A DNA stretch of 64,000 nt from Phycomyces nitens (Eukaryota > Mucoromycota > Mucoromycetes > Mucorales > Phycomycetaceae). The notes under the pieces are model-generated. The model was not told the DNA's origin and made no database searches. It was given only the letters and a program-made list of their open reading frames with translations. The DNA is taken from assembly GCA_022702545.1 (NCBI GenBank), contig JAHRBC010000002.1:4898001-4962000 (forward strand), read 5' to 3'. The number at the start of each line of letters is the position of its first letter. Positions within the stretch are counted from its first letter, which is position 1. Shown here one piece after another: positions 1 through 64,000 of this stretch. The position numbers and the translations under genes are program-made.

Positions 1-1394
1 TGTGGTCCGATGCGTGGTTTGGTGCAAAGTCCAAAGGCAAAGTTCGATGTCAAGTTGGATTTCCGAGTTCAAAGCCAAGTTCGATGCCGAGTTTTATGCC
101 AGGTTGGATTTCCGAATTCGATTCCAAGTTTGCTTTCTGCGTTTGAAGACAAGATCAATGCCGTTCCTTACAAATCCGATTATGCGTTTAATTCAAAGAA
201 GAATTGAAATGAAATTACAAACAATCAAAAAAAAAGGAGGAGTGCTAAAAAAAGGCGCCCTCCGCAAGAAGGAAGATCTCTCGAAAGACGCCTTCGGTGG
301 TTAAAGTGGTGGTAGCATCCTTTATACAATTTGAACTGTAAGTACCTATTGATCTCGTGATTTATGATGAAGAACATGTACTAATATATATATGTATTAT
401 CTTTCCTCTAGGACGCTTGTGAAGCTTGGTTTCCAAATTATTGACCATTTAAAAAAATTGAATGTACGGAATCCGTTAAATTTTGACAATGAACTTGGAC
501 AAAGTAAAAAGATAAGTATCAAACTCCAAAGAAATTGAAATTGGACAAAGAAAGCAAACGAAGATCGAACAAGGCGAGAAAACTTTGTGTTGGATGAAGC
601 AGAAGATCTCGATTGGATAAAGAGAGAAGACTTGGATCGAATGGCTCAAGAAGACTAGCATTGAACAGAGCGGAAGACTGGGCCTTGACAGTGCAGGAAG
701 ACCGAGTAGCGGCAGAGCTCGAAGACCAAGCTGCTGCGATGCGGGAAGATGATGATTGAATGGAATCAGAAGAAGAAAATTGACCAAGACAAAGGACATA
801 AGCAAATAAAAACAAAAACAAAATCGAATCCAAAAAACAATCCCTATTATTTTCCAACTTCTTTAACTTGACTTGACTATGTACCATCACAAATAAATTA
901 TTTTGAAACATCTTCTATATTATACATTGGCAACTATTAGTATACAGTCTTTCTATAGAAAAACTCCAAATAAATTGTTAATATTGGGATATTTATAATG
1001 TCATTAGATCTAAGAAAATCGTCTCTGAAAAAAATAGTTAGGGAACTAAAGATGGTTATAAACTGAACAACACTCTATGCTCATATATTTTCAATAGAGC
1101 AAGATCTAGGCTGCTTGCTGGCAATAACATCAATAGTACACTGAGCCTTCTTTCACTTTTCTTCAAACTTCGATTTTTTGATTGAGTTTTATCCTCTTGA
1201 TTAATAGACATTGGTTTCTTCATTCAATCGAGGCAAAAAAAAATCCCAAAAGGGCCATATACACATGATGGTCAAGTATGTCCTTGATCGTATTTAAATA
1301 GAATCCCCTTTGTGCTTATATTACTAGAGTATTATGGAATATCCACCAAGCTACATTCACGGCTTGATACACATTTTTACACTTTCCAACTTGG
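1..1394. other. Gene-poor left edge with short degenerate repeats
   Basis: No convincing gene is seen here. Positions about 26-135 hold two imperfect copies of a short unit containing AAGTTCGATG followed by TTGGATTTCCGA. Positions 540-760 hold a purine-rich stretch with repeated GAAGA(C/T) that is open for a few dozen codons (Asp/Glu/Arg-rich) and then hits stops. Both look like decayed low-complexity DNA rather than exons. The rest is AT-rich with stops in all frames. Confidence 0.5.
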
Positions 1395-1545
1395 TACCAA
1401 ATCCTCATGCTCGTATCTAGGAAAAAAGTATGAATCTTGGCTCATTACTCCAAATGACATGATCCCATCTTTGATTGGCTTTTTTGGAATGATTAGTCAA
1501 TGCTAATTGCTTCATCCTGTGTGATTTTGCTAACCATGGCTTGTA
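1395..1545 (-). pseudogene. Decayed Tc1/mariner transposase fragment
   Basis: On the minus strand a stretch reads RWDHVIWSNEPRF, which lines up with the first catalytic Asp region of Tc1/mariner transposases (compare DWNAIIWSDESHF in the intact copy at 5106-6182). Here the catalytic Asp is Asn and Ser is Pro. Stops and frame changes follow within about 20 codons, and the second and third acidic residues were not found. This is an old fragment. The match is short, so it could be coincidental. Confidence 0.4.
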
Positions 1546-1599
1546 TTTCGCTTGACAAGAAAATATGCCGATTTTATGAGTAGTCTTTTGAATTGTTGA

Positions 1600-1920
1600 T
1601 TAGGAGGTTGAATTACCCATTGGGCTTGGCACAAAGGCTGCAAGGTCTCCAAATGTTTCAGTAAGTTTATTTTTCATTCCATTGGTTGAATGGCGGTTGT
1701 CATGCTCATTCATAAGCTTGGAATTTTCTTTTCGGTTCTTTGGAAATATGCCTCTATCTTTTTTTATTATTGGGTTGTCTACTATCTGCAAGGGTGCGTC
1801 GTTATCTTTTGTTATAGCTAAAGACCGTCCATTCATACAAGTTCTACTGATAACTGTGGTTTGATAAGCTAAAAACTCCTTTGGTTTCTCAATGATCTTG
1901 TTTTTGTTTTGTTGAGACAT
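1600..1920 (-). CDS. Hypothetical 106-aa open frame
   Basis: An ATG-started frame of 106 codons, rich in Lys, Asn and Ser, beginning MSQQNKNKIIEKPKEF. I do not recognise it. It lies directly upstream, in the same orientation, of the mariner remnant at 1395-1545, and its end contains GGTAATTC, which could be a splice donor, so it may be a first exon or an N-terminal remnant of that element. No promoter or homologue is visible. It may also be chance open frame. Confidence 0.25.
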   Translation of the reverse strand: MSQQNKNKIIEKPKEFLAYQTTVISRTCMNGRSLAITKDNDAPLQIVDNPIIKKDRGIFPKNRKENSKLMNEHDNRHSTNGMKNKLTETFGDLAAFVPSPMGNSTS

Positions 1921-2789
1921 GGTGTGATTTGAGCAAGGAAAGCACCGTGAGGAATCGAATAAAAATAAAAAGAATATCGTGTTGGGTCTTTATTTTGTAG
2001 TTTAACTCAATGATCTTCAGTTTTGTACGAGCTTGTGTGCTTAATCTGTTTCAGATGAAAATTGTACTTTGAACAAATTTATCTTCAGGAAAAAAAGGAA
2101 CAAATAGTGTAACACTGACATGGTTTATTTTATTCACCAGTGTTTGTTGTATCGCTCATCGCAGTGAACTTCGAAGTAGTGATATATCTGTAGAAATACC
2201 CCGAAGTAGTTAAATAGTCTCTTAATCTGTTCTTTATTAAAATTGTCTTTCTACCCGTATCTATTTTCTTGTCACTCAGCTGGACATTTATACTACATAA
2301 CCAACCCACCATGTGTCAACACCAACACTAGCTCCTAACATGATTGCCATCATATAAAACATAGAATATTATCGAGACTTTGGCTTGTATTGTTTAGGTA
2401 GTCAAGTGAAAAGTAAAAGTTTAAGCAATTATTATAGCATGTACTTTTGACAGCTAATGCGTGTGGCTAAAGTGTGTATTCTAGACTTGTCACACAATCT
2501 ATTCTTGGAATGACTGGTAAGGTAAGTGATGAAAAATGTTAACTGTGGGACGAAAGATTAGACAATCAGTGATGACAAAGTCTCTTAGATAGAGTGGGAG
2601 TATATACAGTCACTACAACTTGAATCTCATATGATTGATAAAAAGGACCAAATTTCTGAAATATTTTGAAATAAATACTTCATTTTCTCTATCAATAAAT
2701 TACTTAAAAATATGAAACCTTTAGAAGTTCAAAGCAGCACTCGAGACTTTTATCTAACGAAATATTAACAGAAGTATTGGGGTGTTTTC
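1921..2789. other. AT-rich spacer, nothing recognised
   Basis: No coding stretch, RNA gene or repeat with a second copy was seen. Frames on both strands are closed every few dozen codons. Confidence 0.5.
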
Positions 2790-3782
2790 TACCTTTATAA
2801 AGTTCATATTTCTCTTGGACAGATTGCAAGTACAGTTGAGATGCCTAAGTTGGCTGTGCAATCAATTGTTGAACGTATTAGAGAAAACAGGAGTCTATTT
2901 CCTAAAAAATCACATGGACAAACCAAAAAAGTGAATTAGAGGACAATAAGACACTTTGAAAGAATTATATAGGACGATCCATTCACCAACTATGAACAGC
3001 TCAAATTAGACATGGCTAAGATGGGTGTTGATGTGTGCAAAAATAGCATCATCAACTATGTCTAGCAACTTGACTTCAAATCCTATATCAGAGCACATAA
3101 GCCTCGCCTCACAAAAAAGCACAAGCATGCCAGACTTCACTGGGCCAAGGAAAAGGTGAATTGATCAAACGACTAATGGAACAGTGTGGTGTGGTCAGAT
3201 AGATCACATTTTTGTTCAAACAGAAACGATGCTGCCAAGCGCGTTTTCAGAAAAGTTGGCAAAAGATACAAAGGAAAAAATACCATATCGACAGCGAAAT
3301 GGGGCGGTGGTAGACTCATGATTTGGGGGTGCTTTTGGGGTAGAGGATTTGGCCCATTAAAGATAATTGACCCCGACAAAGTCAATCAAGATTTATATGT
3401 TGATACACTGGCCCAATCCTTCTACCCAAAGTTCAAAAAGGTCACCAAGGATGAGGATAAGGATTCAATCTTCTATGAAGATGGTGCCACTTGCCATACT
3501 GGTGGATATGTGCAATGGTGGAAAGAGACCTATCAGATTATGGGATTTGAGTACTGGCCAGCTCAAAGTCCTGATCTGAACCCAATTGAGCACATCTGGA
3601 ATGCTATGGATTTGTTGGTTGGGAAGAGGAGGAGAAAAATCAGTGATCTAGCTGATTTGGAGGTAGGCCTTCAAAAATAATGGATAAGGTTAGGCCTCAA
3701 GTATGCTAGGCGTTTAATTGAAAGTATACAAAGAAGATGTCAAGCTGTAATTGATGCCCATGGTAGTACTACCAAGTACTGA
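2790..3782 (+). pseudogene. Degenerate Tc1/mariner transposase
   Basis: An almost full-length but broken DDE transposase. The N-terminal helix-turn-helix reads HISLGQIASTVEMP at about 2800. Several in-frame stops follow, and the catalytic part is open from 3186 to 3680. It shows VWSDRSHF (first Asp), YEDGATCHTGG (second Asp) and WPAQSPDLNPIEHIWN (catalytic Glu), that is DD34E-like spacing. The tail RRCQAVIDAHGSTTKY ends at 3782 and closely matches the tail of the intact transposase at 5106-6182, so the two are related. Terminal inverted repeats were not found. Not functional. Confidence 0.85.
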
Positions 3783-4493
3783 AATCTCTTTTTTCTTTAC
3801 ATATTAATAAAATATATACATTAAATTATATTTTTAAAGAGTTCAAGAATCTTAGCAAATTTATTCATGGAATACAGGCACTACAAAAGTCTAAGGGTAT
3901 TATGTAGATGAAACTTGTAAAATATGCTACTGAATTGTATAGTTTTACTATGCTTTTAGTAATATATTATTGTGATCCGTAGTAGACTAAAAAGATATGG
4001 GGGTGAACTGAATCATCCTACCTACTGGTATACAAGAATCCAATGTAGAATATTTAAATGCCCTCAAACAGCACAAAACTTAAATATACATTGTAGCCAC
4101 AATATATTCCTAGTCGATTTACCCTTTTTTGCATTGTATTTTATGATACACAGACAGTTTGTGTCAGGGGAGATTGACCACTTGCAAACAACCAGTTTTA
4201 TCTTTCAATATATTATATAGTGAGTTTTATAGTATGTTTTGACAGTCCATCAAGGATGATTGTAGACTATTGTAAGCTAATTGTAGTTATTATATGCAAA
4301 CAAGCCTCTCTAGTTTGTTGTTTTTTAGACCAATAGATTCTGAAAATTTTTATTTTTCATTTTATTTGATAAAAAAATGTATTTGTGCTATATATTCTAG
4401 TCTCTAGATCATTTCTTTGGTATATCTATTCTACCAATTAATATTTCTTGATTGGCATCATCAACTGGTTCTTAATAGAGCCAGGATACTTAC

Positions 4494-4988
4494 CTAGCTA
4501 AGAGAAAGCCAATACTGCCTAAAAGTAAAAGAGAAGATTGTTAGTAAATTATTTTTATATAAATCATTTATTCTTATACTTACATTTTTAATATAATAAA
4601 CAGAACATTTGGTAGACTCTCTGTAATATGCCAATAAATAATCATTGTCTAATAAATATATGTTAATATTTGTAGATAGACAATATATAATACTAAAATA
4701 TTGGTTTACTTACAAGATATAGCCGTTGGAATGGCCAGATAATTTCAATTGGGAATTCATATAAGAGCATAGCAAGACATCTGTGATAGATATTATTAAA
4801 GAGAACATACTTATAATATAAAAGGTTTACCAGAATATTATATTGAGATGGATAGAAAAATAGAATTTGTGGCTATATATAAAAGAGTGATTTAGTTAAT
4901 AAAAATAGCTTTAGCATAATATAATCTTACCTTTAGATATACAGCCAAGTGCAATAGAGAGCCCCATAATATATTTATAAGCAGTTAC
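4494..4988 (-). other. Cluster of putative small exons in CactaA
   Basis: Minus-strand blocks bounded by AG and GTAAGN: 4931-4988 (58 nt, readable as VTAYKYIMGLSIALGCISK, hydrophobic), 4831-4872 (42 nt), 4714-4780 (67 nt, one frame reads LLYEFPIEIIWPFQRLYL) and 4494-4518 (25 nt). The same blocks with the same borders occur in CactaC, for example 21182-21239 and 22865-22889. Border conservation suggests a real spliced transcript, but the frames do not join without a stop under the simplest splicing. It is either a pseudogene or a non-coding or alternatively spliced transcript. The product is unknown. Confidence 0.35.
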
Positions 4989-5005
4989 CTATGAATAATA
5001 AAATA

Positions 5006-6353
5006 CAGTGAGCAGAACAAAGTAGCAGCCCAATGTTTAATAGCCGGTATTGCATCATAAATAAAAACTCTCTCTTTCCCTTCTAACACATCATTTCAAA
5101 ACAACATGGAACAAACTAAATGCACAGAAAAGTCCCCAAAGGTTCACCCTTCTGGTTATAAGCAAACTGATGACACAACTCGTGCCATCATTGTACATGA
5201 GAGCATTAAGAATGGAACAAGCCAAGTGGACATAGCTAAAAAAGTTGGTGTCGGCAAAGGCGTCGTAAAGCGTGTCCTTAAAAGTTACAGAGAAACAGGC
5301 TTGCATAAAGCTTCTACACGATCTGGTAGACCACCAAAACTGAATAAAAGAGACAAAAGACAGATCATTCTTGAGATTAGCCGAGATCCAACAGAGCCAT
5401 TAACCAAGATCTGTAAAAACTTGGCTACACCTGTAGCAGACAAGACTCTACGCAAGTTTCTACGTGGAGTTGGTATTTACTCCCGTAGAATGATTTCAAA
5501 ACCAAAGATTTCAGAAGTTAATCGAAAGAAGCGATTGCAATGGGCAAAAGAACATCTGACATGGAAACTCACAGATTGGAACGCTATCATCTGGTCTGAT
5601 GAGTCCCATTTCAAGCTGCACGGAAGTGATGGGCGCAGGAGAGTTCTTAGGCGCAACAAGACCGGTTTTCGCCTCAACTTCATCTCACCAACCGTGAAGT
5701 TTGGTGGTGGTGCCATTATGGTCTGGGGGTGTTTTTATGGCAAGGGTGTTGGAGTTTTAGATGTCATGAAAGGAAATATTAATTCCAAGAAGTACATCAG
5801 CACCTTGGAAAGAGCTTACCTCCCTTCTTTAAATGCTTTTAAGCAAGACCAAAGCTGGAGGCGTTTTAAGCTACAGGAGGACAATGCCCAATGTCACACA
5901 AGTGCTTTGACGATGGCCTGGAAGAAAGAAAATCGTCTTCAGCTTATGGGTAACTGGCCAGCCCAAAGTCCAGACTTGAACCCCATAGAGCATGTTTGGG
6001 CTTACCTCAAGCGTCAGGTACGATCAAATAAGTACAACTTGATCAGTACCTATCATTTGAAGCATGCTGTTGAAAGGGAGTGGAAGAAAATACCAAAAGA
6101 GTATTTGGGGAGTTTAATCTCCAGCATGCCTAGAAGATGTCAGGCTGTTATTGATGCCAATGGTAATAATACCAAATATTAAAAATATGTATTTTGTTAT
6201 AAATTATAAAATTAAAATGTTCAATAAGTGTTTTGTAGTAATATGAGCTTCTTAACTAGTATCTTTAATATGCTTTTTCAAATATGAAAACCATGCGTGT
6301 TTTCAAAATATGCGGCAACTGAAAATTGGGCTGCTACTTTGTTCCGCTCACTG
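5006..6353 (+). mobile_element. Intact Tc1/mariner element (Mar-1)
   Basis: A 1,348-bp element with 29-bp terminal inverted repeats, 5006-5034 (CAGTGAGCAGAACAAAGTAG...) and 6325-6353, differing at one base. It is flanked by TA at 5004-5005 and 6354-6355. The empty site is present in the inverted sister copy CactaC (about 21150-21180), where the same flanks join with one TA. The insertion therefore happened after CactaA and CactaC separated. It sits in what looks like an intron of the CactaA gene-like region. Confidence 0.96.
5106..6182 (+). CDS. Tc1/mariner DDE transposase, 358 aa, intact
   Basis: Cuts and reinserts Mar-1 at TA sites. The N-terminal bipartite helix-turn-helix spans residues about 20-120: TSQVDIAKKVGVGKGVVKRV, then a GRPPKL hinge (the GRPR-like linker) and a second HTH. 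The catalytic DDE domain has IIWSDESHF (first Asp, about residue 165), DNAQCHTS (second Asp, about 264) and WPAQSPDLNPIEHVWA (Glu, about 299), giving DD34E. Length fits the 340-360 aa family. The ATG is 100 bp inside the left TIR. No stop or frameshift is seen and both TIRs are present, so the element could still be active. Confidence 0.95.
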   Translation: MEQTKCTEKSPKVHPSGYKQTDDTTRAIIVHESIKNGTSQVDIAKKVGVGKGVVKRVLKSYRETGLHKASTRSGRPPKLNKRDKRQIILEISRDPTEPLTKICKNLATPVADKTLRKFLRGVGIYSRRMISKPKISEVNRKKRLQWAKEHLTWKLTDWNAIIWSDESHFKLHGSDGRRRVLRRNKTGFRLNFISPTVKFGGGAIMVWGCFYGKGVGVLDVMKGNINSKKYISTLERAYLPSLNAFKQDQSWRRFKLQEDNAQCHTSALTMAWKKENRLQLMGNWPAQSPDLNPIEHVWAYLKRQVRSNKYNLISTYHLKHAVEREWKKIPKEYLGSLISSMPRRCQAVIDANGNNTKY

Positions 6354-7280
6354 TATATTGAGTAAAAAATATATTTACAAGAGAAAGAAAAGAATTAATT
6401 ATCAGAGTATTTTGCGGTAATATTTAGGCACAAAAGAATATAAAAAATAAAAAGGGAAAATAAATACTTTGTATTAAAAGGTTATTTGACCCTGATAAAA
6501 TGTGGGTAGTAAAATTAATAATCCAAAAGAATATGCCTGCCGTCATTTTCATATCTTTGTGATTTATAGTTTATTAGGTTGAAAAAGATGTCTAGATATA
6601 GAACAAGAGTGTACACAATGCTGTTAAATAGCAATAAAACTATAAGACAATTCATTATTTTCAGTCAATCTCTTTACTTACAATTATACTGGTTATATTT
6701 TTCTTCTTCTTTATAAGAATAACCATGATAATAATCAATTTGTTTATTATTTCTACTACAATTAATTTCACAATATAGTTACAAGAAGTAGAATTTTTTT
6801 GTATTGTTTATTGGATTTAAATAACCATGACAAGAAGTAAAAATAAATTACAAACAAATATCATATCTAAAAAGCTCTACTTTATTATTCTATCTAATAG
6901 AACATATTGAATAATATAATTGCCGTCAAAAATAAAAAAAAGTTTATTATGTTTAACTTCAGTCTACTAATAGTAAGATAATATAGTAGTTTGTTATAAA
7001 TGAAACCACTCAATTTTTGTAGTGTAATGTCTGTTCTCTCTACCAACTATTAGATATGACTTGTTATTTTACTTAGTACTATTAACCAGTGTGTTAGTGC
7101 TAGTTGTTAGTGTGTCTTTATGTATGAATAATGTATTTGGAAAGGTACACTCTTTAGTGCACTTCCAGTAGATTGGTTATTCAATATGTTTCAATATTGG
7201 TAATTTGTATTAATGTTTCAATCTACGATTATGTTGGATACAACAGTTTCCTTGTGCATCTTTTTTGTCAGCCAGAGTCA
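6354..7280. other. Right part of CactaA and a short spacer
   Basis: 6354-7024 is the CactaA interior. It is matched in inverted orientation by 20547-21175 and contains a minus-strand open stretch (LVLYLDIFFNLINYKLQRY) also present in CactaC. 7025-7280 separates CactaA from CactaB, is AT-rich and carries nothing I recognise. Confidence 0.5.
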
Positions 7281-7311
7281 CACTGGGAAAATCAAATATT
7301 TTTATATAAAT

Positions 7312-7586
7312 TGTTACGGATTGTAAACTTTATTTATTAAATAAAAACCAACTAGAGAAGATGTTAGATATAGGTTATAAAAATAATGGAAACAAAATCG
7401 TACCGAAAACGACGATCGTTGGTTAATGGAATGATATGGATAATAGTTAAGAAATTTGGAAGGGAAAGAGAAAGTGATAAAACAATAGAAAGCCCTTACT
7501 GTAAGGGAACGGTTACACCCAAATTTAAGTAGTGGAACCAAAGCAGTGAATAAGAAAATAAGACTGAAATGAACGCAATCATTTCA
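7312..7586 (-). repeat. Ty3-1 3' LTR
   Basis: 275 bp, TGTTACGG to ATTTCA in plus orientation, matching 18405-18679 with no difference noticed. Near-identity of the two LTRs implies recent insertion. Confidence 0.95.
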
Positions 7587-7944
7587 TCCTCCCGTTACTG
7601 AAGAAGTGACAGGAGTGTTCCAACGCTCATGAAAGCGACGAATGGTGGATTTGTTCACTCTTCTCTTCAATAGTCTTCCTTGCATATCGGCGAGTTGGTA
7701 AGTACCATTGTTAAACCCTGAAATAACAACATATAACTCGGGATTGAAAGTTGTATCTAGTTTACTGGTCTTATTTGGTCGGACTCTTATCACCTTAGTT
7801 CCTGGGGGAAAGACCTTTTCTTCGGTGGGTTGATCTGGGTAATCGATTGGAGTTTCTTCTGAACTGATAGTTCTGTTGACAAGATAATTGAGACGCTCGT
7901 AACCAAGAGATAAACCAAAACTTTGAAGTACATCCTGTTGATAG
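7584..7944 (-). pseudogene. Ty3-1 pol, 3' part (integrase C-terminus)
   Basis: Continuation of the gag-pol frame at 13787-18296, cut off by Ty3-2. After removing Ty3-2 and one GATAG duplicate, the reading frame runs through the junction without a shift (combined length 4,866 nt, a multiple of three). It encodes the integrase C-terminal region, with a GTKVIRVRPNKTSK basic segment and a small beta-rich domain ending near RRFHERWN. I see no chromodomain. The part beyond 7944 on the left LTR of Ty3-2 is not Ty3-1 sequence. Confidence 0.9.
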
Positions 7945-8171
7945 TGTAGCAAAATTACTAAAACACGATAAGTCAATTTTACTTGATATTTATTTCTCAA
8001 AGTAAAAGAGAAACTAAAATTCTGTCTGTTGTAGGATTTGTGTATAAATACTTGACTGGGTGTTAATAGGGCTTTTAGATATTAGTGTAACTTAAATCTA
8101 CTTGAGTGGATTTTGTTACTTAGTTTTTGTTAAGCCAATTTGTAATAGTATTTAAAGGTGGTTTTACCACA
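7945..8171 (-). repeat. Ty3-2 3' LTR
   Basis: 227 bp, TGTAGC to ACCACA in plus orientation, matching the 5' LTR at 13560-13786. Confidence 0.95.
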
Positions 8172-8298
8172 CTCCCCCCAGCCAGGTTCAATTATGATTG
8201 AAACGACTTGTTAGTCTAATAATCCAAAAAAACAAAACAAAACAAAAAAAAAACCGACTTGGATAAAAAAAAAAAAAAAAATGTGAAAAATAAAAGTT

Positions 8299-8970
8299 TT
8301 AGAGTTTACGAGGTCGTCCTCTCTTTCGTACAGGTTGGTTTTGGACGGTGGTAGGTAAAGTCATTGTCCGTGTGCGTTTTGTCCCGATTGTTATAGCATT
8401 GGAATTGGTAGATGGTACATCGCTATCGGTTTTTCTTGGACGCCCTCTTTTACGAACAGGTTGTACGACTGTAGCGACCTTAGCAAGCATTGCTTTGCTT
8501 TTTTGTTCTTCCAGTCTTTTCCAGTACTTGCGAATGGGTTCCGGTGAGCGAAATTCGCTAGCCGAAATCCAAGAATTTTCACGTTCTCCAAGTCCTTTCC
8601 ATTTGACCAAAAATAGACGAGATTGACCTGCGTCTTTATGGTCTCGTATTTCGTCTACTTCGACATATTCATCTTCGATAGCAGTTTCATCAATGTTCAC
8701 CACTTTTAGTTCTGATGGTGTATAGTCACGATGTAATAGCTCATTCGTTTCATCGCGCAATACATAGTTGTTACTTTCCGTTTTGCGAACGACTACAAAT
8801 GGACCTTCGAATAGTGGCGATAGTTTTGTATCTCTCGATGGTAATCGTACCATGACTGTTTGTCCCAAAGGTATATCGATAAGGTAATGTTTCTTGTTAA
8901 ATTTCTTGTCATATTCTTCGATGAGTTGCATTGTACGTTTCTTAATTGCAGGAAATACTATTGTTGACAT
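8299..8970 (-). CDS. Ty3-2 integrase tail: chromodomain with two AT-hooks
   Basis: In frame with the upstream gag-pol, separated only by a TGA (8980-8982) and three codons before ATG. Residues about 30-80 are the integrase C-terminal GQTVMVRLPSRDTKLSPLFE / GPFVVV module (a GPY/F-type domain). Residues about 98-150 form a chromodomain (EYVEVDEIRDH..., LFLVKWKGLG, NSWISASEF), as in chromoviruses that bind modified histones. Two copies of VRKRGRPRK at about residues 170 and 215 match the AT-hook core RGRP. This pairing is unusual. The frame was probably once fused to gag-pol, and the TGA could be a mutated CGA or a programmed readthrough stop. Confidence 0.9.
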   Translation of the reverse strand: MSTIVFPAIKKRTMQLIEEYDKKFNKKHYLIDIPLGQTVMVRLPSRDTKLSPLFEGPFVVVRKTESNNYVLRDETNELLHRDYTPSELKVVNIDETAIEDEYVEVDEIRDHKDAGQSRLFLVKWKGLGERENSWISASEFRSPEPIRKYWKRLEEQKSKAMLAKVATVVQPVRKRGRPRKTDSDVPSTNSNAITIGTKRTRTMTLPTTVQNQPVRKRGRPRKL

Positions 8971-8979
8971 TTTTTCTGC

Positions 8980-11900
8980 TCACTGAAGTATTTCTTCTTC
9001 AGTAAGACATTCTTTGGTTGTAGATGGGTGTGTATCGTTGGCAGAGTAGTCTCCAGGTTTATTAACCTTACGCGCAAACATGAGTGAGAATGGGCTTGAA
9101 CCAGATCTGGTACGGATCTTCAAATTGCAGCATAATTGTGCTGTAGGTAGTATGTCATCCCAGTTTCTGAAGTCTTGTCCACATAATTTGCGCAAGGTAT
9201 TTGTTATCATTTTGACGCTAGTTTCAGCAATTCCATTTCCTTGTGGGTAGTAGGCAGTCGAAAATTTATGTTTGATACCCAGAATCTGGGTAATAGATTG
9301 CATCAGGCTGTTCCTGAATTCCCTACCATTATCCGATTGAATGAATCGTCCTACGATTGCAATACCATAATCTCCAAATATCCCTGTTAAGACTTTGGCT
9401 ACAGTGTCACTTTGTTTGTTGGGTAATGGTCTGGCAATAATGTATCTAGTTGCTACATCGACCACTACCAATATGTATAGGTTTTGGTTTTCGGTAACTG
9501 CAAAAGGTCCTGCCAAATCCATTGCAATATGATCGAATACATCCCAAGCCACTATGCTTTTCTTGGGGTTGTACCCTCTTTTTACAATGGTATGTTGCGC
9601 ACAAGGTATACAGTTCGATATGATTTCCTTGCATTCTTTATACATTGATGACCAATACATACCATCACTTAGTAGTGATTGTACTACGCCTTCTATGCCA
9701 AAGTGTCCCATTTTGTGAGCTTCTTCCACCAATGACTTTCTGTCAGCTAGAGGTGGAATCAAATAATCTAAGGTAGCTTCCTTGAATTGCTCATTGTTGA
9801 GTTTAACGGCTAGGATATGTAGGTCTTTGTCTTTGCTATGTACTATTTGACGTTTGGTGAAGTGTGATCCTCTTTTCTTTACTTCATAGTTAGATGTAAC
9901 ATCGGGTTCGATGTTCTGTCGTTTTATCATAATATATTTTAGCATTTTACGGATGACTTGATCCTCCTCTTTCTTTTGTTGCACATCTTCTTCAACCGGA
10001 GGGTATAGCCGGCTCAGCGCATCGGGTAGAGTGTTATCTACTCCTTTGACGTAGCTGATTTTCAGTCGCCCGTATTCGTTGAGAGTATCGACATAATTTT
10101 GGAGGTTACTGGACAAATAGCTACTAGAATATAAATAAACTAGCGCTGAGTGATCCGTTCGTATTTCTAGGTTTGGGTTGCCTAGCAATAAAGGTCTAAA
10201 CCTTTCCAGCCCAAATATAATAGCGTAGATTTCGCGACGGTTGGTCGACCATAACCTTTGATGTTTGTTCAAAGATTTGGATATAAATGCAATATGCTTA
10301 GTGCGCCCATCCTCCGCCTTTTGGTACAGAATAGCAGATACGCCATAAAGCGAGGCATCGGTTTGCATGTAAAACTTCTTACTCATATCTGGGGCATGTA
10401 ATACCGCACTTGATAATAGAACTTGCTTAATGGCTTCTAGGCATTCTGTATGTGTGTTATTCCATTTTTCTTTGACATTAGGTTCATAGCGTAATTGATC
10501 CAAAGGTGCAGTTAGTTTGGAGCTCAATGGAATATAGTCTCTCATAAATGTGATAGTTCCCATGAGTTTTCTGACTTGTTCTGCAGATCGACAGATTGGC
10601 CATTCCTGAATATTCGATAGTTTTCGAAAGTCTATTTTGGTAATACCAGGGCCAACGACAAATCCCAAGGTAAAGATTGTAGTTTGGAAAAATTTGCATT
10701 TTTGTACATTGAGTTTTAGATTAGCAGCTGTAAGCTTGTTTATCACGGTTTGTACGAGTTGAGCATGTTGTGCAGGGGTACTGAATAAAATACAGTCATC
10801 AACGTAGGATTCGACACCTTCAGTATCCCCAAGAATTATCTTGATAACTCTGCAAAATAAACTTGTAATAGTTTTTAAGCCAAAGCAGCAAGCTTGCCAT
10901 TTGTATGTTTTGTTCTCAAAGGTAAAAGAAAGTACTTCTTGATCGGATTCTTTGACTTTAAATGAGTGGTAAGCATTTTTTAAGTCCAACTTTGAGAACA
11001 CCATCCCTGGTTTGGCAACTTTTCGGAAAATATCTTGAATGCAGTTGACTGCATAGTCCTCTTTGTATGAATCTGATATGTTGATATTTATCCGACGTAA
11101 GTCCTGTACTATACGCAGCTTTGTTAAAGCACCATCGTCTCCTTTCTTAGGGATTACTAACAACGGAGAGTTATATCGGGCACTTGGTTCTGCTGGTACT
11201 ACCAAGCCACTCTGTAGCCATTCGTTAAGCTGCTTTTGTATTTCGGGCATGTATTTATATGGTAGGGGGTATTGTCTAATATAACAATTTGTTCCGTCTT
11301 GCTTCATAGGAATACGTACTTCTGAAGCAGGTACATTACAGAATGTACCGGGTTTGATATCTTCGTTCTTCTGTATGGCCACCGAAATATCTTGGAAAAA
11401 TTGTTGTCTTTCCGATTCAGTTCCATAATTGCTGTTCTCAGGATTATAATAATTATTTGTATCAAAGTTTAAATCTTGCGGTTCTGAGTAGTTCTCTTCA
11501 AATTCTTTAGGGTAACGATAAGCAATTCCCGTCATTCGGATATCCAACTTTTCGAATATATCTGTTCCCAACAATATATCAGCTTGGGCTGCTATGTGAT
11601 TAGGGAAATTTACGACTTCAAATTGATGGGTACAGCGAAATGGAGCATCTCCATATACTACTGACAGTAATTCTGTCTGACCTAATCTCTCAGGGTAATT
11701 GCTACTTTCATGTGCAAAGTTTTTTATCACACCCTGCACTGGAAAGATTTGTTTGTGCGCAAAATATTTATTAAATGTGTATTGGTTAATACACGTGGTG
11801 TCGGCACCAGAATCGCACATGGCCATGAGCTTGGTTCCTTTTATGACAATAGGTGTCAATAACAATTTGTTGGATGGATATGTTTCTCCATTAATTTCAG

Positions 11901-13497
11901 CCAACTTACAATCTTCGTTGTCGAAGGGGTCAGAGCTCATGGCATTGCTCATCGCGTCTTGAATTTGGCTCCTGCCAGGGTACACAACTCCGCCGCCGCT
12001 GTTGTTGTTGCGGTTGTTGTTGCGGTTGTTGTTGCAGTTGTTGTTGCTGTTGTTGTTATTGTTGTGGTGGTTGTTGTTGTACGGAGCCCACTTGCTCTTG
12101 TTCAATCCATCAGAAGACGCCACCATGTTGATGGCGACGTTTCTTCCGGCTGCCAGGTTTTCTGGTCTTCTTTCTGGGAACACCTCGTAATATGCCTCGC
12201 AAGTATGGCCTCGAGCGAACGGTCCTTTGCAGAACTTGCATCTACGGTCCTCCGTCTTGTTAGAAACTAGTGGTTTCTGGTTTGTGGAGGTGGCTCGGTA
12301 CGGAAGGTTCTTCGAGCCCAGGTTTCTTGGCTTGTTGCCATTTGACCTGGCCTCATCGTGGTAGACCAGCTCCCTTCTCACTCTCTTGCCTTGCTCGGCC
12401 TGACTGCAATTCTCCTCATCGTGATCTGCGGTGTAGCCTCCGTGAGCACTGCAGAAGAGGTCGTTTGATTCCCTCGAGAATTTCCTCTTGTCTCCCTTGT
12501 TGTAACGCGGGGCAGAAACTCTTTTGGCGGCTTGGGTGACCTGGTCAATCGTCTTGACAAAGCTTACGTCTTCCTTGCCTGTGCTCAGGTTATTGAAGAT
12601 GGGATCGTACCATGACGATGGTAAACTCTTCAAAAAGAATTCAGCCAAGGTCGTGTCCTCGCTGTTGAACCCGGCCTTGTTAGCCTCCTTCAAGAAACGC
12701 ATGGAGTAGACCTCCACCGATTCATCGTCTCGGATTGACATGAACAGGATGCTGAGCCTGCTCTTGCCACGGGCGATGTTGGAGTTAAATTTCTCCTCCA
12801 TCATCTTCTTGGCTTCCTGCCATGACTCAGCCAAACACAGTTTTTCCTGCACCCAATGGTGGAAAGTCGCATGAAAAACCATGATTAATAGCTTCTTCCA
12901 TCCTGTTTTTCCACCCAATCCTGATAGATTCAGAAAGAGTTCGTAGGCGACGGCAAATGCGTTCACATCCTCGTAAACCATTTCACCGGGAAAGTACACC
13001 ATGTTCATGGCATGGATTTGGAACTTGGGTATGTCCCTAAGTGAGTACATGCAGTTCCCTGCTCCTTTGTATCCGCCGGGTTGCGAATCATCTTCCAACA
13101 GCCTGTTGGTCTTCTCTTCCTCCTCCTTCATAGAAGCCCGAAATAACTTGAGTCTCGTGGTTAAGAGAACGGTCCTCTGTTGGAGATCCTCCTCAGCAAG
13201 TCTCTCTTCCTTGGACTGTAGTCCTGGTCTTGTGGCGATGTTGATCATCTCCAATTGGATGTTGTCCAACTCCTGCTCAGTAGATCTGATGCATTGACGA
13301 AGAGAGTCTTGTTTGTACTTGCTCTTCTTCTCCTCATCGGTCAACTCCTTTGTAGAGGAGTTGTCCTCTTTCATCAATTCTGTCTTGTTGGACAAAATTG
13401 ATTCCGCCATCTCTACATCCTCAGTAACTGATAGTTGGGCTACCTGGTTATTGAGGGTAGCTTCAGCGGTAGAAATATTTTCAGAATGGTTGACCAT
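8980..13497 (-). CDS. Ty3-2 Gag-Pol polyprotein, 1505 aa
   Basis: A single open frame. Gag occupies residues about 1-480, with a CKFCKGPFARGHTC knuckle-like motif (a variant, not CX2CX4HX4C) near 420 and a poly-Asn run near 480-510. Protease has MCDSGADTTC. Reverse transcriptase shows IPKKGD, LDLKNAYHSF and YVDDCIL. RNase H shows QTDASLYGVSAIL and RTDHSAL. Integrase has an HHCC finger (HKMGHFG ... CIPCAQ) and the DDE core: MDLAGPF, QSDNGREF and GNGIAETSVKMI. It ends in TGA immediately before the chromodomain frame. Apart from that TGA no defect is visible. Confidence 0.95.
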   Translation of the reverse strand: MVNHSENISTAEATLNNQVAQLSVTEDVEMAESILSNKTELMKEDNSSTKELTDEEKKSKYKQDSLRQCIRSTEQELDNIQLEMINIATRPGLQSKEERLAEEDLQQRTVLLTTRLKLFRASMKEEEEKTNRLLEDDSQPGGYKGAGNCMYSLRDIPKFQIHAMNMVYFPGEMVYEDVNAFAVAYELFLNLSGLGGKTGWKKLLIMVFHATFHHWVQEKLCLAESWQEAKKMMEEKFNSNIARGKSRLSILFMSIRDDESVEVYSMRFLKEANKAGFNSEDTTLAEFFLKSLPSSWYDPIFNNLSTGKEDVSFVKTIDQVTQAAKRVSAPRYNKGDKRKFSRESNDLFCSAHGGYTADHDEENCSQAEQGKRVRRELVYHDEARSNGNKPRNLGSKNLPYRATSTNQKPLVSNKTEDRRCKFCKGPFARGHTCEAYYEVFPERRPENLAAGRNVAINMVASSDGLNKSKWAPYNNNHHNNNNNSNNNCNNNRNNNRNNNSGGGVVYPGRSQIQDAMSNAMSSDPFDNEDCKLAEINGETYPSNKLLLTPIVIKGTKLMAMCDSGADTTCINQYTFNKYFAHKQIFPVQGVIKNFAHESSNYPERLGQTELLSVVYGDAPFRCTHQFEVVNFPNHIAAQADILLGTDIFEKLDIRMTGIAYRYPKEFEENYSEPQDLNFDTNNYYNPENSNYGTESERQQFFQDISVAIQKNEDIKPGTFCNVPASEVRIPMKQDGTNCYIRQYPLPYKYMPEIQKQLNEWLQSGLVVPAEPSARYNSPLLVIPKKGDDGALTKLRIVQDLRRININISDSYKEDYAVNCIQDIFRKVAKPGMVFSKLDLKNAYHSFKVKESDQEVLSFTFENKTYKWQACCFGLKTITSLFCRVIKIILGDTEGVESYVDDCILFSTPAQHAQLVQTVINKLTAANLKLNVQKCKFFQTTIFTLGFVVGPGITKIDFRKLSNIQEWPICRSAEQVRKLMGTITFMRDYIPLSSKLTAPLDQLRYEPNVKEKWNNTHTECLEAIKQVLLSSAVLHAPDMSKKFYMQTDASLYGVSAILYQKAEDGRTKHIAFISKSLNKHQRLWSTNRREIYAIIFGLERFRPLLLGNPNLEIRTDHSALVYLYSSSYLSSNLQNYVDTLNEYGRLKISYVKGVDNTLPDALSRLYPPVEEDVQQKKEEDQVIRKMLKYIMIKRQNIEPDVTSNYEVKKRGSHFTKRQIVHSKDKDLHILAVKLNNEQFKEATLDYLIPPLADRKSLVEEAHKMGHFGIEGVVQSLLSDGMYWSSMYKECKEIISNCIPCAQHTIVKRGYNPKKSIVAWDVFDHIAMDLAGPFAVTENQNLYILVVVDVATRYIIARPLPNKQSDTVAKVLTGIFGDYGIAIVGRFIQSDNGREFRNSLMQSITQILGIKHKFSTAYYPQGNGIAETSVKMITNTLRKLCGQDFRNWDDILPTAQLCCNLKIRTRSGSSPFSLMFARKVNKPGDYSANDTHPSTTKECLTEEEILQ
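11990..12085. repeat. (GTT)n-type microsatellite in Ty3-2 gag
   Basis: Repeated TTGTTG units; on the coding (minus) strand they read AAC/AAT and produce an Asn-rich linker interrupted by His, Ser, Cys and Arg just before the protease. Likely an expandable low-complexity spacer. Confidence 0.85.
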
Positions 13498-13559
13498 TTG
13501 ACAGAATTTTTTCTCTTTTGATAATATTTTGAAAAGGGAAATATTGAAATTGAAAAAAG

Positions 13560-13786
13560 TGTAGCAAAATTACTAAAACACGATAAGTCAATTTTACTTG
13601 ATATTTATTTCTCAAAGTAAAAGAGAAACTAAAATTCTGTCTGTTGTAGGATTTGTGTATAAATACTTGACTGGGTGTTAATAGGGCTTTTAGATATTAG
13701 TGTAACTTAAATCTACTTGAGTGGATTTTGTTACTTAGTTTTTGTTAAGCCAATTTGTAATAGTATTTAAAGGTGGTTTTACCACA
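13560..13786 (-). repeat. Ty3-2 5' LTR
   Basis: 227 bp, the same as 7945-8171. Its outer edge joins Ty3-1 pol at the GATAG duplication. Confidence 0.95.
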
Positions 13787-16700
13787 GATAGGATCTTGGG
13801 GATTGTCCATACAACAGTTCGAAGGGGGAAACATTGAGGGTTTCGTGGGACTTTGTACGGTAAGAATATAATACGGCAGGCAAATGAAGGTCCCAATCTT
13901 TCAGATAAGCTAGCGCAAGTTTCTTAATAGATTTAGTGAGAGTTCCATTGAGTTTTTCGACCATTCCGTTTGTTTGAGGATGATACGGGGCGGAGAAGCG
14001 ATGGTGGGTATTGACCAAGGCTAAGAAAGTTTCAATCATTTCATTGTCGAAATGTCTCCCATTGTCAGAGAGTAAATGAGTGGGCGGTCCAAATTGACAA
14101 AAGATTTGCTCGTACAAGAATGAAGCTACGTTTGCAGCATCCGCCTTTTCAGTGGCCAAGGCAATAGGCCAACGGGTGAAGTGTTCAACTGCAACTAGGA
14201 TATACGAATTTCCTCTTGACGACTCAGGAAAAGGACCCACAAAATCAATTGAGAATTGTTCAAACAGACGGAAAACCGGTACAGATCCCAAGCTCGGTTG
14301 TTTGGATACATTCGCAAACAACTGGCATTCCTTACACGTCTGGATGTATTTACGTAACTCGTTGAAAGCAGTAGGCCACCAATATTCGAAGTACAAATGG
14401 GACCAAGAAGCGTGCTGACCAAAATGGCCATGCCCATCATGTATTTCTTGGAGGATACTCTCTCTTTCATTCTTGAATGGTATAAGCAAGAAACGTTTTC
14501 CTACTTGCCGGTACAGATGTCCTTCACGGACTTTATAGCGGAGTGATTTTTTTCTGATGTCTTGGTTGACTTGAACCGATCCTGGATTATTCAAACAGTA
14601 GACGATTTCTTGAAGCCAGGATTCGTAAGGGATTTCTTCTAGAAACAAGTGATCATACAGACATTCCAAATGGTTTTCTCCATCTGACTCATTAGGTAAC
14701 TCTGGGGGCGGGTATCTGGACAAGGCATCGGCTACCACATTGGTCTTGCCAGGGATGTGTACGACTTTGAAGCTGAATTCTTGAGTGGCTAACACCCAAC
14801 GTTGGAGTCTTTGGTTTGGATCCGTCTTTGAAAACAAGTAACAGACGGCTGAATTGTCAGTGAACAATGTGAAAGGTTTATCCAATAAATATTTTCGAAG
14901 CTTCTTAAAAGCATATATTACTGCAAGTAATTCTTTTTCGACTGTGGGATATTTTACTTCGGCTGGTTGTAGTTTCCTGGACAAGAAACAGATCGGTCTT
15001 TCACTACGTTCGTCATCTTCTTGAGATAAAACCGCTCCAATCCCTATGTCGGAGGCATCTGTGTAAAGCTTGTATGGTTCGTTTGGATCGGGAAAAATGA
15101 GAACTACAGCATTGACTAATGCTTGCTTCAGCTGGTTAAATGAATTTTCACACGCTTCCGACCAAATAAAGTCGACGTTCTTTTTCAACAACTCGTTCAA
15201 TGGACTCGCAATGTCACTGAAGAGTTGAATATGGCGACGATAAAACCCACAGAGATTCACAAAAGCACGGATACCAGTTTCATTAAGTGGCCAGGGGAAT
15301 TCTTGGATCTTCTTTATCTTGGAAATAAGGGGCTTGATTCCTTGAGGAGAAACATTGAAACCAAGGAGATCGATATCTTGGCGAGCTAAAAAGCACTTGT
15401 TTGCATTCAGTTTCATGTTGACCTCTACAAGTCGTTGGAATATCTTGCGAAGATGTTCTACATGTTCATCAAAGCTATTGAAATATACAGTTACATCATC
15501 GATGTATGCAACAGCAAACTTTTCGAGGAAAGGCAACATTGCCATGTGGATTGCGCGAGAGAAAGTACTAGGTCCATTTTGAATTCCAAATGGCATTACT
15601 CGATACAAATAATTGCCCCATGGAGTAGCGATAGTGAGCTTTGGAATGGAAGTGTCTTCGACAGCAATCTGATGGAACCCTTTTAACATATCCAAGGCAG
15701 AGTAGAGTTGAGCGCCGCCCAATGCTTCGAGTAAATCAGAGATATTTGGTAGGGGCCATGTATCTCGAATGGTGACTTTGTTCAGGTCCTGGAATTGCGT
15801 TACCAGTCGACGGTCTCCGGTTTTCTTCTTGACGTATCTACATGGGAAACTCCAACCTCCACTTTTTGAGTTTGATGGTAGATAGGTGTTCGGGATGAGG
15901 ATTCCGTTCTTGACCATTGCTTCCAGATCTTTTTTGAGATATTCCCGTTCTGATTGGGATAGTAAAGGATACGGACGTCGATATATCGGCTTAGCATCTC
16001 CAGTGTCAATGTGAAGCTTTACGAGGTCCGTTTGCGTTAGATGTTCATAATCAGTGCCAAAACAGTTGGCATATTCTTCAACTAATTTAACCATCGTTGT
16101 CTTTTGACGGTCAGAGAGCAATTGATTCGAATTGATAGAATCAGGGAGATTTCCGAGGCGATCATCACCAACTGGGATCTCTTCTTCCTCGTCAGAAGTC
16201 ATTATCAACATGAATTCCTCATTAGATTCTTCATCTATTTCTTCTTCTGATATCTCTGACTCCGAGACTGGTTCCTTTTGAACGTGTGTCTGTGGTTCAT
16301 AGTAAACCTCGCATGGGACTACCCCGGTCTCGGTTCGAATGTACCAGAAATGAGTAGTCCAGTCGGTGCCAATGCGCAAATGGTGGAATCCAAGACGACC
16401 AATCAAGAAATCATACTTGTCGCCTACATCAAGACAAAGGGCGCGGAATTTGATTTGGCTAATGTTACCAACATTAATGACGAGATCTAGAGCGATACCA
16501 CAAGGTTTCGTAAAACTTCCGTCACCCAACATCAACTCTCGAGAGGCTTCCATGAGATGGGTGATTCCAAGTCTTTGGACAAAGTTTTTGCTTATAATGC
16601 ATGGGGTACAACCACCGTCGAGAATCATCTCACATGGGACTCCGTTAACAGATCCTCTCGTTCTTGGAGCGCCGTTACCCTTGGGAATAATTGGTCCAAT

Positions 16701-18296
16701 ATCATATTCGTCCCATGACGCCTCATCGACCAGCAGGGTCTCATCTTTGTGCTGAGTGATGTTGGATTTTTGGCCTTTACGATGTGGTTTGGTCAACGCT
16801 CCTTTTATCTGTGTTCTGACTCCTGCAGAGATGTCGGCAATTTGGGCCAACGATAAGCTGTACACCGGTCGATTAACAAGTTCAGTCATTTCGAGGGGTG
16901 GGTTTGCTATCCGTACTATTTTACGGTCTTTCACTTCTTTCATCTCAACATCTAGGTAAGATTCTTGGGGGTTTTCTTGGATGAAAGTGTATGGAGTTGG
17001 TAAGGCGGGTACTTCGATTGCCTTTGATTCTTGAACCACCTTCTTGACGGATTTGGCGATTGGACTTTTACCGAAAGCAGCACCTGATCGAGTGGATTTC
17101 TGCACCATAGCCTTTGGGGATTTCATTCCCAGTGTCTGGTTCTTGGATTCTCCAATGCCATTTACCGGAACCATTTTATTCTTTGCCTTTTCAGCAACAA
17201 AACATTCTTCGTAGCTTTCCATGATCATTGCAGCTTCTGGACCTCGTTTCTTGGGCTTGTACAGGGCACATTGGAAGTGGCGATGATTGGGGTCCTGGCA
17301 CAATTTGCATGGGTTTGTGCACTCTGACACCAAATGACTAGTTTCTTGACAATTGTAACATACAAAACCATTTTTAGGCTTTGGTCTCGTTTCCGTGGAC
17401 TTCTTGACCTCATTTAGCAGTAGAAGGCTCATTTCTTTAAAACCCTTTACGAGCTGCTCAATCTCGTCAGAAGTGCTAGCCTTTGCCTTTTTCTTGGTCT
17501 TTTCCTTGGGCTCAGAGACCTTATCCTTGGGAACCTTGTTTGATTTATTCTTCTTCTTATCTTTCTTTTTAGTAATTTCATCATCTGAACTTGAGTTGGA
17601 TTCCTCGTCTGTGGAACTGTGCGAATTTGAAGAGCCCGAGTCTTCAGAGTCATCCGATTCTGAATAGTCTTCGTCCGAATCGCAGTTGTCCTTGAGTGAT
17701 TTGTAGGCTTCTTTTAAGGTATCTGGACATTCGCTTCTCATTATGCTCCTAAGGCTTCTTGAATTGATGCCCTTGATATATTTCTTGATGAAGCCTCGTT
17801 CCGAGATTGTGAGTTCAGCTAGTTGATCGATTCTGTCCATCTCCTTGGAGGTCTTTGCAAGCCTTTTGTTGACTTTGTCTTCATCTTGATTTCCAGAAAC
17901 TTTCTCTTCATCCGAATCTAAGTCGCGTTCAACTCTGCGTGCCAATCTTGATCGTTCTTTTTCATAATCTTTTCGAAGTTTTTCGAATCGTTCAGTATAG
18001 TGTTTGACAGTTTCTTTTCGCCTCATGGAGAAGTTGAGAATTTTGTTGACCACCTTAGGAAGACTTATTTTCTTTCCGAATTCGTCGACAAAGTTCTCCT
18101 TAAACTCGATCCATGTTTTAAAGTCTTGGTAGGCAGCCCACTTGTAAGCGCTGCCGCTAATCCAGTTCTCGACGTTCTGTAATTTTACTTCATCGCTCCA
18201 CTTGTTGAACGATGCGTTTTTCTCATATCGCCGAAGCCATAGTTCGGGATCCTTGCCCTTCTTGTACTCTGGACACTTCATTGTCATTGTGGCCAT
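13787..18296 (-). pseudogene. Ty3-1 Gag-Pol, main part (interrupted)
   Basis: An open frame of about 1,500 codons broken only by the Ty3-2 insertion. Gag has an acidic and lysine-rich middle (about 210-290) and two zinc knuckles, CYNCQETSHLVSEC and CKLCQDPNHRHFQC (about 315-345). The protease motif reads MILDGGCTPCII, that is DGG rather than the usual DSG/DTG. RT has YIDDVTVYF. RNase H has LYTDASDIGIGAVL and LFTDNSAV. Integrase has an HHCC finger (HDGHGHFGQH ... CKECQLF) and SIDFVGPF, LLSDNGRHF, NGMVEKLNG. The frame runs into the Ty3-2 LTR just after GQSPRSY. The element cannot make complete integrase. Confidence 0.93.
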
Positions 18297-18404
18297 GTTG
18301 AGTGAGGATAATTATGAGAAACAGAAAAGAATATCAAGTCCTATTGCCGGTTTTACTGGTTGGGCTTGCAGGTTGTTATTCTTGTTCTGGCAGAAGGCAC
18401 CAAA

Positions 18405-18679
18405 TGTTACGGATTGTAAACTTTATTTATTAAATAAAAACCAACTAGAGAAGATGTTAGATATAGGTTATAAAAATAATGGAAACAAAATCGTACCGAA
18501 AACGACGATCGTTGGTTAATGGAATGATATGGATAATAGTTAAGAAATTTGGAAGGGAAAGAGAAAGTGATAAAACAATAGAAAGCCCTTACTGTAAGGG
18601 AACGGTTACACCCAAATTTAAGTAGTGGAACCAAAGCAGTGAATAAGAAAATAAGACTGAAATGAACGCAATCATTTCA
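18405..18679 (-). repeat. Ty3-1 5' LTR
   Basis: 275 bp, matching 7312-7586. Its outer flank AAAT is the duplicated target, and 18684 onward resumes CactaB. Confidence 0.95.
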
Positions 18680-18683
18680 AAAT

Positions 18684-20546
18684 CAAAATTAAAGATTATG
18701 TATAGGGAAAATCAATTTTCATGCTATTAATGGTGGGTTTTCATTTTGATCAACAATCCATTTTTATGTATACCGTTGAGGCCTACTATCCCATCAACAA
18801 GTGTACAGAATCTCATTATAGATTCCTTAATTGTCCGCCAAATACACAAAACGTTAAATCTATAGAGCAATTACAGTTTACTCTCAGTAATTGCACCCTT
18901 TTATATACTCTTGTACATCATTTATAAAGCGATTCTACTGGAACATACAGACCACTCAAAAGCACCGATTTAATATCCATTCTGCTGTTCATCTGACAGG
19001 CCATAGATACTACTCCAGCCACATGAAAAAAATAAAAATTGCTATTGCAGTGCTTGTAAAAATAATGAAAACTGCTTTTACAGTGCTTAAAGAATGATAA
19101 AACTTGGTTTTGTGGTTTAGAAAGGATAAAAACTGCCAGGATAGACAGGCCCCATTTGTTTATTATTTTACAGGATCAATAGATTTGAAAATTTTTCAAT
19201 TTTTGTTTATTTGATAAAATATTTCTTTAGCTAGCTTTTCTAAAATATGATTCTCTCCTTTGATAAAACTAATGGTTATATTAATAATGTTTGATAGAAA
19301 CTTACGATTAATCTGAAGCAAGACCAGTCTGCCTAATAAATGCATTTGAGATATAAATATAGAGGCAAAAGATAAATTATAATGAGTACTTGTTTAAATG
19401 CAATGATATGAATCACAATACTTATATTATATACAGTAGCACTGGATCATTTCGTAGTATTAAACAGCTCTGCACCAAAAACCCGATCTTGTATAATGAG
19501 TCCATTAATACAGGACATGATATGCCTAGTAATATATATATTAAAATAAATAAATGATCTATTGTTGATATTGTATAGATAGTTATCTTTTCACGCCAAA
19601 GTTAAACTAGTGATTAATTTGTTTGTAAACATATTGAATATTTGTTACTAAATAATATATATAAGTAATTAGACAAGGTTTATATAAAATATTTAAAGAC
19701 AAAGCTTACCATGATCTTGCCATAAAGTACAAATTTCAGTCGGGATGGATGTATTTAGCTATACTATATGATATGAGATGATGGTTAATAAATATAGACA
19801 AACATACATACAGATATTACTTTACCTTAGAATAGTTGAGTACATATGCCTATAACAAAAAGTAATGTTATTAAGAGTAAATAATTTTTTTTTAAAAAGA
19901 TACTAACCAAGCGTGAAAATAACCAGCAGTAGAAGAAAAAGAAAAATAAAGGAAAAGTAAATACTTTGTGATAAATGTTGGTTTGACCCTGAGAAATGGT
20001 GGCTGATAAAATATATTTTCTTAAAGAAGCTATTTGTATCTATTGGTGCAGTTAAACACATATAGGTACTTCTCTAAGTTGGGAATTTTTGATGATATCA
20101 TCCTTGCATATCTTCTCAAAGTCTGAGTAGAGACCATAACTGAACCTCTGCTATCAAGTGAGCAGATTGAACATATGAAATTCACTTTGTTATTATTATA
20201 GTTTAACACTTTTAGGTATTGATCTTTGTATAATTGGCAAGGAAAAGGGTTTATAATTATAGTTTATTTGTTGCTTTTTATAGTTAAAATGTAACAGCCA
20301 AAAGGTACAATCTGCTCTGTACCCAATAGAATACTCTTTACATTATCATCGGCGCCAAAAATAAGAAAAGCTAGTTGAGTTGAATTATTCTTAATTTTAT
20401 ATCAAATAATAATTAATTTTGCCAAAGATAGAAACAATGGATTTTTGTAGTGTCAGTAGACTGTTCCATGCTGAGTTTACTGTAGATTTCACAATAGTTC
20501 CTTCTTTCAGCCAATTATTAACGGCCTCATCTATGATGGGTCTTAA
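18684..20546. other. Remaining body of CactaB and 94-bp spacer
   Basis: AT-rich CactaB interior without a long frame. Short minus-strand blocks with splice-like borders resemble those of CactaA. 20453-20546 is a 94-bp strip between CactaB and CactaC with nothing recognised. Confidence 0.5.
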
Positions 20547-20899
20547 CACTTCAAAAATTGAGTGGTTTCATTCATAGCAAACTACTATATTATCTTACCA
20601 TTAGTAGACTGAAGTTAAACATAATAAACTTTTTTATTTTTGACGGTGATTATATTATTCAATATGTTCTATTGGATATAATAATAAAATAGAGCCTTTT
20701 AGATGTCATATTTGTTTGTGATTTATTTCTACTTCTTGTAAATATATCATTAAATTAATTGGAGTAGAAATAATAAACAAATCAATTATTATCATGTATA
20801 TTCTCATAAGAAGGAAGAGAAATATGACCAGTATGCTTGCAAGTAAATAAGTTGACTGAAGATAATAAATTGTCTTATAGTTTTATTATTATTTAACAG

Positions 20900-21060
20900 C
20901 ATTGTGTACACTCTTGTTCTATATCTAGACATCTTTTTCAACCTAATAAACTATAAATTACAAAGATATGAAAATGACGGCAGGCATATTCTTTTGGATT
21001 ATCATTTTTATTGCCCGCATTTTATCAGGGTCAAACAGCCTTTTAATACAAAGTATTTGT
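20900..21060 (+). other. Putative exon of the CactaC gene-like region
   Basis: After a TTTAACAG acceptor at 20899 an open stretch reads TLVLYLDIFFNLINYKLQRY and continues to about 21040, hydrophobic then polar. The counterpart in CactaA is conserved for most of this length. No known domain. It is followed by the 58-nt block 21182-21239. Assignment as an exon rests only on border signals and copy-to-copy conservation. Confidence 0.3.
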
Positions 21061-21299
21061 TTTTCCTTTTTATTTTTTATATTCTTTTGTGCCTAAATAT
21101 TACCGCAAAATACTCTGGTAATTAATTCTTTTCTTTCTCTTGTGAATATATTTTTTACTCAATATATTTTATTATTCATAGGTAACTGCTTATAAATATA
21201 TTATGGGGCTCTCTATTACACTTGGCTGTATATCCAAAGGTAAGATCATATTATGCTAAAGCTATTCTTTATTAACCAAATCACTCTTTTATATATAGC

Positions 21300-22506
21300 T
21301 GTGGTGATCCAGCCTTATCAGTGTATATTTTACATATACAAAAGCTATAAGTGCAGATTAGCTGAGAGCTAATAAAGTACAATAAAGGAATTATAGCAAT
21401 GCATTAGAATAATAGTAACTGTGATATTTGTAGTAGAAATTGGGACGGTGGATACTTTGAGACTCTTTATTGTGGTTTAGAAAAAGTTAAAGTATATCCA
21501 GTTATTGATTCAAGAAGTGTGTTAACTTAGTATTTATAATTATTGTTATAATTCTTATCAGCTTGGATATTCATTATCATAATAGCTGTGTTATCAGTTA
21601 ATAGGTATTTTGGGACTTTGTCCCACAATAGATTGGGTATGGTATTTTCATATTTGGATAAGGATTTCTGGATGGTATAGTTTGTCTTGATTTTAGATAA
21701 TCCAGCTATCTGGGTTTATATATCACTTTTCTCTGATATACTGACAAGTGTTGAGTTTGTTTTGTGGTGCAACGTTGTCAGATATAAAAATGATAAAGGG
21801 TTGCCAACGAGTTCAGAAGGCAAAAATGTATAATAAAAAGGGATAAAGTACTGTGATAACACTAGGGTCTATTCAACAGTAAGGAGATTGGGGTAGAATG
21901 TATACAAAATGACAAATATAACAAGAGGTATGCTTATAATTATCGCAAAGAGTGATTATAAGTCAGTGACAATGAAATAAATGTGTAAGGATACAATTCA
22001 GGGTTTGATCAATAAAATTAAAGGTAGATAGAGATGCTGTTTATTATTGCTTCATATCAAGCCTTTTATACTGAAGAAATCTATACTATCTTATTATAAC
22101 TTCTTCTAAGTATAATTGATGATGTTATACCATGCGCAAGGGTACTTCTTTCACTAGGGTACCTCTTGCACATGGGTTTAAAAGAAATCCTGCAAAAGTC
22201 ATCATACTTTTACAGGATGTTCGTGGTCTGAACGGAACCAAAACGAGACACACCGTGTCAATACCATTATGCCAAATACAACAGTAACACAGACGTGGAG
22301 CTCAGAAGCTTATCATATATAATATCTTAATGTGGTAAAAGACCACACATAGAAGGAAGTCAAAGAGCTAGTGCAACAGCACATTGAAAGAGTATATAAA
22401 GAACGGCACATTTTGTATCTTAATAAAGACAAGCTTATATACAGTCTCAAAGTATCTACTTACTGTCTATTTTCTCTCTATTGTTTTTCCCCCGTGAATT
22501 ACCACA
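21300..22506. mobile_element. Solo LTR, 1,207 bp
   Basis: Starts TGTGGTGATCC and ends TGAATTACCACA (TG...CA with short inverted ends), flanked by ATAGC on both sides (21295-21299, 22507-22511). The empty site is intact in CactaA (TATATATAGC joined to CACAAATTC, about 4866-4880). No internal coding region, so this is a solo LTR left by LTR-LTR recombination, or a long LTR-like element. A deleted relative lies at 33989-34305. The orientation of its parent element is unknown. Confidence 0.85.
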
Positions 22507-23192
22507 ATAGCCGCAAATTCTATTTTTCTATCCATCTCAATATAATATTCTGGTAAACCTTTTATATTATAAATATGTTCTCTTTAATAACATCTATCAC
22601 AGACATCTTGCTATGCTCTTATATGGATTCCCGATTGAAATTATCTGGCCATTCCAATGGCCATATCTTATAAGTAAACTAATATTTTAGTATTACATAT
22701 TGTTTATCTACAAATATTAATATATATCTATTAGACAATAATCATTTGTTGGTATATTACAGAGAGTCTATCAAATGTTCTGTTTATTATATTAAAAATG
22801 TAAGTATAAAAATGAATGATTTATATAAAAATAATTTACTAACAATCTTCTCTTTTACTTTTAGACAGTATTGGCTTTCTGTCAGCTAGGTAAGTATCCT
22901 GGCTCTATTAAGAACCAGTTGATGGTGCCGACCAAGAAATATCAATTGGTAGAATAGATATACCAAAGAAATAATCTAGAGACTAGAATATATAGCGCAA
23001 ATCTTAATGTTGGCGAAACGAAGTTGAGTAATGTGATAGATGCTCTCAGAGCCACACTTTATTTTTCGTTTTTAATAAAATCTTGATTTCCCTTTCTTCC
23101 CTATATCTTTCTGCCTAAGCATGTATTCAAATTTTTCTGCTTTTTTCTTTTTTGGGAGGGAATAATAATAAAATATAATGAAATAAAAAATA

Positions 23193-24458
23193 CTAAGCTA
23201 ACTTCATAAGCCTAATAGATGGCGATACCAAGGGGGGGGGGGTATCTATCACATTACTCGACTTCGTTTCGCCAACATTAAGATTGATTGTTGTTCCTAA
23301 ATCAATCTCAGTTGGCTCCACTACGTCTCCTAATGTGATAGTGTTTTCCGCTTGAGAAAAAATTGAATTGGCAATAGATGTGCTTGAAGAGTCTTGAGTG
23401 GTAGGCTTGTAGCAGAACGTCTCAAATGTCTTGGAGTTTAGACTCCATCCCGCATGTTCTTTTACTGATTGAATAGAATGTCCTTTCTCCACCACCTTTG
23501 TGCTCGATGCTGCCCTTATCAAATGTGCCTTGAATACAGAAGTATCAATACCTGATTTCCCCATGAGTAGCTTGACCCAGTTTGACAAAGTGGACGGACA
23601 AATTGAAGTGACTAGTTTGGGATTTTCAATGAAAGCCAAGAATAATGTATGGTCCAGAGGTAGGCGCTCCCATAGTGTGGCCGTTTTCATAACAAACAAG
23701 TGTAGAGTGTGTGTTGGGCAGAGACGCTGGTCTGGTAAGATATGCAATCGAGTAGTCTTGACTTGAGTTTCCTTGGGTTCCCTGAAGTGTAAGGTGATGC
23801 CTGTGAGATTGGCTTTTGAAGAATCTTGAAAAGTGAAGTTTGTATCACGGAATTGGAGTCAACCCATGTCTGATTGTGGTCGGGCCATTGTGACCAAACA
23901 CAACAAGGCAATTGTCTTGAGTTGTAAATCATATAGTGTCAAAGTGTTTGAGTCTGGCCATGTAGACAAGATAAACGTGGTCATCTTGTTGGTATCCCAG
24001 GTTTCCAGCTGCTGTGTCATGGGAATCTTGACCTCTGTTTGACGCTTGGTTGCAAAGAAAGCTTGAATAGCTAGTTGACTAGCCAGAGGAATCTCCTGGG
24101 GATAAAGTTCTTGGAATACTGAGGCAATTGATGAGTGCAAGGTGTTGAGGTGTTGGCTGCTAAAATTGTTATGGTCAACTAGAAAGTGTAAAACAAGAGT
24201 GCAGTTGTATACGGTTGGGTTTATTTGAGGATTTTGCTTTGCACACCATTGTTGCCACTGTCGCCATCCTCTATCATACAACTGTTTGGTACTTTTTCTT
24301 GTAGATCGTTCCAGATATTGGATACTAGTTTCATTGATCAGACCAGACTTGCACCTTGTGTCGTTGATAACGTCCAAGTGGCTAGAGAAACTTTCTTTGA
24401 TATCTTCATGACAATTGGATTTTGTAGGTGTTTCATTCTCAAAATCATCAGGTACCAA
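23193..24458 (-). pseudogene. DIRS-1 tyrosine recombinase
   Basis: A 422-codon frame with a single internal stop (TGA at 23859-23861, just after MARPQSDMG). Upstream is the SAM-like core-binding domain (KSTKQLYDRGWRQWQQWC). Catalytic residues of the family are visible: the first Arg in ARPQSD, His and Arg in KAHLIRAASS, a second His in EHAGW and the Tyr in FCYKP. The enzyme would integrate the circular cDNA. The C-terminal coding region overlaps the internal complementary region at 23245-23340. The TGA abolishes a full-length product unless read through. Confidence 0.85.
23245..23340. repeat. DIRS-1 internal complementary region
   Basis: Left half is the reverse complement of the left outer end (23003-23038, CTTAATGTTGGCGAAACG...). 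Right half is the reverse complement of the right outer end (27240-27299, ...GTTGGCTCCACTACGTCTCC in this orientation). It works as a template to complete and circularise the cDNA in DIRS elements. Confidence 0.9.
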
Positions 24459-24480
24459 AACTGACTGGGCCAGAAGGGAG

Positions 24481-26402
24481 TCACCAAAACTGCTTGTTGG
24501 ATTCTTTGTTTCTTGAGTTGTTGAATGACTTTGGAATTAACTTCCATGGCGGGTTCAAGTACATTCCCTTCTTGAGCCACTTTTGTTGAAATGCATCCTG
24601 TGCCTCAGCCAGGGGATCCGGGTGCAGGCTCCAGTATCTCTTGAGTTGGTGGTTGTGAGCCGCTGCAAAGGCGTCCACTCTCAATGGGCCACACTGTTGT
24701 CGTATTTGCAGGAACAGCTTCTTGGGAATCGTTTGTTTGTAGAGAGGAATCGGCTTCTTGGACAATTGGTTGGCTGTGGTGTTCTTGAGGCCAGCAATGT
24801 GTTGGTATGTTACTGTCAACTGATGTTTGTTGCAAAGGTCTTGTATCATCACTGCAAGTTCTTGTAGTTGAAGAGATGTGGTGCCGTCAAATTTTGTTGT
24901 ATATTTGAGTGCCATAGTGTTGTCAGTGAAAACCTTTATTGTGGAGTTTTCGAATCTTGGGGCATGCATCTTCAAAGCATAATACACTGCTTTCAGCTTG
25001 CAAACGTTTATGGATGTGGTCTTGTCCTGGGCATTCCAGAATCCGAATGTGTGTATCAGTGGTGAGCTCACCCCCCATCCCATGTCTGAGCTGTCAGTGT
25101 AGATGGTGATTGTGGGTGGTGGGGATGCTAGGGATTGGATCGGTAGACTATTCTTGGAGGATACAGACTCCTTCCACCAGTTGAACTCCTGTCGACTCTG
25201 TGGTGAGAGATGGCAAGGTTTCTCCCAGTTTTGATGGTTGAGGTGCAGACTTCGAGCTAGATCTCTTTGGAGATGGCAAATGTGGAGAAGGGCTTCGCCA
25301 ATGGCTGGGATCATGGATGTTACTTTTCCCAACAGACCGGCTATCCATCTGCATGAGTGCAGGATTGGTTGAGAGGCTTGACGGATTCTCTGTAGTAGCT
25401 TGACAATCTTGGGTGCAGGCACTGCGATCTGCATTTTCTTGGTATTGAACTGGAAACCTAAGAAATCTTGGGTTTGTGATGGGGTGAGTAGACTTTTTTC
25501 TGTGTTTATGAGATATCCTAACGATTGTAGGTGTGTAGTTACTCTTGCAGTTATTTTGATTAATTCTTCTTTTGACTTGGACAATAGGCAAATGTTGTCG
25601 AGATAATATACGAGGCGGATACCTTCTTGACGCAACGATTCTACGGCATACCGCATTAGTTTAGAAAACAATTGGGGAGCCACATTCAGACCAAAAGCGA
25701 GTGCCCAATATTGATAAACTTTTCCTTTGTTTTTGAAGGTAAGATATTTTCGAGAGGTTGGATGTAGGGGACCACTGTATATGTGTCTTTTAGATTGATC
25801 TTGCACATAAAGTCATCTTTTTTGATAAGTTCCCTCAAGGCGGGAACTCCTTCCATTTTGAAATGTTTGCATTGGATATGTTGGTTTAATTTTTGACAGT
25901 TTAGGATTGGTTGCCTTTTGGTTTTTTCTTGGATGGTGAAGAAACTGGATAGGTAGTCTTCAGATTGAGTTGGCATGAGTTCGATTATGCCTGCGGACAG
26001 GAATTTGTTGATGGCTTCGATGGCTGCTTGGCAGTTGGTTGGGTTGAAAGAAAGTTGTTTGATCTTCCATGGTTTGGGTTGTGTTGCAAATTGTAGTTTG
26101 TACCCCTCTCTGACGATGGTCTGGGGCCATGGGTGCGTTGTGATTTGAGTCCAATATTTGTAAAAGTGTGTTAGACATCCTCCAGGTAGAATTCTATCCT
26201 GAGGTGTTGTATAGTGTTGTGTTGACTGAATTATCTGTTGTAGAGATTGTGATGAAGGAGTTACTGACTGCTGCTGGCTGTTGAGTTTGGTGCCTGTTGA
26301 GAAGGCTGATTGGGTTGATGGGAGGGTTGGGTGCCTCGTCCCCATCCTCCAAATTGAAAATGTTGACTGCGTGACCAGGTCTCGCACCAAGAACTTCCTC
26401 AT
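24481..26402 (-). pseudogene. DIRS-1 reverse transcriptase / RNase H / methylase-like
   Basis: Begins ATG overlapping the gag stop (ATGA). There is one frameshift at about 25730-25800, between the LRELIKKDDFMCKINLKD segment and the LHPTSRKYLTF segment. RT palm AFGLNVAPQLF, active site LVYYLDNICLL (the second Asp of YLDD is Asn), RNase H TIYTDSSDMGWG and VFTDNTMALKY. The C-terminal GPLRVDAFAAAHNHQ ... MYLNPPW matches the Dam-like methyltransferase module of DIRS elements (NPPW motif). A further shift near 24500 separates the final PFWPSQFWY segment. Inactive. Confidence 0.87.
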
Positions 26403-27145
26403 GATCCTCCTTGTCTTCTCGAGCCCCTGGAGCCTCTAGAGTAGTTTGATTGTCCACGACCATAGGAAGTGGCATCTCGGATAACTTTGTCTTCAAAGCG
26501 AGCCTTTTGAAGTTGTTCAACAAAGTCTCTATTGAATGAATTCGTTTTTCCATCCTCCTCTGCTGAATATTCCAAGTGTCGAACACTTGATGGTAGTTTG
26601 AGGGCTTTGACAGAAATGTCTCGGGCTTCTCTTTCTTGTAACTTGGCTGAACCAAAGCCATAGACTGCCAGTCGTAGCGCTTGGTCCATTGAATTTGAGA
26701 AGATTGCTTTGTCGGTAGGGGAGGCAAACTCGACTTTGTCCTGTAGATATTGAAGTTGTTCAAAGAGTTCTGTGCTTGCTCTTGCTTAGATTCTTGTAGT
26801 TTCTGTGATCTTATGAATGGTATTGACGAGTTGATAGGCATCTACTTTCCAGTTTTTGAGGTCCTGGATGAATTCTTTGTTAATCTGCTCTGGTTTTGTC
26901 CAAGCATCATTATTGTAGCGTTGGACTGTTTGTCTGTAGCTTTTGAAGTTGTCCTTAAGTTGCGCTGGAGATACATCGTCCAGGGCTTCGCTAATAGCCA
27001 AAGGGAGTTCGGTTCCGCTTGCTTGGCGTTCTTTTTCTCTCGTTCATTGCTTGTCGAGTTCTTGGAATAACTCCTCCACCTGTGCTCTGGTGAGGGTTGT
27101 TGGTTGATCATATTCTTGTTCATTAATTGGAATGATATTTTCCAT
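26399..27145 (-). pseudogene. DIRS-1 Gag-like protein
   Basis: Starts ATG at 27145 and stays in one frame to the TGA at 26399, interrupted by TGA (27044-27046) and TAA (26786-26788). Between them it is coherent: a helical region with LDDVSPAQLKDNFKSYRQTV, a conserved-looking MDQALRLAVYGFGSAKL and an Arg/Gly-rich tail SRGSRGSRRQGG, suited to nucleic-acid binding. No zinc knuckle. The role as DIRS ORF1 is inferred from position. Confidence 0.75.
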
Positions 27146-27302
27146 AGTATACTCCACGATGTGTGGCTTTGAAAGATATAGGGAAGAAAGGGAAATCAAG
27201 ATTTTATTAAAAACAAAAAATAAAGCGTGGCACTGAGAGCATCTATCACATTAGGAGACGTAGTGGAGCCAACTGAGATTGATTTAGGAACGACACTCAA
27301 TG

Positions 27303-27779
27303 TATTTTTTATCAAATAAAACAAAAAATAAAAATTTTCAGAATCTATTGCTCCAAAAAAAACAACAAACCAGAGAGGCTTGTTTGCATAGAATAACTAC
27401 AATTACCTTGCAATAGTCTACAATCATCCTTGATGGACTGTTAAAACATATTATAAAACCCACTATAAAATATAATGAAAGATAAAACTGGTTGTTTGTA
27501 AGTGGTTAATCTCCCCTGACACAAACTGTCTGTGTATCATAAAATACAATGCAAAAAAGGGTAGATCGACTAAGAATATATTGTGGCTACAATGTATATT
27601 TAAGTTTTGCACTGTTTGAAGGCATTTAAATATTCTACATTGGATTCTTGTATACCAGTAGGTAGGATGATTCAGTTCACCCCTATATCTTTTTAGTCTA
27701 CTACAGATCACGATTATATATTACCAAAAGAATAGTAAAACTATACAATTAAGTAGCTTATTTTATAAGTTTTATCTAC
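27303..27779 (+). other. CactaC segment between DIRS-1 and Plavaka-1
   Basis: Reverse complement of CactaA 3900-4380 with small differences. No gene. It contains the Plavaka-1 target TAC at 27777-27779. Confidence 0.85.
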
Positions 27780-27808
27780 CACTGCAAAAATGACCCCAAT
27801 TTTCATAT

Positions 27809-29222
27809 GTGAAATAAAGTAGGATTCTGAGAAATAGTGACAATAAAACCTGGGTTCCGATGAAAATTTATCTGAGCTACAGATACATGGGCACATATGG
27901 AATGAATTGTTTCCTTTGGCAGACAGAATAGTCTGTGCGTGGACAATGGTTTCTTTAGTTACCATGAACCCAGAAAACTCAATTAGGATCAATATTTCTT
28001 TACATTTCCAATTGTGATCAGTCTATTTCTATTTAAAAGACAGTGTTTTTGAAAGGTCTTTCGTCTGTCGGCAGTGTGGAGTGTCACTGCCTACCACTGT
28101 ATGGCAGTTTCTATTGGATATCATATTATGTATTCTATTGATATTTCTTGATATAATTGTCCAGAACCATTTTCTCGAGCTTCTTTAAAAGAACAATTTA
28201 TGGGAAATAGTTTATGAAAAAAAATTTTATTTGATAAAAAATATTTATTTTCTAGTTGGATTGCCTAGTTATCTATTCAAAGCATGGGCTATTCATATAT
28301 TAACATTATGGATTACCTTTTACAAATGCAATTGAAATGAGCAAAAACAATTTACAGCAATTGAATATGAAATGGGAATACTACTTGGATATATAATGTG
28401 AATCTCTATACTGAAAACAAAACATTGATTAGGTTTATGTATTATGTCTTTTACCATTAGAGAGAGAGAAAACTTACTTGAGGCAGATTCAGCATACTTG
28501 GTACTGAATTGAAAACAACAAAGATGTTAATAATGTATTATGAATAGAGAATATAACAGAGAAGTTATACTTATAATATACTTGCAAAAAGTATGACTAA
28601 TATTTAAATATAATATTGCAAGATCTATGAGAGTAAGATAATAGAATATGAGTGTTAGTCTACATGGGGTTATAGTGTTATTGATTATATATACCATATT
28701 ATATACTGCTATGGTTCTCAGCCGTGTAAAGTGCGCAGTATCTATAATTTATAAATGTTTAGTAAGAAAATGAATATTTGTATGGGTCAATCTTTATCTT
28801 ACCAGTGAGATAAGTTGCGGTATATTTAATACTATTAGTAGTTAAGCAATGTCATTTAGTAAAAGTAAAAGTAAAAATAAAAGGAAAAAGACTTACTTGG
28901 ATATTTAACTCAAAAAAAAAGAACAAATGAGTAAGCAAAGAGGAAAAGGCAAATGGAACCGAAAGAGTGGTTTAAATTGTAAAACAAAATAAAAAAATAT
29001 CCTAAAAGAAAAATCATTGAGTCCAAAACCAAATCACAAAACTCATATTCATATTACGCTTTCACAAATCATTTATAGCTATAAAAGATGAATATCGAAT
29101 TCATTATTATATTCTTCATATCACTTAAAGAAATCTTTATTACTTACTGTGAACTATATTGTATGTATATATCTTTACTTGTATAATCCTTAATAGTATT
29201 TAACTAATTTTGCCTATAGAAA
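27809..29222 (-). other. Plavaka-1 third region with micro-exon-like blocks
   Basis: No long frame. On the minus strand there are good splice borders, for example a 26-nt block 28478-28503 between CAATTCAG and GTAAGTTT, and donors near 28808 and 28890. Layout resembles CactaA: TTTGATAAAA about 0.45 kb from the terminus, then a 25-26 nt block about 0.6-0.7 kb in. It would be divergently transcribed from the accessory gene. Possibly a spliced passenger gene or a regulatory transcript; function unknown. Confidence 0.35.
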
Positions 29223-30438
29223 ATGCCTCCCAATTCTACCAGATCAAGAGCAAATCGAGAGGCCAGTTCTTCTCAGCAGGTGACAGCTGGTTGTTTTGAG
29301 CGACACCAACTTGGCCCAAGCATACCTCTAAGCAACAATAGGGACCAGCAGTTCAAAGATCTTTTTGATGAGGTAAAGACTGTCCGGGTTGAAATTGCAA
29401 CTGTCAACCGAAAACTTGGCATGTTGTTTGATACAAACAAAGAGACCAAGACAGCTGTTAGCAATTTGGCCAATGCTCATGCCAATAGTGAGGCTTGTAT
29501 GGCATCATTTGTCCCAATTGCAATGGCTCCTGCTGTTGTATCCGAGAAATCTATCAGTGTCAGTGATACTGGTAGAATTATCCTGGTATGTTTAACTCAA
29601 ATTATATATATAGACTAACCAAATTATATCCAGGGCCTCATTAAAGGCAAGATGTGGAAGAAGAACTTGGATTCAGATAACCCGGGTGTGATTGCTGAAA
29701 ACAACAGCAGAAAAAGATGGAATGAGAACAAGCAGATTAATCATCCTGATAATGTCGCAATCATCAGTTACTTGAAGGAGTATATTCTTTCACAGCCTGA
29801 AGCTTCTGGGTTTTGGCCTGATACGGTGGTAAATAAGATCAAGAACAATTACAAGCATTCCCACCGTAAAGCTTGTATGACACCCGAACAAGATGAGGCC
29901 AAAAAGCAAAAAGGCCAATCTAACAGCAGGATTGCTGAGGTTTGTACAAAATGATTGATTTAAAATATTTTCAGTTTTCTCATATTATATTACATATAGA
30001 TCCTCCAGCGTCGAATTGCAACATACAAGAGCAACTGGAGGGTGATTGACGAAGACATGGGGGATAAGCCAGGCAACGCAGCTGAGATGGCTTATCTCTA
30101 TGTTCTTAAAAAAGAAGTGATGTCAGATGGGGAGTCGGAGACAGAGGAGTTGGAGCCCGATTACAAGGTGCATGTGTTGAATGTTGGTCGGCTGAGATGG
30201 AGAAGTGATGAGGTAAATATCTAAAGTATATACTTGTAAAACAAGGATGCTAATAAAGGGAATATAGCTCAACAGACTCATGTCAGTCATTGACCGAGTT
30301 GCAAGAGTCTGTGACTCGGCAAAATTCCAGTCCAAGGCAAAGCCAAGAATGCCAAGGAGACAAAAAACAGAGAATCTTGTTCCCATCTCCTCTCACTTGT
30401 GTTCCTCTCTCCCTTCTTGGGCATTTAGAGATGAATAA
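29223..30438 (+). CDS. Plavaka-1 accessory protein, 350 aa, 4 exons
   Basis: Exons 29223-29585, 29634-29939, 30000-30212 and 30268-30438, all borders GT-AG and all introns phase 0, giving 351 codons including stop. The N-terminal exon is Ser/Arg-rich with a heptad-like helix (FDEVKTVRVEIATVNRKLG). The second exon is basic with KRWNENKQIN and VVNKIKNNYKHSHRK. The third ends RLRWRSDE. The fourth ends SLPSWAFRDE. A homologue with the same 306-nt second exon lies in Plavaka-2. I recognise no named domain. A DNA-binding partner of the transposase, analogous to TnpA of plant CACTA elements, is an inference. Confidence 0.8.
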
Positions 30439-30502
30439 AACATTTTCGTAAATGACAAACGACTTATTTTTGGATTAATATAGAATATATAATGGGGTTA
30501 GA

Positions 30503-30606
30503 TAAAAGTAAAAGTAAAAGTAAAAGGAAATAAAAATAAAAATAAAAATAAAAATAAAAATAAAAATAAAAATAAAAATAAAAATAAAAATAAAAATAAA
30601 AATAAT
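30503..30606. repeat. (TAAAAA)n / (AAAAGT)n hexamer tract
   Basis: Several AAAAGT units followed by about 12 TAAAAA units, lying exactly between the stop codons of the two convergent Plavaka-1 genes (30438 and 30610). It may serve bidirectional polyadenylation or be simple slippage. Confidence 0.9.
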
Positions 30607-30609
30607 AAA

Positions 30610-33600
30610 TTAATAAGAGATCTTTCTGGGAAGAGGGACTACAAGTCTTTTTCTAATATCTCCGGTTGTTTTGTACTCCATGATTGCAACAGACATTAGG
30701 ATACGATGTACTGGGAGGATACACTCGAAATCAAGAGGGTAGAAGGCATCTTCAACAATCTCAATTCCCTCAAATTCTCTACTCCTGTCTGATGTAGTTT
30801 TGAACCACTTTACGAAAGCAAAGGTATGCTGACTATTGTGGACATTTTCATGGTGCAGAGAAGAAACAACAGGGCTAAATGTATGAATAAATAGGTATTG
30901 AATCTCTCCAACATACGCGTACTCTACTCCAGTCTTGTTTTCAATAAAAATCGCTTGAATATACAATCCGCGATTCTCTTTGCCATTGATGCCCTTGAAT
31001 GTCTGGCCTAGGAGATTAACTGACTTCAGCTTTTTGAACCAGTCATTCACAAAAGCCGTGCCTTGCATTGTGTCTTTGCAGCTACGGATCTCATTGTCGT
31101 TATACGCAACCTGGTAGTACTCAACCAAGCAATCATATTCTTCCTTTGGAATCATTGCTTTTGATCGCTTTTGCTGCATAGTTATAGGTAATGGAAGGGG
31201 CTCATTGCCTTGGACAGGTATATGTGGATTTTCAGCTGATTCAAGGAAGTCTGGGAGCGAGAATTGAATTTGAGTGTTTTGGACAGTTATTGTTGAATGC
31301 TTTTGATGGTCTGCATTTGTCAACTTGTACAAAATGTCGGCACAGGGAAAACTTGGTTGGTGCTTCAAAATTGTACGGACATGATTGTTCTTATAGGTCT
31401 CTTCCAGGAATTGTCTCATGTAGGTTGATTCGAACCCACTTCGCCTGTTTGTGTCTATGTTTTTTAAGATACTGTTGTACCTTTCGAAGCTAAAGAGCCA
31501 GTAACCATAGAACGGTCCAAAGTCATTGATTGTCTGGCGAAGGTGGAGGTGGAGGTGCATGTTTGGGGACAGAAGACTATGATCATAAATCTCCTCGCAT
31601 CCTTTACAGAACAGCTCAAGAGATGCGTGGCCTTGCTCAATCTCATTGTCAGAAACACTGGGCTTGGTAAGTAGACGGCATGCATTAACAAAATGCATCC
31701 AGTTTGAGAAGTGAAGGTCTGGAATTACACCCTTTAACGCCACTGGAGAATAAACCAGGCACCACGATTTCCACTCGTCTGCCTTCATAAATGGAAACCC
31801 TTTTCCAATCTTCATCTTAATCTGGGTATAATCGGCCGGCAACACTATCTTCTCCACCATCTTCTGCATGGCAACGAGACTCTTATCATTGATTACTCCA
31901 TCTGCAACCCATCTCTCCATCATCCTCTTGGCAGTGCCTAAGAAAAGATTATGCATTGGATCGATGATCGTGCAGCGGACAACATCAAAGTACTGGAGAC
32001 GATGCAGTTCGGACCAGCGAACACCACTGGTAACTTCAAGGCGCTGCCTCTCAGCTTGAGTGGGTGCATTTCTCCAGACCTCAGCATCCTTACGATTATC
32101 ATCTCTAGTGCGAAGGAGCCACTTTGAAGAATCAAATCCAGAATAATCAACAGAGTTTGTTCCAGCTAACCGATTGAACCGACGATTGCATTTGTGGCAG
32201 GCGTTTGTACTCATATGGGATGTAAATCCACATACTTTCCTTGCAGCGGGGATGTCACAAGCAACCAGAAAGAGAGTGGCACGGACGGTTGCACCAGATG
32301 GGTATTGATGGGTCTTGATTTTGATACCCTGGTATAGCTCTTCCAATTCGTCTACAAGAGGTCTGAGATAATTGTTGATCTCTGATGTCTTTGCTTCTCT
32401 TGGCCCTGGCATTAATCCAACAAGGATAATGTTCTCCTTCTTGAACCGGATATCTCGAGGAAGATTGTTAATGGCAAGGTATATGGCTCCACAAGAATAT
32501 GTGACTCCATCGAATGGCTGGAACCAGTCAATGTTGAGGGTCAACATTAATGAACGGTCACTGTCAACAAAGGGAATGCCATTGATATCCAATACTTCAT
32601 TCCACATTGCACCGTCATATACATCGAACATCATGTCCTTTGCCTTTGGACCACGATTCCACGAACTGATATCATCTTTAAACTCAGGGCGGCCAAAGAA
32701 CAGCTCCAGTGATTTCTTGATGGAGTGAAACACGTACGTTTTCTTTGGGATCCTAGATCCAGATCCAGACTTGAACAACGGAGTTCCACACAAGGAGTTT
32801 TTTCCAAACTTGTCAAACAAGCAGCAAGAAGGAGTGGAGTCATCGTTCTCATAAATGCTATGGCATTCACCACAAGCAACATACTTCTTTACACCGTTTG
32901 ACAAGACGTCAAGACCAGCCAATCGTCTGAGGCCTTGAACACTCACAGGAAGACGGAATGGGTCGCAAAAGAATTCCAAGACCTTGTTCACAATTGCAAT
33001 TAAGACTATGGCACCTCCGTTAACAACATATAATGATATGAAGATGGCAATTGTAGTAACAATGAATCGGTGAATGAAACCTAATTCTGAGACAGATTCT
33101 GAAGAATAGTCTATTTAAAATGAAAATATTATTAATCCATTATTTTCGTTTCAGGACAAGTATTATATTTAGTACTGTACATACCTTCATCATCAACAAT
33201 CTCATCGTCACTTGAATCATTGCCATCTGATTCATCAGAAGCAGAGCAATTGTCATCCTCATCATCAAACAAAGTGTCGTTCTCAGAAAGAGGTAAAGTT
33301 CCTTTCTGAGATTGAGTGTCAGCATTGGTGCTGTCAACCGAATCTACTAAAAAGGAATATTATTATTAAACTCAAATTAACAATCAAAAATAATGTCTTT
33401 ACCATTGAGATCATAATCCATATCATTGTCAGGACTACAGATATCAATCAATTCTTCATCTTGAGCTGTATCCATGGATACAGTGTTTTCAACAGATTGC
33501 CTGGCCTCTATAATAAATTTATTATTATCTGAAATATAAATAAATATAATTATAATCTCTTACGTTTTTGTGCATTTAAAATGCTTTGTGTTTCTTCATT

Positions 33601-33714
33601 TTTCATATGACGTTTGAAGGTCTGAATAGGTACCACGTCGTAGCCACCATGCTTCTTTTCGCAAACAGAGCATCTGCATTCTTTTGTAACTTTTGAGTTG
33701 CGGATTGGGGCCAT
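30610..33714 (-). CDS. Plavaka-1 tnp2-type transposase, 972 aa, 4 exons
   Basis: Exons (minus): 33564-33714, 33403-33507, 33185-33346 and 30610-33110; total 2,919 nt, in frame. The N-terminus has a cysteine motif CRCSVC followed by FKRH (zinc-finger-like). Exons 2-3 are strongly acidic. A hydrophobic segment (FIVTTIAIFISLYVVNGGAIVL) precedes the tnp2 domain. The domain shows LTLNIDWFQPFDGVTYSCGAIYL (first catalytic Asp region), ACDIPAARKVCGF, STNACHKC and CTIIDPMHNLFLGTAK, hallmarks of Transposase_21/tnp2. The C-terminal module has IQYLFIHTF ... HTFAFVKWF ... ILPVHRI. It excises and inserts CACTA elements. No defect seen. Confidence 0.92.
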
Positions 33715-33988
33715 TTTTAATAAAATATTTGCGTTTGGTTTAGCAGTAAAAGAGAGAAGTTCAAGGCACAGCTCATTTTATTTATTTCTGAGTTGATAAT
33801 GCTTTTTTATTTCTACACCACCCATCAGAACCAATGAAACTGTCTAATAATTATTCAAGTACTTAATTTACAAAAACTGTCTGAATTACAATTTTATGTT
33901 TTCTGTGTCCTGGAATTCCCAGTTGCTGTATATATGAAAATTGGGGTCATTTTTGCAGTGTACATAATACCCTTAGACTTTTGTAGTG

Positions 33989-34305
33989 TGGGACGGTGGA
34001 TACTTTGAGACTCTTTATTGTGGTTTAGAAAAAGTTAAAGTATATCCAGTTATTGATTCAAGAAGTATGTTAACTTAGTATTTATAATTATTGTTATAAT
34101 TCTTATCAGCTTGGATATTTATTATCATAATAGCTGTATTATCAGTTAATAGGTATTTTGGGACTTTGTCTTATAATAGATTGGGTATGGTATTTTCATA
34201 TTTGGATAAGGATTTCTGGATGGTATAGTTTGTCTTGATTTTAGATAATCCAGCTATCTGGGTTTATATATCACTTTTCACTGATATATCATTATGCCAA
34301 ATATA
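33989..34305. repeat. Deleted LTR fragment, same family as the solo LTR
   Basis: 33989-34290 matches 21441-21745 (GGGACGGTGGATACTTTGAG onward). Then the sequence jumps to the equivalent of 22265, so about 520 bp are missing. Its start coincides with the right end of CactaC. Confidence 0.8.
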
Positions 34306-34434
34306 ACACTTTCTACTCCCCATATCTATAGTATGGGCTATCTACTCAATGTTCTTTACATTTTATTTGGTATTAGAAAAAGTATATATATTCTTAAAAT
34401 TTAGCAGACTATAAAAAGTTACAAACTTTTTACA

Positions 34435-34570
34435 TACTCAGTGTAGTTTTCGAACTAATACTGTGCACTATCTGCAGTAGCTATTATATGATATTTTCAT
34501 AAAAGAAGAGACATTGTACTGCGGTTAACCATCTTCAGATTTTTACAGATTCATCAAAATAATATCTGAC
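34435..34570 (-). repeat. Partial older LTR next to Ty3-3
   Basis: Resembles the outer half of the Ty3-3 LTR (TATTATATGATATTTTCATA, ...ACTGCGGTTAACCATCTTC) and ends immediately before the full LTR at 34571. Either a truncated earlier insertion of the same family or a remnant of a tandem LTR array. 34306-34434 between the fragments has nothing recognised. Confidence 0.75.
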
Positions 34571-34881
34571 TGTCGTTTTTGATCTGGGATGGTCTTCCTT
34601 TTACTATAACAAAGCTAAAAGGTCAATCTCACTGGGGAAACAGGAGTATACATAAAATCAAAGAGAGGATAAAAGATACTTTTTATTGTTATGACTTTGG
34701 TTATCTTATATAGTTCTCTAACTAATACTGCGCATTATCCACAGTAGTTATTATATGATATTTTCATAAAAGAAGAGACATTGTACTGTGGTTAATGCTC
34801 AGGAAGATGTTACTGCGCACAAAGAAGTACTGTGGTTAATCATCTTCAGATTTTATGGATTCATCAAAATAATGTCCGACA
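34571..34881 (-). repeat. Ty3-3 3' LTR
   Basis: 311 bp, differing from the 5' LTR at several transition sites (for example GTACTGTGG versus GTACTGCGG), so older than Ty3-1 and Ty3-2. The pol frame runs into this LTR, ending near GGGDVGH, as in several Ty3 lineages. Confidence 0.9.
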
Positions 34882-35340
34882 TCACCCCCTCCCGAAACAG
34901 TTGATAGTCCTCGATCAACCACAGAGGAATTCACAAGGGAAAACGGCAAGGCAGAAGAGGCATCCAACACTACGGCGGAAAAAATGGTAGCTAACTACCG
35001 TTTTGGTAGTAAGGACTCTGTATAAGGCGATTTCGGTAGCTGTTACTGTTTTTTTAGTGCGAAAAAAAAGGGTAGTTATGAGGCAGGAATAGGCACAGCT
35101 ACCGTTTTTTTATCCAACCAAAATTGTTTCTTTATATACTATAGCCTCTCTTTTATATTACTTTATATACTAGCACCCATTTTTTTTTTACTGCCATTTA
35201 TTTGAAATAATGGTTTATTTTTTATTATAATTTCGATTTATTTCAAATAATATTAAGATATGTATAATAATAATATAGAAACATACTAAAAGCAAATACT
35301 ATTTAATATTATAAAACGTATATGGTACAAACCTTTTACT

Positions 35341-35849
35341 CAATCTATACACGATGCCAACAACATGTTGTTATGACTTGGATAGCCTTTGGTCTTCACC
35401 GATTGCTATAAAAATATTGTGGTCAGAGAATGAAGCAATCAAATAAACCGAGCTTATTATTTTGGATAGCATACCAGTATACGTTGTGCTTGTCAATCGG
35501 CGTGCCAAGCATCTTGTTATGGATCACTGTCATGACTTGGATAGCACCTTTGGTCTTCATCGATTGCTATAAAAATATTGTAGTCAGAGAATGAAGCAAT
35601 CAAATAAACCGAATATATTGTTTTGGGTAACATACCAGTATATATTGTGCTTGTTAATCAGCGTGCCAAGCATCTTGTTGTGAATCACTGTCATGACTTG
35701 GAAGGCCTTTGGTCTTCATCAATTGCTATAAAGATATCGTGGTCAGAGAATGAAGCGATCAAATAAACCAAGCATATTGTTTTGGATAGCATACCAGTAT
35801 ATATTGTGCTTGTTAATCGGTATACCAAGCATCTCTTGAATTAATGCCA
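35341..35849 (-). repeat. Tandem exon-intron array in CactaD
   Basis: Three and a half copies of a roughly 160-bp unit (starts 35375, 35534, 35695, partial after 35795). On the minus strand each unit is an exon of about 90 nt between TTTATAG and GTATGCTATCC plus an intron of about 70 nt. Exons: 35795-35849 (partial, VALIQEMLGIPINKHNIYW), 35636-35725, 35475-35566 and one ending at 35405. The 35475-35566 copy is open and contains VIHNKMLGTPIDKHNVYW; two others have 2-nt deletions. The product is unknown. Exon multiplication within a transposon gene is the notable point. Confidence 0.6.
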
Positions 35850-36111
35850 CTATATGAAACGTACAGATGTAAATACTAGATGCAGTAGAAGGAGAATAGA
35901 GAATGCGCAATATGATTAACTAAAGAGTGTAAACATATTATAATATTCTTACCATAGAAAATATATTGTTGTAAAGTCAGCTCATAAGATTTAAAACTAA
36001 TTTGAATATAATGGTAATTGGCAGAATGAGTACATCATTAAGAAAACAATATGCATATTCTACAGAGATTCCCAGGTGGGGAGGTGGGGAATGACAAACT
36101 TTAGTGTAATA

Positions 36112-36505
36112 TAGCTGTAAAAAATTTTCGCCTTTTTTTAGTGTCTGAAAAATTATGAGATGAGTGTTTCATTCCTTGATTAAAGATAGCAGAGCTGAAG
36201 ATGTGGTATACAAGATTCCAATCGGATGTTTATGTCATTGACAACCTTACATAAGGGAGGGTCATTTAGTTTTACTTCAAAAAAGTAGAGCAAAGAAAAG
36301 AAAAGAAATATAAACTAACCTCGGCATAATACAGCTATAAAAAATTTTCATTTTTTTTGGTGCTTGAAAAAGGGCGAGATGTGTGTTTCATTCCTAGATT
36401 AAAAACAACAGAGCTGAAGATGTGGTATACAAGATGCCAATCGGGCATTTATTAAGGTGGCAATCTTACGTGATGGAGAGTTATTCGATTTTATTTCAAA
36501 GGAGA
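36112..36505. repeat. Direct tandem duplication, ~216-bp period
   Basis: 36112-36290 and 36327-36505 share AGAGCTGAAGATGTGGTATA and surrounding sequence with scattered differences. Non-coding in all frames; may be another duplicated exon unit. 36506-37140 holds splice-like signals but no frame I can defend. Confidence 0.7.
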
Positions 36506-37140
36506 GGACCAAAGCAAAGATAAAACAGCTAAAGGAAAAGAGGAAAAGAAAAAGTGCGCTAAAACATATACTAAAAATATGAGAGAACCAATAAGAGCAG
36601 CCTAAAGAATATTAAAGACTTAGTCTGTTTCTCTTAGATGAAGGCTCATTGCTCATTCCTAGTGGTGTAAACCTATATCAAACAGTAGAAATATTATATT
36701 AATATTAAATTGAGAATAGATGAGCAACAAAAAAGCTCTAACTTATAATACATCTGTCATGATTGGGGATTCAGCCTTGTCATCTATTTGAAATACCTCA
36801 TCTTCCAAAAGAAAAGAACTGCTTGCTCTTTCCTGCTATAACATAATAAAAATATTGTATTAATTATAATGTATATTCAAATGTTTGTTAATTAATAAAC
36901 TTGCCTGGCTGTTCTCTGCTATTTTTCTCTTACGAGTCTGGTTTGCACTCTTAAAGGTGTCTTGAAGAAGATTCTTGGCACACCACATTCTTTTGCACTT
37001 GTAAATGTGGAGTGCTATTGTCCTAGCCGTGCCTCACTGGCCACAATCATTGATGACAGGTATGTTGATTTTGTCATCATTGACCAAGAAGTGTCTTTGC
37101 TGCTGTTGCTATTATTAGTCAAATAATCTCTTACCTACCC

Positions 37141-38018
37141 ATGGAAAAAGTAATTAGAGTATACTCCAAGCTTATCACGTCAAACTTGAAGGGCGGTAGA
37201 AATGCCAGTTTGCTTGTTGAGCACTTTGCTGTTCATAGCTTTATCAGTTCAGCAAACAGCTCTCAGAATTATCCTAGTGCAAGTCAGCCGTCCACATATA
37301 ATGAAGCAAGTTTCTTAGATCTTCCAGATGGTGTAAGTGCTGCCCAGCTATGGGAGCCATTCAACTGACATGCCAGCTTGAATGATGATGACTTGGAAGG
37401 TGTCAGCAGCCCTGTTGTCAAGAATACTTTGGCAAAGTACTATGTGCGAAACAGTGGTATGAACAGTATTGAACTTGATAACCCGACAATTGTTGTTGCT
37501 TCTCGTCTTTGGAAAAATTCAACCATACATTCTTCATGTATGTACTGAAGAATAAAAAACGAGACCAGACGTGGCAATCATCATGTGATGTTCACCTGTC
37601 CATACAGAAAGTGAGTATTGGTATTAGTCAAAATACAAAATAGAGATCACTCACATATTTTATATTTTTATCTAGCCATCGCAATATAACTATTCAAAGC
37701 TGGTTTGTTGGCACCGTGGAATTTTATTTTGAGCATAAAGAGGTTGATAGCACACCGCACTTTCTGGCATTCGTTGAAGTGATGAAAGAGCATGGTACAG
37801 CAGCCCATGACTCATCTGTGCCAATTGTAATACGGCGGTCACACAGCTCAACTGGACAAACAACCCAGCCAAAATATGCTGTTAATGTGGATGACATTCA
37901 GCATCAAGTTGGGCTTATCCAGTACCCTCCGAGTAGTAATCAGTTCTTTATCATTGCACCATATTACGTGTTTAATGACAATCTGCGTGTGACCATGGGG
38001 AACCTTGCCACTTTATAA
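37141..38018 (+). pseudogene. CactaD gene remnant with tnp2-like C-terminal module
   Basis: Open from ATG 37141 to a TGA after LWEPFN (37366). The same frame continues sensibly (HASLNDDDLEGVSSP) to another TGA near 37547, then a GTGAGT donor and a second part 37680-38018. That part shows FVGTVEFYFEH, HFLAFVEVMKEHG, VGLIQYPPSSNQFFIIAPYY. The G-x-V-x-F-x-F-x-H and H-x-x-A-F-V pattern resembles the C-terminal module of the tnp2 proteins here (IQYLFIHTF ... HTFAFVKWF). Both TGA codons would read as Arg if CGA. No catalytic domain remains, so the element is non-autonomous. Confidence 0.5.
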
Positions 38019-38428
38019 AAATTTTCTTTTTCTTTTTTCTTTCCTTATAAATATCAATACCAAATAAAATAAAATAAAATGGCTAATAATGTCAAAAACA
38101 AAAAAATTGTTTCAAAAAAACGGTAGCATAACTACCGTTTTGTTCACACAGGCGAAAAATTATTTTTCTCAAAAATGCGCAACATCGTTAACACCAAATA
38201 AAATGCTCATTTCAATAAATAATGTTGCCTAAAAACTTACGAGCCCTTTCTATGGTACTACAACTACCTCATTGCCTGATGAAAAGACATTCCATGTGAC
38301 TTTTATGAATCGGCATTGATGACATTACCTTTCAACCACAATCTGCGGAGATAAAGTGCTCTAAAATCATAAAAAACGGTAGTTATGCTACCGTTTTCGG
38401 CACAGCTACCAGTCCTTCTGCCGTAGTG

Positions 38429-41400
38429 CAAGACAAGGTCACGGCGCATCTGGGCACAGGCAGGGGTTGGGTGATACCAGGTATTGTGAAAATCATCGGA
38501 TTTGGCAATCTTGAGGCGATCGGCATGGACCCAGGAGGTATAAGGCACACCCTCCATGGTAGTGAGCTTGTATATGTTCTTTTCAAAGTTCTTGTCAACG
38601 ACAATGTATGGTCCCATCCAGTTGTACTCTAAGCCAAATTTGTTCTCATGTCATAGCAACAAATGCTCACCAATTGCAAACTGATGCGGTTTCATAATGG
38701 AGTCCCATCATTCCTTGTCTTGTTGACTATTGGCAGCTACTCGAGCATCAGCATCTATGTGAGCTTGTTGGAGATTACGAAGAAAAGGAATGGTACTATC
38801 AGAAACAAGAGCAGGATCATTGGGAATCGATGTATCCATGAATGGGCGCAAGGGATCACCGGGAATACGGGGTTCGCGACCATATGTCAAGAAAAATGGG
38901 CTAAACCCAGTCGTGCGGTGCTTTCTGATTCGGCAAGCCCAAAGTGAAGTCTCCAGATATTCGTCCCAACGATGTATAGCTCCATGGACATATTTGCGCA
39001 ACATTTGTTTGAGGATACCATTTAATCGTTCACATTTCCCATTGGTCCGGGGGTGAAAGGCAGAAGTCAACTTGTGGTGCAGCTTGATCTTTTGAATGTA
39101 GAATTTTAGGATATGCGACATAAAGTTGGCACCACGATCAGTGAGAATTTCATCAGGGCAGCCAAAACGCATAACGATTTCTTCGTACAGGAAGTTGGCG
39201 ATGGCTTCACCAGTGGCAGCAGGGACAGCACGGGCAATGGGCCAGTTAGTGGCATAATCAACTGCAACAAGAATCCAACGGTTTCCATTTACAGTAGTGG
39301 GTAGTTCTCCAATGAAATCGAGATGCCAGTGTGAGAATGGGGGAGGAATATCCAGTGGCTCCATCGGTGCATGGTGGATGTTACGTTCCGCGTTGGAAGC
39401 CAATTGGCATTGAGGGCACTTTTCCAGCCATTCTTTGATCTGACTTCGCATGCCTGGCCACCACCAACGTTTCTTCATGAGATCGTATACCATGGTTTCA
39501 CCAGCATGTCCAAAACCATTGTGGAAGTTGTTTACCAGATTGGCACGCTTTGTGAACAGTGCAAATCGAATCTCTTGAACGGTGTCACCAATCTTAACCA
39601 GTCTGAACACCTTCTGTTCCCAGACTACGAACTTATTGCGTTGTCAATTTAGTAACTCTTTGATATCTTCTGGCCATTCATCTTCGGTACGAGCATAGAA
39701 TTTCGGCCAATCGGAAGTCTGTGTGTCTGGCATAGTGTACAAGTATTTGGGTTCCATGGAGTCAATTGCAGAGGCATCAAATTCGGGACCGTCCATTCGG
39801 GAGAGTACATCGGGAACACCGTTATCCTTGCCTGGCTTGTATTGAATGATAGGGTCGTATAGTTCAAATTCAGCAATTCATCTTACTAGGCGAGGAGTTG
39901 GCTTCACTTGGCTGCGGAAGTACTTGAGTGGGAGGTGGTCTGTGTATACCATGAATGGCTTTCCTTCGATCATACACCGCCATGTATGCAAGGCGTGTAA
40001 GATACCCAGTAGCTCGCGTTCTTGGGCTGGATACGATCTTTCAGCGGTAGATAACTTCTTCGATTCAAACGCCAATGGTTTCCGAATTCCTTCCTCATCT
40101 TCTTGCATTAGAACAGCACCAACACCAAAATCTGAGGCGTCAGTTTCAATACGGAATGGTTTGTCCATATCAGGGGCTAGGAGTACCGGTGCTGTACTAA
40201 GTTTTTCCTTGAGGATGTCAAAACTTGTCTGACATGTGTCTGTCCATACAATAGGGCGTCTCTTCGGCCCTGTGCCTTTGGTGAGATCCATTAATGGGGC
40301 AGCAATTCCAGCAAAACCAGGAATAAAGCATCGGTAGTGTTGTGCGAGGCCAATAAATTGCCGGACTTCTTGTACATTGGAGGGGGCTATCCATTCTTGT
40401 ATGGTCTTGACCTTGTCCGGTGAGGGAAGTATGCCTTGTGCTGACACGTTGAAACCAAGGAAAGTTAGCTCCTTCTTGTTGAATTCACATTTCTTGAGGT
40501 TGGCAATCAACTTGGCTTCACGGAGGCAGTTCAACACATGGCATACATGTTTAGCATGTTCTTCGGGGGTCTTGCTGAATATGAGGATGTCGTCCAAATA
40601 TACCAAAGCAAACTGGTCTAAGCAATCTCCAAGAACCTTATTCATGAGGTGTTGGAAAGTTGGCGGGGCATTTGTCAGACCAAAAGGCAAGACCAGGAAC
40701 TCGTATTGACCATATCGGGTGTTGAATGTGGTTTTCGGCACATCAGAGTCTTGGATACGTACTTGGTGGTAACCACTCTTCAAATCCAGACTTGTGAAAT
40801 GGTTTGACCCGCGGAGCCGTTCCAAACACTCGTCAATTCTTGGTAAGGGGTGGTTGTTACGGACAGTAACCTTGTTCAAGGCACGGTAGTCAACACACAT
40901 TCTCATTTCGCCATTCTTCTTTTTCACAAACAATATAGGTGCACCCCAAGGTGATGAGCTTGGACGGATGAGGCCGAGGTCTAAGAGTTCTTTCAATTGT
41001 TTCTTGAGCTTGTCAAGTTCGCGCGGGCTCATCTTGAATGGTGGTTTGTTAACAGGGTATGCATCGCCAGTGTTTATTACATGTTGAACATCACGGCTTG
41101 GCGGTAATCCGGGCAAACCATCTTGGAAAACGTCATCAAACTCTTTCACCAATGATGTCCATTGCTCGTCTTTTGTCATTTCACCTTTCTTGCTCTTGAT
41201 GTGCAACAAAAAGCATTCAGCCTCCTCCCTCCAAGAGAGTTTCTGGACTTGCTTGGCAGATATGAGGTAGCCCAGGTGAGGCTTCATCAGGCGGTTACCG
41301 TAAGGACGCAGGACAAATTCATAGCCATCACACGAGAGTAACCAGCTGTCACTATGCCAATCGGGAACGGGTTTGGCATTCTGCAACCATGTGCGTCCGA

Positions 41401-41861
41401 GGATCAGGTCGAATTTGGTGGGGAACACAAAGGCATCAACAACATCATTATAGCCGTTAAGAGAGAGAGTTAATGTGGCTTTTCGATTAATATTAATGCT
41501 GTGTCCGCCGGCAGTTTCAACTGATCACCCAGAGATATCCGTGACAAGTGTGGCTAAATGAGTGATTTGCGGGGATACGTAGTTTGCACTAGCACCACTA
41601 TCGACGAGAACCAATATCTGTTGTCCATTGAGTGTAGCAGCATACAGATGGAGATTGGTATCCACAGCAGAGTGAAGATCTTCAAGAAAACTTTGATCGG
41701 CGGTGAGACAAGGGTCACAGTTCTCTTCAGAAATAGTCTTGTTCTCTTCATTGGTAACAACTTTATACTGGTCACAAGTTTCTTTATTACTCAAATGTTC
41801 AATAGGCTCATTATTGATACTGGCCTGTGGGGAGGAATTTTCTTCCATTGTACACAACCGA
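38429..41861 (-). pseudogene. Ty3-3 Pol: protease, RT, RNase H, integrase
   Basis: One frame (open also into Plavaka-2 up to 41899) interrupted by five TGA codons: 41525-41527, 39878-39880, 39644-39646, 38708-38710 and 38651-38653. No frameshift between them. Protease LVLVDSGASANYVS. RT LDLKSGYHQVRI and YLDDILIFS. RNase H ETDASDFGVGAVLM and YTDHLPLKYF. Integrase HHCC (HNGFGHAGE ... CPQCQLA), HLDFIGELP, ILTDRGANF and TNGKCERLNG. The chain continues at 34882-34967 beyond CactaD. Each TGA is explained by one transition; most fit CGA, while the one after TPRLVR fits TGG or CGA. Confidence 0.92.
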
Positions 41862-42105
41862 CACTGGAAAAATGGGTCTGAATACTCATGTGTGAGCAAA
41901 GCTGTCTACCTGAGGAAAATTAGGGCAAATTTGCAGCTCAACACCTTTTTTTGTGTTCTGATTAAAAACGTTCTTTTGCTTGACCCCATTGGCTTGATTA
42001 AAAAGAATAAAACAACGTTGCTTTTTTACCACTATAAAGTATTAATAAATAAAGTATATGTAACACTCGTTTCCTTTTTGTTTTAACATTATAAACACAA
42101 ACACA

Positions 42106-45100
42106 ATGTCATCTTCAAATACTTTTTACAACACCAAGTGCTATTGCAATAGATGCAACAACAATGGCCAAGGCTACACATTGGTAGCAAGCCGAACTGC
42201 TCAGCGTCATAGCAAGAGAGCAAGAATTGAACAGAGCAACTCAAATGAGATTGGTATGATAATTTCAGTGTTTATTTTTATGTATTGTATAATAATTTCG
42301 GCGGTATGAAACACAGACACTCAAGCAGACATGGATATTGATATTCAATGTAAGAAAAGTTTATTTGAAAAAAAGTAGAGACTAAGAAACTATTATATTC
42401 TATAAGCGGTCATTTCTACTCAACAGTCTGGACCCTCGGATGTATTGGACGGTCAGACCAACTCACCTTTTGGGATGCCGATGTAATGCTGGATGAGGGC
42501 GATTCAGTTGCTAATGAGGCCAATGCCGATGGCGAACGCGATGACGAAAGCGATGATGAAGAAGATGAAGGCGAAGATGAAGTTGAGATCGAGGTTGAGG
42601 AATTCGACAGTGAAGGTGCGTGTTGCATAGCCAAAAGCAAAGAGAAAGCAGCAAAGAAAAAAGCCTGAAAAGAATTGAATATTAATTTTTTCGATTTTAA
42701 AATAGACCCTTTCCCAACCCCCAATATGCCTGAAAATCCTGTGCACAGGTTTATTGCCGTTTTTGTTGTCCTCTTTGCATCCCGCTATGTGGTCAACAAG
42801 GGTGCTGTTGTCTTGATCGAGTTCATCAACACACTCTTGACGATTTACGAGCAGGATTTCCAGCTCCCATCCAGTCTTCTTGGTCTGCAAAGAATGACAG
42901 GATATTCTGCGATTTCCAACGGTATCAGGAGATTCGTAGCCTGTCCTGATTGCCACGCAGTTTATGAAGAAAACCAGTCTGTCCCCCCTCACTGTGTTTT
43001 CACGAAAGTTGGTGCACGTCTGACCTGCAACTGCAAGTTGACCAAGGTTACATCGTCTGGAGCATTGGTTCCCAAGCGCGTGTTCCAATACCAGTCATTG
43101 AAGCATGCCTTGAAAATTCTTTTCCTTCGCCCTGATTTTGAAGCAAGCATTCAACACTGGAATCAGGAGCTCAAGATCATGGATACAATGTGCGACATCT
43201 TTGACGGTGTTATGTGGAAGGAGTTGAAAGACATCAGTGGTGAATCTTTTGTTGCCCATCCTCGTTCTTTGATGTTGACGTTGAACATTGATTGGTTCCA
43301 GCCCTTTGACAGGGTCACATACTCTTGTGGGGCCATTTACTTGGTGGTTAACAACTTGCCTCGTGAGGAGCGGTTTAAGGCAGAGAACACTATCCTTGTT
43401 GGACTCATGCCTGGGCCAAAGGAGCCAAAGTCCGAAGAGATTAACCATTATCTCAAGCCTTTGGTTGATGAGTTGGAACAACTGTACGTGGGAATGACTA
43501 TCCCAACCTTTGAATGCATTTCTGGAGCAACCGTCCGTGCAGCTTTGTTCATGGTAGCATGTGACATCCCTGCAGCCAGAAAGACAAGTGGATTCACGTC
43601 CCATAACAGCACAAACGCCTGTTACAAGTGTTGTCGCAAATTTTCTCGTCTTCCTGGGACAAGCAGTGTGGACTTCCGTGGGTTCAATGAGTCTGGGTGG
43701 CGTCGTCGTCGTGGTGTGGAGAACCGTTTGCATGCTGAGGTGTGGAAGAGTGCAAGTACGCCCTCAGAAAGGCATGAGTTGGAGGTCGAAAATGGTGTTC
43801 GATGGTCGCAACTCCATCGCCTTGGATACTTTGATCTAGTACGTGGAACGATCATTGATCCCATGCATAACCTATTCTTGGGTACAGCCAAGAGGATGGT
43901 CGAGACGTGGACTACTAGTGGTCTAATCACGGATAGGAAGCTGGCTTCTATGCAAGTAATGGCCGAATCAATGGTGGTGCCAACTGACTACACCATTTTG
44001 AAGACGAAGATCAGTAGAGGATTTCCATATATGAAGGCTGATGAATGGAAATCCTGGGTGTTGGTGTATTCTCCTGTGCTGCTCAGAGACGTTCTTCCTC
44101 TGGATAAGTTCAAGAATTGGATCGACTTTGTTGATGCTTGCCGTCTCCTTGCAACACCAACAATCACGTTTGATGACCTTGACGACGCCCATGCCCATTT
44201 GGAAAGATTCTGTCAGAAATGCGAAGAATTGTATCCTGCTCCCACTCTCACCTGCAACATGCACCTGCACATCCATCTTCGCGAAACCATTCGTGATTTT
44301 GGACCTGTGTATGGTTATTGGCTGTTTGGGTTCGAGAGGTACAATGGCCTGTTGAAGAAGATCGACACCAACAGAAGAGATGGATTTGAGTCCACATTCA
44401 TGAAGACTTTTGTTGAAGACATGTACAAGGGCGACTACGTACAAAAAATGCTCTCCTGTCCGAACCAAGCTTCTTTCCGTCCTCTTCTGTCAAAACTCAC
44501 ATCATCATCCACAACTGCCACCTCCTCCTCTGCCCCTCTTTCACACACGCCATTTATACTTCAGCTATTTGTGCGTGCATCTTTAAAGCCTGAATTTCCG
44601 ATAAAGGGAAATGAGCCCCTTCCTCTCTCTGCCTTCCCTCTCTTGGTGAGAAAGCCATCTGTAATGGATGATACAGATTATCTCCAGTTGTTGGAGTACT
44701 ATCGGCTATCGTATGGTATACCAAGTCTTCAGCATTATCATCAGGCAACGTCTTCAGGTATCTTTGTTGATAATCATATCACAAAGATAAAATCTATCAA
44801 TCTTCTCGGCCAGACGTATAAAGGCAAAAATGGTTCCGTAGACCGTGGGTCATTCATTCAAGCACTATTCCTGGGTAGAGTTGGTGATCCTCCACGAGCA
44901 TACACAGGACAAATTCAGTACTTGTTCCTCCACAAGCTCAGTTGTTCATCAATCGGAAATAATTCCACTCATGTCTTTGCTTTCGTGAGATGGCTCATCA
45001 ACATGCCAAGTAGAACACGTGAATACGAAGGAGTTGAGGTCTGCTCGCCAAGTTTCTCTCCAGATGATTATCATTGTATATTGCCAGTACATCGTATTCT

Positions 45101-45185
45101 TTTGGAAGTCGCGACTGCTGAGCTGGTGTCTGGTGTTAATGTGAAGATGCTGGTCATTCCTTTACCAAAAAAGATGTATGCTTAA
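42106..45185 (+). CDS. Plavaka-2 tnp2-type transposase, 949 aa, 4 exons
   Basis: Exons 42106-42253, 42317-42349, 42427-42615 and 42706-45185; 2,850 nt, in frame across three short GT-AG introns. Exon 1 carries the Cys motif CYCNRCNNNGQGY and a RTAQRH end, matching the Plavaka-1 N-terminus. Exon 3 is a Glu/Asp run. Exon 4 holds a hydrophobic segment (FIAVFVVLFASRYVV) and the tnp2 domain: LTLNIDWFQPFDRVTYSCGAIYL, ACDIPAARKTSGF, STNACYKC, GTIIDPMHNLFLGTAK, followed by MHLHIHLRETI and YGYWLFGFERYNGLLK. The C-terminal module has IQYLFLHKL ... HVFAFVRWL ... ILPVHRI. Intact. Confidence 0.93.
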
Positions 45186-45317
45186 AGCATTAATAAATAA
45201 ATACTTGTTTCTTTTAAAAAGAACAAAACAAAACATTCATTGCCTTTAAACATGTCTTTGGGATTAAATACGTAAGCAAGAGTAAAATAAAACAATTGTT
45301 TTTTATTTATTTTTTAT

Positions 45318-46432
45318 TTAATTTCTTATGACCCAAGGAGGCAGACGGGCGGCCAAGTCACCAGGGACTGCTAAGTCTCTGACTCCTTTGAGATCTCTTG
45401 ACAGCATCTGATGAGCATTCATCCCCAAGTCAAGAGAAACGAATGAGTCAACGATTTCAATAAACCGGTTGAACTAAATAGCATTTGTTAATATTTCAAA
45501 AATGATATCTTAATAAATATATTATTATATATTGTTTACAGAATAATTTACCTCATCGCTTCTCCAGCTTGGGCGATAAACGGAGACCCGACGCTTGCCA
45601 AGAGTCTTTGAAGTATCGTTGTCTGATTCTCCTTCAGACATTGCTTCTTTCTGAAGCAGACCAGAACAAACTTGCCCCATTGCCTGCTCAATGGCCTCCT
45701 TATGTTTGAGAAAGGCAGTCATGCGACGTTCGAAATGCTAACAAATATCCAACATGTATTCATTAATATTTGTCTCTAGTTTGAATAGTATACAACCTAC
45801 ATCTTTTTCACGGTTTGCCCTTCTCGAACGAGCGTTGGAGACTGCCTTCTTCTCAGAAGACTTTCTCTGCTCCTGACGACGGCTACAGAAGTTTCTGTAG
45901 ACTTTCTCTCGAATGTCACTTCTTCTCAAGGGCGAGCCAACAAAATTTGGCCCAAGGTAAGCCAGTAGACGTTCTACCAGCTCCTTGTTGGGACTCTCGT
46001 CAAAGTGAGTATGGACATCCCACCTTGGCTTGTTGTTATTTGCCTGGATGTCAACCAACGCCCTTGACCTCAACTTTGGCTGCCACAAATATTCACGAAT
46101 ATCTTTCTGTTTGATCAAAATAAGAATTTAGTTGATAGGATATTATATCTGGTGACACCTACAAACACACGTTTCTTTGCATCAGACATCGATTCATTTG
46201 TGGCCTCGGCAGTTGGGGCAGCAACAGAGGCAAGAACAGGTACTGGAGCCACAATACTTGTGGCAGCAATGACAGTGAGGTTGGACTCAATAAGAGTCCC
46301 CATTCTTCTGTTCATCGTGGTCATGTCGCCTCTAATTGAGGCAAGATCCTCTTGGAGATTCGTGATGACCATCTGCATATTGACATCGTCGTCAGCAGGT
46401 CGTGGAGCAATATTCCTTCTTTGGTTTGACAT
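45318..46432 (-). CDS. Plavaka-2 accessory protein, 305 aa, 4 exons
   Basis: Exons (minus): 46163-46432, 45801-46106, 45552-45737 and 45318-45473; 918 nt, three phase-0 introns. It corresponds exon by exon to the Plavaka-1 accessory gene. Exon 2 is 306 nt in both. Exon 3 ends PSWRSDE (RLRWRSDE in Plavaka-1). Exon 4 starts FNRFIEIVDSF (LNRLMSVIDRV) and ends RLPPWVIRN (SLPSWAFRDE). Exon 1 has a helix that may coil (LQEDLASIRGDMTTMNRRMG). Exon 2 is basic (SRRQEQRKSSEKK). No named domain. A conserved partner of tnp2 is inferred from the identical arrangement. Confidence 0.8.
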
Positions 46433-46679
46433 TTTCTATTATAAATTATATCAAAAATACACAATATTTAATACTCGTTTACTACTTTAAGTTTAAACAT
46501 ATCTTTTACTTAAAACGCACAAGAGACAGATAGATAGAAAAATTGGATTTGAGTGGGAAGAGTGAACAAGTTGGTCAAAAGGATTTAATAATATAAAATA
46601 CAGATTATATATTAGTAAAGACAGCTTTATTTATAAATCCAAAAAGACTTCTTGTACACATTAATGAACGGCACCATTA

Positions 46680-47800
46680 TTGCTTTTGGACTCTATCCAT
46701 TACACCTATTCTGTCTCTGTTTCAAATTATATATCCTTGTATTTTTTTCTTTTTAGCCTTTTTTCCTTTCTCTTGTTTCCTTATATCCGCGCCTATTTTC
46801 TCTTTCTTTTTTTACACCTCTTTAGACTAAAAAATTGGCGGCTTCTTTATAAACACGCACTCATTCCAATACATCCTGCCTGCATTGCTCCTCCAAACTA
46901 ATCATGGTCAGTTAAATGTGCCGGTGCCATCTTGCAAATTATTCTGATTCTCTCTTTCTATTTTATAGACCTCTTCCACTTTCATAGCCTATTATATGAT
47001 AACGTCATCAGTCCCAGTGTAAAAAAATATTTTCGTGTCAAACTTTTTTTCTCTAATGCTTCTTATTCTCCTATAGGCCGCCGCCATCAATCACCCTATA
47101 CCCCATCTGCGTCTTCTATCATCTACAACTGTCATCATAATGGTAATGCTGTCTTTTAGCTTTTATACTTTTTTATATATTTATTCTGACTATCTCTTTT
47201 GATCTTATAGACCTCCTCTACTGGCATGGTCTATTATATGGTATCGTCATTGGTGCTATGGTAAAAAAATCTTTTTGTGTCAAAAAAATAATAATTTTCT
47301 TTTCTAACGTTTCTTATTCTACAATAGGCCGCCGCCATCACTGTCTACCTCATCTGCCTCCCTCATCATCTACGACTGGTTATCATAATGGTAATGCCGT
47401 TTCTTGGTCTTTGTGCTTTTCAAAATATTATTCTGGCTATTTACTAATAATTTTTTATACTCTTAATAAGAAGCTATTGTTGGCCGCCATATACCATCCC
47501 TCTACTATAATCGCCAACTCTGCTTCTGGTATGTAAATTAATTATTTTATCACTCAATTCACCTGTAATAATTTATTTTACCCCATCTCTAGTCAACCTA
47601 ATCATACAAGATGCCATGCCGCACAACTCAGCCCCTCTTTGTCCATTCTTGTCCATCCCTTACAATGTAAGTATAATATACCTCGCATCTTGAATAGCAC
47701 CCGCACTTTTGAATATATGTCACTAATATAACTTTTATTATATCAGAACACTACCGCAACCACCCAAATCGCCGTCGGACCTTATTTTCAGGTATTGTTC
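46680..47800 (+). other. Plavaka-2 third region with duplicated exon cassettes
   Basis: Plus-strand blocks with GT/AG borders: one ending at about 46903, then 46969-47018 (50 nt), 47077-47142 (66), 47211-47260 (50), 47328-47390 (63), and further ones ending near 47523, 47668 and 47793. Blocks 46969/47077 and 47211/47328 are two copies of one two-exon cassette (about 245-250 bp apart). The encoded pieces are hydrophobic (one frame of the second cassette reads LLYGIVIGAM then AAAITVYLICLP). A continuous frame through both cassettes is not obtained with simple splicing. Divergent from the accessory gene, as in Plavaka-1. Product unknown. Confidence 0.4.
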
Positions 47801-48331
47801 AGTAGAGAAGCACCCGATCCAAGTAGTATCAAGTAGGCCGGTAGAAGCGGCAAGGATAGACAGTAATAGTATTAGAACTCGTGTATAGAACCATTCTATT
47901 CTTTCCAATAAACACAAATATAAACCATAAACAACCTAATAAGTACGGGATATAAAATAATGGGGGAGCATTCAATGCTTGATTACACAGTAATAGCCTT
48001 CAAATATTGGTTAAAAATTAAGAAAGCCTTCAATCCACCTGAGTATAATCGGATTTTAATCATGTCAAGAGGTTCTTTTGCTTTCAACTTTCCTCTTATA
48101 TAAAGAGTGTACAACAACGAAACTTGGTTTCAAATAGACTTTTATTCTGTACATCAGGTCAAATTAATGACCCGCTCATACTAACAACCCCCACTTGGTC
48201 AGCCCATGAAGTAAATACTCATGCAGAAACCAGGTCATAACTCATTGTGTAAAACTTGGCTTTGGCACATACAGAAACCCATACAGCGTATCTAATAAAT
48301 CTTAATTTTACCCCTTAGTAACCGCACTTTT
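47801..48331. other. Plavaka-2 subterminal region
   Basis: No gene. AT-rich sequence leading to the right TIR. It contains two short similar stretches (AACCTAATAAGTACGGG and neighbours) but no clear repeat family. Confidence 0.5.
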
Positions 48332-48363
48332 ACACATGAGTATTCAGACCCATTTTTCCAGTG

Positions 48364-49494
48364 CGACCTCCTGTTACGGTTGTGTTTCATGAAAATCCTG
48401 CTTCTTTTGGTGCTCCTCATCCAACTGCTTAATCACAGCCATGCGTTGTATGCAATTCCTCTTGATATGGCCGGGCTTGCCACACCAATGGCAAGTAGCA
48501 CTGGTTTGTGCTGGCTGGGGACGGGACTGGTAGTTGTTGCGGCGGCCATTGATTGCATCCAGGTCCATGGGCTCGGGTCTACTATACTGCTGGTATTGTG
48601 GTTGGTACTGTGGCTGGTATTGTTGAGGCAATGGGGCAGGCGTGTACATTTCTTGTTGACCAAGCTGGAGACCACTGGCATATGCCAAGGCAATGTTACA
48701 GGCATCATCAACGTCGACAGGGCGGGCAGCAAGGACATTACCATGCACACTTGGGTGGAGACCTCGGACAAACTTGTCAGAGCTTCTTCATCGTTCATCC
48801 CAGGAAGCTCCAACTGGATGTCTTGGAAGGCATCGATGTACTCGGCCACAGTTCCTCTTTGGTATAGTCTTGCGAGGTGGTCCCTAGAGGTCTGTAACGA
48901 GTATACTGGGCGGAATTCTCCTGAAAGAGCAAGTCTAAATTCGTCCCAGGTTGTTGGATGCTTCTCCTTGAGTTCCATTCGTCGCCACCAAGTGTCGGCT
49001 CGGTCACGCAGCAGGTTCACTGCAAAATCACAGGCTCTGGTGGGGGTGAAATTGTAGTACTTGGTGTAACGTTCGACTGCGCGCAGCCAATCATCAACAA
49101 CTGTGGCAGATCGTTCTCCTCTAAAACAATCTGGTTGTTTTATACGTTCTGCTCGCAAGTCTTGCTGTGCAGTTACTGCCTTCATCACTTCAGCCACAGC
49201 TGCTGCTATGGCTTCGGCTGTGACTGTGACAGGTGGAGGGGCCATTTCTTCTGGTTTTTTGTTCTTTCCTGTTAGTGTCGCGGCAAGGTGTTGGGCAAGT
49301 TCGGACCACTTTTCTTCTCGTGCAGGAGTACTCTTGATTCTTTGTTCTTCGGGTACGTATGGTACACACCGGTTCTTCTTATAGTTGGTTACTAGTTTGC
49401 TGGGTAACAAGTTCTGGACTCGTTCTTCAATCTCAAACTGGGTAAGTGTTTTGTTGTCAAGTGTTTCTTGGTGTCTTTCAACCGGATTCATCAA
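48364..49494 (-). pseudogene. Ty3-3 Gag with CCHC knuckle, frameshifted
   Basis: Starts ATG 49494. Shows a retrotransposon gag core (CFRGERSATVVDDWLRAVER, RADTWWRR, TTWDEFRLAL, LARLYQRGTVAEYIDAF). A 1-nt loss near 48777 shifts the frame; the correct continuation has KFVRGLHPSVHGNVLAARP, a Gln/Tyr repeat (QPQYQPQYQQY) and CHWCGKPGHIKRNC (CX2CX4HX4C). The end is cut by Plavaka-2; the remainder lies at 41861 and below. Packages the element RNA in the intact relative. Nonfunctional here. Confidence 0.88.
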
Positions 49495-49530
49495 AATTTA
49501 TTAGGAGGAAAAATAGCTTCAGCTACCAAT

Positions 49531-49756
49531 TGTTGTTCCTGATCTGGGATGGTCTTCCTTTTACTATAACAAAGCCAAAAGGTCAATCCCACTGGGGAAA
49601 CAGGAGTATACATAAAATCAAAGAGAGGATAAAAGATGCTTTTTATTATTATGACTTTGGTTATCTTATATAGTTCTCTAACTAATACTGCGCATTATCC
49701 GCAGTAGTTATTATATGATATTTTCATAAAAGAAGAGACATTGTACTGCGGTTAAT
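49531..49756 (-). repeat. Ty3-3 5' LTR, part 1
   Basis: First 226 bp (plus orientation) of the LTR matched by 34571-34797. The LTR continues at 53921-54006 after DIRS-2. The uninterrupted sequence GGTTAATGCTCAGG at about 34790 is the empty site for DIRS-2. Confidence 0.9.
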
Positions 49757-49964
49757 AAGTTATTTGTCCGAGGCCATAGGCCAAAGGACTTACTTCATTA
49801 TACGAGTTGGAGGAGACTCTGACTGTGTTACCATCTTTTCTCTTTATTGGTCGAAAGTTTAAGTTTTTAAGATAATATATATAGTTATTAGGTGGTCAAT
49901 GCCAACCTCTATCATCCGCATCTTGGTGCATGAAAACTAGCTAGGTGTGGGTGGGTGGGATCAG

Positions 49965-50070
49965 TCAGAGTCTCCTCCAACTCGTATAATGAAGTAAGTC
50001 CTTCGGCCTATGGCCTCGGACAAATAACTCATTATACTTCCTGAGTCAGAGACTCTGACTGTGTATCCAG
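49965..50070. repeat. DIRS-2 internal complementary region
   Basis: Reverse complement of the left outer end (49757-49815) fused to the reverse complement of the right outer end (53885-53920). It overlaps the 3' end of the recombinase frame. Confidence 0.88.
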
Positions 50071-51342
50071 AGAAACGTGAGGAAGATTAGGACCCAAAGA
50101 AGCCAACGTGAAATCCGAGGCGGTTTCGCAAGACAAACGGTAAAAAGTGTCAAAGACCGAAGAGGAGGCCCAGGAACCATGGGTGAGAATGTCATCCAAA
50201 GGGATACCAAATCTTGCAGCTGCGGTGGAGCCAAGGGCACGGGCATGAGGGCGAAGACTGTTGCTTGGTCGACGAATGATGTCAGTCACGAAATTGATGT
50301 ACTTGCTAATACGGTCTGCGTGAAGGGGAGTAGAGGAGTTACGGATGTGGCGGACGAGATAGTTGATTGTACGAGATGTACGAACTGGATGAGGTTGACG
50401 ACAAGGAGTAGACCCAACACGCCGAACATATGCTTGGAATGTGAGGACAGGGCAAAGGTCTGGGTCAGGATGTGGATGGATGTGCACAGAGCGAATGATG
50501 GGTTGACCAGCCCGTTGTTCTTTTGGGCAGTCAATGGCGAGGACTAAAGTAGGGACAGGCGAAGAAGATGTAGAGAGTGTTGTATCATCCAAATTGACCC
50601 ATTCGATGTCTGAAGGACACAAGAAACCCGTGATTGCCAATAGCCAACATAGTTTGTGAGTGAGATTTTTGATGGATATGGCATCATTGGATCCCCAAGA
50701 GCGGAACCAGATAAAGATAGGCTGTAGGTTGTAGATGGGTCTCTGAAACGATTGGACAGTGGTATTGTTGAGTGCCCCAAAGAAGTCGCGGAAGTTGGTA
50801 TCCTCAGTGATGATTGATTTTTCGTTGCCAAAAAGATCGAGAATGGCAGAACGGTAGGCATGACATGTAGAGGAGGACCATCGATATTGGCTATGACCAA
50901 ATGCAATGAAATTAACAATGTGAGCCGGGTTCGGCGTAAAAGGATTCAATGAATGTTCGGTTGCCCAGTTGATGTACTTGGTTTGAGTGTGGGAGTAGCG
51001 TTGATGAGAGTGTTGTTGTTCAGGAGAGAGCATGAGGTGAATGGTGTGTTCATCGAAACCATCGGCTAGTAGTCTTTGCCGTTTATGTTCCATGCGATCA
51101 TAGACCAGTGGGGGTTCTTCTCCAGAATGTTGTGTGTGTCGCCTGGTGCAGGCAGGACTTGGTGGCAAGGGATTGGGAGAGGTGGAGCAAGACTGATCTG
51201 TTCCAGCAGGGGGAACCATATCGCCGACAGCCAGTTGGGGGTGATGAGTGTGGCGGTGGCCTTCTCCAGCTTGATCTTCTGGATCGTCCTCAGCAACAGG
51301 TTCCAAGGAGGACAAAGGTATACCCGTGTCCAAGTCGACCAC
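50032..51342 (-). CDS. DIRS-2 tyrosine recombinase
   Basis: An open frame of 436 codons; the natural start is probably ATG at 51097 (MEHKRQRLLADGF), because upstream codons overlap the RT frame. SAM-like domain HSHQRYSHTQTKYINWA. Catalytic block near the end: SLRPHARALGSTAA, HGSWASSSVFDTFYR (His, Trp and the Tyr nucleophile). The region equivalent to ARPSD reads FLCPSDIEWV, so the first catalytic Arg appears to be Cys (TGT, one transition from CGT). If that alignment is right the enzyme is inactive although the frame is open. Confidence 0.8.
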   Translation of the reverse strand: MVDLDTGIPLSSLEPVAEDDPEDQAGEGHRHTHHPQLAVGDMVPPAGTDQSCSTSPNPLPPSPACTRRHTQHSGEEPPLVYDRMEHKRQRLLADGFDEHTIHLMLSPEQQHSHQRYSHTQTKYINWATEHSLNPFTPNPAHIVNFIAFGHSQYRWSSSTCHAYRSAILDLFGNEKSIITEDTNFRDFFGALNNTTVQSFQRPIYNLQPIFIWFRSWGSNDAISIKNLTHKLCWLLAITGFLCPSDIEWVNLDDTTLSTSSSPVPTLVLAIDCPKEQRAGQPIIRSVHIHPHPDPDLCPVLTFQAYVRRVGSTPCRQPHPVRTSRTINYLVRHIRNSSTPLHADRISKYINFVTDIIRRPSNSLRPHARALGSTAAARFGIPLDDILTHGSWASSSVFDTFYRLSCETASDFTLASLGPNLPHVSLDTQSESLTQEV

Positions 51343-52959
51343 GGAAAGCTGAATGCATCAGTTGTCCATGCTGTTGGTTCCCATTGCCAAGTGGCAAACA
51401 GTGGGAGGTGGCTGTTGCGGGACGTCGCAAAGCAGTCGATCTTGTGCGGACCCCACATGGACTCCAAGGTTTGAAAACATTGAGGCGAGATCTGCCATTT
51501 GAGTTGGGAGTTCAGGAGGCGGGATGGTGGGTTGGCAGGGTTGAACAGTGAGGGGATGTAGGCGAGGTGGAGACGAGTGTGAGTCTGAAGACAGAGATTC
51601 CATAGCGATCTCATTAAGTCCATCAGGGCCGGTGATCGGGTCCCCCCAAAGTGTTTGACATATGCGATTGACGTTATGTTGTCGCAATATATTCGAAGAA
51701 CCTTCCCCTGTAATGAAGGAATCTTCACCACTCGAAGAATAGTGTCTAATTCTCGGTAGTTGATGTGCTGAGCCAGCTCGTTGGGACTCCAGGTACCGGC
51801 GAGGGTGGTGTTGTTGAAAACGATCCCCCATCCCTTGTCGGAAGCGTCAGTGTAGACTTCGACTTCTGGCGTCTCGGGGAGAAACGACAGATCATTCCAT
51901 TGCTGAAGATGGCTGATCCACCATTGGAGGTCCAGAAGAGCGGGAGGAGATATAGGGATTGTTGAGTTCCAGGTTAGGCCTCGAGCAAGGGAGGTATTGC
52001 GCAGATGTATGAGGCGGTGAGTCATCAGTCGGGCTGGGAATATAGCCGGTGTGGTTGCTTGGGCTTTGCCTATAAATGACGAGAGTTGTCGGATACTGCA
52101 CTGTTGTTTCCGGTGCAGGGAGGTAGCTTCTCGACGAATGTCTCATCTCTTGCTGTTCGGCAAGGACAGGCACATGGTCGTGGTGTCGATGTTGAATCCC
52201 AAGTGGTCGAGAGTCTGAGTGGGAATCAAGTGGGACTTCGTGGGTTTGTACAGGAACCCCAACAGACGTAGTTTCGCCAGAACAGCTTGTGTGTGCAGGT
52301 GTGCCTTCTCAGGTGACAACGCAATGATGATCAAGTCGTCGAGGTACACTGACATGTGAATTCCCCGGCGGCGACCCCAGCAAAGAAGTGGTCGTAGGAC
52401 TTTGGTAAATACCAGGGGAGACAGGGACAGACCAAACGGCAGAACCCGAAATTGGTATGTCTTGCCTTCCCATTGGAACTGGAGGTATTTTCGTGATGAG
52501 GTCTCGACGAGGACATGAAGGAAGGCGTCCTGAAGGTCGATGCTTGTGAGGTAGTCGTTGCGTTGCATCATCTGACAGACGTGATGGATTGATTCCATTT
52601 TGAAATGTCGACGTGGGATGAAGCAGTTCAACGGTCGAAGGTTCAGGACAGGATGGAGGTCTCCTGTCTTCTTCGGGATAGTGAAGATCCTCGAACGAAA
52701 ACCTGGTGCGCTTGTTTCTTCGATTGCTTGCTTTACTAGTAGGGAGCGAATTTCGGCTTCGATAGCCTGATGTACCGGTGTATGTGATGTTGTTGTTGTC
52801 GGGGGTGCTTTGGAGGATGTCAGGGGGGGCAGCCGTTCGAAGGGTATGTGATACCCGTTCTGGATGATCTGGCGTACCCATGATTCGTCCATCAGCTTGG
52901 ACCATGCGTTCTGGAAGAGGGATAGCCGTCCACCTACTGGGCCTTCTTCGGTTTGTATT
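51066..52959 (-). pseudogene. DIRS-2 reverse transcriptase / RNase H / methylase-like
   Basis: Frame open from within the gag end (GGRLSLFQNAWSKLMDESW) to TAA at 51066, interrupted once by TGA at 52143-52145 after LSLPNSKR. RT: RSRIFTIPKKTGDLHPVLN, IDLQDAFLHV, FRVLPFGLSLSPLVF, MSVYLDDLIII. RNase H: VEVYTDASDKGWGIVF, LRIYCDNITSIAYV. C-terminal methylase-like module: MWGPHKIDCFATSRNS ... VYLCPPW, then ATLITPNWLSAIWFPLL. The TGA would be Arg if CGA. The start overlaps gag in another frame, so expression probably needs frameshifting or reinitiation. Confidence 0.88.
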
Positions 52960-53824
52960 TGCGCTGGCGCTGGGAAAAATCTGAAGAGCGTTGGGGTTGA
53001 GGGCGAGGTTGATAGGCTGGAGTGGGAGCAGATTCAGAAGGTCCAGGGTGGGACTTGTGGTCCATTGGTGGTACATTAGGTCCCAATTTTTGTTCAGGAC
53101 GTCCTTTTCACTTTCTCAATCGGGAAGGTTTACCACGTCGGGTAGCCGTGAGCAGGGACTGCGTGAGAGCAGTTTGCTTGAGGATGGCCTCAGTATCCAA
53201 CAACGGCTTGGGAGGAGCAGAAGTGGATGAGATGGTGGTGGGCGTGAGACTGGAGTCACGGCAGACATGGTCAACTCGCAACTGAGTGATGTGCGAGGCA
53301 ACATCAGAGAGGAGCGAGTGCATGGTTTGTGCAAAAGTGAGAGCTGTGTCAGTGGACACTGCATTGTTGTGGACGATTCCATGGACGAAGAGGTCAATGG
53401 GCCAAGTGATACCGGACAAGCGATACTGAACATCACTGAGTTGTGCATCGTATTTGCGAGTGAGTGTGCCCACGTCTGGGAGATTGAGCACAGGAGCAGA
53501 ATACTGGCGAAGGACATTACGAGGACAATTCTGAAGGAAAGTACGTCATTCGTTTTTGCTGATGGGGCTGCGAAAAAAGTCATGGAGCATACCAGGGAAA
53601 GCTTGTTCCAATGCAGGATACGGAGTGAGATCAGTGGGAGTAGGGCAATCAGTGATATGAGGATCCATGGATACATCATCATTGGAATTGGCAAGGGCCA
53701 GTTCGAGGTCAGTGATGCGTTTAAGAAGAGTAGATAAGTCATTAGACATTTGAAACAAGTAAACTTCCGAATGGTCGAGCACCAGGATGCGAAAGAAAAG
53801 ATGATAGAGGTTGGCATTGACCAC
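52934..53824 (-). pseudogene. DIRS-2 Gag-like protein
   Basis: One frame ending in TAG at 52934-52936, broken by two TGA codons (53546-53548 and 53108-53110), each a plausible CGA mutation (context NE*RTF and RK*KGR). A later ATG (MSNDLSTLLKRITDLELALA) gives a leucine-heptad helix, likely a coiled coil. The C-terminus is Pro/Arg/Lys-rich (KYKPKKAQ). No zinc knuckle. Identity as ORF1 is by position. Confidence 0.7.
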
Positions 53825-53920
53825 CTAATAACTATATATATTATCTTAAAAATTTAAACTTTCGACCAATAAAGAGAAAAGATGGTAACACAGTCAGAGT
53901 CTCTGACTCAGGAAGTATAA

Positions 53921-54006
53921 TGCTCAGGAAGATGTTACTGCGCATAAAGAAGTACTGCGGTTAATCATCTTCAGATTTTACGGATTCATCAAAATAATGT
54001 CCGACA
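53921..54006 (-). repeat. Ty3-3 5' LTR, part 2
   Basis: Matches 34796-34881 and ends AATGTCCGACA. The next 32 bp separate it from the tRNA gene. Confidence 0.9.
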
Positions 54007-54038
54007 AAAATTAAGCACAACAAAAATGTAAAATATGT

Positions 54039-54120
54039 CGTCGACTGCAGGATTTGAACCTACGCGGGCAGAGCCCATGTGATTTCTAGTCACACTCCTT
54101 AACCACTCGGACAAATCGAC
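54039..54120 (-). tRNA. tRNA-Ser(AGA)
   Basis: The 82-nt minus-strand sequence folds as a class II tRNA. Acceptor GTCGATT pairs with AGTCGAC (one G-T). The D region carries a box A (GTCCGAGTGGTTAAGG). Anticodon stem TGTGA/TCACA with loop CTAGAAA gives anticodon AGA. A long variable arm GGGCTCTGCCC marks it as Ser, and T arm GTAGG-TTCAAAT-CCTGC carries box B. Discriminator G. No intron. It decodes UCU (and UCC with inosine). The first 15 nt (54106-54120) are repeated after each downstream LINE, so this gene is the insertion target. Confidence 0.97.
54106..54120. repeat. 15-bp LINE target site, tRNA copy
   Basis: CTCGGACAAATCGAC, the reverse complement of tRNA nt 1-15. Repeated exactly at 58845-58859 (after LINE-a) and 63584-63598 (after LINE-b). 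Confidence 0.95.
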
Positions 54121-54345
54121 ACGGCTCTTTCGCTTAAGGATTTTTTTACCCCAAAAAATTTCCTTTTATAGTAATTTTACCGAACTTTCCATCCATCCTA
54201 ACCAACACTGCCAACAACTACGCATCCATCGCCTACCACGCCCCATCCCGCCTCCGTAGCAAGTTTTCCATTAAGCTTACCAGTCCAAGCACCCACTGTC
54301 CAAGTTTCAGCCCAAACGAACGACATTTATTTTCCCCGATTCCCG

Positions 54346-55227
54346 ATGTCATCTTCAATGATGCCCCCAATCCCAGGCGCATCAAATGAGCTCATGTCTT
54401 TTTTGGCCTCCATGTTGACCCGCCTTGACAACACTGAGAAGCTTGCTGTCCAAGTGAAGGCTCTTGAAGCCGAGAACAACCGCCTCCAAGCAGAATTGGC
54501 GGACACCCGAAAACGTCTTGAGCAGGCTACGACCTCTCAAACCTCCCTTCCCCTGGGCAATAGCCCAAATGTTTCAACCTCCGACCCCGCCCCAAATCCC
54601 AGTTCCCAGGAACCAGGATTGGAAGCCTCCACTTGGGCTGCCAAGGCCAGCGTCAACCGCCCCCCTCCTGCCCGTAAGGGTCCTTCCCCACGCCGAGTTG
54701 CTGCTTCTCAGCGTATTTTCACTGCGGCCTCTGGCCCCCTTGGATATAAATACGTTTATATTCCTCGCTCCCGTCGCCTTACCCACAGGGAAGTGCGTAG
54801 CTCCCTCCGCACCCTTGGTATTGACACTGCTCGTCTGTTGGACATTAATTTCCCTGCTCGTGGAGTTGTTGGCATACTGGTCCACCTCCAGTTCATTGAC
54901 GAATTTGAGGCACAACTCAATAGAGCCAAGGTGGAGATCATTGGTGACTTTGATCCCGTTGACCCACAACACTTGGCAGACCCCAAGTACCACGATCTCC
55001 CTCTGGACGAGCGGGCAAATACTGCCATTCAAGTACAGAATGCGCGTTGTCTCCAGACCCTCAAGTTCCTCCGCCCCCATGTTGCCCTCCCAGTTGCCCA
55101 CTTCTTTGTTGAAGAAGGGTGGATTAGCTCTGATGAGGTGCCTCCCCGTTCTGCTCTTGGTGGGGATGCTGAACAACTGTTTAAGAGAAAGCGCACTCTC
55201 GATCCAAGCAGCCTCATGGAAGAATGA
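54346..55227 (+). CDS. LINE-a ORF1, 293-aa RNA-binding-type protein
   Basis: Intact. Residues about 20-65 form a coiled coil (LDNTEKLAVQVKALEAENNR...). A Pro/Ser-rich linker and a basic stretch (ARKGPSPRRVAASQ) follow. Residues about 125-190 have YKYVYIPRSRRLTHREV ... GILVHLQFIDEFEAQL, which could be an RRM-like fold as in LINE ORF1 proteins (inference only). Ends FKRKRTLDPSSLMEE. The stop TGA overlaps the ORF2 start as ATGA. Confidence 0.85.
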   Translation: MSSSMMPPIPGASNELMSFLASMLTRLDNTEKLAVQVKALEAENNRLQAELADTRKRLEQATTSQTSLPLGNSPNVSTSDPAPNPSSQEPGLEASTWAAKASVNRPPPARKGPSPRRVAASQRIFTAASGPLGYKYVYIPRSRRLTHREVRSSLRTLGIDTARLLDINFPARGVVGILVHLQFIDEFEAQLNRAKVEIIGDFDPVDPQHLADPKYHDLPLDERANTAIQVQNARCLQTLKFLRPHVALPVAHFFVEEGWISSDEVPPRSALGGDAEQLFKRKRTLDPSSLMEE

Positions 55228-58200
55228 GTGAGCTTTCTATAGGATTATGGAACGCCAATGGGCTTCAACCCCGTGCCATAAACGACGTGCTCAACCACTG
55301 TCAGTCCCTCCATATGCTCTTCATCACAGAAACATGGCTCCTGTCACCTGCGCGTATTCTCACATCATGGTCCCAATTTCATTTGTACGGACCCCCTGTT
55401 GCTGGGACATACCGTGGGTCAATGGGAGTTTCATTGTTAGTCTCCCCTTCCTGTCCTTACACCGTCACCCAAATCCCTATGCCCAACAACTATGCCCTCG
55501 CCGTCAAGATTGGCACCCTTCGATTGGTTTGTGTTTACCTCCCCCCCTCTATGTCCACTGCCGATGCCCTTTCTGTTCTCTCTGACATTCCTTTGACTGA
55601 AGACACCCTCCTTTGTGGGGACTTCAATGCCCGTTTGGGTTCCATCACTGGAGATTATGCCACAAATTCTCGCGGCCTAGCACTTAGTGCATGGCTAGAA
55701 GAAAGATCCCTCACTGTCCTTAATGGCTCACTCTCTCCTTGCACCCCCACCTACATTTCCTTTCGCCGTGAAGTCGAAATTAGCAGTATCATTGACCTAT
55801 TCATCACCAACACCAATTTCGCCAATCCCTCTCTCCACATTCAAACCGAACTCTCCCTAGGCTCTGACCACCGACTTCTTTCACTTTCCTTCACCTATGA
55901 CCTTGACCCTTCCCCTCCATCTCCACCCCCTCTCCGCCGACTCTGGAACCTCTCACGCCTCAAGGAACCAGACGTCCTTCAACTCTACACCGATTCCCTC
56001 ATCCTCAACGCCACACCCCTCCTCAACACCTTGCAAGACATTGTACAAAACCCGCCCTCCTCTCCTCCCCATTGATGCCCTTACTAACGATTTCAACACA
56101 CTCATTTATGATTCTCTTAGTAGTTCAATAGGTACCCGCCCTCACCGCCCATCCAAATGGAAGAAATTCTGGACCCCTGCCCTTCAAGCGGCAGCCGACC
56201 ATCGTGATGGTTGTTACAAGCAATGGCGTCGTGCTTGTGGCATTGACAAGATCAATTGGTGGAGCCGGCACCAACATGCACATCAGGAGTTCCGTCAACA
56301 AGTCCAGACAGCAAAACGTCAATCCTGGCACGCCTTCTGTAGGTCTCTGGAACGTGACTTTGCCAAGGCCACTTCCAAGATCAAACAGATCAAAAGGCGT
56401 CGACAACCCAAACATGTCTTCCAACATGACGATGGCCCAGCTGCTGCAGCAACCATCATGTGCAACCACCTTGCTTCGGTGTATAGTGGCCACATCCTTC
56501 CTTCCTCCCGCCCTCCTCCTCCTCCATCAACCTCTCCTCACCTGCCTTTCGCCGCTGTTGACTCCCCATTTGATTCGTCAGTGGTGGAAGAATACATGCG
56601 ATTTATGCCTAGCCGCAAGGCGCCGGGTCCTGACCATATCCGTGCAGAAATGCTTAAGCCCGTTCGGTCCAAACTCTCTCCTCTCCTTGCCCTGCTCTTC
56701 ACTCTGTGTTGGCAGTGGTCTTATGTCCCCTCTCTCTGGCGCCAAGCCCAAGTTTTCCCAATCTTCAAGAAGGGTAACCCAAACGACGCTGCCAATTATC
56801 GGCCAATCTCTCTCACTTCTGTTCTTCGGAAATTACTTGAGATGTGTATTGCGCCTGATCTCACCAAGTTCTCTCCTCCCTTGGACGTAGCACAAGGTGG
56901 ATTTCGCCCCGACGTGGAGCACTGGACCAGGCCCTCTGCTTGCATGACCTTGTCAAAGCCCACTACCGCCGCCACAACCGCTACCCTGTAGTCGCCTTCC
57001 TTGACATCAAGGCAGCTTATGACACCGTAGACCGACGTGTCATTTGGGATGCTCTTGTCCGCCGTCAAACTCCCCTGCCCTCGTTGGCCTCCTTGTCAAC
57101 ATGTTTGACGAAGTCTCCATCTCTGTCCTTCTTGGCAACTTCTCCTCCCATTCCTTCTCTCCTTCCACAGGTGTACTGCAAGGCTCAGTCCTCAGTCCCC
57201 ACTTATACTCTATCTACATCAACTCCCTGCCGCCTCTCCTTCGCACAGTTGCTCTGTCTACATCCGCCGCCCATGTCCCATCGTCCTCTCCCTCCTCGTT
57301 GGATTCCTATCGCGCCCTTTTGGATCCTTCAGGTGTGGATGACTTTGGCGATTCCACCTCTCCCACGCCGATTAACTCTCTTCTCTTTGCTGACGACGTT
57401 GCCATTTTTGGTTCCGTTCCTGACGTTCAGAAAATGTTGGATCTGGCCGCAGCCCACTCTCTGGAACTCGGTTACCGTTGGAGTCCATCCAAATGTGCAT
57501 TTGTGTACCAAAACTCCCGCTCCCACTCTCCTCCCTCCCTCTCCCTGTATGGTGAGTTACTCCCTGCAGTGGATGAGTTTATCTACCTTGGCATGCCGTT
57601 CCGGAGTAAGGGAATTCATTCCCCTCCATTGTAACCCATCGTCGAGCTGGTACCCTTGCTGCCATGGCCACAATGCACGCCGTTGGTGCCTGCCGTTCTG
57701 GTTTCTCTCTGCTCTTGAGCTCTCGGTTATACCGAACGTTCATCCGTCCCAAGTTCGAGTATGGCCTGGCCATTGCCCCACTCCTAGAAAAGGATTTCAA
57801 GGCCTTGGAACTGATACAAGATAAGTGTCTTCGCATGATAGTTGGGGGCATGCCACGTCCTCCACTATTGTGTTGAAGCACATCTGTAATATACCCAGCA
57901 TGAGATTCCGCAAGGATATCCTTGTTACCAAGTTCTGCCTTCGGGCCCGTACCCTTCCTTCCCGCTGTCTCCTTTCTCTCCTCCACCAACACCACCGTTC
58001 CCATTCCTCCCTTGTCCCGCTGAGCCACCATCCATTCCTTCTCGATATGCCAGTTTCCCTCAACGTACGTAGCATCAACGCCGTACAAAATACCTTGACT
58101 CCCGTCGAGTGTCCCTTTTCGCCACCTTCCTCTCCAACACCACCCAAGTCTTGATCCAAGCATGTCGCCCTGACCTTGGGGTTGACCCAATCCTGTTCCT

Positions 58201-58546
58201 CCCTGCTTCCCGAGTAGAACGTGGTCGCCTTGTTCGTTGGCGAATGGGTTGGCTACCCGGAAACCCTCGTTCATGTGCATGTGAGACAGACCACACCTCT
58301 CGCCGTCATCTCGCCATCTGCCCTAGGATCCCATCAGAACTCCTTGCTTCCCTCCCAATCCCTCCCTCTCCTGCGAATCATCCCATTGATTTTGCCATCT
58401 CCTCCCTCCCTTCCTCTTCCTCGGCCCCATGTCCGCCATACTGGGTGCCATTGCTCACCATTCTCTGGCACATCGATCAATTGTGCAACCCTGATGGGGA
58501 GTACTCCCACGAGAAGAACCATGGTGCTTTGTGGCATGCTGCTTAG
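55224..58546 (+). pseudogene. LINE-a ORF2: endonuclease and reverse transcriptase, frameshifted
   Basis: The N-terminal APE-type endonuclease is intact to about 56060: GLWNANGLQPR, ITETWLL, LCGDFNARLG, SSIIDLFIT, LGSDHRLLS. RT follows: SRKAPGPDHIRAEML, NPNDAANYRPISLTS, LDVAQGGFRP, AFLDIKAAYDTVDR, LQGSVLSPHLYSIYIN, LLFADDVAIF. The C-terminus carries CACETDHTSRRHLAIC, a zinc knuckle-like CCHC motif. Lesions: short C runs near 56072, 56908, 57071, 57612 and about 57860. Comparison with LINE-b shows most are 1-2 base losses in C tracts, real or sequencing-derived. Confidence 0.9.
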
Positions 58547-58844
58547 CATTTTTTTTTTTATTTTATTTTATTTTATCTTTTTCTAGTTCTTTTCGCACAG
58601 GAAAAGTTGTCTGTCTGTTCTCCTATCTCCTCCCTTCCACTGTTACAACTATTTCACAGCTGCGAAGTGGAGAGTAGGGCTCAGCTTTCATCTTAGTACT
58701 GTTAGCTCACTCCATTTTTCTCTACTTTTTTTTGTCTTCCTTGTGCCCAAGAGACTTTTTTGCTTCCCTTCCAGTAGTTCTCGAGATGCTAAATGGTCTA
58801 TAGACTGCCAGCACTATATCTCTCAATAAAACATAATCTTTAAC

Positions 58845-58859
58845 CTCGGACAAATCGAC
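58845..58859. repeat. 15-bp LINE target site, middle copy
   Basis: CTCGGACAAATCGAC between LINE-a and LINE-b, identical to the tRNA 5' end. Confidence 0.95.
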
Positions 58860-59091
58860 CAACACGCGTCACTCTTTCGCTTAAGGATTTTTTTACCCCA
58901 ACAATTTCCTTTTATAGTAATTTTACCGAACTTTCCATCCATCCTAATCAACACTGCCAACAACTACGCATCCATCGCCTACCACGCCCCATCCCGCCTC
59001 CGTAGCAAGTTTTCCATTAAGCTTACCAGTCCAAGCACCCACTGTCCAAGTTTCAGCCCAAACGAACGACATTTATTTTCCCCGATTCCCG

Positions 59092-59973
59092 ATGTCATCC
59101 TCAATGATGCCCCCAATCCCAGGCGCATCTAATGAACTCATGTCCTTTTTGGCCTCCATGTTGACGCGCCTTGACAACACTGAGAAGCTCGCTGACCAAG
59201 TGAAGGCTCTCGAAGCCGAAAACAGCCGCCTCCAAGCAGAATTGGCGGAAACCCGAAAACGTCTTGAGCAGGCTACGACCTCTCAAACTTCCCTTCCCCT
59301 GGGCAATAGCCCAAATGTTTCAACCTCCGACCATGCCCCAAATCCCAGTTCCCAGGAACCCGGATTGGAAGCCTCTACTTGGGCTGCCAAGGCCAGCGTC
59401 AACCGCCCCCCTCCTGCCCGTAAGGGTCCTTCCCCACGCCGAGTTGCTGCTTCTCAGCGTATTTTCACTGCGGCCTCTGGCCCCCTTGGATATAAATACG
59501 TTTATATTCCTCGCTCCCGTCGCCTCACCCACAGGGAAGTGCGTAGTTCTCTCCGCACCCTTGGAATTGACACTGCTCGTCTGTTGGACATTAATTTCCC
59601 TGCTCGTGGAATTATTGGCATACTTGTCCATCTCCAGTTCGTTGAAGAATTCGAGGCACAACTCGATAGAGCCAAGGTTGAGGTCATTGGTGACTTTGAT
59701 CCCGTTGACCCACAACACTTGGCAGACCCCAAGTACCACGATCTCTCTCTGGACAAGCGGGCAAATGCTGCCATACAAGTGCAGAATGCACGCTGCCTCC
59801 AGACTCTCAAGTTCCTCCGCCCCCATGTTGCCCTCCCAGTTGCCCACTTCTTTGTTGAAGAAGGGTGGATTAGCGCCGATGAGATACCTACCCGTTCTGC
59901 TCTTGATGGTGATGGTGAATCACTGTTTAAGAGAAAGCGCGCATTTGCTCCAAGCAACCTCATGGAAGAATGA
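59092..59973 (+). CDS. LINE-b ORF1, 293 aa
   Basis: Same length and architecture as the LINE-a protein, with scattered substitutions (LADQVKALEAENSR, RGIIGILVHLQFVEEF, KRKRAFAPSNLMEE). Differences are mostly silent or conservative, indicating that ORF1 has been maintained. ATGA overlap with ORF2 is conserved. Confidence 0.85.
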   Translation: MSSSMMPPIPGASNELMSFLASMLTRLDNTEKLADQVKALEAENSRLQAELAETRKRLEQATTSQTSLPLGNSPNVSTSDHAPNPSSQEPGLEASTWAAKASVNRPPPARKGPSPRRVAASQRIFTAASGPLGYKYVYIPRSRRLTHREVRSSLRTLGIDTARLLDINFPARGIIGILVHLQFVEEFEAQLDRAKVEVIGDFDPVDPQHLADPKYHDLSLDKRANAAIQVQNARCLQTLKFLRPHVALPVAHFFVEEGWISADEIPTRSALDGDGESLFKRKRAFAPSNLMEE

Positions 59974-62900
59974 GTGAGCTTTCTATAGGCTTATGGAACA
60001 CCAATGGGCTTCAACCCCGTGCCATAAACGACGTGCTCAACCACTGTCAGTCCCTCCATATGCTCTTCATCACAGAAACATGGCTCCTGTCACCTGCGCG
60101 TATTCTCACATCATGGTCCCAATTTCATTTGTATGGACCCCCTGTTGCTGGGACATACCGTGGGTCGATGGGAGTTTCATTGTTAGTCTCCCTCCTGTCC
60201 TTACACCGTCACCCAAATCCCTATGCCCAACAACTATGCCCTCGCCGTCAAGATTGGCACCCTTCGACTGGTTTGTGTTTACCTCCCCCCCTCTATGTCC
60301 ACTGCCGATGCCCTCTCTGTTCTCTCTGACATTCCTTTGACGGAAGACACCCTCCTTTGTGGGGACTTCAATGCCCGTCTGGGTTCCATCACTGGAGATT
60401 ATGCCACAAATTCTCGCGGCCTAGCACTTAGTGCATGGCTAGAAGAAAGATCCCTCACTGTCCTTAATGGCTCACTCTCTCCTTGCACACCCACCTACAT
60501 TTCCTTTCGCCGTGAAGTCGAAATTAGCAGTATCATTGACCTATTCATCACCAACACCAATTTCGCCAATCCCTCTCTCCACATTCAAACCGAACTCTCC
60601 CTAGGCTCTGACCACCGACTTCTTTCACTTTCCTTCACCTATGACCTTGACCCTTCCCTCCATCTCCACCCCCTCTCCGCCGACTCTGGAACCTCTCACG
60701 CCTCAAGGAACCAGACGTCCTTCAACTCTACACCGATTCCCTCATCCTCAACGCCACACCCCTCCTCAACACCTTGCAAGACATTGTACAGAACCCGCCC
60801 TCCTCTCCTCCCCCCATTGATGCCCTTACTAACGATTTCAACACACTCATTTATGATTCTCTTAGTAGTTCAATAGGTACCCGCCCTCACCGCCCATCCA
60901 AATGGAAGAAATTCTGGACCCCTGCCCTTCAAGCGGCAGCCGACCATCGTGATGGTTGTTACAAGCAATGGCGTCGCGCTTGTGGCATTGACAAGATCAA
61001 TTGGTGGAGCCGGCACCAACATGCACATCAGGAGTTCCGTCAACAAGTCCAGACAGCAAAACGTCAATCCTGGCACGCCTTCTGTAGGTCTCTGGAACGT
61101 GACTTTGCCAAGGCCACTTCCAAGATCAAACAGATCAAACGGCGTCGACAACCCAAACATGTCTTCCAACATGACGATGGCCCAGCTGCTGCAGCAACCA
61201 TCATGTGCAACCACCTTGCTTCGGTGTATAGTGGACACATCCTTCCTTCCTCCCGCCCTCCTCCTCCTCCATCAACCTCTCCTCACCTGCCTTTCGCCGC
61301 TGTTGACTCCCCATTTGATTCGTCAGTGGTGGAAGAATACATACGATTTATGCCTAGCCGCAAGGCGCCGGGCCCTGACCATATCCGTGCAGAAATGCTT
61401 AAGCCCGTTCGGTCCAAACTCTCTCCTCTCCTTGCCCTGCTCTTCACTCTGTGTTGGCAGTGGTCTTATGTCCCCTCTCTCTGGCGCCAAGCCCAAGTTT
61501 TCCCAATCTTCAAGAAGGGTAACCCAAACGACGCTGCCAATTATCGGCCAATCTCTCTCACTTCTGTTCTTCGGAAATTACTTGAGATGTGTATTGCACC
61601 TGATCTCACCAAGTTCTCTCCTCCCTTGGACGTAGCACAAGGTGGATTTCGCCCCTGACGTGGAGCACTGGACCAGGCCCTCTGCTTGCATGACCTTGTC
61701 AAAGCCCACTACCACCGCCACAACCACTACCCTGTAGTCGCCTTCCTTGACATCAAGGCAGCTTATGACACCGTCGACCGACGTGTCATTTGGGATGCTC
61801 TTGTCCGCCGTCAAACTCCCCCTGCCCTCGTTGGCCTCCTTGTCAACATGTTTGACGATGTCTCCATCTCTGTCCTTCTTGGCAACTTCTCCTCCCATTC
61901 CTTCTCTCCTTCCACGGGTGTACTGCAAGGCTCAGTCCTCAGTCCCCACTTATACTCTATCTACATCAACTCCCTGCCGCCTCTCCTTCGCACAGTTGCT
62001 CTGTCTACATCCGCCGCCCATGTCCCATCGTCCTCTCCCTCCTCATTGGATTCCTATCGCGCCCTTTTGGATCCTTCAGGTGTGGATGACTTTGGCGATT
62101 CCACCTCTCCCACGCCAATTAACTCTCTTCTCTTTGCTGACGACGTTGCCATTTTTGGTTCCGTTCCTGACGTTCAGAAAATGTTGGACCTGGCCGCAGC
62201 CCACTCTCTGGAACTCGGTTACCGTTGGAGTCCATCCAAATGTGCATTTGTGTACCAAAACTCCCGCTCCCACTCTCCTCCCTCCCTCTCCCTGTATGGT
62301 GAGCTACTCCCTGCAGTGGATGAGTTTATCTACCTTGGCATGCCATTCCGGAGTAAGGGAATTCATTCCCTCCATTGTAACCCATCGTCGAGCTGGTACC
62401 CTTGCTGCCATGGCCACAATGCACGCCGTTGGTGCCTGCCGTTCTGGTTTCTCTCTGCTCTTGAGCTCTCGGTTATACCGAACGTTCATCCGTCCCAAGT
62501 TCGAGTATGGCCTGGCCATTGCCCCACTCCTAGAAAAGGATTTCAAGGCCTTGGAACTGATACAAGATAAGTGTCTTCGCATGATAGTTGGGGGCATGCC
62601 ACGTCCTCCACTATTGTGTTGAAGCACATCTGTAATATACCCAGCATGAGATTCCGCAAGGATATCCTTGTTACCAAGTTCTGCCTTCGGGCCCGTACCC
62701 TTCCTTCCCGCTGTCTCCTTTCTCTCCTCCACCAACACCACCGTTCCCATTCCTCCCTTGTCCCGCTGAGCAACCATCCATTCCTTCTCGATATGCCAGT
62801 TTCCCTCAACGTACGTAGCATCAACGCCATACAAAAATACCTTGACTCCTGTCGAGTGTCCCTTTTCGCCACCTTCCTCTCCAACACCACCCAAGTCTTG

Positions 62901-63293
62901 ATCCAAGCATGTCGCCCTGACCTTGGGGTTGACCCAATCCTGTTCCTCCCTGCTTCCCGAGTAGAACGTGGTCGCCTTGTTCGTTGGCGAATGGGTTGGC
63001 TACCCGGAAACCCTCGTTCATGTGCATGTGAGACAGACCACACCTCTCGCCGTCATCTTGCCATCTGCCCTAGGATCCCATCAGAACTCCTTGCTTCCCT
63101 CCCCATCCCTCCCTCTCCTGTGAATCATCCCATTGATTTTGCCATCTCCTCCCTCCCTTCCTCTTCCTCGGCCCCATGTCCGCCATACTGGGTGCCATTG
63201 CTCACCATTCTCTGGCACATCGATCAATTGTGCAACCCTGATGGGGAGTACTCCCACGAGAAGAGCCATGGTGCTTTGTGGCATGCTGCTTAG
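59970..63293 (+). pseudogene. LINE-b ORF2: endonuclease and reverse transcriptase, broken
   Basis: Same domains as LINE-a ORF2. Lesions differ in part: a 2-nt loss near 60192 in the endonuclease, a 1-nt loss near 60656, a TGA in the frame right after QGGFRP (61655-61657, CGA in the expected sequence) and a C-run loss near 62370. The 60774-61658 and 61686-62383 segments are open and carry APGPDHIRAEML and LLFADDVAIF. The zinc motif CACETDHTSRRHLAIC is retained. Confidence 0.88.
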
Positions 63294-63583
63294 CATTTTT
63301 TTTTATTTTATTTTATCCTTTTCTAGTTCTCTTCGCGCAGGAAAAGTTGTCTGTCTGTTCTCCTATCTCCTCCCTTCCACTGTTACAACTATTTCACAGC
63401 TGCGAAGTGGAGAGTAGGGTCCAGCTTTCATCTTAGTACTGTTAGCTCACTACATTTTCTCTACTTTTTTTGTCTTCTTTTTGCTCAAGAGACTTTTTTG
63501 TTTCCCTTCCATTAGTTCTTGAGATGCTATATGGTCTATAGACTGCCAGCAATCATATCTCACAATAAAACATAATATTTAAC

Positions 63584-63598
63584 CTCGGACAAATCGAC
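63584..63598. repeat. 15-bp LINE target site, distal copy
   Basis: CTCGGACAAATCGAC after LINE-b. Beyond it lies the original upstream flank of the tRNA gene. Confidence 0.95.
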
Positions 63599-64000
63599 TT
63601 TTGATGATTGACACGGGTGTTGTAGGATTTCCAGCTTTGCCCACTTCTCTCCATTTCACATGACTTTTCCAAGGTCTTCCCTGCTAGAAAGCGTGACGTA
63701 GCATCCTGATCAACTTGGCAACGTCACCTTTCTCCATTTGCAAGTCACCTTATTTCTCATATCTCCCTTTTCTCCGCACTTCTTTGATTTTCCATATTTG
63801 TCACCCTCGCTCTCATTTCAAATCCCTCCTATCCATTTCCATATTTATCCATTGTACACTATTTTTGTCATCTACCTTCCCTTCCCTTCTCCCCACGTTG
63901 CTGTCTGTGCGCACTTATCTTTCTCTTCATGTTATCTACCTCTTTACACCCTCTCACACATCGGCACTTCATTTTATTCATACCCCTTCATATCTCTATC
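63599..64000. other. Pyrimidine-rich flank, possible promoter
   Basis: No frame or repeat copy. It contains GTGACGTAGC at about 63692 and AACGTCACC at about 63720, CRE/ATF-like cores in opposite orientations, followed by long C/T-rich stretches as often seen upstream of fungal genes. It may be the promoter of a host gene beyond the window, or simply the old tRNA upstream region. Confidence 0.3.

Follow-up and report, generated by a model that had tools for sequence, protein, structure and literature searches.

Several non-LTR retrotransposons that target tRNA genes are already known, including the Dictyostelium TRE and NLTR-A elements, Dewa, and families of the NeSL type (PMC5006619, PMC3706591, PMC4640811). 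As in the case described here, the dictyostelid TRE5/TRE3 and NLTR-A/NLTR-B elements are non-LTR retrotransposons for which tRNA genes represent safe sites; the TREs keep a distance from the tRNA of about 50 bp on its upstream or 100 bp on its downstream side, whereas here the insertion involves nt 1 to nt 15, and Dp_NLTR-A, 2-6 bp upstream of nt 1, occupies almost the same place (PMC5006619, PMC5911963). NLTR-A and NLTR-B carry an RNase H domain, whereas Pfam (up to E 1) finds none after the reverse transcriptase in the ORF2 of our copy L115, and the excerpts of these two papers do not describe for the dictyostelid elements that the 5' end of the tRNA itself is duplicated, as it is here (PMC5006619, PMC5911963). 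Zebrafish Dewa is likewise a target-specific non-LTR element found at tRNA-Leu, but it targets the spacer rather than the gene, and its host is an animal (PMC3706591). NeSL-1_TV (tRNA-Pro), LIN15_SM (tRNA-Arg) and LIN25_SM (tRNA-Glu) are tRNA-gene-specific too, with one isotype named for each and a planarian host for the last two, but they are grouped with the NeSL lineage, and its endonuclease is restriction-like (PMC4640811). The present elements have instead an APE-type endonuclease, and a restriction-like domain is absent from the three Pfam matches of the L115 ORF2. The host of NeSL-1_TV is, going by its name, Trichomonas. Outside the non-LTR elements, box A is also entered by several Dada lineages, at tRNA nt 8-13 and next to the nick inferred here, but these are DNA transposons with a DDE transposase whose insertion, unlike the present one, disrupts the tRNA gene (PMC8869645, PMC3706591). 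Ty3, DGLT-A, Tj1 and Ty3/gypsy-like elements of Rhizopus are also retrotransposons adjoining tRNA genes, but they are LTR elements inserting upstream of the gene and not within it (PMC5911963, PMC5006619, PMC2699053). What appears to be new is a fungal APE-type lineage that cuts at one fixed point, spares the gene through its duplications, and has families specialised by tRNA type.

The window, by which we mean the whole stretch of 64,000 nucleotides analysed, contains a tRNA-Ser(AGA) gene with two LINEs in identical orientation on one side of it (Table 1), and the complete genome searched comprises 49 Mb. Reading of the sequence confirmed that two 4,724-bp units, LINE-a and LINE-b (58860-63583), lie beside the tRNA, each followed by the same 15 bp, CTCGGACAAATCGAC, corresponding to tRNA nt 1-15. 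LINE-a does abut the tRNA, as first annotated, although not one base outside the mature gene: no base separates it from nt 1. The span of the second unit also holds, except that its first 12 bp correspond to the 3' end of LTR elements and not to the LINE, so that the 5' sequence proper to LINE-b begins at about 58872.

Table 1. Features of the tRNA-Ser(AGA) locus, in window coordinates
Feature	Position	Strand	Evidence
tRNA-Ser(AGA), intact, target	54037..54121 (ARAGORN); mature gene about 54039-54120 (read from sequence)	-	ARAGORN
Target 15-mer CTCGGACAAATCGAC, reverse complement of tRNA nt 1-15	54106..54120	+	sequence reading
LINE-a, family A, young cluster, 5' end abutting tRNA nt 1	54121..58844	+	
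LINE-a ORF1, 293 aa	54346..55227	+	
LINE-a ORF2 start, APE-type endonuclease	55224..56075	+	Pfam PF14529 2.5e-14, PF03372 8.8e-8
LINE-a ORF2 remainder, reverse transcriptase and C-terminal region, several frame breaks	56076..58546	+	ORF list, RT census
15-bp target-site duplication 3' of LINE-a	58845..58859	+	
12-bp remnant before LINE-b, matching 3' end of LTR elements	58860..58871	+	
LINE-b, family A, older	58872..63583	+	
LINE-b ORF1, 293 aa	59092..59973	+	
LINE-b reverse transcriptase core (probe)	61686..62378	+	Pfam RVT_1 7.2e-16; PDB matches R2, L1 ORF2p
15-bp target-site duplication 3' of LINE-b	63584..63598	+	
LTR element start (TGACAC...), 10 bp past outer 15-mer, continuing outside the window	63609..64000	+	

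These elements are APE-type non-LTR retrotransposons: they combine endonuclease and reverse transcriptase in one ORF, they are flanked by target-site duplications, and 5'-truncated copies exist (L123, L047, L056). The 1106-aa ORF2 of L115 matches both RVT_1 (2e-23) and Exo_endo_phos_2 (2.2e-11) in Pfam, with the endonuclease at its N-terminus; the predicted structure of this domain (mean pLDDT 88.3) matches the endonucleases of L1, TRAS1 and R1 alike. The nearest solved structure to the reverse transcriptase profile is L1 ORF2p, a match that does not fix the clade. The ORF1 of LINE-a is modelled, at low confidence (mean pLDDT 69.5), as a long N-terminal helix followed by a beta-alpha-beta-beta-alpha region, for which a fold search returned no match at E <= 0.001. 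Regarding a conserved 3' RNA hairpin, the ends of families A and C fold not convincingly better than shuffles (z -0.3 and -1.1), whereas those of D and E do (z -3.3 and -2.0); we base no claim on these values.

Far from having unrelated flanks, which would speak against targeting, 20 of the 23 intact 3' ends of family A, to which both window copies belong, are followed among the matches listed by tRNA nt 1-15, one of them at two mismatches. These junctions represent five tRNA types: Ser-AGA (8), Ser-TGA (3, plus the one at two mismatches), Ser-GCT (2), Leu-CAA (5) and Leu-TAG (1). The count drops two regex matches that are not LINE (L022 and the second in L040) as well as L055, whose 3' end was not found; the DNA searches scored 40 of 58 and 40 of 61 candidates, and 150 of 194 in the reverse transcriptase census, and all counts refer to matches listed. 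The 16 exact matches of CTCGGACAAATCGAC in the genome divide into eight intact tRNA-Ser(AGA) genes and eight copies directly after a LINE 3' end, while its one-mismatch matches L025 and L026 are neither tRNA nor LINE junction and lie at about the control level (three matches for the reversed pattern). Eight of the 11 exact matches of the Leu-CAA 15-mer were inspected, and resulted in three tRNAs with a LINE and five LINE duplications.

These junctions leave next to no probability to the idea that the 15 bp are simply the LINE's own 3' end, copied once from a tRNA, with no target duplication involved. Nearly all ends do start with CT, off-target ones included (L143 starts with CC), and for this reason a few target-like bases may belong to the RNA. 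However, the 15-mer differs according to which tRNA type is present at the locus, and across the element it runs on into the intact tRNA; three short off-target A copies are bordered at both ends by duplicated 15-mers of other sequence, all starting with CTC (that of L084 could be 16 bp). For the bases beyond the first three, this explanation is refuted.

The same insertion position is used by families B/C in tRNA-Ile/Thr and by family D in tRNA-Val. Among the matches listed, 13 of the 15 family-C 3' ends at at least 94% identity run into an exact Ile/Thr-type 15-mer, the other two having one mismatch and a match to the first nine bases, respectively (C7:3511820, with no 3' end, was left out). 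In family D, after two short fragments were dropped (C9:3622354 and C6:2386731), nine of 11 ends run into the tRNA-Val 15-mer at one mismatch at most, seven of them exactly, whereas for the related family E the terminus of an inverted repeat takes the place of the tRNA. The pattern GCCYNYTTRGCTCAG has 48 genome matches against none for its reversed control; the 30 fetched comprise 14 tRNA genes, 15 copies directly 3' of a B/C LINE, and one that is neither. All 15 orphan copies lie upstream of an ARAGORN tRNA of the same type, 14 of them at 4-27 kb and one at 65 kb. A target restricted to tRNA-Ser, as first annotated, is therefore ruled out by the Leu junctions of family A and by the Ile/Thr and Val junctions of B/C and D: docking at tRNA nt 1-15 stands, but with the box-A region of tRNA genes of many types as its target.

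Among tRNA genes at inspected loci (the Rfam tRNA search scored 63 of 2,276 candidates), 18 intact ones found by ARAGORN are separated from a LINE by 0-13 nt, measured from nt 1. Family A accounts for 12 (L001-L008, L057-L060), a B/C-type 5' end for two (L095, L096), and family D for the remainder (L120-L123), with three D copies and one 5'-truncated D joined exactly at nt 1. The tRNA-Ser(AGA) genes L009 and L013 have no adjoining LINE. As an incomplete negative control, the 15-mer of tRNA-Trp gave four matches, of which one was inspected and is the gene inside L008.

The arrays found at these genes have an age order. LINE-a and LINE-b present 111 differences over 4,710 aligned bases and 31 substitutions over the last ~1.49 kb, whereas over the same ~1.49 kb LINE-a has 0 substitutions relative to copies at other tRNAs on contigs C1, C4, C5, C7 and C9; the nearest relative of LINE-b is a copy at another locus. 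This comparison was computed on 20 tRNA-associated family-A ends, excluding C10:727 (L028), whose 3' part is rearranged (470 mismatches). The zero-substitution cluster, spread over five contigs, suggests recent activity and holds 10 of the 12 A copies that adjoin an intact tRNA, with the other two at 4 and 27 substitutions from it, while five outer A copies are 25-35 substitutions away. In the arrays where ages differ, the newest copy adjoins the tRNA and older ones lie farther out with LTR elements interleaved, in agreement with the order initially proposed. The LTR elements also occur at tRNA genes, at about 7-11 bp outward of nt 1. Those interleaved in the arrays look like the Ty3-type, tRNA-adjacent kind.

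The divergence of LINE-a from LINE-b, set against its identity to copies at other tRNA types, excludes that the window pair arose by segmental duplication of one insertion, a concern already raised in the first-pass annotation. As a general origin of the arrays, tandem or segmental duplication is highly improbable, since every target-site duplication matches its own local tRNA isotype. The regular spacing of about 4.74 kb would nevertheless fit with it, as would some flanks that share repeats, a few of them roughly collinear near the tRNA (L002/L007, L003/L008). Two arrays have adjacent copies at 0 substitutions over ~1.49 kb (C5:4026/4021 and C4:8004/8009), and both C4 copies have an extra GGAC at the 5' end; because of this identity and the shared GGAC, duplication may account for these two pairs.

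Specificity for tRNA genes is not absolute, since among the matches listed non-tRNA sites hold three of 23 ends in family A and 10 of 18 in the B-like set. These 13 off-target ends would be expected if insertion were near-random at AG^ sites and the tRNA copies were only the harmless survivors of selection. None of them has a reverse transcriptase match nearby among the matches listed (150 of 194 candidates scored), and the four copies with measured length span 127-254 bp. Against such survival, all 12 members found of the zero-substitution cluster lie at tRNA genes (of 20 tRNA-associated ends computed), and a cluster without substitutions leaves little time for selection to act; with no more than 88-93% identity to LINE-a, the three off-target A copies fall outside the young cluster. 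Given this cluster, random insertion is very unlikely.

We therefore consider it very probable that this APE-type lineage inserts by target-primed reverse transcription at one fixed position in tRNA genes. The mechanism outlined in the first-pass annotation, with a cut within the tRNA, the gene kept intact and the older copy pushed outward, is supported by the junctions, the isotype match and the age order, which, like the duplication length and the truncated and off-target inserts, are read directly from the sequence. All nine target types share T7 T8 ... A14 G15 ^ T16 (TT..AG^T). Judging from the junction sequences of this one genome, on which all our results are based, the endonuclease would nick the tRNA-sense strand after nt 15, within box A, and the freed 3' end would prime the copying of the LINE RNA. 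The second strand would be cut 15 bp off, at nt 1. As a result of the 15-bp duplication, the new LINE would be bordered at one end by an entire tRNA gene, which reads in the opposite direction, and at the other end by an orphan nt 1-15. The tRNA thus restored could then serve as a target once more, and arrays would for this reason grow with the newest copy innermost. Targets are split among families, A using mainly Ser/Leu, B/C Ile/Thr, and D Val. The steps that we infer are the order in which the strands are nicked, the pairing of an RNA tail resembling the target, and the way in which the element reaches the tRNA.

For the last of these steps, Pol III factors bound at tRNA genes could be what mainly brings the element there, as for TRE5-A and Ty3, with an endonuclease of weak AG^ preference and a position set by the geometry of the complex. 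The ORF1 protein of TRE5-A is reported to interact in vitro with TFIIIB subunits (PMC5006619). In this genome, off-target sites share little with the tRNA past the first 2-3 bases, the LTR elements find tRNA genes as well, and the two tRNA-Ser(CGA) genes read have no LINE despite an identical TT..AG^T core. We regard this explanation as unlikely, although far less so than the previous ones, since the position is base-exact over nine tRNA types with a common core, and tethering alone would not divide the tRNA types among related families.

Taken jointly with target-primed insertion, these observations allow a wider reading that we put forward tentatively. The tRNA 5' arm would act as a reusable docking site for one enzyme architecture retuned in each family, the nick after nt 15 and the cut at nt 1 being adapted to different tRNA types, and once to a DNA-transposon-like repeat terminus, with the AG^ nick kept. 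Since the tRNA would be rebuilt each time, its upstream flank would be a dated record of insertions. In addition, at the Ser-AGA gene of L004, 13 nt of antisense tRNA-Leu(TAG) precede the 5' end of the element, and this single Leu-to-Ser carry-over suggests that the next LINE transcript may be driven by a promoter on the antisense side of the tRNA.

These elements would provide a natural example of how an APE-type LINE can insert from an RNA template, with base precision, into an essential multicopy gene and still spare it. As related families split the tRNA types, comparing the enzymes of A, C, D and E on defined DNA makes it directly testable how LINE endonucleases shift their target specificity, and from the ordered arrays the past competition of LINE and LTR insertions for identical sites can be read.

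The first-pass annotation described two LINE copies beside a tRNA-Ser(AGA) gene, each followed by nucleotides 1-15 of that tRNA, and a search of the 49-Mb genome (11 contigs) confirmed this pattern and extended it to further tRNA types and LINE families. The sequence closing both copies, CTCGGACAAATCGAC, is the reverse complement of nt 1-15 of the window tRNA, and its 16 exact genomic occurrences are divided between eight tRNA-Ser(AGA) genes and eight sites behind LINE 3' ends. For family A, to which both copies belong, a 3' end search (40 of 58 candidates scored) together with junction reading gave at least 23 intact 3' ends. The first 15 nucleotides of a tRNA lie behind 20 of these 23, with five types involved: Ser-AGA (8 ends), Ser-TGA (3, plus locus L028 at 2 mismatches), Ser-GCT (2), Leu-CAA (5), and Leu-TAG (1). 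The nearest ORF1 relatives are found in Phycomyces nitens (75% over 81%; 94% over 48%) and P. blakesleeanus, and those named among the best 120 of 153 ORF2 relatives come from Phycomyces, Mucor, Rhizopus, Umbelopsis, Cokeromyces, Circinella, and Dichotomocladium, which makes a Phycomyces-like fungus the probable host. The 3' part of ORF2 in family A, including LINE-a, has a homopolymer with one of two lengths; since this length mostly tracks the contig strand of the young copies (L039 is the exception), at least some ORF2 frame breaks are suggested to come from a sequencing artefact.

Coordinates of the features, given within the window (C4:4898001-4962000) or as contig:position
Feature	Position	Strand	Remarks
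tRNA-Ser(AGA), intact	54037-54121	minus	
LINE-a	54121-58844		4,724 bp; ends in CTCGGACAAATCGAC
LINE-b	58860-63583		4,724 bp; ends in CTCGGACAAATCGAC
LTR elements	63609 onward		also at loci L011, L012, L015, L017, L022, L085, L086, L089, L100, L112, and others
Family E, L132	C1:9449.9k		
Family E, L133	C4:2116.8k		
Family E, L134	C1:9421k		
Same-score tRNA matches, C1-C5	C1:9938416, C4:4394, C4:8928401, C5:22648, C5:8031694		
Same-score tRNA matches, C6-C11	C6:6554068, C7:5287, C8:19014, C8:3718469, C9:13199, C10:2199162, C11:28724		

An intact tRNA directly precedes 12 family-A elements (L001-L008, L057-L060), seven of them joined to nt 1 with no gap and the remaining five separated from it by G, CGGCCAAACCACT, GGAC, GGAC, and T. 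At the tRNA-Ser locus L004, the 13-nt gap matches antisense tRNA-Leu(TAG) nt 1-13, and most simply its RNA would have started within the tRNA-Leu that fronts an L057-like element, the copy then landing at tRNA-Ser. tRNA-Thr may have been another target of family A, because a tRNA-Thr(AGT) gene at L113 (C5:5388283) has the family-A start ACGGCTCTTT upstream of it, followed by an LTR element.

The proposal that the newest copy lies nearest to the tRNA holds wherever the arrays can be read. A young cluster without substitutions across the final ~1.49 kb comprises 10 of the 12 tRNA-adjacent copies and two second-in-array copies, spread over five contigs; it includes LINE-a and excludes LINE-b, whose first 12 bp are an LTR remnant. 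The other two tRNA-adjacent copies show 4 (C1:7900) and 27 (C10:700) differences, and 25-35 substitutions (26, 25, 31, 35, and 27) separate five outer copies from the cluster; a sixth outer copy, C10:727, is rearranged and was omitted from the comparison.

Related families target other tRNAs at the position that family A uses. A degenerate Ile/Thr 15-mer has 48 genomic matches vs none for the reversed control; among 30 fetched matches, 14 are tRNA-Ile or tRNA-Thr genes according to ARAGORN, 15 lie behind the 3' ends of family B or C, and one is neither. As predicted by outward displacement, all 15 of these orphan 15-mers are upstream of an ARAGORN-called tRNA of the same type (14 at 4-27 kb, one at 65 kb), in two cases with a single mismatch to that tRNA. 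Family-C 3' ends (at least 94% identity, n=15) lead into the exact Ile/Thr-type 15-mer in 13 cases, into one with a single mismatch in another, and into its first nine bases only in the last. Family D, with about 53% RT identity to A, targets tRNA-Val(AAC): its 15-mer follows 9 of 11 3' ends at no more than one mismatch (exact in 7), where the control for the pattern at one mismatch gave 8. A D element starts at nt 1 or one base away in four tRNA-Val genes (L120-L123), one copy being 5'-truncated and joined exactly at nt 1. At the inferred nick, all nine target types share the core T7 T8 ... A14 G15 ^ T16, which is also present in tRNA-Ser(CGA), although neither of the two genes of that type read has a LINE.

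Family E (about 51-54% RT identity), a relative of A, leads at its 3' ends into CTGAATACC(C/T)CTA in the three copies read, one at 2 mismatches. This 15-mer has 39 genomic matches at no more than one mismatch (control 2) and is the terminus of an inverted-repeat element, its copies often pairing in opposite orientation; a target switch from tRNA to the end of a DNA transposon is possible. Two LINEs more distant than these, both with A-rich 3' tails, were read by eye and showed no tRNA-like flank.

LTR retrotransposons of several families also lie near tRNA nt 1. These elements, with TGACAC...CGTCA ends, start about 7-11 bp upstream of nt 1 of the tRNA or of an orphan, carry a primer-binding-site-like TGGAGGTCGTGCC... 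behind the LTR, and form a putative Ty3-like targeting system alternating with the LINEs in the arrays. A 4-bp duplication fits at two C1 loci, whereas the fit at a third locus, on C9, is not clean. Another element may target the downstream side of tRNAs, because repeats are common to the 3' sides of L002, L003, L007, L008, and L059 (97-99% over about 270-320 bp for L002, L007, and L059). Separately, with 63 of 2,276 candidates scored, same-score tRNA matches occur at 12 places on nine contigs, within about 4-41 kb of a contig end, with lengths known for some of the contigs; this arrangement would suit a subtelomeric repeat. On C2, tRNA matches recur about every 72 kb, and the assembly could there contain a mitochondrial genome in repeated form.

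Published relatives are the dictyostelid TRE and NLTR elements (PMC5006619), Dewa in a tRNA-Leu spacer (PMC3706591), the NeSL-1_TV and LIN families, whose targets are tRNA-Pro, -Arg, and -Glu (PMC4640811), Dada DNA transposons, which insert at tRNA nt 8-13 (PMC8869645), and Ty3/gypsy-like elements adjoining tRNA genes in Rhizopus (PMC2699053). Among the titles and abstracts listed, with Repbase reports and most subscription papers outside that set, none describes a fungal LINE that lands inside a tRNA gene.

The LINE endonuclease is APE-type by its Pfam matches (PF14529/PF03372) and by the likeness of its modelled fold (mean pLDDT 88.3) to the L1 (TM 0.75), TRAS1 (0.71), and R1 (0.64) endonucleases. 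The sequence itself shows where the duplication lies, how long it is, and that it agrees with the tRNA isotype, as well as the sparing of the gene, truncation, and age order. In the proposed mechanism, the tRNA-sense strand would be nicked first, after nt 15, target-primed reverse transcription would follow, the second cut would fall at nt 1, and a short RNA tail resembling the target would anneal. DNA sequence or Pol III factors may guide the element to the tRNA.

Three family-A ends (L047, L056, L084) and 10 of 18 B-like ends (L050, L137-L145) lead into non-tRNA sequence, the eight B-like ends counted as tRNA including L148, which has a tRNA-like 15-mer without a matched gene. An RT search (150 of 194 candidates scored) found no match near these 13 ends, and the four copies measured are 127-254 bp long. 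The three off-target A copies have 15-bp duplications beginning CTC (that of L084 could be 16), and the duplication of L050 is degenerate. From these duplications, it looks as if the enzyme itself sets both the 15-bp stagger and the nick behind AG.
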